Shown here piece by piece: positions 1 through 64,000 of a stretch of 64,000 nt of DNA. The DNA lies in NCBI GenBank assembly GCA_015709715.1, contig CP054184.1, positions 3,271,001-3,335,000 on the forward strand, given 5' to 3'. Numbering within the stretch: position 1 is the stretch's first letter; the number at the start of each line of letters is the position of its first letter. This DNA is from Nitrospira sp. GTDB lineage: Bacteria; Nitrospirota; Nitrospiria; Nitrospirales; Nitrospiraceae. Position numbers and translations under genes: made by a program. The notes under the pieces are model-generated. The model ran no database searches, was not told where the DNA came from, and worked only from the letters and a program-made list of their open reading frames with translations.

Positions 1-667
1 GATACAGATCGCCGGGCTTGCCGCCGTTGATACCGGGATTGCCCTTGCCGGCCAGCCGGACACGGGTTTCGTTCTCTACCCCCGCGGGAATGCGCACCTC
101 GATGGTGCGGACCTCGGTTTGGATGCCGGAGCCGCCGCATACGACGCAGGGACGCCCGCGAACGATGGCGCTGCCGCCACAGGCTTTGCAGGCGATGCGT
201 TCAGTGAGATCGATGCGCCTGGTGACCCCGTGGAGCACATCGCGCATGCTCAGGGTCACATCGGTTTCCAGGTCTTCGCCGTCGACGGCAAAGCCGGTCG
301 CACTCCCGCTTCGGCCCCGCCCTCCGAAAAACGTCTCGAAGATGTCGCCGAAATCGCCGCTGAATCCTCCGGCACCTCCGCGACCCGGCTGAGGGCCGGC
401 TTGCTGACGAGCCTTTTCATAGGCTTCGGCCTGTTCCCAATTGGGGCCGTACTGGTCGTATTTCTTGCGCTTCTCGGGGTCCGAGAGGACTTCGTGCGCT
501 TCGTTCAGTTCCTTGAACTTTTTCTCCATCTCGGTCTTCTTGGTGCCGGTGTGAAGGTCGGGATGGAGTTCTCGCGCACGCCGCCGGAAGGCCTTCTTGA
601 TGTCGTCGGCCGAGGCGCTCCGTGGGACGCCGAGAATATCGTAATACCCGCGTTGAGTGGTGGCCAT
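1..667 (-). CDS. DnaJ/CbpA-like J-domain co-chaperone with reduced zinc domain (3' end outside window)
   Basis: This is a type I/II Hsp40 co-chaperone that would stimulate DnaK ATPase and deliver unfolded proteins. About 222 N-terminal residues are visible; the C-terminal substrate domain runs off the window. The J domain covers residues 7-71 with HPD at 35-37, followed by a Gly/Phe-rich linker (about 92-125) and the start of the first beta-barrel domain. The zinc region is short: only two CxxCxG units (C160/C163 and C174/C177) instead of the four of canonical DnaJ, so it can hold at most one zinc ion. The start is the ATG at 665-667, directly before the conserved J-domain helix I. It runs in the same direction as the sugar ABC operon but has its own upstream promoter-like sequence. 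Family assignment is firm; calling it DnaJ rather than CbpA is uncertain. Confidence 0.9.
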
Positions 668-802
668 GCGTCAAGGGCCGGGATGGTCGACTCCCGGTGG
701 GTCGTTCAAGAGTGCAATCCTTTCGGGAGCTTACGGGGTCTCCGGGTGCATTGCAAGCCGGCGCACCGTTTTTCTCGCGAGACCGCCGAGCCTCCTCACT
801 TT

Positions 803-830
803 TAGATAAGATAGCCACCCTTCCAGTCAA
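803..830 (-). promoter_or_regulatory. Sigma-70-like promoter for the DnaJ-like gene
   Basis: On the minus strand a TTGACT -35 (825-830) and a TATCTA -10 (803-808) are separated by 16 bases. They precede the J-domain gene by about 135 bases and overlap the stop codon of the upstream ABC ATPase. A perfect 10-base palindrome, TCTCGCGAGA (773-782), lies in the predicted leader and could be an operator. Assignment is by eye only. Confidence 0.45.
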
Positions 831-1921
831 GAGGGCAACGCGGTGGACGCATCGAGTCGCCGGTCGTCCACGAAGAGGTGCAGCTTGTCCTGCGGGAGAT
901 AGATGGTGAGAGAGTGGTTCTGCTGCACGGGACCGCCACGCACCGATCGCACGACGAATCGCGAGTCGCCGACGCGACAGTGGATCAAGAGTTCGGCTCC
1001 GAGATTTTCGATCAACTCGACGGCGACCTCAACGGGCAGGGCACCGGGTTGGGGCGTGAGGAGAATGTCTTCGGGGCGGATACCGAGCGTGATCGAGTTC
1101 AGCGAGGGCTGTTGCTCCATGAGGAACGGAATCGGCAGCGTCAGGTCTCCGTTCTGAAACTGCAGTCGGTCGCCTCGCGTCGTGACTTGGCCAGACCAAA
1201 GGTTCATCCCCGGCGTGCCGATGAAGGCTGCCACAAAAGGATCCGCCGGAGCGCGATACAAGTCGTCGGGTGCAGCCTCCTGGCGAATGCGGCCGCCTTC
1301 CAACAGCACGATACGATCTCCCAACGTCATGGCCTCCACCTGGTCGTGCGTCACGTAGATCATGGTAGCCCGCAAGCGTTGTTGCAGGCTCTTGAGTTCG
1401 ATCCGCATGGTGGTGCGGAGCTGAGCATCCAGGTTGGACAGCGGTTCGTCGAAGAGGAATAGTTTCGGCTTCCGAACGATGGCGCGACCCATGGCCACCC
1501 GTTGGCGTTGACCGCCGGACAGGTCCTTCGGCTTGCGATTCAGGAGCGACTGAATATCGAGCAGCTGCGCCGCTTCGGCGATGCGTGCTTCGATGTCGGG
1601 ACGCGGCAACCGTCGGATGGTCAGGGCGAAGGCCAGGTTCTCGCGTACTGTGAGGTGCGGGTAGAGGGCGTATTGCTGGAAGACCATGGCGATATCGCGC
1701 GCGGCAGGTTCGAGGTGGTCGACCGCCACTCCTCCGATCAACACCTGTCCCGAGGTCTGCGGTTCGAGGCCGGCGATGATGCGCAGGAGCGTCGATTTCC
1801 CGCAACCCGACGGGCCTAGGAGAATGGTGAAGCTGCCGTCCGGCACGCACAGCGAGATGTCGCGTAGGATTGTCTGCTTCCGAAACGTTTTGGACAGATT
1901 GCGCAGTTCCAGATCGGCCAT
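827..1921 (-). CDS. Sugar ABC transporter ATP-binding protein (MalK/UgpC type)
   Basis: This is the ATPase of a CUT1-type carbohydrate importer, 364 residues from ATG at 1921. Walker A GPSGCGKST is at 36-44, the Q-loop FQQY near 81-84, the signature LSGGQ at 134-138, Walker B LFLFDE at 154-159 and the switch histidine at 192. The roughly 120-residue C-terminal part matches the TOBE/OB regulatory domain of MalK-like proteins. An ATG two codons upstream (1927) would overlap the permease stop in an ATGA arrangement and is an equally possible start. It is the last gene of a four-gene operon with two permeases and a binding protein. The substrate cannot be read from the sequence; maltose, trehalose or another oligosaccharide are all possible. 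Confidence 0.93.
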   Translation of the reverse strand: MADLELRNLSKTFRKQTILRDISLCVPDGSFTILLGPSGCGKSTLLRIIAGLEPQTSGQVLIGGVAVDHLEPAARDIAMVFQQYALYPHLTVRENLAFALTIRRLPRPDIEARIAEAAQLLDIQSLLNRKPKDLSGGQRQRVAMGRAIVRKPKLFLFDEPLSNLDAQLRTTMRIELKSLQQRLRATMIYVTHDQVEAMTLGDRIVLLEGGRIRQEAAPDDLYRAPADPFVAAFIGTPGMNLWSGQVTTRGDRLQFQNGDLTLPIPFLMEQQPSLNSITLGIRPEDILLTPQPGALPVEVAVELIENLGAELLIHCRVGDSRFVVRSVRGGPVQQNHSLTIYLPQDKLHLFVDDRRLDASTALPS

Positions 1922-1923
1922 GG

Positions 1924-2739
1924 TCATCCCTTCACGGCGCCGGCCGAGAGGCCGCTCACGATCCATCGCTGACACATCAAGACCACTGCGATGAGCGGAA
2001 GGGTGGCGATGACGGAGGCCGCGGCCAGTTCTCCCCACGGCATCGTGAACTCTCCTTGGAATAATGCGATGCCGACCGGAAGCGTCTGTTGCTCCGGCTG
2101 CGTCAAGATCAGCAGGGCGAAGAAGAATTCATTCCACGCATAGATCAGAATGAGAATGGCGGCGGTGAAGATGCCCGGTGCGGCCAAGGGCAGGGTCACG
2201 CGAAGCAAGGTCGTCCACCGTCCGCACCCGTCGATGCGCGCCGCATCTTCCAATTCCGCAGGCAATTCCGCGAAGAAGCTCGCCAGGATCCAGACAGCCA
2301 GGGGCAACGTCAAGGCCACATAGGGCAGCACCACGCCCCAGCGATGGTTCAGCCCGCCAAGGGCATCCAGCAGGCGCCAGACCGGACCTGCGATCGCCAT
2401 CTGTGGAAACATGGAGACGCAGAGCAACAGGGCCAGAATGCCCTGCTTACCGGGGATCGTGAGCCTGGCCAGAGCATAGGCCGCCGGGATTGCCAGCAGG
2501 AGAGCCACGGCAGTCGTCGAGCCGGCCACCACCACGCTGTTGCCGACATAGTCCAACAGGTGATGGCTGAACAGAGCCGAGCGGTAAAATTCCAGGCTGC
2601 CGCTCGGACACCACCCTGGCGGCACGGCCTCGATCTCTCGTTGCGATTTGAATGAGCTGAGCATGAACCACAAAAAGGGCAGCAGACTCAGCCCCACGGT
2701 TCCCATGATGCCGAGCGGCAGCAACAGACGTCGGGTCAT
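1924..2739 (-). CDS. Sugar ABC transporter permease (MalG type)
   Basis: This inner-membrane permease has 271 residues and about six membrane helices, starting with a hydrophobic helix at residues 5-25. The EAA loop that docks on the ATPase is visible as EDAARIDGCGRW followed by LPLAAPG in the C-terminal half. The ATG at 2737-2739 overlaps the stop codon of the upstream permease gene by four bases (ATGA), and its own stop overlaps the region of the ATPase start. That points to translational coupling. A longer open frame continues upstream to 3261, but it lies inside the other permease gene and is not coding. MalG-like position and length fit CUT1 importers. Confidence 0.92.
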   Translation of the reverse strand: MTRRLLLPLGIMGTVGLSLLPFLWFMLSSFKSQREIEAVPPGWCPSGSLEFYRSALFSHHLLDYVGNSVVVAGSTTAVALLLAIPAAYALARLTIPGKQGILALLLCVSMFPQMAIAGPVWRLLDALGGLNHRWGVVLPYVALTLPLAVWILASFFAELPAELEDAARIDGCGRWTTLLRVTLPLAAPGIFTAAILILIYAWNEFFFALLILTQPEQQTLPVGIALFQGEFTMPWGELAAASVIATLPLIAVVLMCQRWIVSGLSAGAVKG

Positions 2740-3644
2740 GACGGCCGTCGCTCCAGGAGCCGTGACCCGATGGCACGAAGGTAGATCAACGACAACAGCA
2801 AGATCAGGAGAAAGACTGCCACGGAGACGGCTGAACCGTAACCGAGCCGACCTTCGGCAAAGAGCGTTTGATACCCATAGAACTGCAGGACTTGTGTCGC
2901 GTCGCCCGGGCCGCCTTGCGTCATGACGAAGACGAGATCGAACACGCGGAATGCATCCATGGTACGAAAGAGCAGGGCCAGCAACAACGCTGGTTTCAGC
3001 AACGGCAGCGTGATGTGCCGGAACCGTTGCCACATTCCGGCCCCGTCCACCCGCGCTGCATCGTAGAGATCGTCCGGAATCACTTGAAGGCCGGCCAGAA
3101 TCAGTAGGGCGGCGAAGGACGAGGTTTTCCAGACGTCTGCGAGCACCACGATGCCAAAGGCGACGACCGGCGAGGCCAGCCAGGGGATGTAGTCCGCAAT
3201 ACGGTCGCCGTAGAGCAGCAAATTGGCGAGGCCGTACTGGTCGTTGAATACATAGCGCCACAGCTGCGACGCCACGACGGTGGGGATCGCCCAGGGGATG
3301 AGAATCGCCGCTCTGACGACGCCCCGCCCTCGGAATCGTTCGTGGATCACGAGCGCAATGATCAGCCCGCCACTCAATTCCAGCAGCGTCGAACAGCCCA
3401 CGAACGCCAGGGTGACGAGAGCGGCCCGGCGCGCGACGGGATCCCGGACAAGGGCTACGTAGTTATCGAGCCCGATGAACACGGTGCCCAGTTCCGGCAC
3501 CCCGACCAGGCTGCGGTGGAGACTGAGCCAGAGCGAATCCACGACCGGATAGAGCGCGAAGAGCAGGATGACGAGACAGGCCGGCGCCACCATGGTCCAG
3601 CCCGCTACGGCATCCGTTCGAGCCATGCGGGATTCCGGCGTCAC
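2736..3644 (-). CDS. Sugar ABC transporter permease (MalF type)
   Basis: This is the second inner-membrane permease, 302 residues, with an N-terminal helix near residues 14-36 and about six helices in all. The EAA motif reads DAARVDGAGMWQRF with LPLLKPA. The start is GTG at 3644, overlapping the stop of the binding-protein gene in a GTGA arrangement; ATG at codon 7 is an alternative. With MalG-type and MalK-type partners downstream it makes the heterodimeric channel of a carbohydrate importer. All four genes overlap or nearly touch, so a single mRNA and balanced expression are expected. Confidence 0.92.
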   Translation of the reverse strand: MTPESRMARTDAVAGWTMVAPACLVILLFALYPVVDSLWLSLHRSLVGVPELGTVFIGLDNYVALVRDPVARRAALVTLAFVGCSTLLELSGGLIIALVIHERFRGRGVVRAAILIPWAIPTVVASQLWRYVFNDQYGLANLLLYGDRIADYIPWLASPVVAFGIVVLADVWKTSSFAALLILAGLQVIPDDLYDAARVDGAGMWQRFRHITLPLLKPALLLALLFRTMDAFRVFDLVFVMTQGGPGDATQVLQFYGYQTLFAEGRLGYGSAVSVAVFLLILLLSLIYLRAIGSRLLERRPS

Positions 3645-5035
3645 GGGTCCTTCCTCGTGAGGGCTAGAAAATGATCGATGTGGGTGTCGGCCATGGCCGC
3701 TTCCCTTGCCAGGTCGATCGTCTCGATGGCGAGCGCCCGGCTGAAATAGCGTTGCAGCACATGGGACACGGCGGGGTAGAGGGGCGTACGTGGGCGCGCG
3801 GTGGCTGACTGCAAGGCCTCGAAGTGGTTCCGAAGTTGTGGGGCCTGGGCCAGGAGTTCAGGATCGGAGAACAGCGCGGCTCGCGAGGGGGCGATGCCGG
3901 CCTGATGTGCGAACAGCTTCTGGATCTCGTGACTGGAAAGGAATTGGATGAACGCCCAAGCCTCTTCGAAATGGTGTGAATAGGCGCTCACGCCATAGAG
4001 CCATCCGCCGAGCGCGGCTGCCCGTCGTCCACCGGACATGACCGGAAGCGGCGCAACACCGACCTGGCCGGCGATGCTGGAGCGGGCTCGGTCGTTGGCC
4101 AGGTCCCATGCATAGGGCCAGTTGCGATGGAAAATCGCCTGGCCTTGGAGAAACCGCGCGAGGGATTCCGGTTCCTGGTACGTGAGGACAGCACGCGAAG
4201 CGAGGCGGCCCACGACCTGCTCCCGGACGAATCGCACGGCTGCCAAAGTTTCCGGGGCAGACAGTCGTGAGCGCCTGCCGTCCTCCGCCAGCAAGTGGCC
4301 ACCGTTTCCCTCGATGAATTCGAGCATGTTGCAGACGAGGCCTTCATATTGCTTGAACTGGGCGGAGTAGGCGTGCAGGGCCGGCTGTGCCGGCCGTTCG
4401 CCGGCCAGGATCTGGTTCGCCTGCTCAGCCAATTCTGCCCACGTCGTCGGCGGGGAGAATCCATATTTCGCGAGCAGGTCTTGTCGGTAGTACAGGAGTC
4501 CCGCGTCGATCCGGCTCGGAACCCCGTAGATCCGGTCCCCGTACCGGCCGAGTTCGACCGTGGAGGAAAGAAAGTCGGCGCGGAGCCGCGATGAGAAGAC
4601 CTCGTCGAGGGGGCGCACCCATCCGGCCGCTGCAAACTCCGGGACCCACACCACGTCCATGAAAAACACGTCCACCGACCGGTCGTGGTTCTTCAATTTC
4701 TGCGTCAACAGATCGTGATAGGCGGTCGAAGAGTGGGGCGCCAACTCACGCACGACAGAAATGCGTGGATAGATGGCGGTGAATCGGGCGATGGCTTCGT
4801 CCCACACCCGGGGATGGTCCGGCTTCCAGGAGACAAAGCGCAAGGTGACGGAGGCGGCTTGTTCGGTTGAGGGGGCGGCGTGATGAGCGGCTCTTGATGG
4901 AGAGGGGAATAAGGCGAAGAGCATCAACCAGGCACAGAGCGGTACGGCGCAACGAGGCCATGCTGCGTGCCCCAGTCGGCGCGTAAGAGAAGGGGCGTGC
5001 AACGGTGTCAACCGGGCGTACGCGATGCAACCCAT
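3641..5035 (-). CDS. Extracellular sugar-binding protein of ABC importer
   Basis: This 464-residue periplasmic binding protein has an N-terminal signal peptide with a hydrophobic stretch near residues 30-48 ending in SRA. The mature part resembles family 1 solute-binding proteins such as MalE, ThuE and LpqY: it opens with a beta strand TLRFVSW and contains DVFFMDVVWVPEF and GVPSRIDAGLLYYR. No lipobox cysteine is obvious, so it is probably soluble in the periplasm. It is the first gene of the importer operon. The ligand is not determinable; the nearby GH57 and GalT genes suggest alpha-glucan or galactose-containing sugars, as inference. The upstream 217 bases are a divergent intergenic region shared with the dioxygenase-like gene. 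Confidence 0.9.
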   Translation of the reverse strand: MGCIAYARLTPLHAPSLTRRLGHAAWPRCAVPLCAWLMLFALFPSPSRAAHHAAPSTEQAASVTLRFVSWKPDHPRVWDEAIARFTAIYPRISVVRELAPHSSTAYHDLLTQKLKNHDRSVDVFFMDVVWVPEFAAAGWVRPLDEVFSSRLRADFLSSTVELGRYGDRIYGVPSRIDAGLLYYRQDLLAKYGFSPPTTWAELAEQANQILAGERPAQPALHAYSAQFKQYEGLVCNMLEFIEGNGGHLLAEDGRRSRLSAPETLAAVRFVREQVVGRLASRAVLTYQEPESLARFLQGQAIFHRNWPYAWDLANDRARSSIAGQVGVAPLPVMSGGRRAAALGGWLYGVSAYSHHFEEAWAFIQFLSSHEIQKLFAHQAGIAPSRAALFSDPELLAQAPQLRNHFEALQSATARPRTPLYPAVSHVLQRYFSRALAIETIDLAREAAMADTHIDHFLALTRKDP

Positions 5036-5252
5036 GACGATAGCTTATACACAGTCGATCTGGTCCATGCAAAGGCGCACGCTTCCTGTTGATGCTCAAT
5101 GCGAGCAGATTCGCACGGTCGGCGCAGTGCGGATCTGATCGATTGGAAAGCGCAGGATGGCGGTTCGCAATGTTTGGAGAGGTTCGCAGACGGTCCGGCC
5201 CTTGCAAACCCCCTACGCTTTTCTTCCGACCCAACAGAGGCTTGGAGGTGTC

Positions 5253-5954
5253 ATGCGAGTGTCGTTCGCCGACTTTGATCCTGCTGCCTTTTCGTTTCAT
5301 GGCGATCCCGTCTTGGTGCTGGACAATTTCTGGAGCGGAGACGAACGTCGATTATTTCGGGAGGCCATGGGGCGTTCGTCCTGGCGCGCGTTGGAAGATA
5401 TGCCGCAGGTGCACGCGGCCTTTCCCGATTGCGGCAATTGGCGAAAGGCGGCGATTGCCATGCCTGAAGTGCAGCGACTGTTGGCGCGACTCGCGTTTCC
5501 CTGTATCGAGCGTTACATGGAATCGTTCGACGGGATTACCGGCAGGAGCCTGAGCTTCAGTTATTACTCCTACGGCGCCGGCGATTGCCTGCTCACGCAT
5601 GACGACTTGGCAGATGGGCCAAGGGGTGGGGCGGGGGCCTTGACGACGGTCGAACGACGGCTGGCTTTAGTGAGTTATTTCCATGAAGAATGGGAAACGG
5701 ATTGGGGAGGCGAATTGATGATTTATTCGAGTCACTGGCCGGGTGGATCGGACCGGATCAAGCTCACCCTGTCTCATTGCGTCGCGCCTGAGCCTGGATC
5801 ATTGGTGTTGTTCACCGTGCCGCAATATCACCGGGTCTGCCGGGTGGATCCCCTCGTCGGGGAACACAAGCGGCTGTCGATTGCCGGTTGGTTTCTCACG
5901 GAGCATGCTGGGACAGGTCGCTATGAGGCGGCGCAGGCGACTGCACGTCGATGA
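5253..5954 (+). CDS. 2-oxoglutarate/Fe(II)-dependent oxygenase-like protein
   Basis: This 233-residue protein looks like a prolyl 4-hydroxylase/SM-20-type dioxygenase. The double-stranded beta-helix iron site can be read as HDD (H116, D118), a distal H193 (PQYHRV) and an arginine at 207 (HKRLSIAGWF) that would bind the 2-oxoglutarate carboxylate. The segment WETDWGGELMIY is typical of this fold. The ATG at 5253 is chosen because GGAGG lies just upstream; an earlier ATG at 5157 has no comparable site. It stands alone, divergent from the sugar transporter. The substrate is unknown; proteins of this group hydroxylate prolines or other side chains, or small metabolites. Confidence 0.75.
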   Translation: MRVSFADFDPAAFSFHGDPVLVLDNFWSGDERRLFREAMGRSSWRALEDMPQVHAAFPDCGNWRKAAIAMPEVQRLLARLAFPCIERYMESFDGITGRSLSFSYYSYGAGDCLLTHDDLADGPRGGAGALTTVERRLALVSYFHEEWETDWGGELMIYSSHWPGGSDRIKLTLSHCVAPEPGSLVLFTVPQYHRVCRVDPLVGEHKRLSIAGWFLTEHAGTGRYEAAQATARR

Positions 5955-6075
5955 CGCCGACGCGTGAACATTCCATGCCTCTCCTGAAGCCTGATCCCTA
6001 CACCGCCTCTGGGCCCCAAGTCCGCTCGATCCCACATCCCCGCTAGATCACGACGCTTTTCTCCTGCACTTTGTC

Positions 6076-6092
6076 TGGCACGCCCGCTGCTT
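6076..6092 (+). promoter_or_regulatory. Sigma-54 (-24/-12) promoter
   Basis: The sequence CTGGCACG then CCCG then CTGCT matches the RpoN consensus TGGCACG-N4-TTGCW at all but one position. The invariant GG (6077-6078) and GC (6089-6090) are exactly ten bases apart. It lies about 50 bases before the start codon of the secreted BACON/FnIII-like gene and points at it. An enhancer-dependent NtrC-type activator is encoded at 15167-16546, but whether it acts here is unknown. Confidence 0.65.
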
Positions 6093-6140
6093 TGTGGTCA
6101 CCCAAGACGCGAAGCCTTTCTAGCCGATGCGGGAGGATTT

Positions 6141-6779
6141 ATGAAACGGAGTCTCTTGCCTCGAATCTTCATGACGCTTGCTGGGATGCTGATCGGCAGC
6201 CTGCTGCTGCTTCCGGCGGCCTGGGCGTTAGACGCCAGTCCGACCAGCTTGACCTTCCAGGCCGTGCAGGGCGGCGCAAATCCAACCAGCAAGACGGTCA
6301 AAATCTACAAGAGCAGTAGTAGAAAAATCAGCTGGACCGGAAAGGACAGTGCCGGGTGGTTGAGTCTCTCACCGACCTCCGGCACGATGGGAAGTTCCAC
6401 GCAGATCGTGGTCTCCGTCAATATCAACGGGCTGGCGGCCGGCACCTACACCGGCAAGGTGACGATCACGACCAGTAGGGGTAGCACGGTCGCGATTCCT
6501 GTAACACTCAAACTGGCGGCGGCCACCTCTTCGACCAGCAGCGGCGCGACCGCGAATCTGGCCTGGAATGCCAATTCGGAAACCGATCTGGCAGGGTACA
6601 AGGTCTATTGGGGCACGTCCTCGGGACGGTACGGGTCACCCGTCGATGTGGGGAAGGCGACCTCGTATCTTTTTTCCAACCTCAAGGTCGGCAGCACCTA
6701 CTACTTTTCCGTGACGGCCTATGATCAGAGTGGAAATGAGAGCTTCTTTGCCAACGAGGTGAGCAAGAGCATCTATTGA
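6141..6779 (+). CDS. Secreted protein with BACON-like and fibronectin type III-like domains
   Basis: This 212-residue exported protein has a signal peptide (residues 1-30, ending AAWA). A first beta-sandwich (about 31-130) carries the pattern typical of BACON domains, including WLSLSPTSG and AGTYTGKVTI. A short Thr/Ser linker leads to a fibronectin type III-like module (about 138-212) with AWNANSETDLAGYKVYWG. Such modules usually bind carbohydrate or mediate adhesion outside the cell. It has GGAGGA before the ATG and a -24/-12 promoter upstream, so expression is probably regulated by RpoN and an activator. Its last seven bases overlap the end of the convergent tRNA thiolase gene. The precise role is unknown. 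Confidence 0.8.
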   Translation: MKRSLLPRIFMTLAGMLIGSLLLLPAAWALDASPTSLTFQAVQGGANPTSKTVKIYKSSSRKISWTGKDSAGWLSLSPTSGTMGSSTQIVVSVNINGLAAGTYTGKVTITTSRGSTVAIPVTLKLAAATSSTSSGATANLAWNANSETDLAGYKVYWGTSSGRYGSPVDVGKATSYLFSNLKVGSTYYFSVTAYDQSGNESFFANEVSKSIY

Positions 6780-7720
6780 CGCGGAGCGGCGGCCTTGGCC
6801 TTTGCCATCATCTTGCAATAGGTGCAGGTGTCGGCGGTGGTGGGTTGTCCGCAAGACCGACAGGGATGTAGGGTGCGCTGGTCCTTCTCGGTCATGGATT
6901 CAGCGGCAGCGGTCGGCCTGGTCTGTTTGTCGAGGAAGCCCCAATAGAAGCGTTGTTTCGTGCCGGGTGATTCGGTTTCCAACCGATTGAGAACTTCCTT
7001 GTAGAGCAACATCTTCGAGCCCTTCGCCATCGGGCACTCTTCCACGATATAGTCGATGCCATTGACCACCGCATAGGCGGCGATCTCCCGCTCCGACAGC
7101 CGGCAGAGGGGCTTCACTTTCTTGGCGAACCCCTCGACGGAGGCGGGGAGGGACGGTCCTTGCTTGTCCAGGTACTCCTCCTGCCAGTGCAGCACGTTTC
7201 CTAACAGGCGCGCGGCTTCGTCGTCGAGATTGTGGCCTGTGGCCATGACGTCATAGTTGTGCTCGATCGCCGCGCGATTGAATTGATAACGTTTGATGGT
7301 GCCGCACGTCGAACAGGTCGGACGGTGCAGGACGGTTGCCAATTCGCGAATCCCGGCGCCGGCTTCCTGTCCGACCGTATGGACCAGCAGTGTGGCACCA
7401 TGCGCAGCGGCGACGGCCTGGGCGTAGGTTTGGACCTTTCGATGCGACAGTTCGGAATACCCGCCGATCCCGAGGTTGACGTAGAGGGCGTCGGCGCGAT
7501 AGCCGAGCGTCAGCAGGATGTGCCAGAGCGCCAAACTGTCCTTGCCGCCGGACACCGCCACGAGAATGCGGTCTTGGGGCGTGAACATGCGATGCGATTT
7601 GATGGCCCGTGCGACCTGCTCCTGCACAAATGTTGTAAAGCAAGGCTTGCAAAAGGCCGCGTTGTGGCGAGGCAGGTCGATGATGGCCCTGGTGCTGGTG
7701 GGACACTTTGTGCAGTTCAT
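6773..7720 (-). CDS. ttuA: tRNA 2-thiolation enzyme, TtuA/TIGR00269 family
   Basis: This 315-residue ATP-pyrophosphatase-fold enzyme adenylates tRNA uridine and transfers sulfur to it. The PP-loop SGGKDS is at 57-62. An N-terminal zinc finger uses C3/C6 and C24/C27, and a C-terminal one uses CRSC and CTYC near 290-305. Cysteines at 136, 139 (TCSTC) and 229 (EECPMAKGS) match the three ligands of the [4Fe-4S] cluster in TtuA. The small MoaD/ThiS-like gene lies just upstream in the same direction, 18 bases away, and is the natural sulfur carrier. Known family members make 2-thiouridine at position 54 or 34; which one applies here cannot be told. Confidence 0.88.
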   Translation of the reverse strand: MNCTKCPTSTRAIIDLPRHNAAFCKPCFTTFVQEQVARAIKSHRMFTPQDRILVAVSGGKDSLALWHILLTLGYRADALYVNLGIGGYSELSHRKVQTYAQAVAAAHGATLLVHTVGQEAGAGIRELATVLHRPTCSTCGTIKRYQFNRAAIEHNYDVMATGHNLDDEAARLLGNVLHWQEEYLDKQGPSLPASVEGFAKKVKPLCRLSEREIAAYAVVNGIDYIVEECPMAKGSKMLLYKEVLNRLETESPGTKQRFYWGFLDKQTRPTAAAESMTEKDQRTLHPCRSCGQPTTADTCTYCKMMAKAKAAAPRQ

Positions 7721-7738
7721 CGGACGTCGGGATGCCTG

Positions 7739-7936
7739 TCAGGCTCCGCCGGAGATGACGGGCCGGATTTCAACCTGATCGGTATCGCTGAGCAGCTCGT
7801 CTTCGGTGACCAATTCGTCTCCCCGAATGACCAGATGCGCTTCCGTGACCAGGTTCAATTCGCGCAGCACATCTTTGGTCCGCTTCGGGCCCTTGATTTC
7901 GACCTGACGCTGAGGATGGCTGAGATGCACGATCAT
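7739..7936 (-). CDS. MoaD/ThiS-like ubiquitin-fold sulfur carrier ending in Gly-Gly-Ala
   Basis: This 65-residue beta-grasp protein has the MoaD/ThiS/TtuB pattern, including VLRELNL, an acidic middle and VEIRPVISGG near the C-terminus. In family members the C-terminal Gly-Gly is adenylated and carries a thiocarboxylate. Here one Ala follows the Gly-Gly before the stop codon at 7739-7741, so a protease step would be needed to expose the diglycine, or the family member works differently. It sits directly upstream of the TtuA-like gene, supporting a role in tRNA thiolation. No strong ribosome site is visible before the ATG at 7936. Confidence 0.78.
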   Translation of the reverse strand: MIVHLSHPQRQVEIKGPKRTKDVLRELNLVTEAHLVIRGDELVTEDELLSDTDQVEIRPVISGGA

Positions 7937-7988
7937 GCCGCCGATGATACGGCTGAGAGTGCGAGGATTGCAAACCGTCCGGAACAGC

Positions 7989-8141
7989 TCACTTCATGCC
8001 TTGGACGACCTGCATGATCAGCAGGGCAGCGACGGCAAGGAACAAGAGCGCCGCGATGATGGCGAGACGCCTGAACTTGCGGTTCTGAAGTTCCAACTCG
8101 CTGAAATGGTCTTGTTTCCATTGAACCGGTTGATGCTCCAT
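7989..8141 (-). CDS. Small single-pass membrane protein (50 residues)
   Basis: This short gene has a strong ribosome site (GGAGGAAGGCG) directly before its ATG. It encodes a hydrophilic N-terminal half rich in Gln, His and Glu, a basic patch (NRKFRRLA) and one hydrophobic helix (about residues 27-44), ending VVQGMK. The positive patch before the helix predicts an N-in, C-out inner-membrane topology. It lies between galT and the sulfur-carrier gene on the same strand, 52 bases before the latter. I do not recognise a family. The good ribosome site and clean membrane topology argue that it is translated. Confidence 0.6.
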   Translation of the reverse strand: MEHQPVQWKQDHFSELELQNRKFRRLAIIAALLFLAVAALLIMQVVQGMK

Positions 8142-8298
8142 CGCCTTCCTCCGGGCATGGTGGCCGGTCGCGTCCGCGGTGGGCTAGGCTACCTGACGGA
8201 TGTAGGATAAACCCTACGTCGAGAGGAGCCCTCTATAGCCTATCTGCCAGCCACAATGCAAGGACTTTGAAGGGCGGTGGGTACGGACTCTGTATCCG

Positions 8299-9300
8299 CT
8301 AGATCTCGATGTCGCGGAGGGCCTGAGCCGATTCCTCCGGTGAGACAGGGTTGATGTAAAACCCGGTGCCCCACTCGAAACCGGCAACCTGCGTGAGTTT
8401 GGGGATGATTTCCAAATGCCAGTGATAAAACTCGCCCGTCCGCTCATGGAGCGGTGAACTGTGGAGCATGAAATTGTAAGCCGGGCGCGCGAGGACCTTG
8501 TCCATTCGACGCAACGATTCTGACAAAATCGAGGCGAGGAATTCGAACTGCCCGCGCTGGCTTTCCTCGAAAAAGCCTGCGTGGCGTTTGGGGAGGATCC
8601 ACATTTCGAACGGAAACCGCGGGGCATAGGGGGTCAGGCACACGAATTCCGGATTCTCGAGTACAACGCGCGTCCCTTCCGATGATTCTTGCCGCAGAAT
8701 GTCACAGTAGATACAGCGTTCCTTTTGCTGGAAGTGTTGGCGGCAGCCGTCGATTTCTTCCAGGACGCTGGTGGGAATGACGGGGAGGGCGATGAGCTGG
8801 GAATGGCTGTGTTCCAGCGTGGCCCCCGCCGCCGCGCCGTGATTCTTGAAGATCAAAATATAGCGGAACCGAAGGTCCTTCTTGAGGTCCAGAATGCGGT
8901 CGCGATAGGCCCACAGGATATCTTCGACCCGTTTGGGCGGTAAATCGGCGAGGCTGTCCCGGTGGGTGGCGGTCTCGATGATGACTTCATGGGCGCCGAT
9001 ACCGTTCATGCGGTCATACAGGCCATGGCCCTCTCGTCCCATGTCGCCCTCGACGTGCAGGGCGGGAAACTTGTTGGGAATGACCCGTAGGGTCCAATCG
9101 GGGCTGTTCGGTCCGGACGACGGGGGGCGATAGGCGAGCAGCTCGCGGGGCGTCAGGTGTTCCTGCCCAGGACAGAAAGGGCAGAGGGCTGCCGACGGAG
9201 CGGGCGGACAAGGCATGGACACGTCCTGTGGGCGTCCGCTTCGGTCCGTTGAAACGATCACCCAACGGCCGACGATCGGGTCTCTACGTAACTCTGGCAT
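8299..9300 (-). CDS. galT: Galactose-1-phosphate uridylyltransferase
   Basis: The enzyme exchanges UMP between UDP-glucose and galactose-1-phosphate in the Leloir pathway. The 333-residue length is standard. The HIT-type active site HSHSQ is at residues 164-168, with H166 as the nucleophile that takes the UMP. Zinc ligands CPFC are at 40-43, and the N-terminus RDPIVGRWVIV is typical. It follows the GH57 gene with a 35-base gap on the same strand. No galactokinase or epimerase is in the window, so it may serve another hexose-1-phosphate nucleotide exchange, or those genes lie elsewhere. Bacterial relatives sometimes act as ADP-glucose phosphorylases, which remains an alternative. Confidence 0.88.
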   Translation of the reverse strand: MPELRRDPIVGRWVIVSTDRSGRPQDVSMPCPPAPSAALCPFCPGQEHLTPRELLAYRPPSSGPNSPDWTLRVIPNKFPALHVEGDMGREGHGLYDRMNGIGAHEVIIETATHRDSLADLPPKRVEDILWAYRDRILDLKKDLRFRYILIFKNHGAAAGATLEHSHSQLIALPVIPTSVLEEIDGCRQHFQQKERCIYCDILRQESSEGTRVVLENPEFVCLTPYAPRFPFEMWILPKRHAGFFEESQRGQFEFLASILSESLRRMDKVLARPAYNFMLHSSPLHERTGEFYHWHLEIIPKLTQVAGFEWGTGFYINPVSPEESAQALRDIEI

Positions 9301-9335
9301 GTTGTCTCCTTGACGACGCCATCATCAGGGCGGCG

Positions 9336-11540
9336 CTAGACTCTCCACATCGCAGCTTCAAAGTCGTCGCCCGGCCTGGTGAAGACCACCGGATTGTGAT
9401 GGGGATACCGCGCAACTTCCATTCCCTGCTCCGAAAGCGTCAGGGACAACCGTACCTCTTGCCCCACCTCGATTTCCAGATCCTTGAAGGGGAAGCCCAA
9501 CTCGAGAATCTTCTTCATGGCGATGCTGTCGTAGGATCGGAGGGGCCGATAGGTGCCGGCCTCATTCGCCTCGGCCAGCAACACCGACGCCGATTCGCTG
9601 GGGGAGAGTGTGCAGGACAGTCTGAATTGTCGGCCGCCGGTTCCGACGTGTAGATCGAGGGTACAACTCTCTGGGCGGGCTTGGGAGCGGTCGTCCGGAT
9701 CAAGCCGGAGGTAGAACTGTTCGCGGTCGAATCCGAAGAAAATGGCGCTGAAAAACCCTTCGGATTTCCACATCGCTCCCAGCGGCGGATTGGGATTGAT
9801 GCTGCCGGCCCCCCGCCACTCGAAAAAGTTGGAGATGGTGCCGTCGAGGATAGGGTGAATAAAGGCCAGCGGTTGCCGCACTTGGTCCAGACCTTGCGGC
9901 AGGCGTGTTTCCAGCAGCGACTGGTTCAGGATGTCCGGCGGTGTCAGTCCGGCATAGGTCCATACATTTCGCAGGTGGGTGCGGAACAGGCGATCGAACT
10001 CCTGTTTGTAGTCGGTGTCGAAGTCGTCGCCGTACCACCAGAACCAGTCGCTGCCCTCGGCGGCATAGAGTTCGTCCCAGGCGGCACGTGCCCGGTCGGG
10101 CGGCAACGACGGCGTCACCTCTGTCAGGCGTGCCCTGGTATGTTGCAGGAGATCCCATCCACGATTGTCTTCCTGGTGGCCGATCCAGATCTTGAAATCT
10201 TGGTTGATCCAGGAGCCGGAGTGGAGATGATCGAGATGTTGTGTGGGAGGGGTGCTCCCCAGCGCTCGACTCATGGTTTCCATCTGGACTTGGATGCCTT
10301 GTCCCAGACGAAGTCCGTCAGGCTGAAACGCGCGATAGAGGAGGGAGAGGAAGTGTTCTCCCCCATCATGATAGTGCTCCCAGGGATTTTCCCCATCCAA
10401 GATGATCGCAATGACGCCGCGCTCCATCGGAATGTCATAAGCAAGGCTGCGGATTCGTCGGAGGACATCGTCGGCCGCGGATTCCGGGGTGGTCTTATGG
10501 TACACAAACCCGAACGCGTCGGAGATGTCGCGGTCGCGGAATACCATGGTGACCGGCCGATCCGGTGCACCTGCGACATAGGGTTGGTAGAGGTGGTAAT
10601 GACGGTTCCATGCGTGGTTGGTCGCCTGAAGGCTTCGGTAGAGGATGCCTTCGTCCGTGGCCAGCCATCGGATTCCCGCTTTGTGAAGGATCGGCAGCAA
10701 TTCCGGACAGACCGAGCCTTCCGACGGCCAGAGGCCGACAGGCGCATGCCCGAAGGTGTGTGTGTGGTAGGCGATGGCCCGCTGCACCTGGGCCTCTGCG
10801 TCGGCGGGCGCATGAAACCGAGCCGGCAGCGGCAGATCCGGTCTGGCGCGACGCGTAAACTCCGTGTCGATCACCAACGGCAGGATCGGATGAAAAAACG
10901 GGGTGGTCGTCAGCTCGATCTGGCCCCGCGCCCGCAAGGTCCTGTACATCGGCACGATGCGGGCGATCGCCGTCTGTTGAAGGGCCAAGACCTCCTGTTT
11001 GTCTTCTTCCGTGAACCCGCGGTTCTTGGAACGTAACTCCTGCAAGCGAGGAAAGTCTTGAAGCGTACCGTAGCCGAACCAGGCGAGGTTGTGCCATACC
11101 TGCAGATCCAGTAATTCCTGGGCGGAAAATTGTTTGGCCAAACGGTCCAGGTCCTCTCCGCGAACGTCGATGCCGCGCTTCACCAGGAGTTCCTGGTAAC
11201 GGGCGAACGGGCGGACCATGGTCGCCCAGTTCGCCGAGAAAAAATGGCGAATCAGGAAGGCCTTTTCCGTCGGCGTCAGGTCTGCGGCTGGGCGTTGGGC
11301 ATACTCCAGAAAGAGGTCCCGGACGCGGCCGGTGGAGAATTCCTCGAGCTGAAGCAGCAGCGACGGCGTGAAATTGAACGTGGAGCGGACATGGGGGAAA
11401 CGCTCGAGTAGAAAGGCCATGTCATAGTAAGCCTTGGTGGCATGCAGCCGCACCCAGGGCATACTGGCGGACCCGCTCACGGGGTCCGTGTAGTACGGCT
11501 GGTGCATGTGCCAGAGGAAGCAGAGCTGAATGGTCTTCAT
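9336..11540 (-). CDS. Glycoside hydrolase family 57 alpha-glucan enzyme
   Basis: This 734-residue cytoplasmic protein (no signal peptide) starts with LWHMHQPYY, the first conserved GH57 region. The nucleophile region appears as LWPSEGSVCPE (about residue 273) and the acid/base Asp lies in ILDGENPWEHYHDGG (about residue 400). GH57 enzymes cleave or transfer alpha-1,4 or 1,6-glucan bonds (amylopullulanase, 4-alpha-glucanotransferase, branching enzyme). The length and C-terminal beta-rich region suggest an alpha-amylase/glucanotransferase type rather than a branching enzyme. It is probably co-transcribed with galT. A role in glycogen turnover or use of imported maltodextrin is inference. Confidence 0.87.
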   Translation of the reverse strand: MKTIQLCFLWHMHQPYYTDPVSGSASMPWVRLHATKAYYDMAFLLERFPHVRSTFNFTPSLLLQLEEFSTGRVRDLFLEYAQRPAADLTPTEKAFLIRHFFSANWATMVRPFARYQELLVKRGIDVRGEDLDRLAKQFSAQELLDLQVWHNLAWFGYGTLQDFPRLQELRSKNRGFTEEDKQEVLALQQTAIARIVPMYRTLRARGQIELTTTPFFHPILPLVIDTEFTRRARPDLPLPARFHAPADAEAQVQRAIAYHTHTFGHAPVGLWPSEGSVCPELLPILHKAGIRWLATDEGILYRSLQATNHAWNRHYHLYQPYVAGAPDRPVTMVFRDRDISDAFGFVYHKTTPESAADDVLRRIRSLAYDIPMERGVIAIILDGENPWEHYHDGGEHFLSLLYRAFQPDGLRLGQGIQVQMETMSRALGSTPPTQHLDHLHSGSWINQDFKIWIGHQEDNRGWDLLQHTRARLTEVTPSLPPDRARAAWDELYAAEGSDWFWWYGDDFDTDYKQEFDRLFRTHLRNVWTYAGLTPPDILNQSLLETRLPQGLDQVRQPLAFIHPILDGTISNFFEWRGAGSINPNPPLGAMWKSEGFFSAIFFGFDREQFYLRLDPDDRSQARPESCTLDLHVGTGGRQFRLSCTLSPSESASVLLAEANEAGTYRPLRSYDSIAMKKILELGFPFKDLEIEVGQEVRLSLTLSEQGMEVARYPHHNPVVFTRPGDDFEAAMWRV

Positions 11541-11567
11541 CGGAAAGTTTCTTGCGGACTGGGGGGC

Positions 11568-11596
11568 AGTATGTCATAGGGGTATGGGGGTTGCAA
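11568..11596 (-). promoter_or_regulatory. Possible sigma-70 promoter for GH57-galT
   Basis: On the minus strand TTGCAA (11591-11596) and CATACT (11568-11573) are spaced by 17 bases and lie about 28 bases before the GH57 start codon. The -35 and -10 each deviate from consensus, so this is a moderate candidate. Confidence 0.35.
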
Positions 11597-11627
11597 CGAA
11601 GCACCGGATTTGGGAGATGGGGGGACG

Positions 11628-12083
11628 ATGGCGTCGGAACAGGTTGCGAGCGATGTGGACCGGGAGCCGGGCGGCACTCCCCTGGCGATGGCTGGCTATT
11701 GGGGCCCGGTCACGTTATATGCGGTGCTTATTTTCTGGGGATCGTCCATCTCGAATCCGCCGGAAGACATTTCGTCGATGCTCAAGGTGTTCTCCGACAA
11801 GTGGCTGCACTTCTGCGAGTATGGCGTGTTGGGGGCGTTAAGTTACCGCGCCTGCCGCCATGCGGCCGGGCCATGGGTCGCGCGGCGGGCGCTGGTTGTG
11901 GCGGTGGCTGGTGCGACTCTTTATGGTCTCAGCGACGAAATCCATCAGCTCTTCGTTCCCTTCCGAGACGGCAACGGTTGGGACTTGCTGGCCGATGCGC
12001 TTGGTGCCTGGCTGGGAGCGTGGGGGTGGCGCTGGTTCGAGCGACGCCAACCGTCCGCTTCCGCGTCGTCGCTCACTGCCTGA
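11628..12083 (+). CDS. VanZ-family membrane protein
   Basis: This 151-residue protein has about four membrane helices and the conserved VanZ features: an early helix ending in FWGSSI, DKWLHFCEYGVLG, and the later motif SDEIHQLFVPFRDGNGWDLLADALGAWLG. VanZ proteins are linked to teicoplanin tolerance in enterococci, but most members have no known role. The ATG at 11628 has a G-rich ribosome site five bases upstream, so it is preferred over TTG at 11610. It is divergent from the GH57 gene and convergent with the aldo/keto reductase gene. Confidence 0.82.
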   Translation: MASEQVASDVDREPGGTPLAMAGYWGPVTLYAVLIFWGSSISNPPEDISSMLKVFSDKWLHFCEYGVLGALSYRACRHAAGPWVARRALVVAVAGATLYGLSDEIHQLFVPFRDGNGWDLLADALGAWLGAWGWRWFERRQPSASASSLTA

Positions 12084-12144
12084 TGTGGCGCCCCTCTTCG
12101 CTTCCCTCGTGCTGAATTCTCCACAGCGCTGGCGATCCTAGTCA

Positions 12145-13116
12145 TCACCAGGCATAGGCTTCCGGAGCCGCGCCTCCCGGGCCAGGGAACAGTTCGTCCA
12201 AGGCCTTGAGTGTTTCCGCCGATAACGCAATGTCCAGACATCCTAACGCATCGGTGAGTTGCGCTTCCGTCCGGGGGCCGATGATGGGGGCCGTCACTGC
12301 CGGTTGGTGGAACAGCCAGGACAGGGCGACTCGGGACGGCGAGTGTTGGATGTCTTGGCACAGGCGCTCATAGGCTTCGAGTTGTGTGCGATGGGCTTCG
12401 ATATCTTTCCGAACATCCTCGGTCGCCCGTCGTCCGGTCGAGTCGGTTTGCAGGGCGCCGCCGAGCAGACCACGCGCTAAGGGGCTCCAGGGGATGAGCC
12501 CGATCCCATAGGCCTGACAGGCGGGGATGACTTCGAGTTCGATCGTCCGTTCGAGCAGATTGTAGAGGCTTTGTTCTGAAACGAGCCCGAGGAAGTGGCG
12601 CGATTTCGCCAGCTCCTGAGCTTGGGCGAGGTGCCAGCCCGCGAAGTTGCTGCTCCCCACGTAGAGCACCTTGCCCTCGCGGCAAAGCTGCTCCATGGCC
12701 TGCCAGATTTCCTCCCAGGGGCATTCGCGATCGACATGGTGCATTTGATAGAGGTCGATATAGTCCGTCTGCAGCCGTCGTAGACTAGCTTCGCACGCCT
12801 GTTTGATGTGCAAGGCCGAAAGGCGCGACTGATTGGGCCAGTCGCCCATGCGGCCGTAGACCTTCGTGGCCAGCACCACCCTCTCACGGCGTCGGCTGCC
12901 TTGCGCCAGCCAGCGGCCGACGATCTGTTCAGTCACTCCTTCGCCGACTTTCCATCCATAGACATTGGCGCTGTCGAAAAAATTGATCCCGGCGTCCAGC
13001 GCCTGGTCCATGATGCGAGCACTGTCGGCTTCGCCGGTCTGCGGCCCGAAATTCATCGTGCCGAGGCAGAGACGGCTGACACGAAGTCCCGATCGACCGA
13101 GATGAACGTATTGCAT
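12145..13116 (-). CDS. Aldo/keto reductase
   Basis: This 323-residue NADP(H)-dependent oxidoreductase has the TIM-barrel AKR pattern. The N-terminal hairpin is YVHLGRSGLRVSRLCLG. The catalytic Asp and Tyr lie in DSANVYG, the Lys in LATKVYG and the His in MHHVD. The cofactor-binding end shows SWLFHQP and APIIGPRTE. It belongs to the YajO/Tas-like group that reduces small aldehydes and ketones; the substrate is not known. ATG 13116 is chosen for the AAAGGAGG ribosome site. A TTGTCA-N17-TATGCT promoter lies upstream. It is divergent from amgK. Confidence 0.9.
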   Translation of the reverse strand: MQYVHLGRSGLRVSRLCLGTMNFGPQTGEADSARIMDQALDAGINFFDSANVYGWKVGEGVTEQIVGRWLAQGSRRRERVVLATKVYGRMGDWPNQSRLSALHIKQACEASLRRLQTDYIDLYQMHHVDRECPWEEIWQAMEQLCREGKVLYVGSSNFAGWHLAQAQELAKSRHFLGLVSEQSLYNLLERTIELEVIPACQAYGIGLIPWSPLARGLLGGALQTDSTGRRATEDVRKDIEAHRTQLEAYERLCQDIQHSPSRVALSWLFHQPAVTAPIIGPRTEAQLTDALGCLDIALSAETLKALDELFPGPGGAAPEAYAW

Positions 13117-13141
13117 GCGTACCTCCTTTCGTCGACAACAG

Positions 13142-13170
13142 AGCATACCGATCGATCATGGGGCTGACAA
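13142..13170 (-). promoter_or_regulatory. Sigma-70-like promoter for the aldo/keto reductase gene
   Basis: TTGTCA (13165-13170) and TATGCT (13142-13147) are spaced by 17 bases on the minus strand. The predicted start of transcription lies about 20 bases before the ATG at 13116, leaving room for the strong ribosome site. Confidence 0.5.
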
Positions 13171-13240
13171 TCGATGGCGTTGAGCGGGGAAGAGAAAGAT
13201 AAATAGATGACTTTCTGCTGGCGGTTGAAGAAGGTTTCGT

Positions 13241-13246
13241 TATAAT
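13241..13246 (+). promoter_or_regulatory. Consensus -10 box ten bases before amgK start
   Basis: A perfect TATAAT lies nine bases before the ATG at 13256. Transcription starting six to eight bases downstream would leave an untranslated leader of only two or three bases. No Shine-Dalgarno sequence is present in the gap. The -35 region at the 17-base spacing (CTGGCG) is poor. Confidence 0.5.
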
Positions 13247-13255
13247 GCCCAACGT

Positions 13256-14356
13256 ATGACGACGACAAACCCAGCGGTCCCTGCCACGCCCCTCGCATCA
13301 CCCGATCCCGAGCGGCTCGCCCGTACCTTGGCGACCCGCTTGCCGTTCCACGCCGAGTTGATCGCGCTGACCCAGCTTGCCGGCGATGCGTCCAATCGTC
13401 GCTATTTCCGGCTTATGGTGAAGGGGGAGCCCCCCTCGTTGATTCTCATGCAACTGGCCGATCCCGAGGGCTTCAAGAAATCGGAAGAGGCTGTGAGCGG
13501 GGCCGCAGTCTCCATTGCGGAATTACCCTTCACGAATGTGCTGACGCATCTCCGCAGAACCGGGGTCACGGTGCCGCAGCTTCATTATTATGATCGTCAC
13601 GCCGGCCTGCTGTATCTCGAAGATTTCGGCGATCTCACGTTGGCCGAAGCCTGCCGTGAGGCGACTCCCGCCGTGCGGGAGGCGCTGTACCGCAGCGCGA
13701 TCGATCAACTGGTGCAATTCCAGGTCAAGGGCACCACTCCGCCGGCACCGGGCTGCCTCGCCTTCCATCGGCGATTCGATGTCCCCTTGCTGATGTGGGA
13801 GTTCGACCATTTTCTGGAATACGGCATCACCGCGCGTCTTGGGCAATCCATGACCCTATCCGACGAGCAGGCGATCCGCGCGGAGTTTCACCGGATTGCC
13901 GAGCTGCTGGCGAATCAGCTCCAGGTGTTCGTGCATCGGGATTACCACTCACGCAACCTGATGGTCGACGGGGAGCGTATCGGCATCATCGATTTTCAGG
14001 ATGCGTTGATGGGGCCTGCGACGTACGACCTCGCATCCCTCTTGAAAGATGCCTATATCGAGCTGGAGGAGCCGCTGGTGGATCGCCTCGTCGATTACTT
14101 CCTGGATGGCTTGTCGGCGCAAGGACAGCCCTGGGCCGATCGTGCAACCTTCCGCCGTCTGTTCGACTTCACCAGCATCCAACGGAACTTGAAGGCAGCC
14201 GGACGGTTTGTCTATATCGACCGAGTGAAGCACAATCCCAAGTTCTTGGCGGACATTCCCCGCGTGCTCGGGTATGTGAAGCGCAACCTTGCCAAGTATC
14301 CGGAACTCGCGACGCTGCGGCGGCTCCTGACGCCCTACGTGGCGGAACTGCAGTAG
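13256..14356 (+). CDS. amgK: Anomeric sugar kinase AmgK-like (aminoglycoside phosphotransferase fold)
   Basis: This 366-residue cytoplasmic kinase has the APH fold. The catalytic loop is HRDYHSRN and the metal-binding motif IIDFQD follows. In Pseudomonas, AmgK phosphorylates N-acetylmuramic acid (and GlcNAc) at the anomeric position. The product then goes to MurU for UDP-MurNAc synthesis, bypassing fosfomycin-sensitive MurA. The next gene, 28 bases downstream, is the matching nucleotidyltransferase, and this pairing is the main support for the specific name. The start is probably leaderless (see the -10 box at 13241). The next in-frame Met lies inside the conserved kinase domain, so the upstream ATG is needed. 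Confidence 0.83.
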   Translation: MTTTNPAVPATPLASPDPERLARTLATRLPFHAELIALTQLAGDASNRRYFRLMVKGEPPSLILMQLADPEGFKKSEEAVSGAAVSIAELPFTNVLTHLRRTGVTVPQLHYYDRHAGLLYLEDFGDLTLAEACREATPAVREALYRSAIDQLVQFQVKGTTPPAPGCLAFHRRFDVPLLMWEFDHFLEYGITARLGQSMTLSDEQAIRAEFHRIAELLANQLQVFVHRDYHSRNLMVDGERIGIIDFQDALMGPATYDLASLLKDAYIELEEPLVDRLVDYFLDGLSAQGQPWADRATFRRLFDFTSIQRNLKAAGRFVYIDRVKHNPKFLADIPRVLGYVKRNLAKYPELATLRRLLTPYVAELQ

Positions 14357-14384
14357 GGCAATCGTTCGGCATCCGCATTCCCCT

Positions 14385-15137
14385 ATGAAAGCCATGATCC
14401 TCGCAGCGGGTTTCGGCACGAGGCTGAAACCGCTGACCGACGTGACGCCCAAGCCGCTCTTGCCGGTGGCGGGTACGCCCATGATCGTGTGGAACCTGCG
14501 GCTGCTGAAACGTCATGGGTTTCGGGAAGTAGTGATCAACCTGCACCACTTAGGTGCGTTGATCGAGCGGGCGCTGGGGGATGGGGGGCAATACGGCCTG
14601 CAGATCACCTATTCGCGCGAGCCCGTTATCCTCGGGACCGGAGGGGGAATCAAGCAAGCGGAGGCGTTCTTTGCGGGAGAACCGGTCCTCGTCCTCAACG
14701 GCGACACGCTCTTCGAACTGGACCTGAGTGCGCTGATGAAGTTCCATCGCGCTCAGCAGGCTGCAGCCACCCTCGTATTGCGAAAGGATCCGGAAGCGGC
14801 CCGTTGGGGGTTGGTGGAAGTGAGCAAACGAGGTGACGTCCTCAGAATCACCGGGCGAGGCCGAGAGGTATTGGAAACGGCCGTGCCGCGCATGTTCGCC
14901 GGCATCCATATCCTGCACCCACGCCTCCTGCAATCGGTGCCGGTTGGATGCGAGAGTTCCATCATTGATGCCTATGTGCGGGGGATTCAGGAGGGCGAGC
15001 GGATCATGGGGTATGATTTCGACGGCTATTGGAGCGATGTGGGCACGCCGGAACGGTACGCGCAGGTTGAGCGGGATGCGGCGACCGGGCTGCTTAGCCT
15101 TTCGGCACGAAGCGTCGGCCGTTCGGAGCTATGCTAA
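14385..15137 (+). CDS. murU: MurU-like sugar-1-phosphate nucleotidyltransferase
   Basis: This 250-residue protein is a single nucleotidyltransferase domain with the signature AAGFGTRLKPLT and PKPLLPV at the N-terminus, LNGDTLFEL for metal and nucleotide binding, and WSDVGTPERY near the C-terminus. Without a hexapeptide-repeat domain it matches MurU/HddC-type enzymes rather than GlmU. Beside an AmgK-type kinase it most likely makes UDP-MurNAc from MurNAc-1-phosphate in peptidoglycan recycling. A general mannose- or glucose-1-phosphate nucleotidyltransferase is the alternative. It converges with the response-regulator gene, leaving 29 bases between stops. Confidence 0.8.
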   Translation: MKAMILAAGFGTRLKPLTDVTPKPLLPVAGTPMIVWNLRLLKRHGFREVVINLHHLGALIERALGDGGQYGLQITYSREPVILGTGGGIKQAEAFFAGEPVLVLNGDTLFELDLSALMKFHRAQQAAATLVLRKDPEAARWGLVEVSKRGDVLRITGRGREVLETAVPRMFAGIHILHPRLLQSVPVGCESSIIDAYVRGIQEGERIMGYDFDGYWSDVGTPERYAQVERDAATGLLSLSARSVGRSELC

Positions 15138-15166
15138 GCCTGAACGAGTGGGGCAGGGAGTCGCTG

Positions 15167-16546
15167 CTATTGCTCGTTCGGGGTGGGTTTCCGCTGCTTG
15201 ATCAAGCGGGCGAGATAGGTGCGTTGGAGGTCGAGAAACTCCGCCGCCTTGGTCTGGTTGCCCGCCGCCCGCTCGAGCGCCCGCTCGATGATGTATGCGC
15301 TGTGCGCTTCCATCGATTCGTGGTAGGTCAGGTTCAAGTAGGGGAGCGCATGGTCCATGCTGCCTTTTCCTGCTCCTTCGTCCTGCGACAAGGCCAACGT
15401 CTCCGGTTCAATCACATCGCCGGCGCTCAACACTACGGCTCGAGAGATCACATTATCCAGTTCACGTATGTTGCCGGGCCAGGCATAGTGGGTGAGGGCG
15501 GAGCGGGCTCCCACGCTCAAGGTCATGCCGGGCCGTTTCGCCTCGACGGCATGCCGCTTAAGAAAGAACTCGGCCAGCATCGGGATGTCTTCGCTGCGTT
15601 CCCGCAAGGGGGGAAGGGTGAAACTCACCACGTTGAGCCGGAAAAAGAGGTCTTCGCGGAACTGCCCCGCCTTCACGGCCTGCCGCAGATCCTTGTTGGT
15701 AGCGGCGACGAACCGGATATTGACCGACACGGGCCTGGTGCCGCCGACTCGCTGGAACTCCTTGTCCTGCAGTACGCGTAGGAGCTTGGCCTGTAAGGGC
15801 ATGGACATGTCGCCGATCTCGTCGAGAAAGACGGTTCCGCCGTCCGCCATTTCAAGCTTGCCCTTCTGTTGGCGGTCCGCTCCCGTGAAGGCGCCGCGTT
15901 CGTGGCCGAAGAGTTCGTTTTCCAGGAGCGTTTCCGTGAGCGCCACGCAGTTGATGACCACCATGGGCATGCTCTGCCGCGGGCTCCATTGATGGATGGA
16001 CCTGGCGAAGAGCTCCTTGCCGGTTCCGCTCTCCCCCAGCAGAAGGATGCTGGCATCCGATTTTGCGGCCCGTTGCGCCGAGTCGATGATGGCCTTGATT
16101 TTGGGGCTTTCCCCGACGATGGTGGCATAGCGATTCTGAAGGTCCGACCGCAGGGCCGCCACCTGCCGCTTCAAAGTGTCGCGTTCCAGTGCCTTCTGAA
16201 TGACGATCAGAAGATGGTCCTTATCGAGCGGCTTGGTGAGGAAATCATACGCGCCTTGCCGCATGGCCTCGACGGCGTCCGGGATGGTGCCCGCGGCCGT
16301 CATGACGATGACGGGAATGTCCTCGATCTGACGGTGCTGCGCCATGCGCTTGAGCACGTCCATGCCCTTGAGGCGCGGGAGATAGAGATCCAGCAAGACC
16401 AGGTTGGGGGATTCCTGCTCGATGAGCTCCAGACCCCGTTGTCCATCGCCGGCCGTGAGGGTCTTGTACCCGCTGGCATCCAGTCGATCCTGCAGCATCG
16501 TGACGATGTCTTGATCGTCATCGACGATCAGCACCTTGGCCTTCAT
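15167..16546 (-). CDS. Sigma-54-dependent NtrC-family response regulator
   Basis: This 459-residue regulator has a receiver domain (about 1-120) with D53 as the phosphorylation site and K104. The AAA+ domain (about 140-380) has Walker A GESGTGKE at 171-178 and the RpoN-contacting loop GAFTGA at 218-223. A Fis-type helix-turn-helix is at the C-terminus (NQTKAAEFLDLQRTYLARLI). Once phosphorylated it would remodel RpoN holoenzyme at -24/-12 promoters. No histidine kinase gene is adjacent, so it is an orphan. It lies 10 bases downstream of the DUF1015 gene and is probably co-transcribed with it. Target genes are unknown; a -24/-12 site at 6076 is the only clear one in the window. Confidence 0.93.
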   Translation of the reverse strand: MKAKVLIVDDDQDIVTMLQDRLDASGYKTLTAGDGQRGLELIEQESPNLVLLDLYLPRLKGMDVLKRMAQHRQIEDIPVIVMTAAGTIPDAVEAMRQGAYDFLTKPLDKDHLLIVIQKALERDTLKRQVAALRSDLQNRYATIVGESPKIKAIIDSAQRAAKSDASILLLGESGTGKELFARSIHQWSPRQSMPMVVINCVALTETLLENELFGHERGAFTGADRQQKGKLEMADGGTVFLDEIGDMSMPLQAKLLRVLQDKEFQRVGGTRPVSVNIRFVAATNKDLRQAVKAGQFREDLFFRLNVVSFTLPPLRERSEDIPMLAEFFLKRHAVEAKRPGMTLSVGARSALTHYAWPGNIRELDNVISRAVVLSAGDVIEPETLALSQDEGAGKGSMDHALPYLNLTYHESMEAHSAYIIERALERAAGNQTKAAEFLDLQRTYLARLIKQRKPTPNEQ

Positions 16547-16556
16547 CGGGTGTCGC

Positions 16557-17879
16557 TCAGCCTTCCATGACGTTCATGACCAGGCCGGTCAATGGCTTCG
16601 GGAAGAAATACGTCGACTTGTGCGGCATACGCTCGCCGGCCGATGCGACGGCCTGCACTTCGGCCACCTTGGTCGGGTTCAGGAGCAGCGCGGCGGTGCC
16701 GGTGCCCTTGAGAACCCAGTCCAGCGCTTCGTGGTCGTCTTTTGTGTACAGGATGGCTTCCTGTTCCTGCTGAGTGGGACAGAGTGCTGTCACGACGTGC
16801 TGCTGCAACAGCGACACATCAAGCCGGTCGCGCGGGGACGTGGCCTTCGAAGGGCGCAGTTCCGAGCGGAGCGTCAACAGGTGATAAGCCTGGTCCTTCT
16901 GCACCGCCAACCCGAACACGGGCGCCGATTGGCCGCGGCTGCGCAATGCCTCAAGAAAATCCCGTCGGACGCCGGTCTCGTTGCCGGAGTTCCACGCGTA
17001 CGACTGAATCTCACACGTTTTTTCGAGCAGATTCTTCGCCTCGGCGACGGCCGGCACGCGGGTGGTCAGCACGCGATGGGTCGGTAGGACGGTGAGGCCC
17101 TTGTCTTCCAAGCTCGCAAACAGCATGAATACGTTGTCGTAGGGCTGCGGGCCGGTCGCGCTGCCGGCCTCTTGCCGCCTGGCGCGGCGATAGTTCAGGG
17201 CTGTTTCGTACCGATGGTGCCCATCGGCGATGAACAGCGGCTTGGTGTGCATCAGCGCCACGACCTTTGCAAGGACGGCGGGATCGGTCACGCTCCACAG
17301 GCGTTGGCGGAACCCCACATCGTCCTGGAAATCGATGCGCGGCTTGCTCGATCCGATGGATTGTTCCAAGAGCGTCAGCACGTCGTTCTGCGGGTCCGAA
17401 TAGAGCGAAATGATGGGGCTGAAATTGGCCCGGCAGGCCTCGAGCAGGTTCAAGCGGTCGGTCTTTGCGGCGGCCCTGGTATTTTCATGCGGGAGAATCT
17501 TCCCGGAGCTGAACTCCTCCAATTGCATCGTGGCCAGAAAGCCCTTGAAGAGACGGGTCGGAGTGCCGGGCGCCGAGTAGGGGGGCTGATATTCGATGGT
17601 GTGATAATACAGGGCCGGGTCCGCATCCCGCTGGAGTGCTCCTGCGGCCATCCAGTCCTTGAGAGCCGCCGCGGCGCGGGTGTATTTGTTGCTCGACGGG
17701 CCGTCGCCGGCCTGTTCATATCCCAACTCCAAACGGATGACGTTGTGTGGGTTGCGGTCGTGCAACGTCTTCTGCAGCGTGCTGTCGATAATATCGTAGG
17801 GTGGCGCGACGACCTGCCGGACATCGCCGACGGTTGCAGGGTTATAGAGAGTGCCGCGGAAGGGAATGATGTGTGCCAT
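16557..17879 (-). CDS. DUF1015 family protein
   Basis: This 440-residue cytoplasmic protein matches the DUF1015 family by its start (IIPFRGTLYNP, VVAPPYDII), the DRNPHNVIRLELG segment and the central IADGHHRYETAL motif. Family members are widespread in bacteria and archaea and have no settled function. The conserved His-rich DGHHRYE suggests a metal or nucleotide site, as inference. The ATG at 17879 has AAGGA about ten bases upstream. It is followed closely by the orphan sigma-54 activator gene and preceded by the polyprenyl synthase gene on the same strand. Confidence 0.85.
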   Translation of the reverse strand: MAHIIPFRGTLYNPATVGDVRQVVAPPYDIIDSTLQKTLHDRNPHNVIRLELGYEQAGDGPSSNKYTRAAAALKDWMAAGALQRDADPALYYHTIEYQPPYSAPGTPTRLFKGFLATMQLEEFSSGKILPHENTRAAAKTDRLNLLEACRANFSPIISLYSDPQNDVLTLLEQSIGSSKPRIDFQDDVGFRQRLWSVTDPAVLAKVVALMHTKPLFIADGHHRYETALNYRRARRQEAGSATGPQPYDNVFMLFASLEDKGLTVLPTHRVLTTRVPAVAEAKNLLEKTCEIQSYAWNSGNETGVRRDFLEALRSRGQSAPVFGLAVQKDQAYHLLTLRSELRPSKATSPRDRLDVSLLQQHVVTALCPTQQEQEAILYTKDDHEALDWVLKGTGTAALLLNPTKVAEVQAVASAGERMPHKSTYFFPKPLTGLVMNVMEG

Positions 17880-17904
17880 GCGGATCTATCCTTTTTCATC
17901 AGTG

Positions 17905-17924
17905 GGGCGGGCAACAGCCCGCCC
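17905..17924. repeat. GC-rich inverted repeat (8-bp stem, 4-base loop)
   Basis: GGGCGGGC and its reverse complement flank the loop AACA between the polyprenyl synthase and DUF1015 genes. It would sit in the leader of the DUF1015 message, about 26 bases before the start codon. No U-run follows on either strand, so it is not a typical terminator. It could be an RNA-stabilising or attenuating hairpin. Confidence 0.45.
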
Positions 17925-17998
17925 GGCGGTGAGCCGGGGTTGTCGTGGAACAGGTACGTCAGCGGAGCGTGGGCATTGACGAAACCGGCGGCGGCGAT

Positions 17999-19003
17999 TC
18001 AGCGGTCGCGGGTGACCATGTAATCGGCGGCGATGGACAGGGCTCGCTTGGCGGTACTGTCGTGGAACAGGTCCAGGTCGCGCTTGGCGGCCGCCACAAA
18101 GGCGCGTGCTCGCTCCATGGCGTAGGCGATGGAGCCGTACTCCTGCATCAAGGCCACGATGCGACGGAGTTCCTCATCCGTGAGGGCCCGCGTCTCCATC
18201 CGATCCTTGATCAACTGCCGATCCTGTTCTGCGCAATGCTGCAATAGGTGCAGCAGCGGAAGCGTGGCCTTGCCTTGTCGCAGGTCTTGGCCGATCGTTT
18301 TGCCCAGATGTTCGCCGTTGGCGGCATAGTCCAGGGTGTCATCCGCCAGTTGAAATGCAATGCCCAGGCGCTGCCCGAACCGGAACAGCACCTCCTGTAA
18401 CTCTTCCGTTGCCCCACCCACGATCGCGCCGATCTTGCAGGCTGCCGCGATGAGCCCTGCCGTCTTGTGCTCGATGATGCGGAGATATTCTGGCTCCGGC
18501 ATCAAGGGGTTGCCGTTGTAATACAACTGCAAGACTTCGCCTTCGGCCATTTTGCGGCAGGCTTCGGAAAGGGCTTCGTTGATACCTTGATTGCGGAAGT
18601 CGACGATCTGGCAGATGGCCCGTGAATAGAGGTAGTCGCCAACCAGAATGCTGATTTGGTTCCCCCACACTTTGCCTGCGGTCCGGCGACCTCGGCGCAA
18701 GTCGGCATCGTCGACGACATCGTCGTGCAGCAAGGTGGCGGTATGGATGAATTCTACGAGACTGCCGAGCACCTGGTGGTCTCGACCGGCGTATCCGCAG
18801 AGATGGGCGCTGAGCAGGACGAAGAGGGGGCGAATCCGCTTGCCGCCGCTGTTGAGGATGTGAGCGGCCACCGTGTTCACGAGGGCGACGCTGGAATCGA
18901 GGTTCTTCCGGATCTGCTCCTCAACCCCGTCCAATTCGCCTCGATACACGTCCCACACGTCAGCCATGCTGTGCAGTGTGAGCGTGGTCGGTCCGTTCGG
19001 CAT
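17999..19003 (-). CDS. Polyprenyl diphosphate synthase (IspB-like)
   Basis: The enzyme condenses isopentenyl diphosphate onto an allylic primer to make the long isoprenoid tail of a quinone. In the 334 residues the first aspartate-rich motif is DDVVD (94-98) and the second is FQLADDTLDY. GGKRIRP at 53-59 binds diphosphate. The pattern is that of octaprenyl or solanesyl synthases. The first ATG (19003) lies seven bases after a -10 box, so the mRNA may be leaderless. A start at Met13 (18967) would better match the E. coli IspB N-terminus but also lacks a ribosome site. Chain length cannot be read from the sequence; menaquinone or ubiquinone supply is inferred. Confidence 0.9.
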   Translation of the reverse strand: MPNGPTTLTLHSMADVWDVYRGELDGVEEQIRKNLDSSVALVNTVAAHILNSGGKRIRPLFVLLSAHLCGYAGRDHQVLGSLVEFIHTATLLHDDVVDDADLRRGRRTAGKVWGNQISILVGDYLYSRAICQIVDFRNQGINEALSEACRKMAEGEVLQLYYNGNPLMPEPEYLRIIEHKTAGLIAAACKIGAIVGGATEELQEVLFRFGQRLGIAFQLADDTLDYAANGEHLGKTIGQDLRQGKATLPLLHLLQHCAEQDRQLIKDRMETRALTDEELRRIVALMQEYGSIAYAMERARAFVAAAKRDLDLFHDSTAKRALSIAADYMVTRDR

Positions 19004-19010
19004 GGGGCGG

Positions 19011-19040
19011 ATAGTAGGGCAGTGAACTCCACTAAGTCAA
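19011..19040 (-). promoter_or_regulatory. Sigma-70 promoter for the polyprenyl synthase gene (leaderless)
   Basis: TTGACT (19035-19040) and TACTAT (19011-19016) are spaced by 18 bases on the minus strand. The -10 ends eight bases from the ATG at 19003, so the first transcribed base should fall at or next to the start codon. Confidence 0.55.
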
Positions 19041-19085
19041 GCGCCAGTCGCTCGATTTGTCGCGCGGATGGCACGGCCGTTCTCT

Positions 19086-19115
19086 TGACAGTTTCCCGTT
19101 GCATCCAGTAAGGTG
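19086..19115 (+). promoter_or_regulatory. Sigma-70 promoter for gltB
   Basis: A perfect TTGACA (19086-19091) and TAAGGT (19110-19115) are spaced by 18 bases. The predicted leader before the gltB ATG at 19240 is about 118 bases, long enough for post-transcriptional control, though no known riboswitch is recognisable in it. Confidence 0.5.
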
Positions 19116-19239
19116 GCTGCTCATTTCATTTCCCCAAAAGGATGGTAGCAGTCACCGTGGTCGTTCGACAGCTTCAACGTCCCCGTATGGGCGTTCTGTT
19201 CTCCAGGTAATTGCCTGCCAGCGTAACGAGACACGTGCC

Positions 19240-22200
19240 ATGAACGTACCAGGACTCCCTCTCAAGCAAGGGCTCTATGATCCGCAGCACGAGAAAGATT
19301 CGTGCGGCGTCGGGTTCGTCGTCGATATCAAGGGGCAGCGGTCGCATCAGATCGTCCAGCAAGGGCTGCAGGTCCTCGAACGTCTGACTCACCGTGGGGC
19401 GCAAGGCTGCGACCCCTGCACCGGTGACGGCGCCGGCATTTTGCTGCAGGTGCCCCACGAGTTCTTCAAGCGCGTCGTGAAGGACAGCGGGATCAAGCTT
19501 CCCGGCGCGGGCGAATATGGCGTGGGCATGGTGTTCTTGCCGCCCGATGCCGATGCGCGCGCTCAATGCGAGACCGTGTTTGCTCGTGTCATCAAGGACG
19601 AAGGGGCGAAACTGCTCGGTTGGCGCGATGTGCCGGTGAAGAGCGACGCCATCGGGCCGGTGGCGCGCTCCACCGAACCCTTCATGCGGCAGGTGTTCAT
19701 CGCCCGCGGGATTTTTACGGAGGACGAGTTCGAACGGCGCCTCTACGTCATTCGCAAGTCGGTGGAACGGGCGGTGCGCGAATCCGCCATCGAAGGCCGG
19801 GAGTACTTCTACATTCCCAGCCTGTCCAGCAGCACGATTGTCTATAAGGGCCTGCTCCTCCCGCATCAGATTCCACAGTACTATCAGGACCTGACCGACA
19901 GCAGTCTGACCAGCGCCTTGGCGCTCGTTCACTCGCGGTTCAGCACGAATACGTTCCCGACCTGGCCGCTGGCCCATCCCTATCGCTACATTTGCCATAA
20001 CGGTGAGATCAACACGCTCAAGGGCAATGTCAATTGGATGCGCGCTCGGCAAGGCCGGCTGAACTCCGAGCTGTTCGGCGAAGACATGACAAAGCTGTTC
20101 CCGATCGTCTACGAGAGCCAGAGCGATTCGGCCAGTTTGGATAACGCGCTGGAATTTTTGGTGCTCGGCGGCCGTTCCTTGCCGCACGCCATGATGATGT
20201 TGATTCCCGAGCCGTGGGTGGCCAACCCGCAGATGGACTTGGACCGCCGCGGTTTCTACGAATACCACGCTGCGATGCAGGAACCCTGGGACGGACCGGC
20301 GGCCGTCTGTTTCACCGACGGCAAGTTGATCGGCGCCACCCTGGATCGGAACGGGTTGCGACCCTGCCGGTACCAGGTCACCACCGACGGTTTGGTCGTG
20401 CTGGCCTCCGAAGCCGGCGTCTTGCCGATGGATCCGCAGAAGATCCGCCAGAAGGGCCGGTTGATGCCGGGCCGGATGTTTCTCGTGGACACCGTGCAGG
20501 GCCGCATCATCGACGACGAGGAAGTGAAAGCCGACATCGTGCGGCGTAAGCCCTACCGGTCGTGGGTCACCGAACACCGCATCTCGTTGGACGAATTGCC
20601 GGAACCGATCAACGTGCCGCAGCCGGACCATCCCACGATCCGGCAACGTCAACAGGCGTTCGGTTATACGGTCGAAGAACTCAAGATGGTCATCACGCCG
20701 ATGGTGGTCGACGGGCAGGAAGCTATCTCCTCGATGGGAACGGATACGCCGCTGGCCGTGTTGTCCGATCGGCCGCAGCTGCTCTTCAAGTATTTCAAAC
20801 AACTGTTCGCGCAGGTGACGAATCCGCCCATCGATCCGATCCGGGAAGAGCTGGTGATGTCGCTGACCACCAGCATCGGGCCGAAGCCCAATCTGATGGA
20901 TGAGAACCCCGAGTCCTGCCGCCGCATCCGGGTCAAGCAGCCAATCTTGACGAATGCCGACCTGCAAAAGATCCGCGAGCTGGCCGACCCGCATTTCAAG
21001 AGCAAGACGTTGAAGATGTTGTTCCGGGTGGCCGAGGGGCCGGAAGGGCTGGGCGCCGCGGTGGACGACCTGTGCAAGCAGGCCTCGCAGGCGATCCGCG
21101 AAGGGTACAAGTTCCTCATTCTCAGCGACCGTGGGGTAAATGAAGACTATGCGCCCATTCCGAGCCTGCTCGGCGTGGCGGCGGTGCATCATCATCTGGT
21201 CCGGGAATGCACCAGAACCGAAGTCGGCCTCACGGTCGAAACCGGCGAACCGCGCGATGTGCATCACTTCGCCTGCCTCATCGGGTACGGCGCCGGCACG
21301 GTCAATCCCTACCTCGTGTTCGAATCGCTCGTCGACCTGGAGCGCGATGGGTACCTACCCGAAGGCCTCGACGCTCAGACGGCGGAGGGTAAATACATCA
21401 AGGCCATCAACAAGGGCCTGCTCAAAATCTTCTCGAAGATGGGCATTTCCACCGTGCAGTCCTATTGTGGCGCGCAGATTTTCGAGGCGATCGGCTTGAA
21501 TCGTGAACTGATCGATCGGTATTTCACCGGCACGCCGTCCCGCGTGGAAGGCATCAGCATCCGCGAGATCGGCGAGGAGTCGTTGCGCCGTCACCGTGTG
21601 GCCTATGAGCCGGTGCCGATCCGGCAATTGGATTTCGGCGGAGAGATCCATTACCGCATCCAAGGCGAGCATCACAATTGGAACCCCGACACCATCTATA
21701 AACTGCAGCACGCGACGAGAAATAATGATCCTAAGACCTTTGCCGAGTTCTCTCAACTCGTGAACGATGAGAGCAAGCGGCGGTCGAATTTGCGCGGCCT
21801 GCTGGATTTCAAGTACCTGCCGGAGCCGATTCCATTGGAGGAGGTTGAGCCGGCTAGAGAGATCGTCAAGCGGTTCACCACCGGGGCCATGTCTTTCGGC
21901 TCGATCAGCAGGGAAGCGCACGAGACGCTGGCCGTCGCCATGAACCGGCTGGGCGCGAAGAGCAATACCGGTGAGGGCGGGGAGGACCCCGAGCGATTCA
22001 CCCCGCTTCCGAACGGCGATTCCCGCAACAGCTACATCAAACAGGTCGCGTCCGCGCGATTCGGCGTCACGAGCCATTACCTCGTCAATGCCAAGGAACT
22101 GCAGATCAAGATGGCGCAGGGTGCCAAACCGGGCGAGGGCGGCCAGCTGCCGGGCCATAAGGTCGACGAAAACATCGCGCGGCTGCGGTATTCGACGCCT

Positions 22201-23760
22201 GGAGTGCAGCTGATTTCGCCGCCTCCGCACCACGACATCTATTCGATCGAAGACCTGGCACAGCTGATCTTCGATCTGAAGAACGCCAATGCCGATGCGG
22301 CCGTCTCCGTCAAGCTGGTCTCCGAAGTCGGCGTCGGGACCGTGGCGGCGGGTGTCGCCAAGGCCCATGCGGACAAGGTGCTCATCAGCGGGGATTCCGG
22401 CGGCACCGGCGCATCGCCTCTGTCGTCCATCAAGTATGCGGGTATTCCGTGGGAGTTGGGGTTGGCGGAAACGCACCAGACCCTCGTGCTCAATGACCTG
22501 CGCGGTCGCATCCGTGTCGAGACCGACGGCCAGATGAAAACCGGGCGTGATGTGGCCATCGCGGCCTTGCTCGGCGCGGAAGAGTACGGGTTTGCGACAG
22601 CGCCGCTCATCGTCGAAGGCTGCATCATGATGCGGAAGTGCCACCTGAACACCTGTCCGGTCGGCATCGCGACGCAGGATCCGGTGCTGCGCAAGAAGTT
22701 CACGGGGCAGCCCGATCATGTGGTGAACTTCTTCTTCTTCGTAGCCGAAGAGCTTCGCCAGATCATGGCCAAGCTCGGATTCCGCACGGTCAACGAGATG
22801 GTGGGCCGCGTGGATAAGCTCAAGGTGCAGAAGGCCGTCGACCATTGGAAGGCGAAGGGACTTGATCTTGCGCCGCTGCTCGCGATGCCCGATGTAGGGC
22901 CGGACGTGGCGCGCTATTGTGTGCAAAAGCAGGATCACGGCATCGCCGACATTCTGGACCGGACGTTGATCGAACGATGTGCGCCGGCTATCGAGCGGGG
23001 GGAGAAGGTGTCGCTCGAGCTGCCGATTCGCAATCTGAACCGCACCGCCGGGACCATGCTCTCCAGCCGGATTGCTAAGAAGTACGGTCTGGAAGGGCTG
23101 CCTGCCGACACCATCACGATCAAGTTCAACGGCTCGGCCGGACAGTCCTTCGGAGCCTTCCTCTCGCGCGGCATCACGCTCATTTTGGAAGGCGAGTCGA
23201 ACGACTACATCGGTAAGGGACTGTCCGGTGGAAAGATCATCGTATTCCCGCCGAAACAGTCTCTCTTTACGCCGGAAGAAACCATTCTGGTCGGTAACAC
23301 GTCGCTCTACGGCGGGACGCAAGGCGAAGCCTACTTCTACGGCATGGCCGGTGAGCGGTTCGCCGTGCGGAACAGCGGGGTGCGAGCCGTCGTCGAAGGC
23401 ACCGGTGACCACGGCTGCGAATACATGACCGGCGGCGTGGTGGTGGTGTTGGGGCGAACCGGGCGAAACTTCGCGGCCGGCATGTCGGGCGGCGTGGCCT
23501 TCGTGCTCAATGAACTGGACAAGTTCCAGTCACGCTGCAACCTCGGTATGGTCGAGCTGGAGCAGGTTGCGAGCGAAGATGATAAGAAGCTACTGCACGA
23601 CATGATCACCTCGCACTTCCTCTACACCGGCAGCCGGAATGCCAAGCGGATTCTGGATGCCTGGGAAGTCATGTTGCCGAAGTTCGTGAAAGTTATGCCG
23701 ATCGATTACAAGCGTGTCTTGGCCGAGCGAAAGGCCGCCGCGGCCAAGAGTGCCAAATAA
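19240..23760 (+). CDS. gltB: Glutamate synthase, large subunit
   Basis: This 1506-residue enzyme makes two glutamates from glutamine and 2-oxoglutarate. The N-terminal class II amidotransferase begins after a 21-residue propeptide, with C22 (DSCGVGF) as the catalytic N-terminal cysteine once it is removed. The central domain and FMN-binding synthase domain ([26 protein letters not shown]) follow. The 3Fe-4S motif is visible as C-x5-C-x4-C ([15 protein letters not shown], coded near 22620-22660). The C-terminal beta-helix GXGXG domain ends the protein. The ATG at 19240 is chosen because it gives the usual propeptide length; the frame is open upstream to 19057 without a ribosome site. gltD follows after 23 bases. 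Together with glutamine synthetase it assimilates ammonia. Confidence 0.97.
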
Positions 23761-23783
23761 CCGGGCAGAGGGACCGTTACCAG

Positions 23784-25217
23784 ATGGGTGATCCAAAGGG
23801 CTTTTTGAAATATGCCCGCGAGGGGCCGAAGCGGAAACCGGTCGAGCTGCGCATACTCGATTGGAAGGAAATGTACGAGCCCATCAGCGAGGATAAGCTC
23901 AAGATCCAGGGCGCGCGCTGCATGGATTGCGGCGTACCCTTTTGTCAGGGTAATACCGGCTGCCCTGTGGTGAACCTGATTCCCGAATGGAACGACCTCG
24001 TGTATCGGGGGCGCTGGAAAGACGCGCTCAAGGCCCTCCATACCACGAATAATTTTCCTGAATTCACCGGCCGCCTCTGCCCCGCTCCTTGCGAAGGAGC
24101 CTGTGTGTTGGGCATCAACAGTGATCCGGTCTCGATTCGCATCATTGAATGGAACATCATCGACCGCGGGTTCAATGAGGGGCTGGTCGAACCGGCCTTG
24201 CCCGTCAGGAAAACGGGAAAGACGGTGGCGATCGTGGGTTCTGGACCGGCGGGGTTGGCCGCTGCCCAACAGCTGGCGCGAGCCGGGCACAGCGTGACGG
24301 TCTTCGAAAAGGCAGATCGAATCGGTGGGCTGCTGCGTTACGGGATCCCGGACTTCAAGATGGAGAAGTGGGTCATCGACCGGCGTCTGGAACAGATGAA
24401 GACGGAAGGGGTCGAGTTCAGAACCGGCGTAGCCGTCGGCACGGATATCACCGGCGAACAGTTGCGCCGGCAATTCGACGCTGTCGGGCTGACCATGGGA
24501 GCCGAACTCGCCCGCGACCTGCCCGTGCCTGGGCGAGAGCTCAAGGGCATCCACTTCGCCATGGAGTACCTCACCCAGCAGAACAAGCGGACTGCAGGCA
24601 TCCCCGTCACGGAAGAACCGATTACCGCCAAGGGCAAGCGGGTCGTCATCATCGGGGGCGGCGACACGGGGTCTGATTGCTTAGGGACAGCGCATCGACA
24701 GGGATGCAGCGAAGCGCACCAATTCGAACTGTTGCCCGAGCCTCCGCCGTCGCGCGCGACCTCCACGCCTTGGCCGCTGTGGCCCATGATGCTGCGCACG
24801 TCGCATGCTCATGAAGAAGGCTGCGACCGCCAGTGGAGCGTCTCCACCACCAAGTTCACCGGCCACAACGGTCATGTGACCAAGCTCCATGCCAACCGCG
24901 TGCAGTTCGAAAACGGCAAGTTCGTGCCGGTGCCCAACAGCGATTTCGAGTTGGATGCCGACCTCGTCCTCCTCGCCATGGGCTTCACCGGTCCCGTGCG
25001 CAACGGCCTCCTCGATAGCCTCGGAGTCGCCTATGATGCGCGCGGCTGCGTGACCGTCGATACCGACTTCATGACCAACCTCGACGGCGTCTTCGCCGGC
25101 GGCGACACCAAACGCGGCGCTTCGCTGATCGTGTGGGCCATCGCCGAAGGCCGCAAGATGGCGGCGGGGATCAATCAGTACCTCGAAGCGGGCAAGTCGG
25201 CGAAGAAAAGCCGCTGA
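23784..25217 (+). CDS. gltD: Glutamate synthase, small subunit
   Basis: This 477-residue flavoprotein passes electrons from NAD(P)H through FAD to the large subunit. N-terminal cysteines (ARCMDCGVPFC, TGCP, RLCPAPCEGAC) bind two 4Fe-4S clusters. The FAD Rossmann motif is VGSGPAGLAAA near 150, the NAD(P)H site is IIGGGDTGSDC near 291, and the C-terminal FAD motif is VFAGGDTKRGASLIVWA. Length and layout are those of standard bacterial GltD. It is the second gene of the gltBD operon. Confidence 0.96.
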   Translation: MGDPKGFLKYAREGPKRKPVELRILDWKEMYEPISEDKLKIQGARCMDCGVPFCQGNTGCPVVNLIPEWNDLVYRGRWKDALKALHTTNNFPEFTGRLCPAPCEGACVLGINSDPVSIRIIEWNIIDRGFNEGLVEPALPVRKTGKTVAIVGSGPAGLAAAQQLARAGHSVTVFEKADRIGGLLRYGIPDFKMEKWVIDRRLEQMKTEGVEFRTGVAVGTDITGEQLRRQFDAVGLTMGAELARDLPVPGRELKGIHFAMEYLTQQNKRTAGIPVTEEPITAKGKRVVIIGGGDTGSDCLGTAHRQGCSEAHQFELLPEPPPSRATSTPWPLWPMMLRTSHAHEEGCDRQWSVSTTKFTGHNGHVTKLHANRVQFENGKFVPVPNSDFELDADLVLLAMGFTGPVRNGLLDSLGVAYDARGCVTVDTDFMTNLDGVFAGGDTKRGASLIVWAIAEGRKMAAGINQYLEAGKSAKKSR

Positions 25218-25463
25218 ACATCCTGCCAGCGTCGTTCTCGCCTCCTCACGCCGATCATCGGCAACATATCGATGAGCCAGATTGGCCCGAGAACGTATCA
25301 GGAGTACCTCCCCTAAAGTCAGCGGGCCTTGCTAGCAAGAAAGCTGTGATGGAGGAGGGGCTTCGTTTGCTGGTGAAAGTGCATCGGCATAAACGCAGTC
25401 GTCGATTTCGAGGGAAGATCGTGTTTGATGGTGACGCTCCCAATAAAAAGGAATGCAGTGACT

Positions 25464-25901
25464 ATGACGCAACAAACCTATCCCCGCAGCCCCAAAGTCT
25501 TTCTTGGCGGCATCGCTCACCTGGCGCGGTTGATCGACAAGATTCGCCTGCGCCATGCGGGCAAGATTCAAGATTACAACTACATCACGGTCGGGTTCGA
25601 TAAATATCTGATCGACTTTTTGCAGATCGATCCGAAGGCCTTCGAGCAGCGGGTGTTGGCGGGTGGAAGCGACGATGAGTTGTTGGCCTGGGTGAAGGCC
25701 AACGGCCGAACGCATTCCGATAACGAGATTGCGCAATGGTCGAAGGGGCTCCTAACCGGTGGGCCGAAGGACGACGCGGCACGGCAGCGGTATCAGGGGC
25801 GCCTGCAAGAAATCGCCACGAAGCGCGGCGTACCGGTGACCGCTCTGCCTCCGGCGACAACCTGGGTCGATGCGATCGAGTTGGATGAAGGGCGGATGTA
25901 G
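25464..25901 (+). CDS. DUF5069-like small cytoplasmic protein
   Basis: This 145-residue protein contains PRSPKVFLGGIAHLARLIDKIR, followed by YNYITVGFDKYLIDFLQID and a helical C-terminal half; this pattern is that of the DUF5069 family. There is no signal peptide or membrane helix. The function of the family is unknown. ATG 25464 is chosen because the conserved part begins nearby and AAAGGA lies upstream. It is 246 bases downstream of gltD, with nothing recognisable in between, so it is likely transcribed separately. Family assignment is from memory of the motif pattern. Confidence 0.68.
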   Translation: MTQQTYPRSPKVFLGGIAHLARLIDKIRLRHAGKIQDYNYITVGFDKYLIDFLQIDPKAFEQRVLAGGSDDELLAWVKANGRTHSDNEIAQWSKGLLTGGPKDDAARQRYQGRLQEIATKRGVPVTALPPATTWVDAIELDEGRM

Positions 25902-26081
25902 TTACCGCACCTCGGCCCATCCGTTGGATTGCGACTTGAAAATGACGGCACGGGATGCGGCAAGGATCAGAAACGGCGCCATGAGCCTTGGTCACTCGAA
26001 CCATCGTCGATCTCTGGACGGGTACTCCTCACCCTCCCACACTGCCCGGTGGCTGCGAAGGTGTGTGGATTTGAAGAGCGC

Positions 26082-26576
26082 TCACGCCTTCGGCTTGACT
26101 TGGATGACGCGGACATCGAGGACGATCGCTTTTCCAGCCAACGGATGGTTGAAGTCAATGACCGCCGACTCGGGCGTCAGGGTGACGACGGTGAACGGCT
26201 GACCTTCCGAGGTGGTCATGATGTCGCTCGTTGATGCGGTCGAAGGGAGCTGAGCCCTCGCCACGGTCATTTTCTTCTGTGCGTCGTACTGTCCAAGCGC
26301 CTGATCCGCAGCGAGTTCAACTCGCTTTCCCTCTCCGGCATGCATGCCGGCAAGCGCCTGTTCTAGGCTCGGAATCAGTTCGTTGGCGCCGTGGGTATAT
26401 TCGCTGCGATGTGATGGGATCATCAGGTGTTCAGTCGGTATGCGGATGGTTAGTTCCAACGTGACCTTGGCGCCATTTTCAATCGATGGTTGATCGGTTT
26501 GGGCGAACAACTGGCTACTGCTCATCGAAAGGCACAACACCACCAACGAGATGAGTCGGGTTCCGTGGTCAATCAT
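26082..26576 (-). CDS. Exported FKBP/SlyD-like peptidyl-prolyl isomerase
   Basis: This 164-residue protein has a signal peptide (about 1-25, ending LFAQ). An FKBP domain interrupted by an insert-in-flap region follows, the SlyD layout. The motif DFNHPLAGKAIVLDVRV near the C-terminus is diagnostic for SlyD-type FKBPs. SlyD itself is cytoplasmic with a His-rich metal tail; this protein is exported and has no such tail. It would assist folding or proline isomerisation in the periplasm. It follows a small exported protein on the same strand with a 50-base gap, so the two are probably co-transcribed. Confidence 0.8.
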   Translation of the reverse strand: MIDHGTRLISLVVLCLSMSSSQLFAQTDQPSIENGAKVTLELTIRIPTEHLMIPSHRSEYTHGANELIPSLEQALAGMHAGEGKRVELAADQALGQYDAQKKMTVARAQLPSTASTSDIMTTSEGQPFTVVTLTPESAVIDFNHPLAGKAIVLDVRVIQVKPKA

Positions 26577-26626
26577 TGTGGATCTCCTTCGGCAAAGGGC
26601 TGTGCCGGTTGGCGCTATCGACCGGG

Positions 26627-26917
26627 CTATGGCGCCGGGGGCGAAAGCTTGATGACCTTGATCACGCGATCTTCCGGGTCGAGTTCCAGGCTGCAGGTGT
26701 CGCCTTTCTGTACATCTCGGATGACATCGACCGAGATGGCCTGCACGGTCCAGACCTGTCCATCTATCGTGCGGAACGTGATTCGTGGAACGGTGAGATC
26801 GATGGCCTCGATGCTGACTCGAGTATAGGCCATCGCTGCATGGGCAACCTCGGGGGAGGTTGTGATCTCGAGAATCGGACTAAGAAGACAGAGCGTGAGC
26901 AAGAGATGTTTCAGCAT
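26627..26917 (-). CDS. Small exported protein of unknown function
   Basis: This 96-residue protein has a signal peptide (MLKHLLLTLCLLS, likely cleavage after AHA near residue 27) and a mature part of about 68 residues that looks all-beta. It contains the pattern ITFRTIDGQVWTVQAISVDVIRDVQKGD, like a small SH3/OB-type barrel. The start at 26917 is supported by GGAGGAAAG. It precedes the exported SlyD-like gene. I do not recognise a named family. Proteins of this shape are often found in multiple copies in Nitrospira genomes, but that is recollection and not shown here. Confidence 0.7.
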   Translation of the reverse strand: MLKHLLLTLCLLSPILEITTSPEVAHAAMAYTRVSIEAIDLTVPRITFRTIDGQVWTVQAISVDVIRDVQKGDTCSLELDPEDRVIKVIKLSPPAP

Positions 26918-27055
26918 GGTCTTTCCTCCATTCCGGTGCAGGATGGGGCGTGGAGCGGGAAACGGGGGATTCAAGTGCCGAGCCTGAGGAGCACCACCCC
27001 GTCACCTTGCTAACTTTCGCCTTGTTCTTGCGGGGTTAACTTTACGCGGGCTTTC

Positions 27056-27178
27056 TCAACCGACCACAATCCGGCCGCATTGATACGCGCATTCTGTCTC
27101 GTCGGGACAACCTGTCCAGAATGTCTGCACCTGAACGACGTGGGCTGAGCATTGCTGTTGCGGAATGAGACACAGCAT
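27056..27178 (-). CDS. Candidate cysteine-rich microprotein (40 residues)
   Basis: A short open frame begins at ATG 27178 with AAGGAG eight to nine bases upstream. It encodes 40 residues with five cysteines (3, 10, 24, 30, 34), including the cluster GCPDETECAYQCG. It overlaps the first 27 bases of the divergent membrane-protein gene. Evidence is limited to the ribosome site and cysteine pattern; it may be chance. Confidence 0.3.
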   Translation of the reverse strand: MLCLIPQQQCSAHVVQVQTFWTGCPDETECAYQCGRIVVG

Positions 27179-28336
27179 GGTCGCGGGCTCCTTCGCCGAC
27201 TGACAGTCCTGGTCGCGGTGCCGGTGCTTATTCTGTTGCCGCCTCTGTCCGGGATTTGGCTGGCCGGTCGCTCGCTCGACCCCTACCTCGAATTTCCACC
27301 TAGGACCCGGTCGGTCGTTCATGCGCCCTTCGCTTGGCTGCCGTTTCTGCTATTGGGAGCGGCGATCGTGGCGAGCCTGGCGCCGTTTGTGACGTGTCTG
27401 TTTCGCGCACGCTGCAAGCGGATGCTGCGACCGGTCGCGGCCTTTCCTTGGTGGGGAACCCTGGCCCTTGGTTGGACAGTCGTCGCGTGGTTTCTGGCCT
27501 GGACTCGGCTGGAGTGGATGCACCCGCTTCAGCCGCTCACGTTCACACCGCTATGGTTGGGGTACATCGTGCTGGTCAATGCACTGACGTTCCGGCGTCT
27601 CGGCCGATGTCTGTTGCTGGACCGTCCGCGGTATGTGCTGGCGCTGTTCCCGCTGAGCGCCGTCTTTTGGTGGAGTTTCGAATACCTCAATCGGTTCACC
27701 CAAAACTGGCATTACGTGGGCGGGGGAAATCTAAGCGGTTGGGAGTATCTCTGGCAGGCCACGCTGCCGTTTTCCACCGTGTTGCCCGCCGTATTGGGAA
27801 CCACCGAATTGGTCGGAACCTATCCTCAGCTGATCGGCGGCTTGGATCGATTTGCCGTGCTGTCGTTCGGGCATCGAGGGCGCACTGGCTGGGCGCTGGT
27901 CGGGGCGGCGGCGGGCGGCCTGGTTGCCATCGGGATTTGGCCCAATGTGTTCTTCCCCTTGTTGTGGATGGCGCCGCTTATGCTGATCACGGGGCTGGAA
28001 TTGCTGCAGGGCCTGCCCACGATTTTTCGGGAGGCGGAGCGAGGAGATTGGCGGAGACTATGGTCGGTGGCGCTGGCGGCATTGATCTGCGGCTTCTTCT
28101 GGGAGTTGTGGAACGTGCGCAGCCTGGCTCATTGGGAGTATGCGATTCCCTCTGTCCATGCGTTCAAGCTCTTCGAAATGCCGGCGCTTGGTTATGCCGG
28201 GTACTTTCCGTTCGGTCTGGAATGTTGGGCGGTGGCACACCTCGTTCTGGGGCCGATCGGCAGAGGCGGGGAGGGTTACCGTGGCTCGACGGAGACCGAT
28301 TTGGCGCAACGGAATCCCACCGTTGCCGAGCGATGA
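27152..28336 (+). CDS. Multi-pass integral membrane protein of unknown function
   Basis: The protein has about 394 residues and nine or ten hydrophobic helices, rich in Trp and Leu, and ends in a short polar tail. No enzymatic motif is evident. Conserved-looking loops include FWWSFEYLNRFTQNWHY and FFWELWNVRSLAHWEYAIP, which contain repeated Trp/Glu/Asn patterns facing the same side. The start is uncertain: the frame opens at TTG 27152 (next TTG 27158), and no good ribosome site or in-frame ATG exists before helix 1. Its last 61 bases overlap the convergent FGE-fold gene. I do not recognise the family. Confidence 0.75.
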   Translation: MLLRNETQHGRGLLRRLTVLVAVPVLILLPPLSGIWLAGRSLDPYLEFPPRTRSVVHAPFAWLPFLLLGAAIVASLAPFVTCLFRARCKRMLRPVAAFPWWGTLALGWTVVAWFLAWTRLEWMHPLQPLTFTPLWLGYIVLVNALTFRRLGRCLLLDRPRYVLALFPLSAVFWWSFEYLNRFTQNWHYVGGGNLSGWEYLWQATLPFSTVLPAVLGTTELVGTYPQLIGGLDRFAVLSFGHRGRTGWALVGAAAGGLVAIGIWPNVFFPLLWMAPLMLITGLELLQGLPTIFREAERGDWRRLWSVALAALICGFFWELWNVRSLAHWEYAIPSVHAFKLFEMPALGYAGYFPFGLECWAVAHLVLGPIGRGGEGYRGSTETDLAQRNPTVAER

Positions 28337-29217
28337 TCGATGGGGGACCCGCTTCTGGTCGCGGTGCGGAGCATCTGGGGTTTGCTCTTCCAGGAGCCGC
28401 CGCGGAGCCCCTTGTATCGGCCGCTGGTCGGTCCGGGCGGATTCCGCTCCGGCATATAGGCGTAATAGTCGAAGCCGAACCAGTCGTTCACCCATTCGGC
28501 GACGTTTCCCGCTAGATGGTGCACTCCATAGTAACTCTTACCCTCGTCACCGCTGCTCACCGGCGCGAGGATTGGAATCTCGTGGACGTGGTGCTGTCCG
28601 AACATGGCGAGGCCGGCGCTAGGTGGTGCGTCTCCCCACGGGAAGAGATTGCCGTTGGGGCCGCGGGCGGCCTTTTCCCACTCCGCCTCCGTCGGCAGGC
28701 GTTTGCCATAGGAACGGCAGAGGCCGTCAGCCTCCCTCCATGTGACATACAAGGCCGGCCATTGCGAAAGGGTCTCATCCGTGACGGAGTGCACGGTGAT
28801 GACGTGCCAGATCAAATGCTGCAGATCCTTCGAGGGATGGATCTTGCGGGCTTGCAGGTACGTCAGGTACTCGCCAAGGCTGACCTCATATCGGTCGATG
28901 TCGTAGGCGTCGAGCCAGACCTTGTGTTGAGGCAATTCCGTATCGTCAAACTGCGTCCAGAGACCATAGGGATCGTCGTCGACGCGAATGGTGCCCAAGA
29001 GAAAAGGGCCTTCGGGAATATGCACCATCGGCGAGGGAGCTGCGCGTTTGATGATCGAGGTCAGGTGTTTGGCCAGTTCCGGTGTCGGGGGTGGATTTGT
29101 CGCACGCACCGCGTCGGCCTGGTCAGGCAATAACCAGGCCCAGAGTGTCAGTAGGGCCGCGAGGACGGCATGGTACAAGACTGTTATCGGTGGGAGTGAG
29201 GGGCGGCGCGTCGTCAC
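28276..29217 (-). CDS. Exported formylglycine-generating-enzyme-fold (SUMF1) protein, likely non-catalytic
   Basis: This 313-residue protein has an N-terminal hydrophobic signal or anchor (about 12-35) and a C-lectin-like SUMF1 domain from about residue 62. Typical features are PEGPFLLGT, YDIDRYEVSLGEYLTYL, RLPTEAEWEKAARG, LFPWGD, HLAGNVAEWVNDWFG and LRGGSWKSKPQMLRTATR, ending VGFRCAK. In true formylglycine-generating enzymes a catalytic cysteine pair follows the GGS motif; here it is absent, so catalysis is unlikely. Related proteins work as binding modules, EgtB-like oxidases or cofactors. The GTG start (29217) overlaps the stop of the coiled-coil gene as GTGA, so the two are translationally coupled. 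Confidence 0.82.
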   Translation of the reverse strand: MTTRRPSLPPITVLYHAVLAALLTLWAWLLPDQADAVRATNPPPTPELAKHLTSIIKRAAPSPMVHIPEGPFLLGTIRVDDDPYGLWTQFDDTELPQHKVWLDAYDIDRYEVSLGEYLTYLQARKIHPSKDLQHLIWHVITVHSVTDETLSQWPALYVTWREADGLCRSYGKRLPTEAEWEKAARGPNGNLFPWGDAPPSAGLAMFGQHHVHEIPILAPVSSGDEGKSYYGVHHLAGNVAEWVNDWFGFDYYAYMPERNPPGPTSGRYKGLRGGSWKSKPQMLRTATRSGSPIDHRSATVGFRCAKSVSVEPR

Positions 29218-29969
29218 AACTTGCTCGGGGAGGAGACGGCTTTGCCGATTTCGGCGATCAAGCGGCGTTCGATTTCAGCGGTCTCTTCGGCGCTGACCGG
29301 GAGGACGCGGCCGCCTTGGACGAGTTTTTCGAAGTCGGCCTTTACGCTGAGCCTGGTGACATTGGTGGGTAGGGCTTGGAGCGACACCACATACTGGTTG
29401 CGAAATCCCGCCATCTCCAAGGAGGTCGGCGTGGAAACCTTGCGCTCGGTGACGAAGACGGCTTTTTGGTCTGTCTTGACGCTCACCTTCACATGGTAGC
29501 CGTTTCGGGCCAAGGCTTCTTCGGCGGCCTTGCCCACGATAGGCAGGGCGCGCGGCAGGTCTTCGACTTGCGAGCCTTTCTCCTCGATCTTGATGCTGTC
29601 CAGGGCTTGCGCGGCTTTGGCGGCGGTCCGTTGCACTTCACCCGTCAGTTTCTTCGACTCCGCGAGCTGGGCTGCGAGTTTGGTTTCGAGGGCCTTGGTT
29701 TCGGCCATCAGCGCCTTCGCGTCGGTCTGCGCCTGTTCCGTTTGTTTTTTCGCGTCTCGCAGCTCCTGATTGAGCAAGTCGATCTGCTGCTGCATGACCT
29801 TGTTGCCGTCCTGCAGCGAGGTCATGAGCGATTCCTGTTTTGCAAGTTGCTTGCGCAGGTTGTCGTTTTCCTGGCGGAAGGGGGATTCATCCGGCGCGCA
29901 TCCGACGCACAGCGAGAGTACCGTCAGGCCAAGGAAGGGAGCGAGGGATCGCTGGGGGGCCGTGGTCAT
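29214..29969 (-). CDS. Exported coiled-coil (probable lipoprotein)
   Basis: This 251-residue protein has a signal peptide with a weak lipobox (CVGC, Cys at residue 24) and a long heptad-rich coiled coil (about 33-130). The C-terminal globular domain (about 140-251) contains GKAAEEALARNGYHVKV and the basic segment KKTDQKAVF-like pattern. The coiled coil would hold the domain away from the outer membrane. It is coupled to the downstream FGE-fold gene by a GTGA overlap, which suggests the two proteins act together. It is divergent from the next secreted protein gene. No family recognised. Confidence 0.72.
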   Translation of the reverse strand: MTTAPQRSLAPFLGLTVLSLCVGCAPDESPFRQENDNLRKQLAKQESLMTSLQDGNKVMQQQIDLLNQELRDAKKQTEQAQTDAKALMAETKALETKLAAQLAESKKLTGEVQRTAAKAAQALDSIKIEEKGSQVEDLPRALPIVGKAAEEALARNGYHVKVSVKTDQKAVFVTERKVSTPTSLEMAGFRNQYVVSLQALPTNVTRLSVKADFEKLVQGGRVLPVSAEETAEIERRLIAEIGKAVSSPSKL

Positions 29970-30079
29970 AGTTAGGATGAAACAGTCAGACCATTACCAG
30001 AGTTCAACCCCCCTTGTCTATCATCATTCAAGTTCTGAGCGGTTTGACCGGCGGCAAACCGAGCGGCTATCCTGTCCGC

Positions 30080-30742
30080 ATGTGGTGCTGGCATACGGTG
30101 CTCGTGGGGCTGAGTCTGTGGTGTGTATGTCCGATGCCGACCGTCGTGCAGGTCGCTGCATCGGAAGAGGCTCCGCAGGCGGTCCCGTCCGACGAGTATC
30201 TCTTTTACGACTTGGCGGTGACGGAAAAGTTTTTGAGTGTGCGGACCAGGGTAGTGATCATCGAGCGGCTCACGTCGGCCTATCTGGATCCCGATCAGCC
30301 GGCGAATCCGACTCTGGCTTGGTTGCAGGCACAAGGATTCTTCGGTGGCCGCTTGCCGTCGGATCTCATCCGGGACTTCGTGGCGAAGAATCAGCGGCCG
30401 GCGAGGTTGGGTGCCCATTTTTCGTTCGGGGTGCGGTACCGGTTCGTAACAGGAGACGGCACTGCGGACGCGGAAGCCGGGCTCTGGGCCATTCCCACCG
30501 CCTGGCCTGCGCAGGAGGTTCCGAATGTCGATCCTGAAGCGGTCGATCGCTTGGTATTTTCCCGCGTCGGCTTGACGTTACGTGGCGACCAAGCCCTGCT
30601 GTTCGTCGCCAACCATCGTCCGGACAACAGCGGGGCCGGGTTTCTGTTCTGGTTCGTTCGGCGGCAGCGGGACTGGACGTTGTACGACACCGAAGTCATG
30701 TGGGTCGCTACGCTCGATCGAGGGCCGGCCGGTCCACCGTGA
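30080..30742 (+). CDS. Secreted protein of unknown function
   Basis: About 220 residues from ATG 30080, with a signal peptide (MWCWHTVLVGLSLW, cleavage probably near VAA at residue 25-28). The mature part mixes helices and strands, with RTRVVIIERLTSAYLDPDQP and a C-terminal LLFVANHRPDNSGAGFLFWFVRR pattern. The frame extends upstream to TTG 30014, but the signal peptide fits the later ATG better. No family is recognised. It precedes a metallo-beta-lactamase-fold hydrolase gene by 33 bases on the same strand, so co-transcription is likely. Confidence 0.6.
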   Translation: MWCWHTVLVGLSLWCVCPMPTVVQVAASEEAPQAVPSDEYLFYDLAVTEKFLSVRTRVVIIERLTSAYLDPDQPANPTLAWLQAQGFFGGRLPSDLIRDFVAKNQRPARLGAHFSFGVRYRFVTGDGTADAEAGLWAIPTAWPAQEVPNVDPEAVDRLVFSRVGLTLRGDQALLFVANHRPDNSGAGFLFWFVRRQRDWTLYDTEVMWVATLDRGPAGPP

Positions 30743-30775
30743 GCCCGACCTGTCGTCCTAACCGTGAGGAGTTGC

Positions 30776-31405
30776 ATGATTCGGAAAACATTCGCTGTTC
30801 CTCCTCTGGGGTGCAACTGTTCGATCATCGGTGATCCTGTCACGAAGCAGGCGATCGTGGTGGATCCCGGAGGGGCCACCGATCGTATCCTGCACGAAGT
30901 GCGGGCGTTGGGGCTCACGGTCGTCAGCATCCTGCATACGCATGCCCATTTCGACCACTTTCTGGCGTCCGGCGCCATGAAAGCGGCGACCGGGGCGACC
31001 CTCTGCCTCCATCCTGATGACCGACCGCTCTGGGAGTTGCTGGAAACGCAATGCCGAATGTTCGGTGTGCCCTATGTGCCGGCGCCGTTGCCCGATTACT
31101 GGTTGAAGGATGAGGAACCGGTACCCGTCGGTGACGTGCAAGGAGTGGCGCTCCATACCCCCGGACACACGCCCGGCTCGATGTGTTTTCACTTTCCGAC
31201 TGCCGGTCTGGTGCTTGCCGGGGATACGTTGTTTCGCGGCGGAATCGGGCGAACTGATCTGTGGGGCGGCGATTTCGATGCGATCGAACAGTCCATCCGC
31301 GAGCGGCTGTACACCCTCGACGAAAATACCATCGTCGTGACCGGGCATGGGGCAGAGACGGAGATTGGCCGGGAACGGGCGACGAATTCGTTTGTACGGG
31401 CTTGA
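30776..31405 (+). CDS. Metallo-beta-lactamase-fold hydrolase (glyoxalase II-like)
   Basis: This 209-residue cytoplasmic enzyme has the metal motif HTHAHFDH and later ligands in HTPGHTPGS, GDTLFRGGIGRTDLWGG and the final VVTGHGAET. The short length and this pattern match the YcbL/GloB-like group that hydrolyses thioesters such as S-lactoylglutathione. Alternative start GTG 30764 is possible, but ATG 30776 has GAGG upstream and begins the conserved part. It lies between two exported-protein genes on the same strand. Confidence 0.9.
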   Translation: MIRKTFAVPPLGCNCSIIGDPVTKQAIVVDPGGATDRILHEVRALGLTVVSILHTHAHFDHFLASGAMKAATGATLCLHPDDRPLWELLETQCRMFGVPYVPAPLPDYWLKDEEPVPVGDVQGVALHTPGHTPGSMCFHFPTAGLVLAGDTLFRGGIGRTDLWGGDFDAIEQSIRERLYTLDENTIVVTGHGAETEIGRERATNSFVRA

Positions 31406-31435
31406 CGGGTTCACAGGCAGCCACAGGAGGCGATC

Positions 31436-31948
31436 ATGGAGGTGCGAGCGTGGTGGTCCATGCTTCCGTTATTCTCGTTGGTGGTGGTGATCTCGGCCTC
31501 GGTTCCCCGGACCTGGGCGGACGAGGGGGGCGCTGTCCCGCAAGTGGCCATCGGCGACGTGCAGGTCCGGTTGTCGGACCATGGCCCAGTGGTCCTGTTG
31601 TCCGCGGAAGGCAAGACGATTCCGATCTTCGTGGACCATACGGTGGCGGCCTCGATCCAAGGGGCCCTGACCGGTGAAAAATTACCCCGTCCGCTCTCCC
31701 ATGATTTGATGCACACGATCCTCGACGCCTTCGGCGGCCGAGTGGTCAAAACGGTCATCACCCTGAGGGCCGGCACGTATTACGGGGCCTTGACGGTGGT
31801 GGTGCAAGGCCAGGAGAAAGTCTTCGATAGCCGCTCGTCCGACTCGATCGCGCTGGCTATCCACTTCAACGCTCCCATTCTGGTGAACCGGGATTTATTG
31901 GACGCCGTCGGGAAGCCCTTTCCTGAATCGAAACCGCAGACGCTGTAG
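31436..31948 (+). CDS. Exported bifunctional-nuclease-domain (DUF151) protein
   Basis: This 170-residue protein has a BFN/DUF151 domain from about residue 45, with VVLLSAEGKTIPIFV, RPLSHDLMHTILDAFGGRV and the closing motif FDSRSSDSIALAIHFNAPI. Family members with tested activity cut DNA and RNA and are usually cytoplasmic. Here a clear signal peptide precedes the domain (hydrophobic core LPLFSLVVVISASV, cleavage near TWA-DE), so it should act in the periplasm. It follows the hydrolase gene by 30 bases and has AGGAGG upstream of the ATG. Confidence 0.85.
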   Translation: MEVRAWWSMLPLFSLVVVISASVPRTWADEGGAVPQVAIGDVQVRLSDHGPVVLLSAEGKTIPIFVDHTVAASIQGALTGEKLPRPLSHDLMHTILDAFGGRVVKTVITLRAGTYYGALTVVVQGQEKVFDSRSSDSIALAIHFNAPILVNRDLLDAVGKPFPESKPQTL

Positions 31949-32110
31949 CCGGCGCTGCAGGCGGTTACCCTCTCACCCGGTGCCATTTGAGGGAAGGCGC
32001 GGGTGATTCCCGGTGAAGAAACAGCGATCCCTGGTGTTTTCCCTACTTCTACCCTATCGTACATTTGGGCTGGAACCGTAAGTCGATCGACCACTCAGGA
32101 GCTCGGCGCG

Positions 32111-32437
32111 ATGATGCAGAATAAACGAAAGCACGAACGGGTGCGGGTGCAGTTCCGCAGCCATTTTTCGATGAAGGGAAAAATGCTCGCTGGGGATGGA
32201 GACCTGACCGATCTGTCGCCAGGCGGCTGCCGGATTCTCAGTTCGGTCCAGGTATCGGCGGGCTCGGAACTGGAACTCTGCATCTTCCCGGGGGACGATG
32301 CGAATCCTATCTTGATCGACGTGGCCACTGTGCGGTGGTGTCAGCCCAAAGAGTTCGGCCTGGCCTTTACGGGCATCCGAGCCCCGGCGCAACGCCGCCT
32401 GACCGACGTATGGCGCAAGCTCGCCAAACCGGCTTGA
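32111..32437 (+). CDS. PilZ-domain protein
   Basis: This 108-residue protein is a stand-alone PilZ domain with the cyclic-di-GMP signature: an RxxxR-type start (RKHERVRV, residues about 6-13) and DLSPGGC near residue 37. It should bind cyclic di-GMP and pass the signal to a partner, for example motility or exopolysaccharide machinery. No diguanylate cyclase is in the window. It converges with trpS, with 15 bases between the stops and no obvious terminator. Confidence 0.87.
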   Translation: MMQNKRKHERVRVQFRSHFSMKGKMLAGDGDLTDLSPGGCRILSSVQVSAGSELELCIFPGDDANPILIDVATVRWCQPKEFGLAFTGIRAPAQRRLTDVWRKLAKPA

Positions 32438-32452
32438 GGCAAGGCGACCGCG

Positions 32453-33442
32453 TCACATCTTCATGGCGTCGCGTACTTCTTCCATGGTGCGTGATGCGAC
32501 CGCGGAAGCCCGGCGTCGGCCGTCTTCCACCACCTCGTTCAGGTGCGCTGGATTCTGTGTGAGCGCCGCTCGAGCCTCCCACATGGGCGCCAACCTCTCC
32601 ACAATCCGGTCCGCCACCAGCTTCTTACAGTCGATACAGCCGATCGCCGCCTTTCGGCAGTCCTGATTCACCTGCTCGATGACCGGCAGCGGAGAAAAGA
32701 TCTTGTGAAAGTCGTAGACCGGACAGACATCGGGGTTGCCCGGGTCCGTCCGGCGTACGCGCGCCGGATCCGTGATCATGGTTTTGAGCTTCTGCCGCAC
32801 GACCGATTCGGTGTCCGACAGGTTGATGGTGTTGCCATAGCTCTTGCTCATCTTCCGCCCGTCGGTGCCGGCGACCTTGGGGAACTTGGTCAGGTGTTCC
32901 TGCGGTTCGGGGAATACAGGACGGTAGAGCGCGTTGAAGCGGCGAGCGAGTTCCCGCGTAAGCTCCAGGTGGGGCAGTTGGTCCTTGCCGACGGGCACGA
33001 AGTCCGGTTTGTAGATCAGGATGTCTGCCGCCTGCAGCACGGGATAGCCTAGAAATCCATAGGTGCTGAGGTCTCGTTCCTTGATCTCCTCTTGCTTTTC
33101 CTTGTAGGTCGGGTTGCGTTCGAGCCAGGAGACCGGAATGATCATCGAAAAAAGCAGGTGCAGAATCGCGTGGTCCGGCACCTGCGACTGGACGAATACG
33201 GTGGCTCGTTTGGGGTCGATGCCCGCCGCCAGCCAATCGATCAACAGCTCGCGCACGAACTCGCGGATGCGCGAGGTGTCGGCATAGTTCGACGACAGCG
33301 CGTGCCAGTCGGCGACGAAGAAAAAACACTCGTATTGCTCCTGGAGCGCTTTCCAGTTATCGAGCGCCCCCAACCAGTTGCCGAGATGGAGCAGCCCGCT
33401 CGGCTGCATTCCGCTGAGTACCCGTTTGCGGCCCGTGATCAT
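32453..33442 (-). CDS. trpS: Tryptophanyl-tRNA synthetase
   Basis: This 329-residue class I synthetase charges tRNA-Trp. The HIGH-type motif appears as HLGNW after SGMQPSG, and KMSKS is exact in GRKMSKSYGN. Segments DWHALSSNY and PVLQAADILIY fit the tryptophan site. The start at ATG 33442 is preferred over GTG 33451 because AGGAG lies eight bases upstream of the ATG. The length is normal for bacteria. Confidence 0.97.
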   Translation of the reverse strand: MITGRKRVLSGMQPSGLLHLGNWLGALDNWKALQEQYECFFFVADWHALSSNYADTSRIREFVRELLIDWLAAGIDPKRATVFVQSQVPDHAILHLLFSMIIPVSWLERNPTYKEKQEEIKERDLSTYGFLGYPVLQAADILIYKPDFVPVGKDQLPHLELTRELARRFNALYRPVFPEPQEHLTKFPKVAGTDGRKMSKSYGNTINLSDTESVVRQKLKTMITDPARVRRTDPGNPDVCPVYDFHKIFSPLPVIEQVNQDCRKAAIGCIDCKKLVADRIVERLAPMWEARAALTQNPAHLNEVVEDGRRRASAVASRTMEEVRDAMKM

Positions 33443-33523
33443 GTGAGTCACTCCTGTCGCTGAAGCATGGTGGGAACGTCGAGCTGAGGACCGGATTGTT
33501 CGAGGAGAGCATGGGCATGGCGA

Positions 33524-35518
33524 TCACTCCATCGGAACGAATCGGCCCTGTTTGACCTGAATGAGAAAGACGTGGCGGTTCAGGGTTCCGTCCGGGCTGA
33601 ACCCGCTGGGGCCGCTCAAGGTCGGAAGGTCATGCTGCATCAGTAGAAAGTCCTGCACGGCCTCTCCCGTGGTGGCGCCGCGACGGATCGCCTCGACGAC
33701 GAGTCGTGCGGCATCGTACCCCTGGGCTGCGAACAGTGACGGGGTTGCCTGATATCGTTTGCGATACCGTTCGACGAATTCTTGCACGGCAGGATTGGGA
33801 CTGTCGGCAAAAAATCCATCGACAAACACGCCGCCTTCAATACTCCGATCCGCCACGCGCGCGAAGTCGGCGGTGTTCCAACCATTGGTACCGAGGAGGG
33901 GGACGGCGATGTCGTGAAAGGCCAGTTGGGTTGCCAGCAAGCTCACATCCAATGACCGACCGGGAATAAAGACGGCATCGAATCCGGGAGAATAGAGAAT
34001 CCGTTTTGTTTTTTTGCCGTTCGATTTGACCTGGGGTTTCGTGGGGTCCTGCTCGATCGGCACTTCGACGCCGTATTTCTTGAGATCCTCCGCCTTCAGT
34101 TTGGCGATCACGGCACGAAAATCGGCGTCGCCTTCTTTGTACAGTTCGCTGGCGATGAGTTCCGCATCCTGCTGACGGATTTCCTGCGCGAAGAGCCGGG
34201 CCAATTCGCGGCCATACACTGTGTCGGGGTAGAGAATGGCCACCCGCTTATACTGTTGCTCGCGAAAGGCGTACTCGGCGACGCGTTTGGCTTGATGGCC
34301 GTAGGTCAGGGCGGTGCTGAAGACGTAGTTGCCGAGCCGTCGCAGGTTCGTCACGGTCGCGCTCGGTGTAATCAGAGGGATGTGCGTGCGTTCTGCCAGC
34401 TCGGCCATCGCGGGAAGGTTCCTGGACAGCAACGGGCCGATCACGGCCAAAGGCCGATCGTCTGCCAGGACGCCGGACAATTCATCGAGAAAGGCGGCAC
34501 GGTCGGCCTCGGTATCCTTAACGATCAGTCCGATCGACGGAGCGTCGGAGCCATCTTTGGTTCGTTCCAAGGCGAGTTGGATGCCGTTCAGCACTTCGGT
34601 CCCGAATGGCGCGAGCTTGCCCGACATGGGAAAAATGGCAGCGATCGAATAGGGATGGGATTTGAACTTCGCCCGCACGGCGGCCTGTAACTCGGCAGCT
34701 TTGGTGGTGTAAGAATGGTTGGGGAATCGACTCAAGAATAGTTTCAAATCGCGTTCGACCAAGTGGTCTTCACCCGCCGCAGAATGAAGCTCGATGAGCT
34801 TGATCGAGGCCAGATCGCCGGGAAAACTCCTGGGATAGGCATCACGCACTCGGATGAGAGCCGGCACATCGAGCTTCTCTTGGACGAATTCTCGAATCAA
34901 TCCTTCGGTCTCGCGGGCCTGATCTCCGGTATCGAGTGGGAGTTCGTCCAGCCAGGCTTGAATCGTGCGCAGCACATCCTTCTTCTGCGCCTGGAATTCA
35001 CCGGTCAGGCGTAGGGCCTCCCGTTTAGTGTCCGGGTTCGTGGAGAGGCTGCGAACCTCCGCAAGCAGCGGCAACGCCAGGTCGAGATTCCCGGCTCGGG
35101 CATGCGTGCGCGCGAGCAGCAGTTTGGCTCGGTCCGCTAAATCCGACGCCGGGAATTCACCCAATAACTGGTTGATGTATCGAACCGTCTCGGTCTGATC
35201 CTTCAGCCCGAACATGGCAGCGGCCGTAAGGAGGTAGGCGTCATCGAGAAGGTCTGGGGCAGGACTGCTCTCGATAAAGCGCCGCAGGAGGGCGGCGGCA
35301 GGTTCGTATTGTTCCGAATCGAGGAGTTTCTTGGCCTGGTCTAAGGTGGCTTGGCCGGTATTGCCCTGCGGTTTGGGTTGGCTGGTTTTGGGAGGAGGCG
35401 ATGCTTTCGAGGCGGGAGCTGCGTCAGCAAACGCAACACAGCCTACGAGAAAGGTCACCGCGAGGGCGAGGCTGTACACGCGGCGATGCGAGGCGCGGGA
35501 TCCTGATCGAGAAACCAT
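33524..35518 (-). CDS. LpoA-like penicillin-binding protein activator (TPR plus periplasmic-binding fold)
   Basis: This 664-residue exported protein has a signal peptide (hydrophobic core about 15-31, with VGC at 25-27 as a possible but non-final lipobox). A TPR-like helical region (about 55-290) follows, then a type I periplasmic-binding fold (about 295-664: AAIFPMSGKLAPFGTEVLNGIQLALE, VIGPLLSRN, VAILYPDTVYG). This is the two-domain layout of LpoA, which activates PBP1A, and of LivK-like receptors with TPRs. No ABC permease is adjacent, which favours an envelope role. It has a near-consensus promoter and AGGAG before the ATG. Amino-acid binding remains an alternative. Confidence 0.78.
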   Translation of the reverse strand: MVSRSGSRASHRRVYSLALAVTFLVGCVAFADAAPASKASPPPKTSQPKPQGNTGQATLDQAKKLLDSEQYEPAAALLRRFIESSPAPDLLDDAYLLTAAAMFGLKDQTETVRYINQLLGEFPASDLADRAKLLLARTHARAGNLDLALPLLAEVRSLSTNPDTKREALRLTGEFQAQKKDVLRTIQAWLDELPLDTGDQARETEGLIREFVQEKLDVPALIRVRDAYPRSFPGDLASIKLIELHSAAGEDHLVERDLKLFLSRFPNHSYTTKAAELQAAVRAKFKSHPYSIAAIFPMSGKLAPFGTEVLNGIQLALERTKDGSDAPSIGLIVKDTEADRAAFLDELSGVLADDRPLAVIGPLLSRNLPAMAELAERTHIPLITPSATVTNLRRLGNYVFSTALTYGHQAKRVAEYAFREQQYKRVAILYPDTVYGRELARLFAQEIRQQDAELIASELYKEGDADFRAVIAKLKAEDLKKYGVEVPIEQDPTKPQVKSNGKKTKRILYSPGFDAVFIPGRSLDVSLLATQLAFHDIAVPLLGTNGWNTADFARVADRSIEGGVFVDGFFADSPNPAVQEFVERYRKRYQATPSLFAAQGYDAARLVVEAIRRGATTGEAVQDFLLMQHDLPTLSGPSGFSPDGTLNRHVFLIQVKQGRFVPME

Positions 35519-35560
35519 TGACTCCTATGCATTGCGAACGCTCTCGCCGCAATCTTGGCC

Positions 35561-35589
35561 ACTATAAGAAACAGGTGCGGGGGTGTCAA
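35561..35589 (-). promoter_or_regulatory. Near-consensus sigma-70 promoter for the LpoA-like gene
   Basis: TTGACA (35584-35589) and TATAGT (35561-35566) on the minus strand are spaced by exactly 17 bases. The predicted leader is about 36 bases and contains the AGGAG ribosome site. Confidence 0.65.
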
Positions 35590-35609
35590 GGTAAGTTGCG
35601 CGCATTGCG

Positions 35610-35638
35610 TTGTGTGATGGTCACTGCTTGGTTATAGT
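35610..35638 (+). promoter_or_regulatory. Sigma-70-like promoter for xerD
   Basis: TTGTGT (35610-35615) and TATAGT (35633-35638) are spaced by 17 bases, about 32 bases before the xerD ATG. It lies back to back with the LpoA-like promoter, with the two -35 elements about 20 bases apart. Confidence 0.5.
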
Positions 35639-35670
35639 CGTTCAGAAGGGGAACGCCACGGACAAGGGGA

Positions 35671-36624
35671 ATGACGTTGCAGCCGAAGATTGGTGAAACC
35701 GAGGCGCGACCGGAGCGACTGCCGCTCGAGGAATACCTGGAACGATACCGGACTTATCTCCGGGTGACGCGCGGGTTGTCTCGCAACACACTCCTTGCCT
35801 ATGGGCGGGACGTGGCCGTGTTCCAGGCCTTTCTACGGGATCACGGCGTCTGGGATGCACGAGCGGTATCCCCACAGACCATGACGCACTACATGGACGG
35901 GCTCCATCGAATGGGATTGGCGGCCGTGTCGCGCGCGCGGGCGCTTGCCGCCGTGCGAAGCCTGTTTCGCTTCTTGAAGCAAGAAGGGATTGTGACGGTC
36001 GGTCCGACCCTCAGCTTACGCAGCGCCGTGCGCGCAAGGCGCTTACCGAAGACGTTGAGTTGTGAGGATGTGACGAAACTGCTGGAGATGCCGCGGCTGC
36101 TTTCGCCGGAGGATCACCGTGACCACGTGATGGTCGAGGTGTTGTATGCCGCCGGTCTACGCGTCTCGGAGTTGATTGCCTTGAGGCTGGATCAGTGCAA
36201 TCTGGTCGTGGGATATGTCGGTATTACAGGGAAGGGCGATAAGCAACGCATCGTCCCACTAGGGCGGCCTGCGGTCGATAAGCTGGAAGCCTATCTGCGG
36301 ACGGCGCGAGCGGAGTTGCTGAAGCAGCGGTCCTCGCGATACCTGTTCATCACGAGGAGGGGCACGCCGTTGACGCGGCAAGGGTTTTGGAAACTGCTGC
36401 GGCTGCGGGCGAAGCGGGCCGGTATCTCAGGCTTACCCTCTCCCCACATGCTGCGCCATTCGTTCGCGACCCATTTGCTTCAGCGTGGGGCGGACTTGCG
36501 TTCCGTTCAAGCGATGCTGGGGCACGCAGACATTGCGACGACGCAGATCTACACGCATGTGGATGCCTCGCAGTTGAAAAAAATCCACAATGCGTGTTTC
36601 CCGCGCAACAGGTCTCGCCGGTGA
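35671..36624 (+). CDS. xerD: Site-specific tyrosine recombinase XerD/XerC
   Basis: This 317-residue recombinase resolves chromosome dimers at dif with its Xer partner and FtsK. The SAM-like core-binding domain is N-terminal (about 20-105). The catalytic set is complete: R164 (AGLRVSE), K188, H259 (HMLRHSF), R262, H285 (MLGHADI) and nucleophile Y294. Length and motif spacing fit housekeeping XerC/D rather than phage integrases. AAGGGGA directly abuts the ATG at 35671, too close for normal initiation; TTG at 35677 would be better spaced and may be the true start. The Xer partner is not in the window; XerC versus XerD is uncertain. Confidence 0.9.
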   Translation: MTLQPKIGETEARPERLPLEEYLERYRTYLRVTRGLSRNTLLAYGRDVAVFQAFLRDHGVWDARAVSPQTMTHYMDGLHRMGLAAVSRARALAAVRSLFRFLKQEGIVTVGPTLSLRSAVRARRLPKTLSCEDVTKLLEMPRLLSPEDHRDHVMVEVLYAAGLRVSELIALRLDQCNLVVGYVGITGKGDKQRIVPLGRPAVDKLEAYLRTARAELLKQRSSRYLFITRRGTPLTRQGFWKLLRLRAKRAGISGLPSPHMLRHSFATHLLQRGADLRSVQAMLGHADIATTQIYTHVDASQLKKIHNACFPRNRSRR

Positions 36625-36656
36625 GTAAATCTCTGCAAACTATGCACCATTCTTTA

Positions 36657-36685
36657 TTGACACCGATAGTCGGAGTTGATAGCAT
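36657..36685 (+). promoter_or_regulatory. Sigma-70 promoter for tRNA-Val
   Basis: TTGACA (36657-36662) and TAGCAT (36680-36685) are spaced by 17 bases and lie 30 bases before the mature tRNA start. It may also read through to the tRNA-Asp gene 134 bases downstream of tRNA-Val. Confidence 0.6.
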
Positions 36686-36715
36686 CCCGAAAATCTGCCA
36701 AGTGAAAACACGCTC

Positions 36716-36791
36716 GGGCGGATAGCTCAATTGGGAGAGCGCTGCCCTTACAAGGCAGAGGTCACAGGTTCGATCCCTGTTCCGCCTACCA
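36716..36791 (+). tRNA. tRNA-Val (anticodon TAC)
   Basis: The 76 bases fold as a full cloverleaf. The acceptor pairs GGGCGGA with TCCGCCT (one G-U at the end). The anticodon arm is CTGCC-CTTACAA-GGCAG with anticodon TAC, and the T arm carries GGTTCGATCC. The discriminator A is followed by an encoded CCA. It reads GUA and wobbling GUN codons. Confidence 0.96.
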
Positions 36792-36925
36792 CGTTGAGAA
36801 TTGCCGGGTTTGATCGATCAGGCATTGCCTTATCGATATATAGTGATGTACAAAAGAGCTTGCTACAGCATTTAGCCAGTAAAGTCGTAGAAGCCGGAAT
36901 CTTCTTCCGCCATCTTGGGTTGCGT

Positions 36926-37003
36926 GGGGCCGTCGTTCAGCTCGGTTAGGACGCCAGATTGTCAATCTGGAGGTCGCGGGTTCAAATCCCGTCGGCCCCG
37001 CCA
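36926..37003 (+). tRNA. tRNA-Asp (anticodon GTC)
   Basis: The 78 bases fold as a cloverleaf. The acceptor GGGGCCG pairs perfectly with CGGCCCC. The anticodon arm is CCAGA-TTGTCAA-TCTGG with anticodon GTC, the T loop carries GGTTCAAATCC, the discriminator is G as expected for Asp, and CCA is encoded. The 134 bases between the two tRNA genes show no other recognisable feature. Confidence 0.96.
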
Positions 37004-37076
37004 TTCCCCCAGCATTTGGTACATTCCATGCTATCGTTTTCCGTTTGACGCCATGTGAAGGGAAAGGTCTAGGCTC

Positions 37077-37787
37077 ATGTTCCAATCTGGAGTGATGGGG
37101 GTGGTCGGTTCGTTGGGAGCGGTCTCAAAGATCGTGCTCCTCCTGCTGTTGTTCGCCTCCATCATTTCATGGGGCGTGATCTTCTATAAGTGGCGCAGTT
37201 TTAAGACGGCGGATCGCGAGGACCAGCGATTTTTTAACGCCTTCACGAAGATTCGAGACCTCGATGAGTTGTATCGCCAATCGAAACGCGTGGACGGCAG
37301 TCCGAGTGCGCGAGTGTTTCAAGGGTTGATGGATCGTGTCGCGCCCTCGACCAGTGATATGTTGTTGAGCACCAGCGCGTCAAAAGAACCGACGCCCGCC
37401 TTTGATCACCACTATGTGGACAAGACCGTTGCCTACCTGGTGCAAAATCAGGTGTCCCAGTTGGAATCCTATCTGCCCATTCTGGCCACCACCGGCAATA
37501 TTACGCCCTTTATCGGATTGCTGGGCACGGTGTTGGGCATTATCGATTCGTTCCGTGAAATCGGTCTGCAAGGCACTGCCAGCATCGCGGCCGTTGCTCC
37601 GGGGGTATCCGAGGCCTTGGTGGCCACGGCGGCTGGGCTTTTTACGGCCATTCCCGCCGTTATTTTCTACAATTATTTCCTCACCCGCATTCGGAAGACC
37701 GTGTTTCGGATCGAGTCGTTTACGGTGGAAGCCGTGCGCTCCTTGCAGACCAGATTGAAGCAGACGGCCGTCGGGGTGCAGGGATGA
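37077..37787 (+). CDS. tolQ: Tol-Pal proton channel subunit TolQ
   Basis: This 236-residue inner-membrane protein has three helices (about 15-38, 140-165, 180-205) and the MotA/TolQ/ExbB domain. [24 protein letters not shown] and [26 protein letters not shown] are the hallmark segments. With TolR it uses proton flow to energise TolA. It starts the operon tolQ-tolR-tolA-tolB-pal. The name TolQ over ExbB rests on the tolB and pal neighbours. The stop overlaps the tolR start (ATGA). Confidence 0.95.
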
Positions 37788-38236
37788 TGACGGAGACGCG
37801 CCATCGCCGTTTCATGGCGGAGATCAACGTGATTCCGCTCGTGGATGTGGTGTTGGTGCTGCTGGTGATTTTCATGGTCACCGCTCCCATGCTGTATCGA
37901 GGGATGGATATCAATCTGCCGAAATCGGCCAGCAATACGATTAAGCCGGAAGCGAGGGCGGTTTTGTCCATTGAGCGAGACCAACGATTGTACTTGGATA
38001 AGGATCAGGTCAGCCTCATGCAGCTTGACCAGAAACTGCGCGTGTTGAAGGATCAAAGTCCGGATGTGTCGTTGTTTCTGCGAGCCGATCGGGATGTGCC
38101 CTACGGAATTGTGGTGCAGGTGATGGACAGTGTGAAAAAGGCCGGGATCGAAAAACTCGGGATGGTAACGGAGCCCACTGGTGCCGAGCGGGTGAGTGAC
38201 TCGATGCCGACTCCGGCGCAGCCACGCAAGAAATAG
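37784..38236 (+). CDS. tolR: Tol-Pal subunit TolR
   Basis: This 150-residue protein has one N-terminal helix (about 17-36) preceded by [20 protein letters not shown]. The Asp in this helix (D19-20 region, PLVDV) is the proton-carrying residue of TolR/ExbD proteins. The rest is periplasmic. Translation is coupled to tolQ through a four-base overlap. It forms the TolQ-TolR stator that drives TolA. Confidence 0.94.
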
Positions 38237-38275
38237 CGGCTCACAGGTCGAGTCCGCGCGGTCGTATCGCAATTC

Positions 38276-39538
38276 ATGACCTTCCAAACCCTGCCAAGAC
38301 AGACTTCGCTGTTCCTCACCGGTGACGGAGGCGATGCCGGGGAGAGCCGTCTTCGCAAGACGGTGATGGTGTCCCTGCTTCTGCATCTGTGCGTGTTGAC
38401 CCTCATCATGGGGGTCAAGTTGTTCAAGAAAACGGAACGCCCGCTGTCTGCGGTGGAGGTATCGCTGGTTACCTTGCCTGCCGTAGAGCCAAAGCCGGAG
38501 CCGAAGATGGAGAAGGTGGAAAAAATGGAACGGGTTGAGAAGGTCGTTCCTCGTCCGGTCCCCAGGCCGGTCCAGCCTGCTCCGATTCCTGTCCCGCCGA
38601 AACCGGTCCAGACTCCTGCTCCGACTCCGCCGCCTGTTCAGACTGCTCCAGTGGCGAAACCGGCTCCCCCGGCTCCGGTTCCTCCGGCTCCGACTCCCGC
38701 TCCGCGGTTGCCGGTTCCAACTCTCTCGGCTCCACAGCCGATTTCGCAGGCAACCCATGCACCGGCCACGGCTCCCGTGACGAATCGGACAGATGTGCTG
38801 AAGGATGTGATGAAGGATATCGAATTGCCGCCGAATGCGCCGCAGTATGGAGATCTGGCGCCCATGAAACCGGCGGAGGCCAAACGTGCCGCACAGGCCA
38901 AGCTGGAGCGATCGCCTGATCGATCGGAATTGGATGCGATGCTGAAGAGGTTGAAGGTGCCGGATCTGGCTCCCGCGGCATCGGCGGATCTTCCGCATGA
39001 GCCGGCGAAACCCACCGTTCCTCCTCCGAAGCGCGCTTCGCTGTCGGAAGAGTTGCACAGCGAACTTGACCGCGAATTGCAGGACTTGAAGAAACTTCCG
39101 CCTCCGCCTCCGGTGAAAGTCACTGAGCCGGTGCGTGAAGTCAAGCCCATGTTCCGCGAGCCGCAACCGGTGGCCAGCGCTCCGCCGGTGACCGCAAGCG
39201 TGACCCGAACCAAGCCGGATACAAAATTGCGAGTAGCAGGTATCTCTGGGTCGAATCAATACCTGGCTCGTGTGCAGGCGAGAATCAGCGGGTTTTGGAC
39301 GGCCCCTCCGGTCGACCTGTCGGGAAAGGCCCTCACGGTCGTCGTGAAGTTCCGATTGGAGCGCGATGGTCGAGTGGGGACGGTGGTCATCGAACAATCG
39401 TCAGGCAACGAATATTATGACCTGTCCGCCCAGCGGGCCATTCAGAGTGCGATTCCGCTGCCGCCTTTTCCGCCTGATTTGACAGAGTCGTATTTCGATG
39501 CCCACTTCACTTTTGCTGTAGGCGAGGCTGCAGGATGA
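38276..39538 (+). CDS. tolA: TolA/TonB-like energy transducer with Pro-rich spacer
   Basis: This 420-residue protein has one N-terminal membrane anchor (about residues 27-48). A Lys/Glu then very Pro-rich stretch (about 65-160, many PAP, PVP and KP repeats) follows, then a charged helical region (about 180-300) and a TonB/TolA C-terminal domain (about 325-420: YLARVQARISGFWTAPP, VVVKFRLERDGRVG, YFDAHFTFAV). The genetic place is that of tolA, but the Pro-rich spacer resembles TonB instead of the long Ala/Lys helix of E. coli TolA. It bridges the inner membrane to TolB/Pal. The stop overlaps the tolB start (ATGA). Confidence 0.87.
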   Translation: MTFQTLPRQTSLFLTGDGGDAGESRLRKTVMVSLLLHLCVLTLIMGVKLFKKTERPLSAVEVSLVTLPAVEPKPEPKMEKVEKMERVEKVVPRPVPRPVQPAPIPVPPKPVQTPAPTPPPVQTAPVAKPAPPAPVPPAPTPAPRLPVPTLSAPQPISQATHAPATAPVTNRTDVLKDVMKDIELPPNAPQYGDLAPMKPAEAKRAAQAKLERSPDRSELDAMLKRLKVPDLAPAASADLPHEPAKPTVPPPKRASLSEELHSELDRELQDLKKLPPPPPVKVTEPVREVKPMFREPQPVASAPPVTASVTRTKPDTKLRVAGISGSNQYLARVQARISGFWTAPPVDLSGKALTVVVKFRLERDGRVGTVVIEQSSGNEYYDLSAQRAIQSAIPLPPFPPDLTESYFDAHFTFAVGEAAG

Positions 39539-40866
39539 ATCGGACGATCATCGGTCTCATGATGGCCCTCTGTGTGGTGGTGGGCGCCGGACTCTTTGGT
39601 ATTCTGGACTCCCGCGCCACAGATGTGTTTCTTGAGGCGACCAGACCGGACTTCCAAAAAATTCCCATCGGGGTGTTCGGATTCCAGAACGGCGGCGCGC
39701 CCGAATGGCTGGGGGGGCGTATTGAAGAGGTCCTGAAGGCCGATCTGCAGCGGTCGCTGGTGTTTTCGTTGGTGGATCTACCGGGCATCGGGGTCAAGAC
39801 GCGCGAGGTCACCGTCGCTGATAAGGCCGTTTTTAAACAAGCGGCCGAGAACGGTGTCTCGGTGTTGGTCTGGGGAAAATCCGGGCAGAAGAATGGCGCC
39901 AAAGACAGCGAATTGCTCATGGACGGATTCGTCTACGACAGCGGCAGCGATGAGGTTGTGGGCGGTAAGCGATATGTCGGATCCACCTCCGTGGTGCGCT
40001 TGATGGCGCATCGGTTTGCGGACGAACTGGTCTTTCGCTATACCGGCGAGCCGGGCATCGCGCGAACGAAAATCGTGTATGTTGCCGAACATGGCAATGC
40101 ACGTGAACTGTTCGTGATGGACTATGACGGCTATGAGCCGAAGCAGATTACGGCCGACGGATTTCTCAATCTCATGCCGAGATGGTCCCCGGATCGGCGG
40201 TTCATCGTCTTCACGGCCTATCGCAGTCGCAACGCGCAGGACATCGACATCTTGGAGTTGGCCACCGGCAAGCGCTGGACATTGGTCTCCATGGGGGGGT
40301 TGAATATCACGCCTGCGTTATCGCCCGACGGCAATTTCCTGGCCTTTGCCAGCAGTCAGGACGGCAACTCGGAGATCTACAAACTCGACACCAGGACGAA
40401 GACGTCTCAGCGGCTGACCGTGAATCAAGGCGGGGACTTGTCTCCGACCTGGTCCCCGACGGGCCGCGAGATGGCATTCACGTCCGACCGCGGCGGATCT
40501 CCGCAAATCTTCATCATGAGCGCCGATGGAGCCAATGTGCGTCGCTTGACCTATGAAGGAGACTATAACGCCGCACCTGCCTGGTCGCCGCGCGGCAATT
40601 GGATCGCCTACGTCTGTCGTACGGCGCAACGTCTGTACAAGATCTGCATCATCTCTCCGGATGGGCAGAAACGCGTACAGGTGACGACCGGCAACGGCAT
40701 TGACGATTCACCGTCGTGGTCTCCGGACGGTCGGCATTTGACCTTCAGTTCGACCATCGACGGCAAGAGCCATATCTATATGGTGAATACGGACGGCAAA
40801 GATTTGGAGCGCATCACATTCGGCGGGACCCACAACAGCTCGCCTTCGTGGTCTCCTGCGCTGTGA
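39535..40866 (+). CDS. tolB: Tol-Pal periplasmic beta-propeller TolB
   Basis: This 443-residue protein has an N-terminal hydrophobic signal (about 4-24), an alpha/beta D1 domain (about 40-165) and a six-bladed WD40-like propeller built of repeats such as PRWSPDRRFIVFTAYR, PTWSPTGREMAFTSDR and PSWSPDGRHLTFSS. It binds Pal and TolA and couples envelope constriction at division. It is coupled to tolA by an ATGA overlap and followed by pal. Confidence 0.96.
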   Translation: MNRTIIGLMMALCVVVGAGLFGILDSRATDVFLEATRPDFQKIPIGVFGFQNGGAPEWLGGRIEEVLKADLQRSLVFSLVDLPGIGVKTREVTVADKAVFKQAAENGVSVLVWGKSGQKNGAKDSELLMDGFVYDSGSDEVVGGKRYVGSTSVVRLMAHRFADELVFRYTGEPGIARTKIVYVAEHGNARELFVMDYDGYEPKQITADGFLNLMPRWSPDRRFIVFTAYRSRNAQDIDILELATGKRWTLVSMGGLNITPALSPDGNFLAFASSQDGNSEIYKLDTRTKTSQRLTVNQGGDLSPTWSPTGREMAFTSDRGGSPQIFIMSADGANVRRLTYEGDYNAAPAWSPRGNWIAYVCRTAQRLYKICIISPDGQKRVQVTTGNGIDDSPSWSPDGRHLTFSSTIDGKSHIYMVNTDGKDLERITFGGTHNSSPSWSPAL

Positions 40867-40932
40867 GCACGACCAGCCCCATGCGATCGATCATTCAACG
40901 TAACAACCTTCACCAGCACGAGGAGTAATGAC

Positions 40933-41718
40933 ATGGCGATACGGGTAGCGACAATGGGCCTGACGGTAGCAGTCGGGATGCTATTGGTCCTTCAAGGGGG
41001 CTGTTCCAAAAAATCCATTCAGTCCGGCGGTGATGCCCAGTCGTCGGAACGCGGAATGGCGAAGTCGGGCGGGCCGCCGCCGAGTGCCATGGGCTCAATG
41101 GGATCGACCGGAGGGGCCACCGGCCCGAGCAGCTCATTCGATTCAGCAGGGTCCAGCGGGTCTACGTTCCCGGATTTGTCGTTGTCGAGCAAGCCTCAGG
41201 ATGAGCCGGAGGTGGGCGGGCTGCGCGGCTTCGATTCCGTCTCCGGTGGGAAGGCTCCGTCGGAGGAGCGGCTGGGTGGCAGCGGCACCATGTTGGCCAA
41301 AGTGGAACCGTCGGAAAGCACCGCGCGCCAAATCGAGGACATTCGCCGCGAGCAGGCCAAGGAACAGGCCGCGTCTGCGGAAGCGGGACTGCGGGATGTA
41401 TTTTTCGGATATGACAGTTGGACGATTACCGAAGAAGGGCGGCAGTCCCTCATGGAGGACGCGCAGTGGATCAAGAACAACCCCACCGCCTTGGTGAAGA
41501 TCGAAGGTCACTGCGACGAGCGCGGTACGCTGGCGTATAACTTGGTGTTGGGTGAGAAGCGTGCGAAGGCCGTGCGGAACTATCTGGTTGAACTCGGCGT
41601 CGGAGCGAACCGCTTGGCGGTGGTGTCGTACGGCAAGGAACGTCCCTTCTGCAATGAGCGGACGGAGAGCTGCTATCAGCAGAATCGTCGCGGACACGTC
41701 GTGGTCCGGTCGAAATAA
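40933..41718 (+). CDS. pal: Peptidoglycan-associated lipoprotein Pal
   Basis: This 261-residue lipoprotein has a signal peptide with lipobox QGGC (Cys near residue 24). A long Gly/Ser-rich linker (about 28-120) follows, longer than in E. coli Pal. The OmpA-like C-terminal domain (about 150-261) shows VFFGYDSWTI, KIEGHCDERGTLAYNLVLGEKRAKAVRNYLV and a terminal ENRRGH-like NRRGHVVV. The domain binds diaminopimelate in the cell wall. GAGGAG precedes the ATG. The OmpA domain carries three cysteines, including FCNERTESC near the end, that may form a disulfide. Confidence 0.95.
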   Translation: MAIRVATMGLTVAVGMLLVLQGGCSKKSIQSGGDAQSSERGMAKSGGPPPSAMGSMGSTGGATGPSSSFDSAGSSGSTFPDLSLSSKPQDEPEVGGLRGFDSVSGGKAPSEERLGGSGTMLAKVEPSESTARQIEDIRREQAKEQAASAEAGLRDVFFGYDSWTITEEGRQSLMEDAQWIKNNPTALVKIEGHCDERGTLAYNLVLGEKRAKAVRNYLVELGVGANRLAVVSYGKERPFCNERTESCYQQNRRGHVVVRSK

Positions 41719-41783
41719 CTGTTCGGAATGTGGGTGATGTGACATGATTCCCGGCAACAGCTGGCGGTAAAGGGAGGCTTGTC

Positions 41784-43436
41784 ATGGACGGCGAAGTACC
41801 TCAGCGAAACACGATGAGCATCGGACCAAGGAACGGCGGACGTCGCCTGTTCTCCGACACGATCAGGGTACAGCAGGGCGTCGTCGTGGTCCTCGCGGCC
41901 GGCATGGCATTCTTGTCCGGTTGTGTGGCCCAACAGGCGGATCTGAAGCAGACCGAACGCGAGCTACAACGTCGCATCAAGCAGTCGACCGAAGAGCTGG
42001 CCCAAACACGGGCTCGTCAAAACCAGGAAATCGTGTCGCTACGCGAGCAGGATATTCCCTCTTTGCGCGGCGATGTGGATAAAGCGATCCATCGGGCCCA
42101 AACGCTTGAAGCGCGGCAGGACGATCTGCTCGCCAAGCTGGCCTCTCAGGACGTGAAATTTACTCAGCAGCTCCGCGAGGGAGAGAAGCGTTCCATTGAA
42201 GAAAGCAAACGACTCGGCTGGGTAGAAAAACAACTCGTCGACCAGGATGCTTTGCTCAAGGGGGAACGGGACCGCAGCAGGGCGGAACTCACGGCTCTCA
42301 CGACGCGTCTCGATCAGGTGGCCTCCCATATCGAGGCTGTTCAGAAGAATATGCTCGATGCGGTGTCGAAGACCAACACGGCGCTGGCGCAGAAAGTGGA
42401 TTCGCGGCTGGACGAGCAGCAGCGTCTGCTGACCACACTCGAAAGCCGTTCCCACAATGTGGCCCAGCTTGATGCTCAGAACAAAACCATGGCGGATCAG
42501 GTGGTTAAATTTAACCAGGCTCTGGTCGAATTCCGCTCGGCCCTGACCAACCTGGGCGAGCGTGTGATGCAGCAGGATCAAACGGTCAAGCATCTTGCGA
42601 GCTCTCTGGAACAGGAAACCACGGCCTTAGGCCGCAGGACAGAAGCGTTGGCTGGAAAAATCGATGCCGACAACAAGGTCACGACCGAGCACTTGAACGA
42701 AGTCAACCGGAGCGTAGCGTCGGTCGCCAAGGCCTTGGAGAATGCCGGGGGAAAATTCGTCTCCCGTGGCGATGACCAGGAACGTCGAATCGAAGAGACT
42801 TCGCGGCAGGTCGCTCATATCCAGTCTCAGATCGTGACGCTCGACAAAAATCTGGAAAATCAGCATGCGTTCCTGAAGCAGGTGGAACAGCACCTGGCCT
42901 CCTTGCGCACCGCTGCCGTTCCGCGCAGCGAGCCTGCCCCCGTGGTTGCCGAGGCCGCTCCGGTCCCGCAGGCTCTGCCCCCTGCAGAGCCACCCCCATC
43001 GGCCAACGGCGCGACGAGCCGATCGGAGAATCGCAGCGCCGCGCTCCTGGCCGATCGTGAGTTCTACGAACGGATTTTAACCCGATTCAAGGATGGAGAC
43101 TTGGATGGAGCCAGGCAGGGGTTCGCCGAATTTCTGGCGCAACATCCCCATTCAGACCTTGCGCCCAACGCTCGGTTCTGGTTGGGGGAGTCCTACTACG
43201 GCAAGAAGGATTACTCGCGCGCCATCGATGCCTATGACCAGGTGCAGCTGAATCATCCTGCCAGCGAGAAGGTGCCTGCCGCGCTACTGAAAAAGGGGTA
43301 TGCCTATCTGGCGCTCAAAGATCGGAAACGGGCGGCGTCGGCGCTCAAGCAGGTCATCGATCTGTATCCCCGGTCGCCGGAAGCCAATAAAGCCGTCGAT
43401 AAGCTGAACCAACTAAAGGAGCTGCCTGAGCGATGA
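41784..43436 (+). CDS. Long coiled-coil CpoB-like lipoprotein with TPR domain
   Basis: This 550-residue protein has a signal peptide with lipobox LSGC (Cys near 48), a very long coiled coil (about 55-375), a Pro/Ala-rich hinge (about 378-415) and a C-terminal TPR domain (about 425-550) with FLAQHPHSDLAPNARFWLGESYYGKKDY, the YbgF/CpoB signature. CpoB regulates PBP1B and Tol during septation. The coiled coil is several times longer than in CpoB and could span the periplasm from the outer membrane. The start has AAAGGGAGG before the ATG at 41784. Its stop overlaps the next gene, a normal-sized CpoB. Confidence 0.83.
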   Translation: MDGEVPQRNTMSIGPRNGGRRLFSDTIRVQQGVVVVLAAGMAFLSGCVAQQADLKQTERELQRRIKQSTEELAQTRARQNQEIVSLREQDIPSLRGDVDKAIHRAQTLEARQDDLLAKLASQDVKFTQQLREGEKRSIEESKRLGWVEKQLVDQDALLKGERDRSRAELTALTTRLDQVASHIEAVQKNMLDAVSKTNTALAQKVDSRLDEQQRLLTTLESRSHNVAQLDAQNKTMADQVVKFNQALVEFRSALTNLGERVMQQDQTVKHLASSLEQETTALGRRTEALAGKIDADNKVTTEHLNEVNRSVASVAKALENAGGKFVSRGDDQERRIEETSRQVAHIQSQIVTLDKNLENQHAFLKQVEQHLASLRTAAVPRSEPAPVVAEAAPVPQALPPAEPPPSANGATSRSENRSAALLADREFYERILTRFKDGDLDGARQGFAEFLAQHPHSDLAPNARFWLGESYYGKKDYSRAIDAYDQVQLNHPASEKVPAALLKKGYAYLALKDRKRAASALKQVIDLYPRSPEANKAVDKLNQLKELPER

Positions 43437-44218
43437 GCCGTCGACTCATTGTGTCGTTGCAAGTGGGTTTGTGCTGTGCCGCCGGCGTGATCTTCACCGG
43501 TTGCGCGAAGCACGCCGATTTCCTGGAAGTGCGGGACCAGGTGTCGATCATCGCAAAGACTCAGGACCAGGAGCAAAAGCGGTTCGAGGCGATGCAGCGC
43601 CGGTTGGAAGCGTTGGAACGGGTGCGGGAGCCGGAAGGGGGTAAACTCAGGCTCGATGATGCGTTGGCGCGGCTGCAGAAGTTGGAAGGGCGTTTAGCCA
43701 AGATCGAGGAGGCGCAGATGGCCCAAGCGGCTGCGGCGCGGTCGGACTTCGCGTTGGCCGAGGCGACTCGTCAGGCGCGGGTGACCAAGCCTGCGGCGCC
43801 GATTGATCTGCCTTCGGCGGTGCCCGGCGTGCAGCCGATTACCATCACTCCGACCTCGGCCTTCAACCTGGCTTACAACGACTATCTCAACGGAAAATTT
43901 GACCTGGCCGTCAGCGGCTTTCAGCGGTTCATCAAGGATTTCCCCTCGACGTCCTTGACACCGAACGCGCATTATTGGCTCGGTGAATCCTATTATGGCC
44001 AAAAGGATTATGTGCGGGCCATGCAATCGTTTGAACATGTGGTGAACGAATACGTCGGAAACGAGCGGGTTCCGGCCGCGCTCTTCAAGCTCGGTTTGTC
44101 TGCGGCGGAAACTGGCGACACGACCAAGTCCAGAAAATATCTCAAGCGAGTGATCGAGGAGTACTCCACCTCCGACGAAGCGAAACTCGCCAAGGCCAAG
44201 ATGGCTGAGCTGCGATGA
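43433..44218 (+). CDS. cpoB: CpoB/YbgF-like TPR lipoprotein
   Basis: This 261-residue protein has a signal peptide with lipobox FTGC (Cys near 24), a short coiled-coil (about 35-100) and a C-terminal TPR region (about 140-261) with FIKDFPSTSLTPNAHYWLGESYYGQKDYVRAMQSFEHVV. Length and layout are those of E. coli CpoB, except that CpoB is not lipidated there. It is coupled to the long coiled-coil paralogue by an ATGA overlap, and the two share the NARFWLGESYYG-type TPR motif, pointing to a duplication of the TPR domain. Confidence 0.88.
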   Translation: MSRRLIVSLQVGLCCAAGVIFTGCAKHADFLEVRDQVSIIAKTQDQEQKRFEAMQRRLEALERVREPEGGKLRLDDALARLQKLEGRLAKIEEAQMAQAAAARSDFALAEATRQARVTKPAAPIDLPSAVPGVQPITITPTSAFNLAYNDYLNGKFDLAVSGFQRFIKDFPSTSLTPNAHYWLGESYYGQKDYVRAMQSFEHVVNEYVGNERVPAALFKLGLSAAETGDTTKSRKYLKRVIEEYSTSDEAKLAKAKMAELR

Positions 44219-44290
44219 CCTTGAGGTTCGCCGCACAGCCTCCCCTCTGCCGCCATAGTCCCCACACCAACGCCGGGGGCCTTTCCTCTC

Positions 44291-46063
44291 ATGGACCGAG
44301 TCGGTAATCTCCGAAAAATCCACCTCCTCCCGAGCGACGTGATCGGTCGGATTGCGGCCGGCGAGGTCGTAGAGCGGCCAGCCGCCGTGGTGAAGGAGTT
44401 AATCGAAAACAGTCTCGATGCGGGGAGTAGTACCATTACCGTCGAGGTCAAGGACGGGGGGCTCAGCCTTATTCGCGTTATCGATGACGGTGAGGGGATG
44501 TCACGTCCCGACGCCTGTGTGGCGTTCGAACGGCATGCCACCAGTAAATTGCAGTCCGATCACCAACTGGCCGCGATTCGAACCATGGGCTTTCGCGGTG
44601 AGGCGCTTCCCAGCATTGCGGCGGTCTCAAAGGTGCGGCTCACGACCATGCCTCGGCCGGAGCCGCTAGGGACGCAATTGTGGCTGGAAGGTGGGACCCT
44701 TGATCGGGTCGAAGACGTTGCCGCAGCGCCCGGTACGACGGTCGAGGTTGCCGAGCTGTTCTACAATACGCCGGCTCGTAAGAAGTTTCTCAAGTCGACG
44801 ACCACGGAATTTTCCCATCTCAGCCACACCGTCCAGCAGGCCGCGCTGGCTTGGCCGCAGGTCCATGTGCGACTGATCCATAACGGATATGATGTCTTCG
44901 ATTTTCCGGCTGTCTCTTCGCACCGTGATCGGGTCTTGCAGGTCCACCGTGCTGCATTCGGGGACCGAGCGTTACCGGTTGAGGCGGAGCGTGGTGGTCT
45001 CTCGGTCAAGGGCTTCATCATCGATCCCGTGCGAGCCCGTGCCGGACGGACGCCGCAGGAACTGTTCGTCAATCGCCGGCCGATCAAGAACGCTACGGTC
45101 CAACATGCCGTGATCGATGGGTATAGCTCCTTCCTTGCCAAAGGACATGTTCCACTCTTCGTGCTGTTCCTTGAGGTGGAGCCGCAACGCGTGGATGTGA
45201 ACGTGCACCCGACGAAACGCGAAGTGCGGTTTGCCGACTCCGAGAGCGTCCATCAGCTGGTACGCTCGGCAGTGCGGCATGCCTTGGGACGGATTCAAGT
45301 GGTGGCGTCCACTGCCGCCGCCGCGCATCTCCATCCCCATGTCCGGACCGCACCGTTCCCTCCCATCGGGGTGGAGGTAGGAGGGGGGACAGATGGAGAG
45401 CGGACGGCCGGAGCCTCGGCGGGGCCTGCTCCCGAGCAGACCTCGTTTGTGGGAGAGGGCGCAGTGGCCTACGATCTGGCCGAAGCGGTGGAGGTTGTGG
45501 CCTTGGGCCAGATGAGCCGTACGTTCTTGATCGCTCAGGTTGGAACGGAGCTTCAGGTGGTCGATCAACATACGGCGCACGAGCGGGTCCTGTTCGAACG
45601 GTTATGGCGTGCATGGCAGGGACGCAGCATAGCCTCGCAGCCGCTGCTGTTGCCGGAACCGCTGGAATTGCCGGTGCAGCAGGCCCTCATCCTCCAACGG
45701 CACCTGCCAGAATTGGAGCGCCTCGGCCTCCTGATCGAGCCGTTTGGCCCGGCGTCGTTCTTGATTCGCAGCCTACCCATTCTCTTGGGTCATACCGACC
45801 TGGCTGCGCTCGTGCAAGATCTTGTGGAAGACCTCGAACAGTGGGATTCGATCTCGTCGCTGGAATACAAAGTGAAGCCAGTCCTTGCATCGCTGGCCTG
45901 TCATGGGGCCGTCCGGGCAGGTCGTGCCATGGCGCTTCCCGAGATCAAGCAACTGGTACAGGACTGGGTGGCGGAAGGTCTCATCATGACCTGTCCGCAT
46001 GGGCGTCGCACCGCGTTCCGGCTCTCGGCCGAGGAACTGGCCCGTCTATTCGATCGTGCGTAG
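44291..46063 (+). CDS. mutL: DNA mismatch repair protein MutL (endonuclease type)
   Basis: This 590-residue protein has an N-terminal GHKL ATPase with IAAGEVVERPAAVVKELIENSLDAG, DDGEGM and TMGFRGEALPSIAAV. The C-terminal dimerisation domain has the metal-dependent nicking motif DQHTAHERVLFE starting at D425, matching DQHA(X)2E(X)4E, and a late CPHGRRT motif. MutL of this kind cuts the new strand itself and does not need MutH. The nearby miaA gene is a common genomic partner. The variable linker (about 335-400) is rich in Gly and Pro. Confidence 0.96.
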   Translation: MDRVGNLRKIHLLPSDVIGRIAAGEVVERPAAVVKELIENSLDAGSSTITVEVKDGGLSLIRVIDDGEGMSRPDACVAFERHATSKLQSDHQLAAIRTMGFRGEALPSIAAVSKVRLTTMPRPEPLGTQLWLEGGTLDRVEDVAAAPGTTVEVAELFYNTPARKKFLKSTTTEFSHLSHTVQQAALAWPQVHVRLIHNGYDVFDFPAVSSHRDRVLQVHRAAFGDRALPVEAERGGLSVKGFIIDPVRARAGRTPQELFVNRRPIKNATVQHAVIDGYSSFLAKGHVPLFVLFLEVEPQRVDVNVHPTKREVRFADSESVHQLVRSAVRHALGRIQVVASTAAAAHLHPHVRTAPFPPIGVEVGGGTDGERTAGASAGPAPEQTSFVGEGAVAYDLAEAVEVVALGQMSRTFLIAQVGTELQVVDQHTAHERVLFERLWRAWQGRSIASQPLLLPEPLELPVQQALILQRHLPELERLGLLIEPFGPASFLIRSLPILLGHTDLAALVQDLVEDLEQWDSISSLEYKVKPVLASLACHGAVRAGRAMALPEIKQLVQDWVAEGLIMTCPHGRRTAFRLSAEELARLFDRA

Positions 46064-46077
46064 TGGCGAGGCGTTGG

Positions 46078-47073
46078 ATGGTCCGGCTGTCACCACAGGC
46101 CCTGGCATCACGGCCCTTGATCGTATTGGTCGGTCCGACGGCCGTAGGGAAGTCCGAAATTGCGGTCTCGCTGGCTCGAGCCCTGGATACAGAGGTGCTG
46201 ACGGCCGACTCTCGCCAGGTCTACCGCAGCATGGACATTGCCACCGACAAGCCTTTACCGCGCCAGCAACAGGGCATCCCCCACCGGCTCATCGATTTGG
46301 TAAATCCCGATGAACCATTTAACGCCGGAGACTACCGCCGGTGGGCGTTGCGGGAGATCGAGCGACTCTACCGAGACGGTCGCATTCCCCTGATCGTGGG
46401 CGGGACCGGTCTCTATATTCGGGCGCTTGTGCGCGGGCTCTGCGAGGCTCCACCGTCGGATCAGGCCTATCGGGCTTCGCTGGTGCTGGAAGCGAAGACG
46501 AGAGGGCACCGATTTCTCTACGACGAGTTGATGGCGGTGGATCCTGATCTGGCGTCCCGTCTCCACCCTCATGATGAGGCCAAGATCGTGCGCGCCCTGG
46601 AAGTGCATCATCTGTCGGGACGGCGTTTATCGGAAGTTCAGCAAGGCCATCAGTTTTCGGGAGAGGCCTTTACGACCCTGATGATCGGGTTGATCCGCGA
46701 TCGTGCCTTACTCTATCGCCGTATCGATGAACGGGTCGACACGATGTTCGCGCGGGGGCTGGTGGAGGAAACATCCCGACTTCTGGCGAAGGGGTATGGA
46801 CGTGAGTTGGGTGCGATGAAGGGGTTGGGGTACCGTCAAGTCGCAGGGTACTTGGCAGGCGAGTACGGCCGCGAGGAGGCGGTCCGTCTGTTGAAGCGAG
46901 ACACGCGCCACTTTGCAAAGCGCCAGATGACCTGGTTCCGAAAAGAGCCTGGTCTGCGTTGGTGGCCGCTCGAACCGGAGGAGCCGGTCGAGGCCGTGGC
47001 AGGGCGTCTCCTTGAGACCATTGAAGCCTTTCTGGGCGAGTTGGAGCGACCGCAACCGGCTGCCGCCTCCTGA
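46078..47073 (+). CDS. miaA: tRNA dimethylallyltransferase MiaA
   Basis: This 331-residue enzyme puts a dimethylallyl group on A37 of tRNAs that read UNN codons. The P-loop is GPTAVGKSE near residue 18, followed by LTADSRQVYRSMDIATDKP, VGGTGLYIRALV and the C-terminal GYRQV and KRQMTWFR motifs. The start is taken at ATG 46078, where GCGAGG lies upstream; GTG 46063, overlapping the mutL stop, is an alternative. The frame extends further upstream inside mutL, but that part is not coding. Confidence 0.95.
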   Translation: MVRLSPQALASRPLIVLVGPTAVGKSEIAVSLARALDTEVLTADSRQVYRSMDIATDKPLPRQQQGIPHRLIDLVNPDEPFNAGDYRRWALREIERLYRDGRIPLIVGGTGLYIRALVRGLCEAPPSDQAYRASLVLEAKTRGHRFLYDELMAVDPDLASRLHPHDEAKIVRALEVHHLSGRRLSEVQQGHQFSGEAFTTLMIGLIRDRALLYRRIDERVDTMFARGLVEETSRLLAKGYGRELGAMKGLGYRQVAGYLAGEYGREEAVRLLKRDTRHFAKRQMTWFRKEPGLRWWPLEPEEPVEAVAGRLLETIEAFLGELERPQPAAAS

Positions 47074-47107
47074 AGCTCGTCAGGGAGAGAGAAAAGGAAT
47101 CGTCTGT

Positions 47108-48007
47108 ATGGCAGGAAAACAGCAAGCCGATCGGGCGACGATCGGCATCATCGGCGGCAGCGGATTGTATGACATCGAGGGGCTGCAGAAAGTCCGTGAG
47201 GTCCGCGTGCGCACTCCGTTCGGGCCTCCATCGGATGCGATCGTGACCGGCTTGCTCGGGTCGGTTCCCGTCGCGTTCTTGGCCAGGCATGGCCGTGGGC
47301 ATCGGTTCAGCCCCAGTACGATCAATTACCGCGCCAATGTCTATGCGCTCAAATCGCTTGGGGTGACCCACGTGATTTCGGTCAGCGCGGTGGGCAGCAT
47401 GAAGGAAACGATCCATCCCGGGGCGGTGGTGTTGCCGGATCAGTTTCTCGATCTGACCAAGCGGCGCCCGTCGACGTTCTTCGATGACGGAATCGTCGCC
47501 CATGTCGGTTTCGGCGATCCGGTCTGCGCGGCCTTGGCCGATGAATTGGACCGGGCAGGACGAGCGTTGGGGGCGACGCTCCACCGGAATGGAACCTACG
47601 TCTGCATGGAAGGGCCCCAGTTTTCCACCAAGGCGGAGTCTCGATTGTACCGTCAGTGGGGCGTGGATGTGATCGGGATGACCAACATGCCGGAAGCCAA
47701 GCTCGCCCGGGAAGCCGAGATGTGTTACGCAACGGTGGCGTTGGTGACCGACTACGATTGCTGGCACGAGACGGAAGAGGCGGTCACGGTCGAAGCGATT
47801 CTGGAGACGCTCCATAAGAACGTGGAATTGGCAAAACAGTTGTTGAAAGCCGTCGTGCCCGCGTTGAATCCCGATCGCTCTTGTGGCTGCCGCCAGGCGT
47901 TACGCAATGCCATTGTGACCGCGCCGAATCGCATCTCGGCGGCCACGAAGCGGCGAGTAAACCTCTTGATTGCGCCCTATATTCGGACGCGGAAAGGAAC
48001 ACGGTGA
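47108..48007 (+). CDS. mtnP: S-methyl-5'-thioadenosine phosphorylase
   Basis: This 299-residue purine nucleoside phosphorylase-like enzyme cleaves methylthioadenosine to adenine and methylthioribose-1-phosphate. The phosphate loop GIIGGSGLYDI is N-terminal, followed by FLARHGRGH, YVCMEGPQFSTKAESRLYR and GMTNMPEAKLAREAEMCYA, the family signature. ATG 47108 is the clear start, and the frame is open upstream only through the miaA end. A PfkB kinase gene follows after three bases, so the two are likely one transcription unit. Methylthioinosine or adenosine use is a minor alternative. Confidence 0.92.
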   Translation: MAGKQQADRATIGIIGGSGLYDIEGLQKVREVRVRTPFGPPSDAIVTGLLGSVPVAFLARHGRGHRFSPSTINYRANVYALKSLGVTHVISVSAVGSMKETIHPGAVVLPDQFLDLTKRRPSTFFDDGIVAHVGFGDPVCAALADELDRAGRALGATLHRNGTYVCMEGPQFSTKAESRLYRQWGVDVIGMTNMPEAKLAREAEMCYATVALVTDYDCWHETEEAVTVEAILETLHKNVELAKQLLKAVVPALNPDRSCGCRQALRNAIVTAPNRISAATKRRVNLLIAPYIRTRKGTR

Positions 48008-48010
48008 CGC

Positions 48011-48928
48011 ATGGGTAAGTTGCTGGTAGTCGGATCGGTGGCATTGGACACGGTCAAAACACCCTTCGGCGAGGTGGCCGAAGTGCTCGGCGGATCCGCC
48101 ACCTATTTTTCCACCGCCGCGAGTTACTTCACTGCGGTCAATCTCATTGCCGTCGTTGGAGAAGACTTCCCCGAGCAGCATGTCGCGTTCCTCAAGAGCC
48201 GTAACATCGACCTCGCGGGCCTGGAGCGGCGGCCCGGCAAGACCTTTCGCTGGAAGGGTGCCTATTCCCATCAGTTGAACGAAGCGCAGACGCTGGACAC
48301 TCGCCTGAATGTGTTCGAAACGTTTCGGCCCCAAATTCCCCCGCAATACGCCTCGCCCGAGGTGCTCTTTCTCGGCAACATCGATCCGGAGTTGCAGCTT
48401 GACGTGCTGCAGCAGGTCAAGCGTCCTCCCTTGGTGGCCTGCGATACGATGAATTTCTGGATCAACGGAAAACGGGATGCCCTGTGGAAAGTGCTGGAGC
48501 ACATCGATATTTTGATCATCAACGATGGGGAGGCCCGGGCCTTGGGAGAAGATGCCAATTTGGTGAAGGTGGCGAAGAAAATTCTCGCGCGCGGCCCCAA
48601 ACATCTCATCATCAAGCGGGGAGAATATGGTGTCCTGATGTTCAATGACAGGCAGGTCTTCGGTGCACCGGCCTTTCCTCTGGATGAAGTCCGCGATCCC
48701 ACCGGCGCGGGCGACACCTTCGCAGGCGGGTTTCTCGGCTATCTGGCGGCGACGGGAAACCGTTCGGCGGAAGCGATGCGACAGGCCATCATCTTCGGCA
48801 GCGTTATGGCCTCCTTTACCGTAGAAGCCTTTAGCCTTGACCGATTGCGGATCCTGGATTACAAAGAGATTGAAGCCCGCTTCAAAGAATTCAAACGACT
48901 CACCCATTTCGAGGACCTCAACGCGTGA
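48011..48928 (+). CDS. PfkB-family sugar or nucleoside kinase
   Basis: This 305-residue kinase has the ribokinase fold. The N-terminal VVGSVALDTVKTPFG and GGSATYFSTAASYF segments bind substrate, and the anion hole and catalytic Asp appear in DPTGAGDTFAGGFLGYLA. It is encoded three bases after mtnP, so methylthioribose, adenosine or a related purine-salvage substrate is plausible, but the family is broad and specificity cannot be read off. Its stop overlaps the next gene's start by four bases (GTGA). Confidence 0.88.
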   Translation: MGKLLVVGSVALDTVKTPFGEVAEVLGGSATYFSTAASYFTAVNLIAVVGEDFPEQHVAFLKSRNIDLAGLERRPGKTFRWKGAYSHQLNEAQTLDTRLNVFETFRPQIPPQYASPEVLFLGNIDPELQLDVLQQVKRPPLVACDTMNFWINGKRDALWKVLEHIDILIINDGEARALGEDANLVKVAKKILARGPKHLIIKRGEYGVLMFNDRQVFGAPAFPLDEVRDPTGAGDTFAGGFLGYLAATGNRSAEAMRQAIIFGSVMASFTVEAFSLDRLRILDYKEIEARFKEFKRLTHFEDLNA

Positions 48929-49626
48929 TCGGATCTAGAGGCAGGAAAACTCGTGCCATGCGGCTCCGTGGACATCAAGGGGGGGGAGGCTGGTTGCTTC
49001 TGGCGGTCGGCCTGTTGTCGTTCTCCGCTTGCGCCAACGAAGAGAATCTCCGCAAGTCCAAAGGGTTCTACCAAGAGGGTGTGGCGCGGTTGAGTTCCGA
49101 TCAGCAACAGGCGTATGTGTCCTTTCAAAAGGCCGTCAAGCTGAATCCGGACAACAAGGAAGCGCACTACGGACTCGGGCATATTTATGCCATGCAGGGG
49201 CGGTTCAAGCTGGCGGAAGAATCGTTTCGTGACGCCATCCGGGTCGACGGCGACTATGCCGAAGCGTATACATATCTCGGGCAAGTACTGGCGAATCAAG
49301 GACGATGGAAAGACGCGATCGCAGCCTACCGACAGGCGTTGAGCAATCCCTTGTATCCGACACCCGACTTGGCGCGGTTCCAGCTGGGAAAAGCCTTGAG
49401 GCACGAGGGGGATCTGCAAGGGGCGATGGAAACTCTGGAGGATGCTACGACCGTGACCCCACCGAATGTGCCCCCGGCACTGCTGCAGCTGGAGCTCGGG
49501 CGTGTGTACCACGACCTCGGTTTTGACGACAAAGCACGAGAAGCCCTGTCCAAAGTGTCGGCGTTGGACAAGGGCGGAGAACAAGCGGCTGCGGCACAAG
49601 AGCTGCTCGGTAAGCTCAAACCATAG
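48925..49626 (+). CDS. TPR-repeat lipoprotein
   Basis: This 233-residue outer-membrane or periplasmic lipoprotein has a signal peptide and lipobox FSAC (Cys at 37 from GTG 48925, or 26 from the alternative ATG 48958). About five TPR units follow, for example YVSFQKAVKLNPDNKEAHYGLGHIYAMQGRFKLAEESFRDAIRVDG in outline. It resembles PilF/PilW and NlpI type TPR lipoproteins, which support pilus secretin assembly or cell-wall enzymes. The GTG start overlaps the kinase stop (GTGA). The RodZ-like gene follows after 10 bases, suggesting an envelope-shape role. Confidence 0.82.
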   Translation: MIGSRGRKTRAMRLRGHQGGGGWLLLAVGLLSFSACANEENLRKSKGFYQEGVARLSSDQQQAYVSFQKAVKLNPDNKEAHYGLGHIYAMQGRFKLAEESFRDAIRVDGDYAEAYTYLGQVLANQGRWKDAIAAYRQALSNPLYPTPDLARFQLGKALRHEGDLQGAMETLEDATTVTPPNVPPALLQLELGRVYHDLGFDDKAREALSKVSALDKGGEQAAAAQELLGKLKP

Positions 49627-49635
49627 GCGGATACC

Positions 49636-50583
49636 ATGGAATCAGTGGGCGAATTTTTTCGGCAGGTGCGCGAAACCAAAGGGTTAACGGTCGACGAAGT
49701 CGCTTCGAAGACCCGCATCCGGGCGGACTTCGTCAAGGCACTTGAGGAGGGCAACTTCGCCAAATTGCCGGATCAAGTCTTCGCCCGCGGGTTCGTGCGG
49801 TCCTATGCGCGGTCGCTTGGGCTGGATGAAGAAGATGCCATTCACCGATTCGCACAATCCGCGGGGGCCTTTTACGAAAAACAAGGTGAACGGGAACGGT
49901 TGCGCCAACGCCAAGTCGAAGAGGAGCGCCGTCGTAAAGCGAATCGGAAGGCCGTCGGGATTGCGATTGCTGTTGCGATCGTGACGTTGGTTTTCCTGCT
50001 GAGTCGCGAGCAGACTTCGACGTTCGTGCGTCGTGCAGCCACTGATGCGCCGCCGCTCGGAAAGAAGAGCGCGCCATTTGCCCGGGAGCCGCAAGAGCCT
50101 GCCGCGCGTCCCGAGTCGGATATCCCCCTGCCTCCGCCATTGGGGGGGAAATCGGTTGAGTCGACCCATGCGAGTCAGGCAAAGCCGATGCAACCGGTTC
50201 AGGAAAAGGTGGCGGCTCCCGCTCCGACTGTTGCCGCAAAGCCTCCGATGCAGGCGGAGATCACTCCGGCTCCGGCCGCTTCATCGGCGGGATCCGATGG
50301 CCCCCTCGCAGGGTTGTCTGTCGACGGTCCGGTCGGCTCAGACGGACCACTGGTCCTCGATCTGGATGCGACGGAGCTGAGCTGGGTCGTGGTGCAAGTC
50401 GATGCCGGAAACCCTCAAGAGGCGTTGCTGCGTCCGGGGGAGCGTGCGCAGTGGAAAGCGCAGGATCAATTTACGGTCACCCTGGGCAATGCCGGGGGTG
50501 TTCGTGCCGAATTGAACGGCAAGCCGCAGAAACCATTCGGCCCGAGTGGGAAAGTCGTGCGAGATGTCGTGCTGAAACGCTGA
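49636..50583 (+). CDS. rodZ: RodZ-like membrane protein
   Basis: This 315-residue protein has an N-terminal helix-turn-helix domain of the RodZ type (about 1-70, starting VGEFFRQVRETKGLTVDEVASKTRI), a basic stretch, and one membrane helix (about 109-126, IAIAVAIVTLVFLL). A Pro/Ala-rich periplasmic linker (about 135-230) and a C-terminal DUF4115-type beta domain (about 233-315, with DATELSWVVVQVD and VTLGNAGGVRAELNG) follow. RodZ links MreB to the cell-wall elongation machinery. MreB is not in the window. It follows a TPR lipoprotein gene by 10 bases. Confidence 0.87.
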   Translation: MESVGEFFRQVRETKGLTVDEVASKTRIRADFVKALEEGNFAKLPDQVFARGFVRSYARSLGLDEEDAIHRFAQSAGAFYEKQGERERLRQRQVEEERRRKANRKAVGIAIAVAIVTLVFLLSREQTSTFVRRAATDAPPLGKKSAPFAREPQEPAARPESDIPLPPPLGGKSVESTHASQAKPMQPVQEKVAAPAPTVAAKPPMQAEITPAPAASSAGSDGPLAGLSVDGPVGSDGPLVLDLDATELSWVVVQVDAGNPQEALLRPGERAQWKAQDQFTVTLGNAGGVRAELNGKPQKPFGPSGKVVRDVVLKR

Positions 50584-50869
50584 CGGTTGGCCTGTCAGCG
50601 GCCCCTCTCATTCGATACCGTTTTCCTCCCTCTCTCGATGACCCGGTGGTCCGCTCCCTATGGTGTCTCGCTTCGTTACGGTGAGGCGGCGTGGGGCGGC
50701 TGTGGCGCAAAGGCGTCACGACCCGTGTTCGCGCGCCTGTGCGGTGTGTGAGCGACATTGAAATCATTGGAAATCTCGCCATCCTCCGCGCAGGCGTCCT
50801 GGCACGCCATTTGAGTTTTGCTTCGAATCGTAGGCGACCGAGCGACATGAATGATGGCGGGCCGTTCCC
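50584..50869. other. Gene-free stretch before the cytochrome promoter
   Basis: No open frame here has both a ribosome site and protein-like composition on either strand, and I see no tRNA, repeat or terminator with a U-run. The region ends at the strong promoter at 50870-50899, so it probably insulates the cytochrome gene and could carry upstream activator sites. Confidence 0.5.
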
Positions 50870-50899
50870 TTGACAAGATGGAAAACGCGTTGCTATATT
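50870..50899 (+). promoter_or_regulatory. Strong sigma-70 promoter for the cytochrome c gene
   Basis: A perfect TTGACA (50870-50875) and TATATT (50894-50899) are spaced by 18 bases. The predicted leader is about 94 bases and ends in the ribosome site AAAGGAGG. This is one of the two best-scoring promoters by eye in the window. Confidence 0.7.
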
Positions 50900-50999
50900 T
50901 CGCGTGCTTTATCCGACCACAGTGTCGTTCATTGTTGTAGCGGTCTCTATACGAGTCGAGTTGTTCGCGCAGTGGGTTCAACACAAAGGAGGAGTTGTG

Positions 51000-51452
51000 A
51001 TGGGGTATCTTTCTAAGTTTGTGGGTGTGTGTGCAGCCGTCACCCTGTTGTCTGTGACGGTCGTGGGCGCCGAAGAGAAGGATCCGACCAAGGCACGCGT
51101 TCCGGCGGATCAGATCGCGGATGCCAAGGCCATGAAGAACCCGGTTGCGTCAACCCCTGAGAGCGTTGCCAAGGGCAAGGCTCTGTACGAGGGGAAGGGC
51201 ACCTGCTTCAACTGCCATGGCAAGGAAGGAAAGGGCGACGGTCCTGCCGGCGCCATCCTGAATCCGAGCCCACGCAACTTCACCAACTGCAAGTTCCACA
51301 AGAAGCGGAAAGACGGCGAGCTCTTCTGGGTCATCAAGAACGGCAGCCCCGGCACGGGCATGGTGTCGCTGGTTCCTGCCGCCATCACTGAAGAAGAAGC
51401 TTGGACGATCATCAACTACGAGCGGAGCTTCTGCAAGGGCGGAGAAGAGTAG
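51000..51452 (+). CDS. Periplasmic monohaem c-type cytochrome
   Basis: This 150-residue exported protein has a signal peptide (about 1-24, cleavage VVGA-EE). A class I cytochrome c domain carries the haem-binding CFNCH at 69-73, with C69 and C72 as thioether links and H73 as axial ligand. M121 (PGTGMVSL) is the likely second ligand. Two further cysteines (C97 in FTNCKFH and C145 in RSFCKGG) may form a disulfide that staples the C-terminal helix. It is a single-gene unit with a strong promoter and terminator, so abundant expression is expected. In a nitrite oxidiser such a protein could carry electrons to a terminal oxidase; that is inference. Confidence 0.93.
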   Translation: MGYLSKFVGVCAAVTLLSVTVVGAEEKDPTKARVPADQIADAKAMKNPVASTPESVAKGKALYEGKGTCFNCHGKEGKGDGPAGAILNPSPRNFTNCKFHKKRKDGELFWVIKNGSPGTGMVSLVPAAITEEEAWTIINYERSFCKGGEE

Positions 51453-51483
51453 TCGAACCTATTCAGCCCGAGCGGCTGGATCA

Positions 51484-51524
51484 CGAAGGGGCGGTGGGGG
51501 CAACCCACCGCCCCTTCGTTTTTT
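51484..51524 (+). terminator. Rho-independent terminator after the cytochrome gene
   Basis: A perfect 15-base-pair stem (CGAAGGGGCGGTGGG with its complement) closes the loop GGCAA and is followed by six Ts (51519-51524). It lies 31 bases after the cytochrome stop codon. It is the clearest intrinsic terminator in the window. Confidence 0.93.
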
Positions 51525-51629
51525 CTCATCTGCAGTGACGAGTCCGAAGCCAGCACCTCGTGGCTGATCGTGGCAGAGGCCGACCGCTTGATCGGGGAGC
51601 TGGGACGCGGGGAATGAGAGGGGGAGAGG

Positions 51630-53468
51630 TTACCGCCGCTGAGGAGCGGTGAGAACGATATCGAGGTTCTTACCGAGAGCTTGGTGGGCCGGTAGTGCCT
51701 GCGGCTGTTGGTCCTGCTTGAATTGGCTTCGCGCCGTAGGGGACACCTTCTCTAATAGGTAGGTCGTGGCTTCGCCCAAGGTTACCTCGCCGTTGCGATT
51801 GCTGTCGGCGTCGCCGCGAAGCCCACGCAGCAGGGTGTAGGTCAACAATCCGTGCCGCCAATCATCCGATTCCAAACTCTTTCCGAACCCCGTCGTGCCG
51901 ATGATGCGGAACACCGAGTTGCCCGCTCCGCCCCATTTAGGCATGGGGGGCTTGGCGCGCTCGGCCCCGCTCTTGATGACCGTTCCATCGAAGATGAAGA
52001 GGATCTGCTTGGCTTTCAGTTGTCCTAAGGCGGCGTCCAGTTCTTTAAGAGGATATAGGCGCGTCGTGCTACCCAAGGATCCATCATAGGGAATCAAGAA
52101 CGTTTCTCCGGTCGGGGAGACGATGGCCTGTCCGGCGAAGTAGATCGTCACCACGGAGTCCTTGGTGACCTTCGAGGGCAACCAATCGTGGATCGCTTCT
52201 TCGATGTCCGGGCGCAGGGCCCCCCAGTCTCGCAGTAACCTGACATTGTTGGGTGGAAGCCCCCCCAGGGTCTGAAAATAGGCGGCGACCGTTTCGGCGT
52301 CAAGCCCCGCATATTTTCGCGCTGGGATATGCGGCTCGCGATAACTGCCGAGACCAATTGCGAGCAGGTAGCCGTCGCGTCGCTGGAAACCGGTTGAGAC
52401 CGGCGGAATCCGGTCTACATCGTCACCGTTGAGGGGGGCTGCTTGAAGGGCAGCACGCAAGGCTTGGGCAGGAGGAGGGGCTTGGCCGTCGGCGGGTATG
52501 AGAGAAACCTGGAATTCCGCCTGCTGCTGCGAGAGTGCTTGGGGCAGTGTCGCTACGAACTCCAGGGATTTTGAGCCACCCGGTTCGATCGGCCCCACGG
52601 AGAGTTTCGTTGCTGGGAATTGTCCGATCAGGGCCGGAGGTCCGGCGAGCTGGACGGCAGTTGCGGGCACGGCAGAGGAACCGGCATTGACGACGTCGAT
52701 ACGGATGCGGATGCGCTCACCGCCCTCGAGCACTTGGTTGCCGTTTTCATCCAGGAGGGTGGCCTTGAAGGTTAAGGATGATGCGGCTGGTCCGGCCGGC
52801 GGAGCGGTCGAGCCGGTCGCTTGGGCGGTCGATGCGACAGTCTGAGCTGCCGACGCGGTGCCCGCCTTGGCGGCAGGATCGAATAACACGCGCGCCTCCT
52901 GCATGAACTGTGCGGCCAGCACTGCGGATGTATCCTGCACCAATGGATCAATCACATAGTCGCAGCGTTGTTGGGTCAATTCCAGCTGCAGCCGTTCTTT
53001 TCGAGCGGCCTGCAGCGGCCGTTCGGCCAAGGGCGTGCCCGCTTGATCGAAAAACTCGGCAAAGGCGTCCAGGCCGAGTTCAGCCGGTGCCCGATCATAG
53101 AGGCCGTCCGTTTGAATCTTGAGCCGGGGTTCCAAGAGGCGGAGGCGGACAATCACATCCGGTTTCGCGTCCGTGGCGTGGCCGTCTTGCATCACCACCG
53201 TTCGAAATGTCTGATGGGCGGCCTGTATGAGCAGGTCTTCGGCCGTCGAGCCGATCGCCAGCGGACGAAACCGACCACACCCGTCGAGATATTGAGTCTT
53301 GGCTTCGGAGAGCGACGGATCGACCTCGATTCGGGCTGTCAGGGGAAGCGGAGGTCCGAGGTCCGGAAGTGTTTGTCGCGCGAAGCGGGCCTTGATAGTG
53401 TCGCAGCCGCCGAACGTTGACAGCTGGACGAGTAGGATGCCGCAGACGCACAGGCGATGGAGTCTCAA
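51630..53468 (-). CDS. Caspase-fold (C14-like) lipoprotein lacking the catalytic dyad
   Basis: The protein has about 612 residues from TTG 53468, chosen because GGAGG lies about nine bases upstream. A signal peptide with lipobox FGGC (Cys 22) anchors it to a membrane. Residues about 23-200 form an uncharacterised domain, about 215-345 a beta-sandwich of CARDB or Ig-like type (LDENGNQVLEGGERIRIRIDVVN), and about 380-600 a caspase-like p20 region (GYLLAIGLGSY, YAGLDAETVAAYFQTLGG, SVVTIYFAGQ, KQILFIFDG). The usual catalytic His of FAGHG is Gln (codon 52128-52130). The position of the catalytic Cys of DAC reads Gly (codon 51984-51986). An EF-hand-like loop DSNRNGEVTLGE (51771-51806) is intact. 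Proteolysis is therefore unlikely; a calcium-responsive scaffold or receptor is inferred. Confidence 0.8.
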   Translation of the reverse strand: MRLHRLCVCGILLVQLSTFGGCDTIKARFARQTLPDLGPPLPLTARIEVDPSLSEAKTQYLDGCGRFRPLAIGSTAEDLLIQAAHQTFRTVVMQDGHATDAKPDVIVRLRLLEPRLKIQTDGLYDRAPAELGLDAFAEFFDQAGTPLAERPLQAARKERLQLELTQQRCDYVIDPLVQDTSAVLAAQFMQEARVLFDPAAKAGTASAAQTVASTAQATGSTAPPAGPAASSLTFKATLLDENGNQVLEGGERIRIRIDVVNAGSSAVPATAVQLAGPPALIGQFPATKLSVGPIEPGGSKSLEFVATLPQALSQQQAEFQVSLIPADGQAPPPAQALRAALQAAPLNGDDVDRIPPVSTGFQRRDGYLLAIGLGSYREPHIPARKYAGLDAETVAAYFQTLGGLPPNNVRLLRDWGALRPDIEEAIHDWLPSKVTKDSVVTIYFAGQAIVSPTGETFLIPYDGSLGSTTRLYPLKELDAALGQLKAKQILFIFDGTVIKSGAERAKPPMPKWGGAGNSVFRIIGTTGFGKSLESDDWRHGLLTYTLLRGLRGDADSNRNGEVTLGEATTYLLEKVSPTARSQFKQDQQPQALPAHQALGKNLDIVLTAPQRR

Positions 53469-53606
53469 AGCGACAGGTTCCTCCCCGGAGCCGATGTTGC
53501 TCCGGCGCAAGTCGAAGGGGAACGGTACAGGAAAGAATGGGGCATTGCAACCGCGTCCGCGGATCGGTTGCCACCCTGCGAGGGCTCGTTTATCCTACGC
53601 GCCATC

Positions 53607-55334
53607 ATGCTGGTGTTGGGCCTTGCCAATATGCGGGATGCGGCGGCTGCCTTGCTGTCCGACGGGCAGATTGCCGCGGCAGCCGAGGAAGAGCGGTTCG
53701 TTCGGGAAAAACACGTGACGGCGTTGCCCGTCCAGGCCATCCGGTATTGTCTGCGAGAGGCGGGCTGCTCCTTGCGCGACGTGGACGCGATCGTCGTGCC
53801 TTGGAAGTATTGGGTCGTGGGCCGCCGGCTGCGCCTCGCGTTGACTGCCATGGCGCGTTCGCCGGCCTTGTTTCGCGTCAAGGGCCGGCGGACGTACGAA
53901 CGGTTCCGTGGGGAATGGGTCGAATTGTTCCGGCTTCGGCAGGAGTTGCGTCGACGCGTGGAATCAGGCGGGCCTCGACCCTTGTTCCTGGACCATCACC
54001 TCTGCCATGCAGCCAGTTCATTCCTGGTGTCGCCGCACGACCGTGCGGCCATTCTCGTGGTTGACGGAGCCTCGGAAGCAGATACGGCCTTGCTGGCGAT
54101 CGGAGAGGGCACGCGGATCAGCGTCCTGGATCGCGTCCCGCTGCCCCATTCGCTCGGTCAATTTTATGCCGCGATGACTGCCTTCTTGGGATTTCGGCCG
54201 GACTACGATGAGTACATCGTGATGGGCCTCGCGGCGTCCGGCGATCCGATCTTCGCGGAGGCCTTGCGCCGTGAGGTGCTTCGTCTGTTGCCTCACGGGC
54301 GCTTCGAGCTGAACACGCGCGTACTCGATTTCCATCTGGCTCGAGCCGGGTTGTTCACGGAGGCGTTCACCCGTCTCTTCGGTCCACCGCGGCGTCCGAT
54401 GGATCCGTTGACGCAACGCCATCGAGACGTGGCGGCCAGTGCGCAGGTCGTGTTGGAAGAGGCGCTGCTCCATTTGGGGCGCCATCTACGGACCATCACC
54501 CGGGCGGAGTCGCTGTGCCTGGCAGGCGGAGTCGCCTACAATTGTGCCGTCAACGGTCGGCTGCGCGCGGAGCTTGGATTTAGGGAGGTCTACGTGCCTC
54601 CGGCGGCTGGTGATGCGGGTGCGGCGCTGGGAGCTGCCGTCTGGTGGACCGCCAGGCGTAAGGGAACAAGAACGAGCATGCCGTCGGCGTTCTGGGGGCC
54701 GCACTTCAATGCGGCCGATTGTCAGGCGGCGTTGGTGCGGGCCGGGTTGATCGCTGAGCCGCTCTCTGAACCGGATCTCTCCCATCGCGTGGCCACGGAA
54801 CTTGCGCGAGGCCGCTTGGTCTTTTGGTTCCAAGGACGCATGGAATGGGGCCCGCGTGCGCTAGGCAATCGGAGTCTACTCGCGGATCCGCGCCGCGAGG
54901 ACATGCGCGAACTCATCAATAGTAAGGTGAAGCAGCGGGAAGCCTTTCGTCCCTTCGCCCCCTCCGTGTTGGCCGAGCGAGCGACGGAGTTGTTCGAGCT
55001 GCCCGGACCGTCGGAGTTCATGCAGTTCACGGTGCGAGTGAAGGCTTCGGCGAAGGGGCTGATTCCAGCGGTGACGCATGTCGACGGTACCGCACGGGTC
55101 CAGACGGTCACGCGTGAGGCCAATCCCCGCTTCCACGCACTTTTGACGGCTTTTGATCACCTCACCGGCGTGCCGGTGTTGCTCAATACTTCGTTTAATG
55201 TGCAGGAACCGATCGTGTGTACGCCTGAAGACGCCGTACGGTGTTTCTTGCGGACACGGGTCGAGTGGCTGGTGCTCGGTACCCTGCTGGTGGGGCGCCC
55301 CTCAAGACCGTCTACCGTGACCCATGCCTGTTGA
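53607..55334 (+). CDS. NodU/CmcH-type carbamoyltransferase
   Basis: This 575-residue enzyme transfers carbamoyl from carbamoyl phosphate, through carbamoyl-adenylate, to a hydroxyl group. The N-terminal Kae1-like part shows AAAALLSDG, AAEEERFVREKH and LDHHLCHAASSF, with the metal-binding histidines. The middle has GLAASGD and CLAGGVAYNCAVNG, and the C-terminal YrdC-like/carbamoyl part has MEWGPRALGNRSLLADPR and LLNTSFNVQEPIVCTPEDAV. Known members carbamoylate Nod factors, antibiotics or surface glycans. The following GT-C-like gene overlaps by 11 bases, so a role in decorating a glycan is likely by context. It is divergent from the caspase-fold lipoprotein gene. Confidence 0.92.
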   Translation: MLVLGLANMRDAAAALLSDGQIAAAAEEERFVREKHVTALPVQAIRYCLREAGCSLRDVDAIVVPWKYWVVGRRLRLALTAMARSPALFRVKGRRTYERFRGEWVELFRLRQELRRRVESGGPRPLFLDHHLCHAASSFLVSPHDRAAILVVDGASEADTALLAIGEGTRISVLDRVPLPHSLGQFYAAMTAFLGFRPDYDEYIVMGLAASGDPIFAEALRREVLRLLPHGRFELNTRVLDFHLARAGLFTEAFTRLFGPPRRPMDPLTQRHRDVAASAQVVLEEALLHLGRHLRTITRAESLCLAGGVAYNCAVNGRLRAELGFREVYVPPAAGDAGAALGAAVWWTARRKGTRTSMPSAFWGPHFNAADCQAALVRAGLIAEPLSEPDLSHRVATELARGRLVFWFQGRMEWGPRALGNRSLLADPRREDMRELINSKVKQREAFRPFAPSVLAERATELFELPGPSEFMQFTVRVKASAKGLIPAVTHVDGTARVQTVTREANPRFHALLTAFDHLTGVPVLLNTSFNVQEPIVCTPEDAVRCFLRTRVEWLVLGTLLVGRPSRPSTVTHAC

Positions 55335-56868
55335 GCCTCCCCGCTCGGCAGCGTTTCCGTTGCAGTCGGCGCTTCGGATTCTTCTGGATTTGCTCCTTCT
55401 CTGCTTCGCGCTGAACTTGGTGCTCCAACCGTTGGTGGAGCCGGACTTTGGCTGGCATCTGCGTGCCGGGCTGGATTGGCTCTCGCACGGGTTGCGGCTG
55501 CCGGATACCGATCCCTACTCCCATACGATGCCCGACTGGCGATGGGTGGAACATGCTTGGCTGACCGATGGCATCGTGGCCCTGCTGTATCGGACCTTCG
55601 GCGCGTTCGGTGGATTGGTGGTGATCCTGTGGTTTGGTCTGGTGACCCTCCTGGCCTGGTGGGCGGCTGCTGCCGCGGCTGCTGTCTCGCGGACCTACCG
55701 ATTGATCGCCATGGTCGCCGGTCTTTGGGTGGCCTTGCCCTTTCTTGGTGCCAGGACACAATTGGTCAGCGTACTCGGCTTCGCGGTGCTGTTGTGGTGG
55801 TGGCCTCAGATCCGCCAAGGCCGGCGACAATGGCTGTGGGGCTTGCCGCCGTTTTTTGTACTTTGGGCCAACCTCCATGGAGGCTTCACCGCCGGGCTCT
55901 TTCTGTTGGGGCTATTGTTGCTCTCGTCGCTGTTGTTGCGCGTGACAGTCGATCGGTGGCCTGCGGTGGCTGCGTGGCTCGACGAGCCGATCTTGTCATG
56001 GGAAAGATGGCTGCATCTCTCGCTGATCGTACTGGTGGCGGCGCTGGTGACGCTGCTCAATCCCTACGGGTGGCGGCTGCATGCCGAGATCTACGACTCG
56101 CTGACGGATCGATTTATGGTCGACACGTTGCGGGAGTGGCAGCCGGTCTCTTTGCAAGGATGGGCCGGCCGGGCCTACGGCTGGTATTTGGCGGGACTGG
56201 CCGTCCTCGTCATCGGGTGGTATCGACGTATCGAACCCGTACGATGGATGCTGGTGCTGGTGATGCTTGCACTGTCGCTACGGCATTGGAGGAACGTCAC
56301 CCTGTTTTTGATCGTGAGTCTGCCGCTTGCCGCGGAGCTGCTCCCGCTGGTGACAGCCTCGCTCCGCCGGTGGGCGCCGATCCTGACGCGTCAACCGAAC
56401 ATCGCGCTGGGGCTGGTGACGTTGACGGTGGGGGGGACGCTCTCAAGTTTGGGGACCGACCATCTGATCCATGTCTGGCGATCCGGTACGGCCACGGAAG
56501 CCTCGTTTGAAGAGACCGAGTACCCGATCGAAGCCGTTCGCTGGATTCGGCACCATCGCAGCGAACTCGGCAGCAGAGTCTATAACGACTATGGCCACGG
56601 TGGCTTTCTGCTGTGGCAATTGCCGGGCGAGCGCATCTTCATCGACGGCAGGATGCCGGCGTGGCACCTCGGAGACCGTTGGATTTTTCGGGACTATGTG
56701 GAACTGAACCGGGAGGAGGCGCCGACGCTTGTACTATTGGATCGATACGAGGTGGACTGGGCCATCACGCAACGCGGCGGTCCGGTCGCTCGTGCGTTGG
56801 AATCTCAGCGAGGATGGCGCACCCTCTACACCGATGAAAAGGTGGTCATTCTGCGCCGTCCGGCCTGA
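55324..56868 (+). CDS. GT-C-like multi-pass membrane protein
   Basis: This 514-residue inner-membrane protein has about eleven helices and a C-terminal soluble portion (about 390-514). An acidic residue early in the first periplasmic loop, EPDFGWHLRAG, followed by DTDPYSHTMPDWRWVEHAWL, resembles the Asp-containing loop of GT-C lipid-linked sugar transferases. The C-terminal part has NDYGHGGFLLWQLPGERIFIDGR, a pattern seen in this uncharacterised family. It overlaps the end of the carbamoyltransferase gene and is convergent with a GT2 gene 18 bases away. Sugar donor and acceptor are unknown. Confidence 0.72.
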   Translation: MPVEPPRSAAFPLQSALRILLDLLLLCFALNLVLQPLVEPDFGWHLRAGLDWLSHGLRLPDTDPYSHTMPDWRWVEHAWLTDGIVALLYRTFGAFGGLVVILWFGLVTLLAWWAAAAAAAVSRTYRLIAMVAGLWVALPFLGARTQLVSVLGFAVLLWWWPQIRQGRRQWLWGLPPFFVLWANLHGGFTAGLFLLGLLLLSSLLLRVTVDRWPAVAAWLDEPILSWERWLHLSLIVLVAALVTLLNPYGWRLHAEIYDSLTDRFMVDTLREWQPVSLQGWAGRAYGWYLAGLAVLVIGWYRRIEPVRWMLVLVMLALSLRHWRNVTLFLIVSLPLAAELLPLVTASLRRWAPILTRQPNIALGLVTLTVGGTLSSLGTDHLIHVWRSGTATEASFEETEYPIEAVRWIRHHRSELGSRVYNDYGHGGFLLWQLPGERIFIDGRMPAWHLGDRWIFRDYVELNREEAPTLVLLDRYEVDWAITQRGGPVARALESQRGWRTLYTDEKVVILRRPA

Positions 56869-56886
56869 TTCGCTGCCGTTGCTCTG

Positions 56887-57699
56887 TTACGGATGGGAGG
56901 GTTCGATGGACGCCAAGGCCGGTTCGATCGGCTGTAAGAGCTCACGGCTTCGAGGATGGTAGAACCCCTCTGCCTCACGCCTCCGAATCTCCAGCAGTTC
57001 CTGCAGCATCGTGAAACCGTCCCGCCAGACGCGGACTTTGGAGCCCGGCTGGTCGGCCCAATTGACCGGCACTTCCGCGATGCGGTAGCCGCGTCGCTGG
57101 GCGACGTAGAGCACTTCGAGGTCGAATGCATACCCATTCACGCAGGTCACCGCAAACAGGTCCTGGGCTACGGAGCGGCGGAACAACTTGAATCCGCATT
57201 GGGTGTCGGCGAGGGGAAGCCCAAGACGCTGCACCATGCCATTGAAGGTCGTTCCCAATGCGCTGCGCAGCCAGCGCGCCTGAACGGTGTAGCCCGGTTG
57301 CCGTGAGGCCAAGGCGCGTGATCCGATGGCCAGGTCTGCCCCCGCCTCAAGCGCCTGCTCCAAGTGGGAGAATTCTTCGATAGGGGTGGCCCCGTCGGCA
57401 TCCGTAAACAGTTGCAGCAGTCCCCGCGCTGTCTGCATGCCATGGCGGACGGCGGCCCCCTTTCCCATGTTGTTGGGCAGGCGAATCAGCCGAATCTGCG
57501 GAATCCGTAGGGCCGCAGACTCCACCTCTCGCGCGGTTCCGTCCAAGCTGCCGTCGTCGACGACGAGGATTTCATAGGCCAACCTGCGTTGGGTCAAATG
57601 GGTTGCGATATGCTGGAGAGTCGGGGGGAGGCGATGGGCTTCATTGTAGGCCGGGACGATGACCGAGAGATACGGCGCTTGAGTCGAGGTGAGTGTCAC
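56887..57699 (-). CDS. GT2 family glycosyltransferase (dolichyl-phosphate glucosyltransferase/DPM1-like)
   Basis: This protein of about 270 residues has a GT-A fold with SVIVPAYNEAHRLPPTL, VVDDGSLDGTAREV, NMGKGAAVRHGM, the metal motif TDADGATPIEE and FKLFRR near the acceptor site. This is the ALG5/DPM1-like set that moves a sugar from a nucleotide to a polyprenyl phosphate. It has no membrane helix at the C-terminus. The start at GTG 57699, with GGAGG ten bases upstream, is chosen because the conserved region begins right after; the frame is open to 57807. It could supply polyprenyl-phosphate sugar to the GT-C-like protein encoded next to it. Confidence 0.85.
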   Translation of the reverse strand: MTLTSTQAPYLSVIVPAYNEAHRLPPTLQHIATHLTQRRLAYEILVVDDGSLDGTAREVESAALRIPQIRLIRLPNNMGKGAAVRHGMQTARGLLQLFTDADGATPIEEFSHLEQALEAGADLAIGSRALASRQPGYTVQARWLRSALGTTFNGMVQRLGLPLADTQCGFKLFRRSVAQDLFAVTCVNGYAFDLEVLYVAQRRGYRIAEVPVNWADQPGSKVRVWRDGFTMLQELLEIRRREAEGFYHPRSRELLQPIEPALASIEPSHP

Positions 57700-57891
57700 G
57701 CGGAGACAGCCTCCAGCCGGAGTGTGTTGCTGCCGATGGTCCTTGACGCGTCGCTGTTGGGCCGACACGGTAGCCGAGCCGGAGGGGAATTGCAAGCGCA
57801 GCGTCACGGTTCTTGACAGGCTCCCCCTCCGGAGGCGATCGTGATTGGGCGCGAGGCCGTGCGCACGGAATGAAGCGGAAGGAGGCCTGTC

Positions 57892-58662
57892 ATGTCCCGC
57901 TATCGTACCCGGCTTCTGGTCCTGATCGGCGTCATGCTGTCGGTGGGCTGTGCAGGGCCCACTCCCGCTAGTCGGCTCGCCCAGTACGTACCGATTTCCA
58001 GGCCGGGTGACTCCGCACTCACCCGGTTACCGGATCAGCGGCCTGTTCGAGCGACGTTGGTCCTTATCGCCGATCGTTCAGAGTCGGAAGCGCCGCCGTT
58101 GTTACCGGAGGTGGTGCAAGAGCGGTTGGCCGAGAAGCTGCGCGAGGACATCAATCGGGGCTTTCCCATTGTCATCGAGCGGGTCGTACAGTTGGGGGAG
58201 ATTCCGGCCGGAGGGGCCAAACTCGATTGGCGAACCGTGGCCGGGCAGCAGGGGGCGGAGTACCTCGTGGTGGCGGTGTTATCCGGTGTGGAACAGGAGT
58301 ATCCCGTCTCCTTGTTCCTAGGCTGGACGACTCATCGTCAGCCGGGCGTGCGGCGGGATCACTGGGCGCTCGTTGAGGCCGCGTTGATCGAGGGCCGGAG
58401 CGGGCGAGTGGTGCTGCAGGCGGAAGGGCGGGCCTGGGCGACGTTGGATCGTCCCACGGCGCCGGGGATCTCGCAATGGTACCCTGTCATCTATTTGCGG
58501 CCGCAGGATCCGGAGCGGCGCATCTGGCCCTCCAACTACGAGGTCGCCCCGGTGACGCTCCAAGTCGTCGCCACGGAACGGGCCGCCAAGCGGTTGGCGG
58601 ACAATCTCCAGCGGGCGTGGGTGGAACGGCGGGATGTCGAACTGGCTTCCATGTCTCGGTGA
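57892..58662 (+). CDS. Lipoprotein of unknown function
   Basis: This 256-residue lipoprotein has a signal peptide with lipobox SVGC (Cys 20) and a mature alpha/beta domain. It includes RATLVLIADRSESE, LPEVVQERLAEKLREDINRGFPIVIERVVQLGE and EYLVVAVLSGVEQEYPVSLFL, a layout like periplasmic proteins related to the LPS or peptidoglycan assembly lipoproteins. No named family recognised. AAGGAGG precedes the ATG. It is divergent from the GT2 gene, and htrA follows 131 bases downstream. Confidence 0.65.
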   Translation: MSRYRTRLLVLIGVMLSVGCAGPTPASRLAQYVPISRPGDSALTRLPDQRPVRATLVLIADRSESEAPPLLPEVVQERLAEKLREDINRGFPIVIERVVQLGEIPAGGAKLDWRTVAGQQGAEYLVVAVLSGVEQEYPVSLFLGWTTHRQPGVRRDHWALVEAALIEGRSGRVVLQAEGRAWATLDRPTAPGISQWYPVIYLRPQDPERRIWPSNYEVAPVTLQVVATERAAKRLADNLQRAWVERRDVELASMSR

Positions 58663-58702
58663 TGCAACGGCTGCGGCGCCGCTCTGTCGAGGTTTTTCCT
58701 CT

Positions 58703-58732
58703 TTGAAGGCGATTCTTGGAATAGTGTAGAAT
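58703..58732 (+). promoter_or_regulatory. Sigma-70-like promoter for htrA
   Basis: TTGAAG (58703-58708) and TAGAAT (58727-58732) are spaced by 18 bases, about 60 bases before the htrA ATG at 58794. I see no clear sigma-E-type element. Confidence 0.5.
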
Positions 58733-58793
58733 GACACGTTCAACGTCGAGAGGCAGTCAGTCTCCCTCATCTTCAGGCTTCCGGAGGAGTCAC

Positions 58794-60314
58794 ATGGTGT
58801 ATCGACATCGGCGCAGTAAGGTACTGTCCGTGCTCGCGGGTCTCACAATGGTTGCCGCTACATTTCCGGTCGGAGGATCGCTGACCGGGTATCAGGCTGA
58901 GGCGGCCGGTGTGCCCCCGGCGTTTGCCCAGGGATTCTCTGAAATCGTCAAGGCGGTGACCCCGGCAGTGGTGAATATTGCCGTGACCGGCGGCGGAGAG
59001 GGGCGTCGCGAAGGTCGTCGCCAACTCCCGCCTGGTGGACCCTTCGGCGGACCGCCTCCCGGTGAAGAACCTCCCGGCATGGAACCGCCGGGCCCTCCGG
59101 GTGGACCTCCGGAACGCGGACCGCATCGGCCGGATCAGAGCGCCGGCTCCGGCGTTATTCTGGATCCGAACGGCTATATCGTGACGAACAATCACGTCGT
59201 GGAAGGTGCAACCCAAATTACCGTGACGCTGTCCGATCGGCGTGAGTTTCCAGCCAAGATCGTTGGTACCGATCCCAAGACCGACCTGGCCATCATCAAG
59301 ATTGAGGCCAAGGACCTGAGTTCCTTGAAGTGGGGGGATTATGAAGAGCTGCAGGTCGGCGATCTCGTGTTGGCCGTGGGCAGTCCCTTCGGCCTCAGTT
59401 CCACGGTGACGCTCGGCATCATCAGCGCATTGGGCCGAGGCAACGTGGGCATCGCCGACTATGAAGATTTCATTCAAACCGATGCGGCCATCAATCCGGG
59501 AAACTCCGGCGGCGCACTGGTCGACATGCGAGGGAAGCTGATCGGGATCAATACGGCGATCTTCTCGCGAACCGGCGGGTCGGAAGGCATTGGCTTCGCC
59601 ATCCCTAGCAGCATTGCGACGGACATCGTGGACAGCCTGACCAAGACCGGGAAGGTGGTTCGGGGCTGGATGGGGGTCGCCATTCAGGAAATCACGCCGG
59701 CCCTCGCCAAGTCGTTCAAATTGCCCGAGCAGCGCAAGGGCGTCTTGATCAGCGACGTAAACGAGAACGGGCCGTCCCATACGGCCGGCATGCGCCGGGG
59801 CGATGTGGTCATCGCCTTCAACGGCAAGGAAGTGCAGAGCGTCAGCCAGTTGCGGAACCTCGTGGCCCGCACCGGGGTCGGGAAGGAAGCCGACATCAAG
59901 ATTTTGCGCGACGGCAAGGAGCAAACCTTGAAGATCAAGGTCGCGGAGCGACCGTCGGATGAGGTGTTGGCCAAGCGGGAGCCGGGTCCGTCCAACGCGC
60001 CCACTGAGACCGTGAAGCCGCCGGACAATGTCTTGGCGTCCTTGCGTGTGCAGATGCTCGATGCGGCGATGCAGAGCCAGCTGAATTTGCCGGCCAAGAC
60101 CAACGGGGTGGTCATCAGCTCCGTCGAGGCGGGCAGCGCCGCCGAAGCGGCAGGGCTGCAGCGCGGTGATGTGATCCAGGAAGTGAACCACGAGGTGGTG
60201 AAGAGCCTGGAGGACTATCAGAAGGCCTCCGCCAAGGTGAAGAAAGACGAGATGGTCGTCCTCTTGCTGAGCCGGCAGGGGAATAACCTGTTCGTAGCCG
60301 TCAACCCGAAGTAA
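58794..60314 (+). CDS. degP: Periplasmic serine protease HtrA/DegP
   Basis: This 506-residue protein has a signal peptide or anchor (about 8-30), a trypsin-like domain with H134 (TNNHVV), D164 (KTDLAI) and S238 (GNSGG), and two PDZ domains (about 300-385 and 405-500, with GVLISDVNENGPSHTAGMRRGD and GVVISSVEAGSAAEAAGLQRGD). It degrades or refolds damaged envelope proteins. The LA-loop region before the catalytic His (about 68-115) is an unusual Gly/Pro/Glu-rich insert with repeated PPG units. GGAGG precedes the ATG. tatC follows after 22 bases. Confidence 0.94.
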   Translation: MVYRHRRSKVLSVLAGLTMVAATFPVGGSLTGYQAEAAGVPPAFAQGFSEIVKAVTPAVVNIAVTGGGEGRREGRRQLPPGGPFGGPPPGEEPPGMEPPGPPGGPPERGPHRPDQSAGSGVILDPNGYIVTNNHVVEGATQITVTLSDRREFPAKIVGTDPKTDLAIIKIEAKDLSSLKWGDYEELQVGDLVLAVGSPFGLSSTVTLGIISALGRGNVGIADYEDFIQTDAAINPGNSGGALVDMRGKLIGINTAIFSRTGGSEGIGFAIPSSIATDIVDSLTKTGKVVRGWMGVAIQEITPALAKSFKLPEQRKGVLISDVNENGPSHTAGMRRGDVVIAFNGKEVQSVSQLRNLVARTGVGKEADIKILRDGKEQTLKIKVAERPSDEVLAKREPGPSNAPTETVKPPDNVLASLRVQMLDAAMQSQLNLPAKTNGVVISSVEAGSAAEAAGLQRGDVIQEVNHEVVKSLEDYQKASAKVKKDEMVVLLLSRQGNNLFVAVNPK

Positions 60315-60336
60315 GGGATCGGTTTTGTGAAGGCTC

Positions 60337-61287
60337 ATGGCTGACGGGTTCAAGTTTCAAGAGTGGCTGCAAGACACGGTCTTTAAGCCGCTTGAAGACA
60401 AAAAAATGCCGGTCATGGAGCATTTGGTCGAGCTCCAGGTCCGGCTGACGCGGGCCGTCATCGTGACGGCGATCATCTTTGTCGGCACGTTCTTTTACGC
60501 TGACACGCTCGTGAAGTGGATCCGGGTACCGCTACAGAACATGTTCGTGCCCGGGTCCCTCTCGTGGGTTCCGACGGATCTCCCTACCGTTCCCTTCGTC
60601 TTTCTCGCGCCGGCGGAAGCCCTCTGGCAGAACGTCAAGGTGGCCGGCCTCTTTGCTTTGGTGCTTGGAACCCCCTACATCCTGATTGAGTTCTGGCACT
60701 TCGTGGTGCCCGGTCTGCATGTCCAGGAGCGGCGGTTCGTGGGCCCCTTCGTGATTCTCAGCACGTTGGCGTTTTATCTGGGGCTGTTGTTCTCCTTCTT
60801 CTTCGTCTTGCCCTTCGCCCTCAACTTTTTGATTTCCTACGGGGTCAATGCCGGGTTCATTCCGCAATTGTCGATTGCGCAATATGTCGGCTTCGCGCTC
60901 TGGTTCTTGCTGGTCTTCGGATTCATTTTCGAGGTGCCTCTGGCCATTACGCTGCTGGCGAAGTTGGGCTGGGTCGATGCCCCCCTGTTGAAACGGTACC
61001 GAAAGTGGGCGTTCCTGACGGCGTTCATCTTCGCGGCCATCCTGACCCCGACGCCGGACCCCTTCAACCAATGTTTGATGGCGCTGCCGATGTACATCTT
61101 CTATGAAGTGGGCATCGTGAGCGCCGGCATTTTCAATAAGAAGTCTGCCGCAACTTCAGAAGAGAGCCTGGTGCCGGCTGTTGCGCCGGTAGGACAGGCG
61201 GCCGCCAAGCCGGTTCCCCCTGTGTCGTCCGGTGGCGGTGAGGGGGATTATGTCGGTGTGCCCATGGGGGGCAGTCGCCGAGGGTAG
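60337..61287 (+). CDS. tatC: Twin-arginine translocase subunit TatC
   Basis: This 316-residue inner-membrane protein has six helices. The N-terminal MPVMEHLVELQVRLTRA corresponds to the TatC HL-ELR motif (here ELQ), and later helices show FGFIFEVPLAITLL and LTPTPDPFNQCLMALPMYIFYE. It binds RR signal peptides and with TatA/B moves folded redox proteins to the periplasm. A C-terminal polar tail of about 45 residues (Pro/Gly-rich) is longer than usual. TatA/B genes are not in the window. Downstream lie Mrp and molybdopterin genes, which fits export of a molybdoenzyme. Confidence 0.94.
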   Translation: MADGFKFQEWLQDTVFKPLEDKKMPVMEHLVELQVRLTRAVIVTAIIFVGTFFYADTLVKWIRVPLQNMFVPGSLSWVPTDLPTVPFVFLAPAEALWQNVKVAGLFALVLGTPYILIEFWHFVVPGLHVQERRFVGPFVILSTLAFYLGLLFSFFFVLPFALNFLISYGVNAGFIPQLSIAQYVGFALWFLLVFGFIFEVPLAITLLAKLGWVDAPLLKRYRKWAFLTAFIFAAILTPTPDPFNQCLMALPMYIFYEVGIVSAGIFNKKSAATSEESLVPAVAPVGQAAAKPVPPVSSGGGEGDYVGVPMGGSRRG

Positions 61288-61365
61288 GGCGACCAAGGAT
61301 GCAAGGGACGAGGCCTGCCTCGTTCGACTCACGAACAGGGTGATGATTCACGAGGAGCGATTAGG

Positions 61366-62322
61366 ATGCCACGCGAGTTAAATATTATCTCTCAGCCGGG
61401 TTCCAGCAGCGGGGGTGACGCCTGTACCTACATGTGGGCCTGCGCCATCTGCGACGAAAATGAAACATGCCAGAAGGATAAGGAAGGCCATAGCCGGTGG
61501 CTCGTCGCCAAGCGCATGGAACGGATCGAATACAAAGTGCTGGTGATGAGCAACAAGGGCGGGGTCGGCAAGAGCACCTGCACCACGAACTTGGCGGTGA
61601 GTTTGGCGCTCAAGGGATGGCACGTCGGGATTTGCGATATGGATATCCACGGACCCAACATTCCGAAAATGGTGGGGGCGGAAGGCCAGAAGCTCAAGAT
61701 CAGCACGTCGGGCGGCATCATTCCCTTCCAAGCCTACAATCTCAAGATCGCCTCGATGTCGTTTCTGCTGCAGAATCCAGACGATCCGATCATTTGGCGC
61801 GACGCGTACAAGTATGAGTTCATCAACCAACTGTTGGGCGGCGTGGAGTGGCAGGATCTGAACTTCCTGCTGATCGATTTGCCTCCGGGAACCGGCAACG
61901 AATCGGTGACGACCATCGATCTCCTGGGCAATGTCAGCGGCGCGGTCATCATCACGACGCCGCAGGAAGTCGCCTTGCTCGATTCCCGCAAGTCGGTGAC
62001 CTTCTGCAAGGACAGCGAGGTGCCGATCATCGGTATCGTCGAGAATATGAGCGGGTTGGAATGTCCCCATTGCCATCAACATGTAGAGGTGTTCCGCAAG
62101 GGCGGCGGGGAGGCGTCGGCAGCGGATATGGGCGTGCCGTTCCTGGGCCGGATTCCGCTGGATCCGGACGTGGTGATGCAGAGCGACGCTGGGGAACCCT
62201 TCGCGCTGTTCAATTCCGATACGGCGACGGCCCAGGCGTACCATGACATTGCCAACCAGGTTGAAGCCTTCTGTAAGAAGAGCGGCAGCCTGGTGAAGCT
62301 GGCTCCCCGCCACCATCACTGA
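61366..62322 (+). CDS. Mrp/Nbp35-type Fe-S cluster carrier ATPase
   Basis: This 318-residue P-loop ATPase of the ParA/MinD class has the deviant Walker A NKGGVGKST at 63-71 and DMDIHGPNIPKM. The switch region DLPPGTGNE and the C-terminal CPHC (Cys pair) hold a bridging 4Fe-4S cluster between two subunits. The N-terminus has four extra cysteines (C20, C26, C29, C35), like the Nbp35 N-terminal cluster but with shorter spacing. It probably loads Fe-S clusters on target enzymes. It is followed closely by moeA, so the targets may include molybdoenzymes. A ribosome site GAGGAG precedes the ATG. Confidence 0.9.
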   Translation: MPRELNIISQPGSSSGGDACTYMWACAICDENETCQKDKEGHSRWLVAKRMERIEYKVLVMSNKGGVGKSTCTTNLAVSLALKGWHVGICDMDIHGPNIPKMVGAEGQKLKISTSGGIIPFQAYNLKIASMSFLLQNPDDPIIWRDAYKYEFINQLLGGVEWQDLNFLLIDLPPGTGNESVTTIDLLGNVSGAVIITTPQEVALLDSRKSVTFCKDSEVPIIGIVENMSGLECPHCHQHVEVFRKGGGEASAADMGVPFLGRIPLDPDVVMQSDAGEPFALFNSDTATAQAYHDIANQVEAFCKKSGSLVKLAPRHHH

Positions 62323-62333
62323 GGAGTGCACGT

Positions 62334-63632
62334 GTGAAAGCCCCAGATGCCACCAGCGGTTTGACCCCGCTCCACGAGGCGCAACGGATTGTCCTCGAAG
62401 CGACTTCCCCATTGGGGCTGGAAAAGATCTCCATTCTGGATACGCTCGGGCGGGTGTTGGGTGAAGACATCATCGCGGAGCGGCACAATCCGCCATGGGA
62501 CAATTCAGCCATGGATGGGTTTGCCGTCCGGTCTGAAGACCTCAAGCAGGAGCATTCGATCGCCAAGCCGGTCACCCTCACCGTGATCGAGGACGTGCCT
62601 GCCGGGAAAATGCCCACCAAGTCCGTCGGCCCTGGACAGGCTATCCGAATCATGACCGGCGCGCCCATCCCCAAGGGAGCCGACGCCGTCGTGAAGGTTG
62701 AGGATACCGAACATACGCCGGATTCCGTGCGGATCTTCAAGCCCGAGGCGCGGGGCTCGAATATCAGGCCGCAGGGCGAGGACGTTAAAGAGGGAGACTG
62801 CATCATCCCCAAAGGCACCACGATCCGTTCCGGCGAGGCCGGAATGCTGGCGATTTTGGCCAAGTCCTTCGTGCTGGTGTATCAGCGTCCGCGGGTGGCG
62901 ATTCTCTCGACCGGCGACGAATTGGCCGATTTGGATGAACGGTTCAGCGAAGAAAAAATCATCAACTCGAACAGCTATGGTATCGCCGCCGCCGTGCAGG
63001 AAGCCGGTGGGATTCCCCTCTTGTTGGGGATCGCGCGGGACAATCCCGCTGCATTGAAAGAGAAAATTTCACACGGCCTGAACGCCGACATCCTGGTGTT
63101 GTCGGGCGGCGTCTCGATGGGGGACTACGACTTCACGAAGGCGGTGTTCCGCGACCTGGGCGCCGAGATGAATTTCTGGAAATTGGCGATCCGGCCCGGT
63201 CAGCCGCTGGCCTTCGGGAAGATTCAGGGCAAACTGGCCTTCGGCTTGCCGGGCAATCCGGTCTCGTCGATGGTGACATTCGAACAGTTGGTGCGACCGG
63301 CCATGTTGAAACTGTCCGGTGCGCGTCACTACGGGCGTCCATTGGTCGAGGCGGTGTTTCAGGAAAAGTTCTCCAAACGAACCGACCGTCGCCATTTTCT
63401 CCGCGGCGTGTTGTGGCGAGAAGGGGGGCTGTTCAAGGTGCGAACGACCGGCGATCAGGGGTCCGGTATCTTGACCTCGATGGTAAAGGCCAATTGTCTG
63501 ATCGACATTCCCGTTGAAACGGAACGGGTGAATCCCGGCGATGTCGTGACGGTGCAATTGTTGAGCGGATCGGTCTGGATGGAGGAGGCGGCCCCGGCTT
63601 CCTCGATCGGCCATCGTCCCTCCTGCTGCTGA
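62334..63632 (+). CDS. moeA: Molybdopterin molybdenumtransferase MoeA
   Basis: This 432-residue enzyme inserts molybdate into adenylated molybdopterin. The N-terminal domain has NPPWDNSAMDGFAVR, with the active-site Asp, and GPGQAIRIMTGAPIPKGADAVVKVE. The MPT-binding domain (about 195-340) has STGDEL, NSNSYGIAAAVQEAG and SGGVSMGDYDF. The C-terminal beta-barrel follows. The start is GTG at 62334, 11 bases after the mrp stop. mobB follows after 21 bases. Confidence 0.95.
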   Translation: MKAPDATSGLTPLHEAQRIVLEATSPLGLEKISILDTLGRVLGEDIIAERHNPPWDNSAMDGFAVRSEDLKQEHSIAKPVTLTVIEDVPAGKMPTKSVGPGQAIRIMTGAPIPKGADAVVKVEDTEHTPDSVRIFKPEARGSNIRPQGEDVKEGDCIIPKGTTIRSGEAGMLAILAKSFVLVYQRPRVAILSTGDELADLDERFSEEKIINSNSYGIAAAVQEAGGIPLLLGIARDNPAALKEKISHGLNADILVLSGGVSMGDYDFTKAVFRDLGAEMNFWKLAIRPGQPLAFGKIQGKLAFGLPGNPVSSMVTFEQLVRPAMLKLSGARHYGRPLVEAVFQEKFSKRTDRRHFLRGVLWREGGLFKVRTTGDQGSGILTSMVKANCLIDIPVETERVNPGDVVTVQLLSGSVWMEEAAPASSIGHRPSCC

Positions 63633-63653
63633 GCCGCGAAAGGAATTTGTCCC

Positions 63654-64000
63654 ATGGCCGTCCCCATTCTGGCTTTCGTCGGACGATCGAATAGCGGAAA
63701 GACGACGCTCATCGAGCGCGTCATTCCTGAACTGGTACGAGCCGGCTACAAGGTGGCCGCAGTCAAACATGCCGGCCACGGCTTCGATCTTGATACCGAG
63801 GGCAAGGACAGTTGGCGCCATAAACAGGCCGGAGCCAGCAGCGTCGTCATCATTTCCAAGAGCAGTCTGGCGATGTTCGCCGACGTGTCCGACCATATGA
63901 ACGTGGAGGACGTGCGGGAGCGCTATCTGGATGGGTCCTACGATTTGATTCTCGCCGAAGGGTGGCGGAGCGAGGGGTATCCGAAGATTGTCGTCGTGCG
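63654..64000 (+). CDS. mobB: Molybdopterin-guanine dinucleotide biosynthesis adapter MobB (truncated by window end)
   Basis: The first 115 residues of a MobB-like P-loop GTPase are visible. Walker A GRSNSGKTT is near residue 10-18, then the MobB hallmark AAVKHAGHGFDLDTEGKDSWRHKQAGAS and DLILAEGWRSEGYPKIVV. MobB aids MobA in making the guanine dinucleotide form of the cofactor. The 3' end lies outside the window. AAAGGAA precedes the ATG. With moeA it completes a molybdenum cofactor cluster. Confidence 0.93.
   Translation, partial: MAVPILAFVGRSNSGKTTLIERVIPELVRAGYKVAAVKHAGHGFDLDTEGKDSWRHKQAGASSVVIISKSSLAMFADVSDHMNVEDVRERYLDGSYDLILAEGWRSEGYPKIVVV

Follow-up and report, generated by a model that had tools for sequence, protein, structure and literature searches.

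Bacterial caspase homologues are usually discussed as cell-death or defense proteases. A gene of Nitrospira sp. (contig CP054184.1 of assembly GCA_015709715.1) raises the question of what such a fold does in an envelope lipoprotein that lacks the catalytic residues. The gene lies within the window that we analyzed, a stretch of 64,000 nucleotides (positions 3,271,001 to 3,335,000) from a 4.16-Mb, Nitrospira-type genome, and an orthologue was present in all same-genus relatives searched (28/28). Our data support a caspase fold that is anchored by lipid, catalytically dead, and fixed across the lineage, and whose EF-hand loop is intact (Table 1). The TTG start codon was kept in 27 of 27 aligned genus orthologues (window included). 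In the same 27 sequences, Cys22 of the lipobox (...STFGGC22) was conserved and followed by Asp or Glu, which upholds the earlier lipobox call and places the product among bacterial lipoproteins; the Phe at position -3 of the window protein is nonclassical. The gap between this gene and its divergent neighbor (53469 to 53558) contains two blocks that are strongly conserved in the genus, GGTTGCAATGCCC and TTCCTGTACCGTTCC, possibly a promoter or regulator site.

In the full-length AF2 model, the mean pLDDT was 84, with values near 93 across most of the C-terminal domain; the pTM of 0.53 leaves the packing between domains uncertain. A Foldseek search against PDB returned MALT1 as the top match (E = 2.8e-10), together with caspases 8/9 and metacaspases, at a probability of 1.00. 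Profile-profile alignment (hhalign) of the C-terminal domain with six Nitrospirales orthocaspases, a set restricted to sequences with intact catalytic His and Cys (H/C-intact), gave an E value of 3.8e-53. By both methods the domain has the caspase-type alpha/beta fold (clan CD, family C14), so the caspase scaffold of the original prediction is present in the predicted structure. By itself, the window protein had no C14 match in Pfam or NCBIfam, and the assignment therefore required relatives and structure; PF00656 matched 17 of 50 family members. A phmmer search of the window protein against PDB gave no match, and PADLOC gave no defense match for it. The best-matching structures, those of the MALT1 paracaspase (3v4o and 3uo8), have the caspase fold beside an Ig-type domain, as here. 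Unlike the window protein, MALT1 is eukaryotic, is an active Cys protease, and has no lipobox (identity, about 15%), and we know of no EF loop of such kind in it.

A separate AF2 model of residues 38 to 203 (pLDDT, 88.8; pTM, 0.84) matched an LptE-like structure best (5tse; E = 3.1e-6), followed by LptE, HpaA, CsgG, and PelC. The TM-scores were modest (about 0.45 to 0.55), so this LptE/CsgG-type similarity holds at the superfamily level at best; identity in the structural matches was about 6 to 17%. To our knowledge, none of these envelope lipoproteins carries a caspase domain. Two conserved cysteines in this domain, Cys64 and Cys169, are candidate disulfide partners. The Ig-like middle domain that had been proposed was only weakly matched by the window protein's own sequence (CARDB, E = 0.18) and gained support from Pfam matches in relatives (NPCBM_assoc/NEW3, best E = 8.1e-7; CARDB, E = 4.5e-4) and from the beta-rich prediction.

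Table 1. Features of the pseudo-caspase gene and its product (positions are those of the window)
Feature	Residues	Position	Strand	Evidence or remark
Whole gene, lipid-anchored pseudo-orthocaspase	612 aa	51630..53468	-	TTG start
Shine-Dalgarno-like GGGGAGG		53480..53486	-	gaggagg-type site upstream in nearly all 16 genus orthologues printed
Signal peptide and lipobox	to Cys22	53403..53468	-	Asp at +2
LptE/CsgG/PelC-type lipoprotein domain	38-203	52860..53357	-	AF2, Foldseek
Candidate disulfide partner	Cys64	53277..53279	-	invariant in alignment A4, at least 90% in alignment A1
Candidate disulfide partner	Cys169	52962..52964	-	invariant in alignments A1 and A4
CARDB/NEW3-like beta-sandwich	about 231-342	52443..52778	-	Pfam in relatives; strands in AF2 model
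Pseudo-caspase domain	362-608	51645..52385	-	Foldseek, hhalign
First S1-pocket Asp	Asp390	52299..52301	-	90/98 in pseudo group, 45/45 in H/C group
Catalytic His position	Gln447	52128..52130	-	MAFFT, profile-profile alignment
S1-pocket Asp two before Cys site	Asp494	51987..51989	-	93/98 Asp, plus 4 Glu
Catalytic Cys position	Thr496	51981..51983	-	MAFFT, profile-profile alignment
EF-hand loop DSNRNGEVTLGE	555-566	51771..51806	-	D555-SNRNGEVTLG-E566, canonical spacing

To locate the catalytic dyad, we aligned the domain with intact orthocaspases. Gln447 fell in the His column, as had been predicted. For the Cys, the original prediction had named a Gly (51984 to 51986), which proved to be one residue early: both MAFFT and profile-profile alignment paired D494-G495-T496 with the D-S-C of intact orthocaspases, so Gly495 stands opposite the Ser preceding the Cys and Thr496 takes the Cys column. 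With both catalytic residues substituted on a p20 fold, the protein is a pseudo-orthocaspase and not an active orthocaspase. Among 98 homologues of the same architecture, Cys was never found; the column held 13 residue types (T31, S26, M13, P9, I5, A3, K3, G2, V2, N1, L1, R1, and Q1) and ranked 209 of 234 in the caspase domain for conservation by entropy, which shows that it is free to vary. The His column was Q56, R20, H9, L6, N4, V2, and M1, whereas His was present in 45 of 45 Cys-intact relatives. The loss of Cys is thus common to the homologues, and neither Gln (56/98) nor any single residue at the Cys site is fixed. The acidic S1-pocket Asp pair (pocket definition from PMC6426788) is aligned and conserved; by motif position, we infer that Asp390 and Asp494 are the equivalents of D95 and D211 of TbMC2.

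The EF-hand loop lies exactly where it had been predicted, and it is far more constrained than the dyad. D555, G560, and E566 were invariant (zero entropy) in 98 of 98 homologues, position 557 was always Asn or Asp, and position 559 was one of these in 96 of 98. The 12-residue loop follows Dx[DN]x[DN]GxIxxxE, with Val at the Ile position in the window protein, and profile searches matched the region to EF-hand proteins. Since the dyad varies while the loop does not, constraint has moved off the dyad with the loop kept, and the likely role of the protein in the cell envelope is to hold or sense something rather than to cut it. Catalytically dead proteins are not alone in carrying the loop. H/C-intact Nitrospirota orthocaspases (e.g., L057, L054, L129, and L132) have a homologous caspase domain with the loop at an equal position, and some (L054 and L059) matched the pseudo-caspase family profile over nearly full length; they differ from the window protein in having the catalytic His and Cys and in sometimes having lost the loop. 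Most of these relatives carry it (D1 in 35/45, G6 in 37/45, and E12 in 37/45), so it was inherited rather than newly acquired and may be purely structural. The loop could accordingly be a structural metal site left from active orthocaspases, in a domain that acts as a passive protein-binding scaffold and does not sense calcium. Its placement between two helices in the C-terminal part of the caspase domain (AF2 model) fits this explanation, which we consider possible but somewhat unlikely. Conservation of D1, G6, and E12 is higher in the pseudo clade than in the intact group, with its several losses, although the pseudo group is phylogenetically narrower and the two levels are not strictly comparable.

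Pseudo-proteases often regulate active paralogues, as cFLIP does with caspase-8. The window protein could likewise act on an active caspase of its own cell, as a decoy or a regulator, and intact C14 proteins do occur in the phylum. A PF00656 search of its own genome, however, yielded a single H/C-intact protein (L075), which has no obvious signal peptide; the remaining matches were a protein in which Asn replaces the Cys and a fusion to SIR2 that lacks the Cys part. This search found no intact C14 partner in the compartment of the lipoprotein, and for that reason we regard a decoy function as improbable. The Cys-to-Asn protein (L036:4375-5154, plus strand; own genome 3904413) is caspase-like with an apparent signal peptide and a TPR-like C-terminal part; it keeps the His, has Asn at the Cys site (Ser in L068), and represents an independent loss of the nucleophile. 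In the SIR2 fusion (L077:1-1905, plus strand; own genome near 60470), the SIR2 domain is followed by an apparently circularly permuted caspase, with the p10/EF-loop part ahead of a p20 part containing YFSGHG. A TAG ends its frame at ...KVIILDF, the place at which a Cys motif is expected; this could be a truncation.

Proteolysis with another nucleophile, such as Thr496, is very improbable: Thr and Ser do predominate in the Cys column, but we rejected Thr496 because 11 other residue types also occur there, from Met and Pro to Arg and Gln, and because most homologues have lost the His.

Next, we examined how widely the gene is conserved. A contig scan gave one relative (a Nitrospira metagenome-assembled genome), and a wider genome search supplied the larger sample. 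Full-length homologues occurred throughout families f1 to f3 of Nitrospirales, as sampled here, with no match in three of four genomes of family f4, so the three-domain family is not strictly order-wide. Outside Nitrospirales (15 genomes examined place by place), only the middle and caspase parts, or the caspase part alone, were matched. In a quick maximum likelihood tree of 90 caspase domains with the dyad columns removed, the 51 dereplicated three-domain homologues from Nitrospirales grouped into a single clade (SH-aLRT, 99), and no intact protein fell within it. The dead site is therefore fixed across the lineage and is not the decay of one strain. The nearest rows were H/C proteins of other Nitrospirota classes, and two further pseudo groups (L004/L068 and L152) had separate origins. 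NG86 dN/dS of the caspase domain was 0.07 to 0.26 in the ten closest orthologue pairs, and reading frames were open in the genus orthologues, with the single exception of L023 (one in-frame TAG). Despite the lost dyad, the idea of a decaying orthocaspase pseudogene is refuted by these open frames, by dN/dS well below 1, and by full-length homologues in most of the order, and deserves practically no credence.

Synteny, together with the low dN/dS, shows that the gene is under purifying selection and not decaying. In the Nitrospiraceae examined, the gene order was MTAP, PfkB, TPR, RodZ, cytochrome c, the pseudo-caspase, NodU-type carbamoyltransferase, membrane protein, GT2, lipoprotein, HtrA, and TatC. 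Genome G033 lacks the NodU-to-lipoprotein block, and its pseudo-caspase gene adjoins HtrA. In two f3 genomes, the gene is adjacent to, and divergent from, a homologue of the lipoprotein at 57892. In the window, positions 53607 to 57807, between the pseudo-caspase gene and the HtrA-TatC group, encode the NodU-type carbamoyltransferase, a multispanning protein, and the GT2; given its absence from G033, this block either is an insertion or was lost in that genome. The cytochrome c encoded by the convergent neighbor (50904 to 51452) is similar to cytochrome 579, with a match to NF033864 that did not reach the curated cutoff (E = 1.4e-42).

The same genome encodes a second pseudo-caspase lipoprotein of this family (L035:4005-5918, minus strand; own genome 1488531-1490393), with Arg for His and Ser for Cys. 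This paralogue lies directly downstream, on the same strand, of a cluster encoding a bd-like oxidase, cytochromes c, and an EB_dh protein, and its placement behind the oxidase cluster was the same in 20 of 20 further genomes. The EB_dh protein is NXR-gamma-like, matching the model of the DMSO reductase type II heme b (gamma) subunit below the cutoff. Such clusters in N. moscoviensis have been discussed as candidates for a respiratory supercomplex or NXR anchor (PMC6606698). The respiratory link belongs to the paralogue; the window gene's own link is its convergent cytochrome c neighbor only.

The non-proteolytic reading can be set out as a series of steps. An ancestor within Nitrospirales would have lost the Cys nucleophile, after which the clade let the dyad drift and retained the fold together with its acidic S1 pocket and the EF-type loop. 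The lipidated protein would face the periplasm, probably at the inner membrane, judging from the +2 Asp/Glu under E. coli sorting rules. Ca2+ in the EF loop may hold the loop-bearing segment, and the former substrate cleft may bind a protein or peptide, probably basic, without cleaving it. The protein would then serve as a scaffold, tether, or assembly factor of an envelope complex, perhaps a respiratory one. The best explanation that we can offer is a calcium-stabilized, non-proteolytic binding module in an inner-envelope complex, for which we see about an even chance. Doubtful, if more specific, is the reading that the caspase fold was repurposed in the Nitrospirales ancestor into a periplasmic assembly factor or tether, calcium-gated and non-proteolytic, that serves respiratory or nitrite-oxidizing complexes, and that two paralogues are specialized, one for the bd-like oxidase/NXR-gamma-like cluster and the window gene for another envelope complex.

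Dead caspase homologues are not themselves new in bacteria. Dyad conservation in Nitrospirae was only 57% in a 2012 survey (PMC3501461), and pseudo-orthocaspases make up 8.6% of bacterial orthocaspases, with 90% of them from Alphaproteobacteria and Cyanobacteria (Klemencic et al. 2019, PMC6426788). In Synechocystis, deletion of the pseudo-orthocaspase SyOC led to higher oxidative-stress tolerance (PMC7889975). Because such proteins were already described, deadness alone does not establish the "new use of the fold" that had been suggested. The known proteins share with the Nitrospirales clade the p20 fold, a substituted His-Cys dyad, lineage-conserved clades, and the pocket Asp pair, acidic residues that the cyanobacterial proteins likewise retain (PMC6426788). 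They are mostly cyanobacterial or alphaproteobacterial with YS as the commonest dyad, whereas in the Nitrospirales clade the substitutions are Q/R/N/L plus T/S/M/P, the EF loop is invariant, and the protein also has a lipobox and an LptE/CsgG-type domain. In the literature searched (which covered few subscription journals), we found no description of this envelope lipoprotein family, in which the dyad is released and the EF loop fixed, no mention of caspases in the Nitrospira papers searched by term, and no relevant report of a DxDxDG motif in a caspase. Nitrifying bacteria seem to keep the caspase fold as a core part of their envelope, with its catalytic site released from selection and its EF-type loop fixed. 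The family makes it possible to examine cleanly what the caspase fold of bacteria does without cutting, and the constant position of the paralogue behind a respiratory cluster provides concrete candidate partners in organisms central to the nitrogen cycle.
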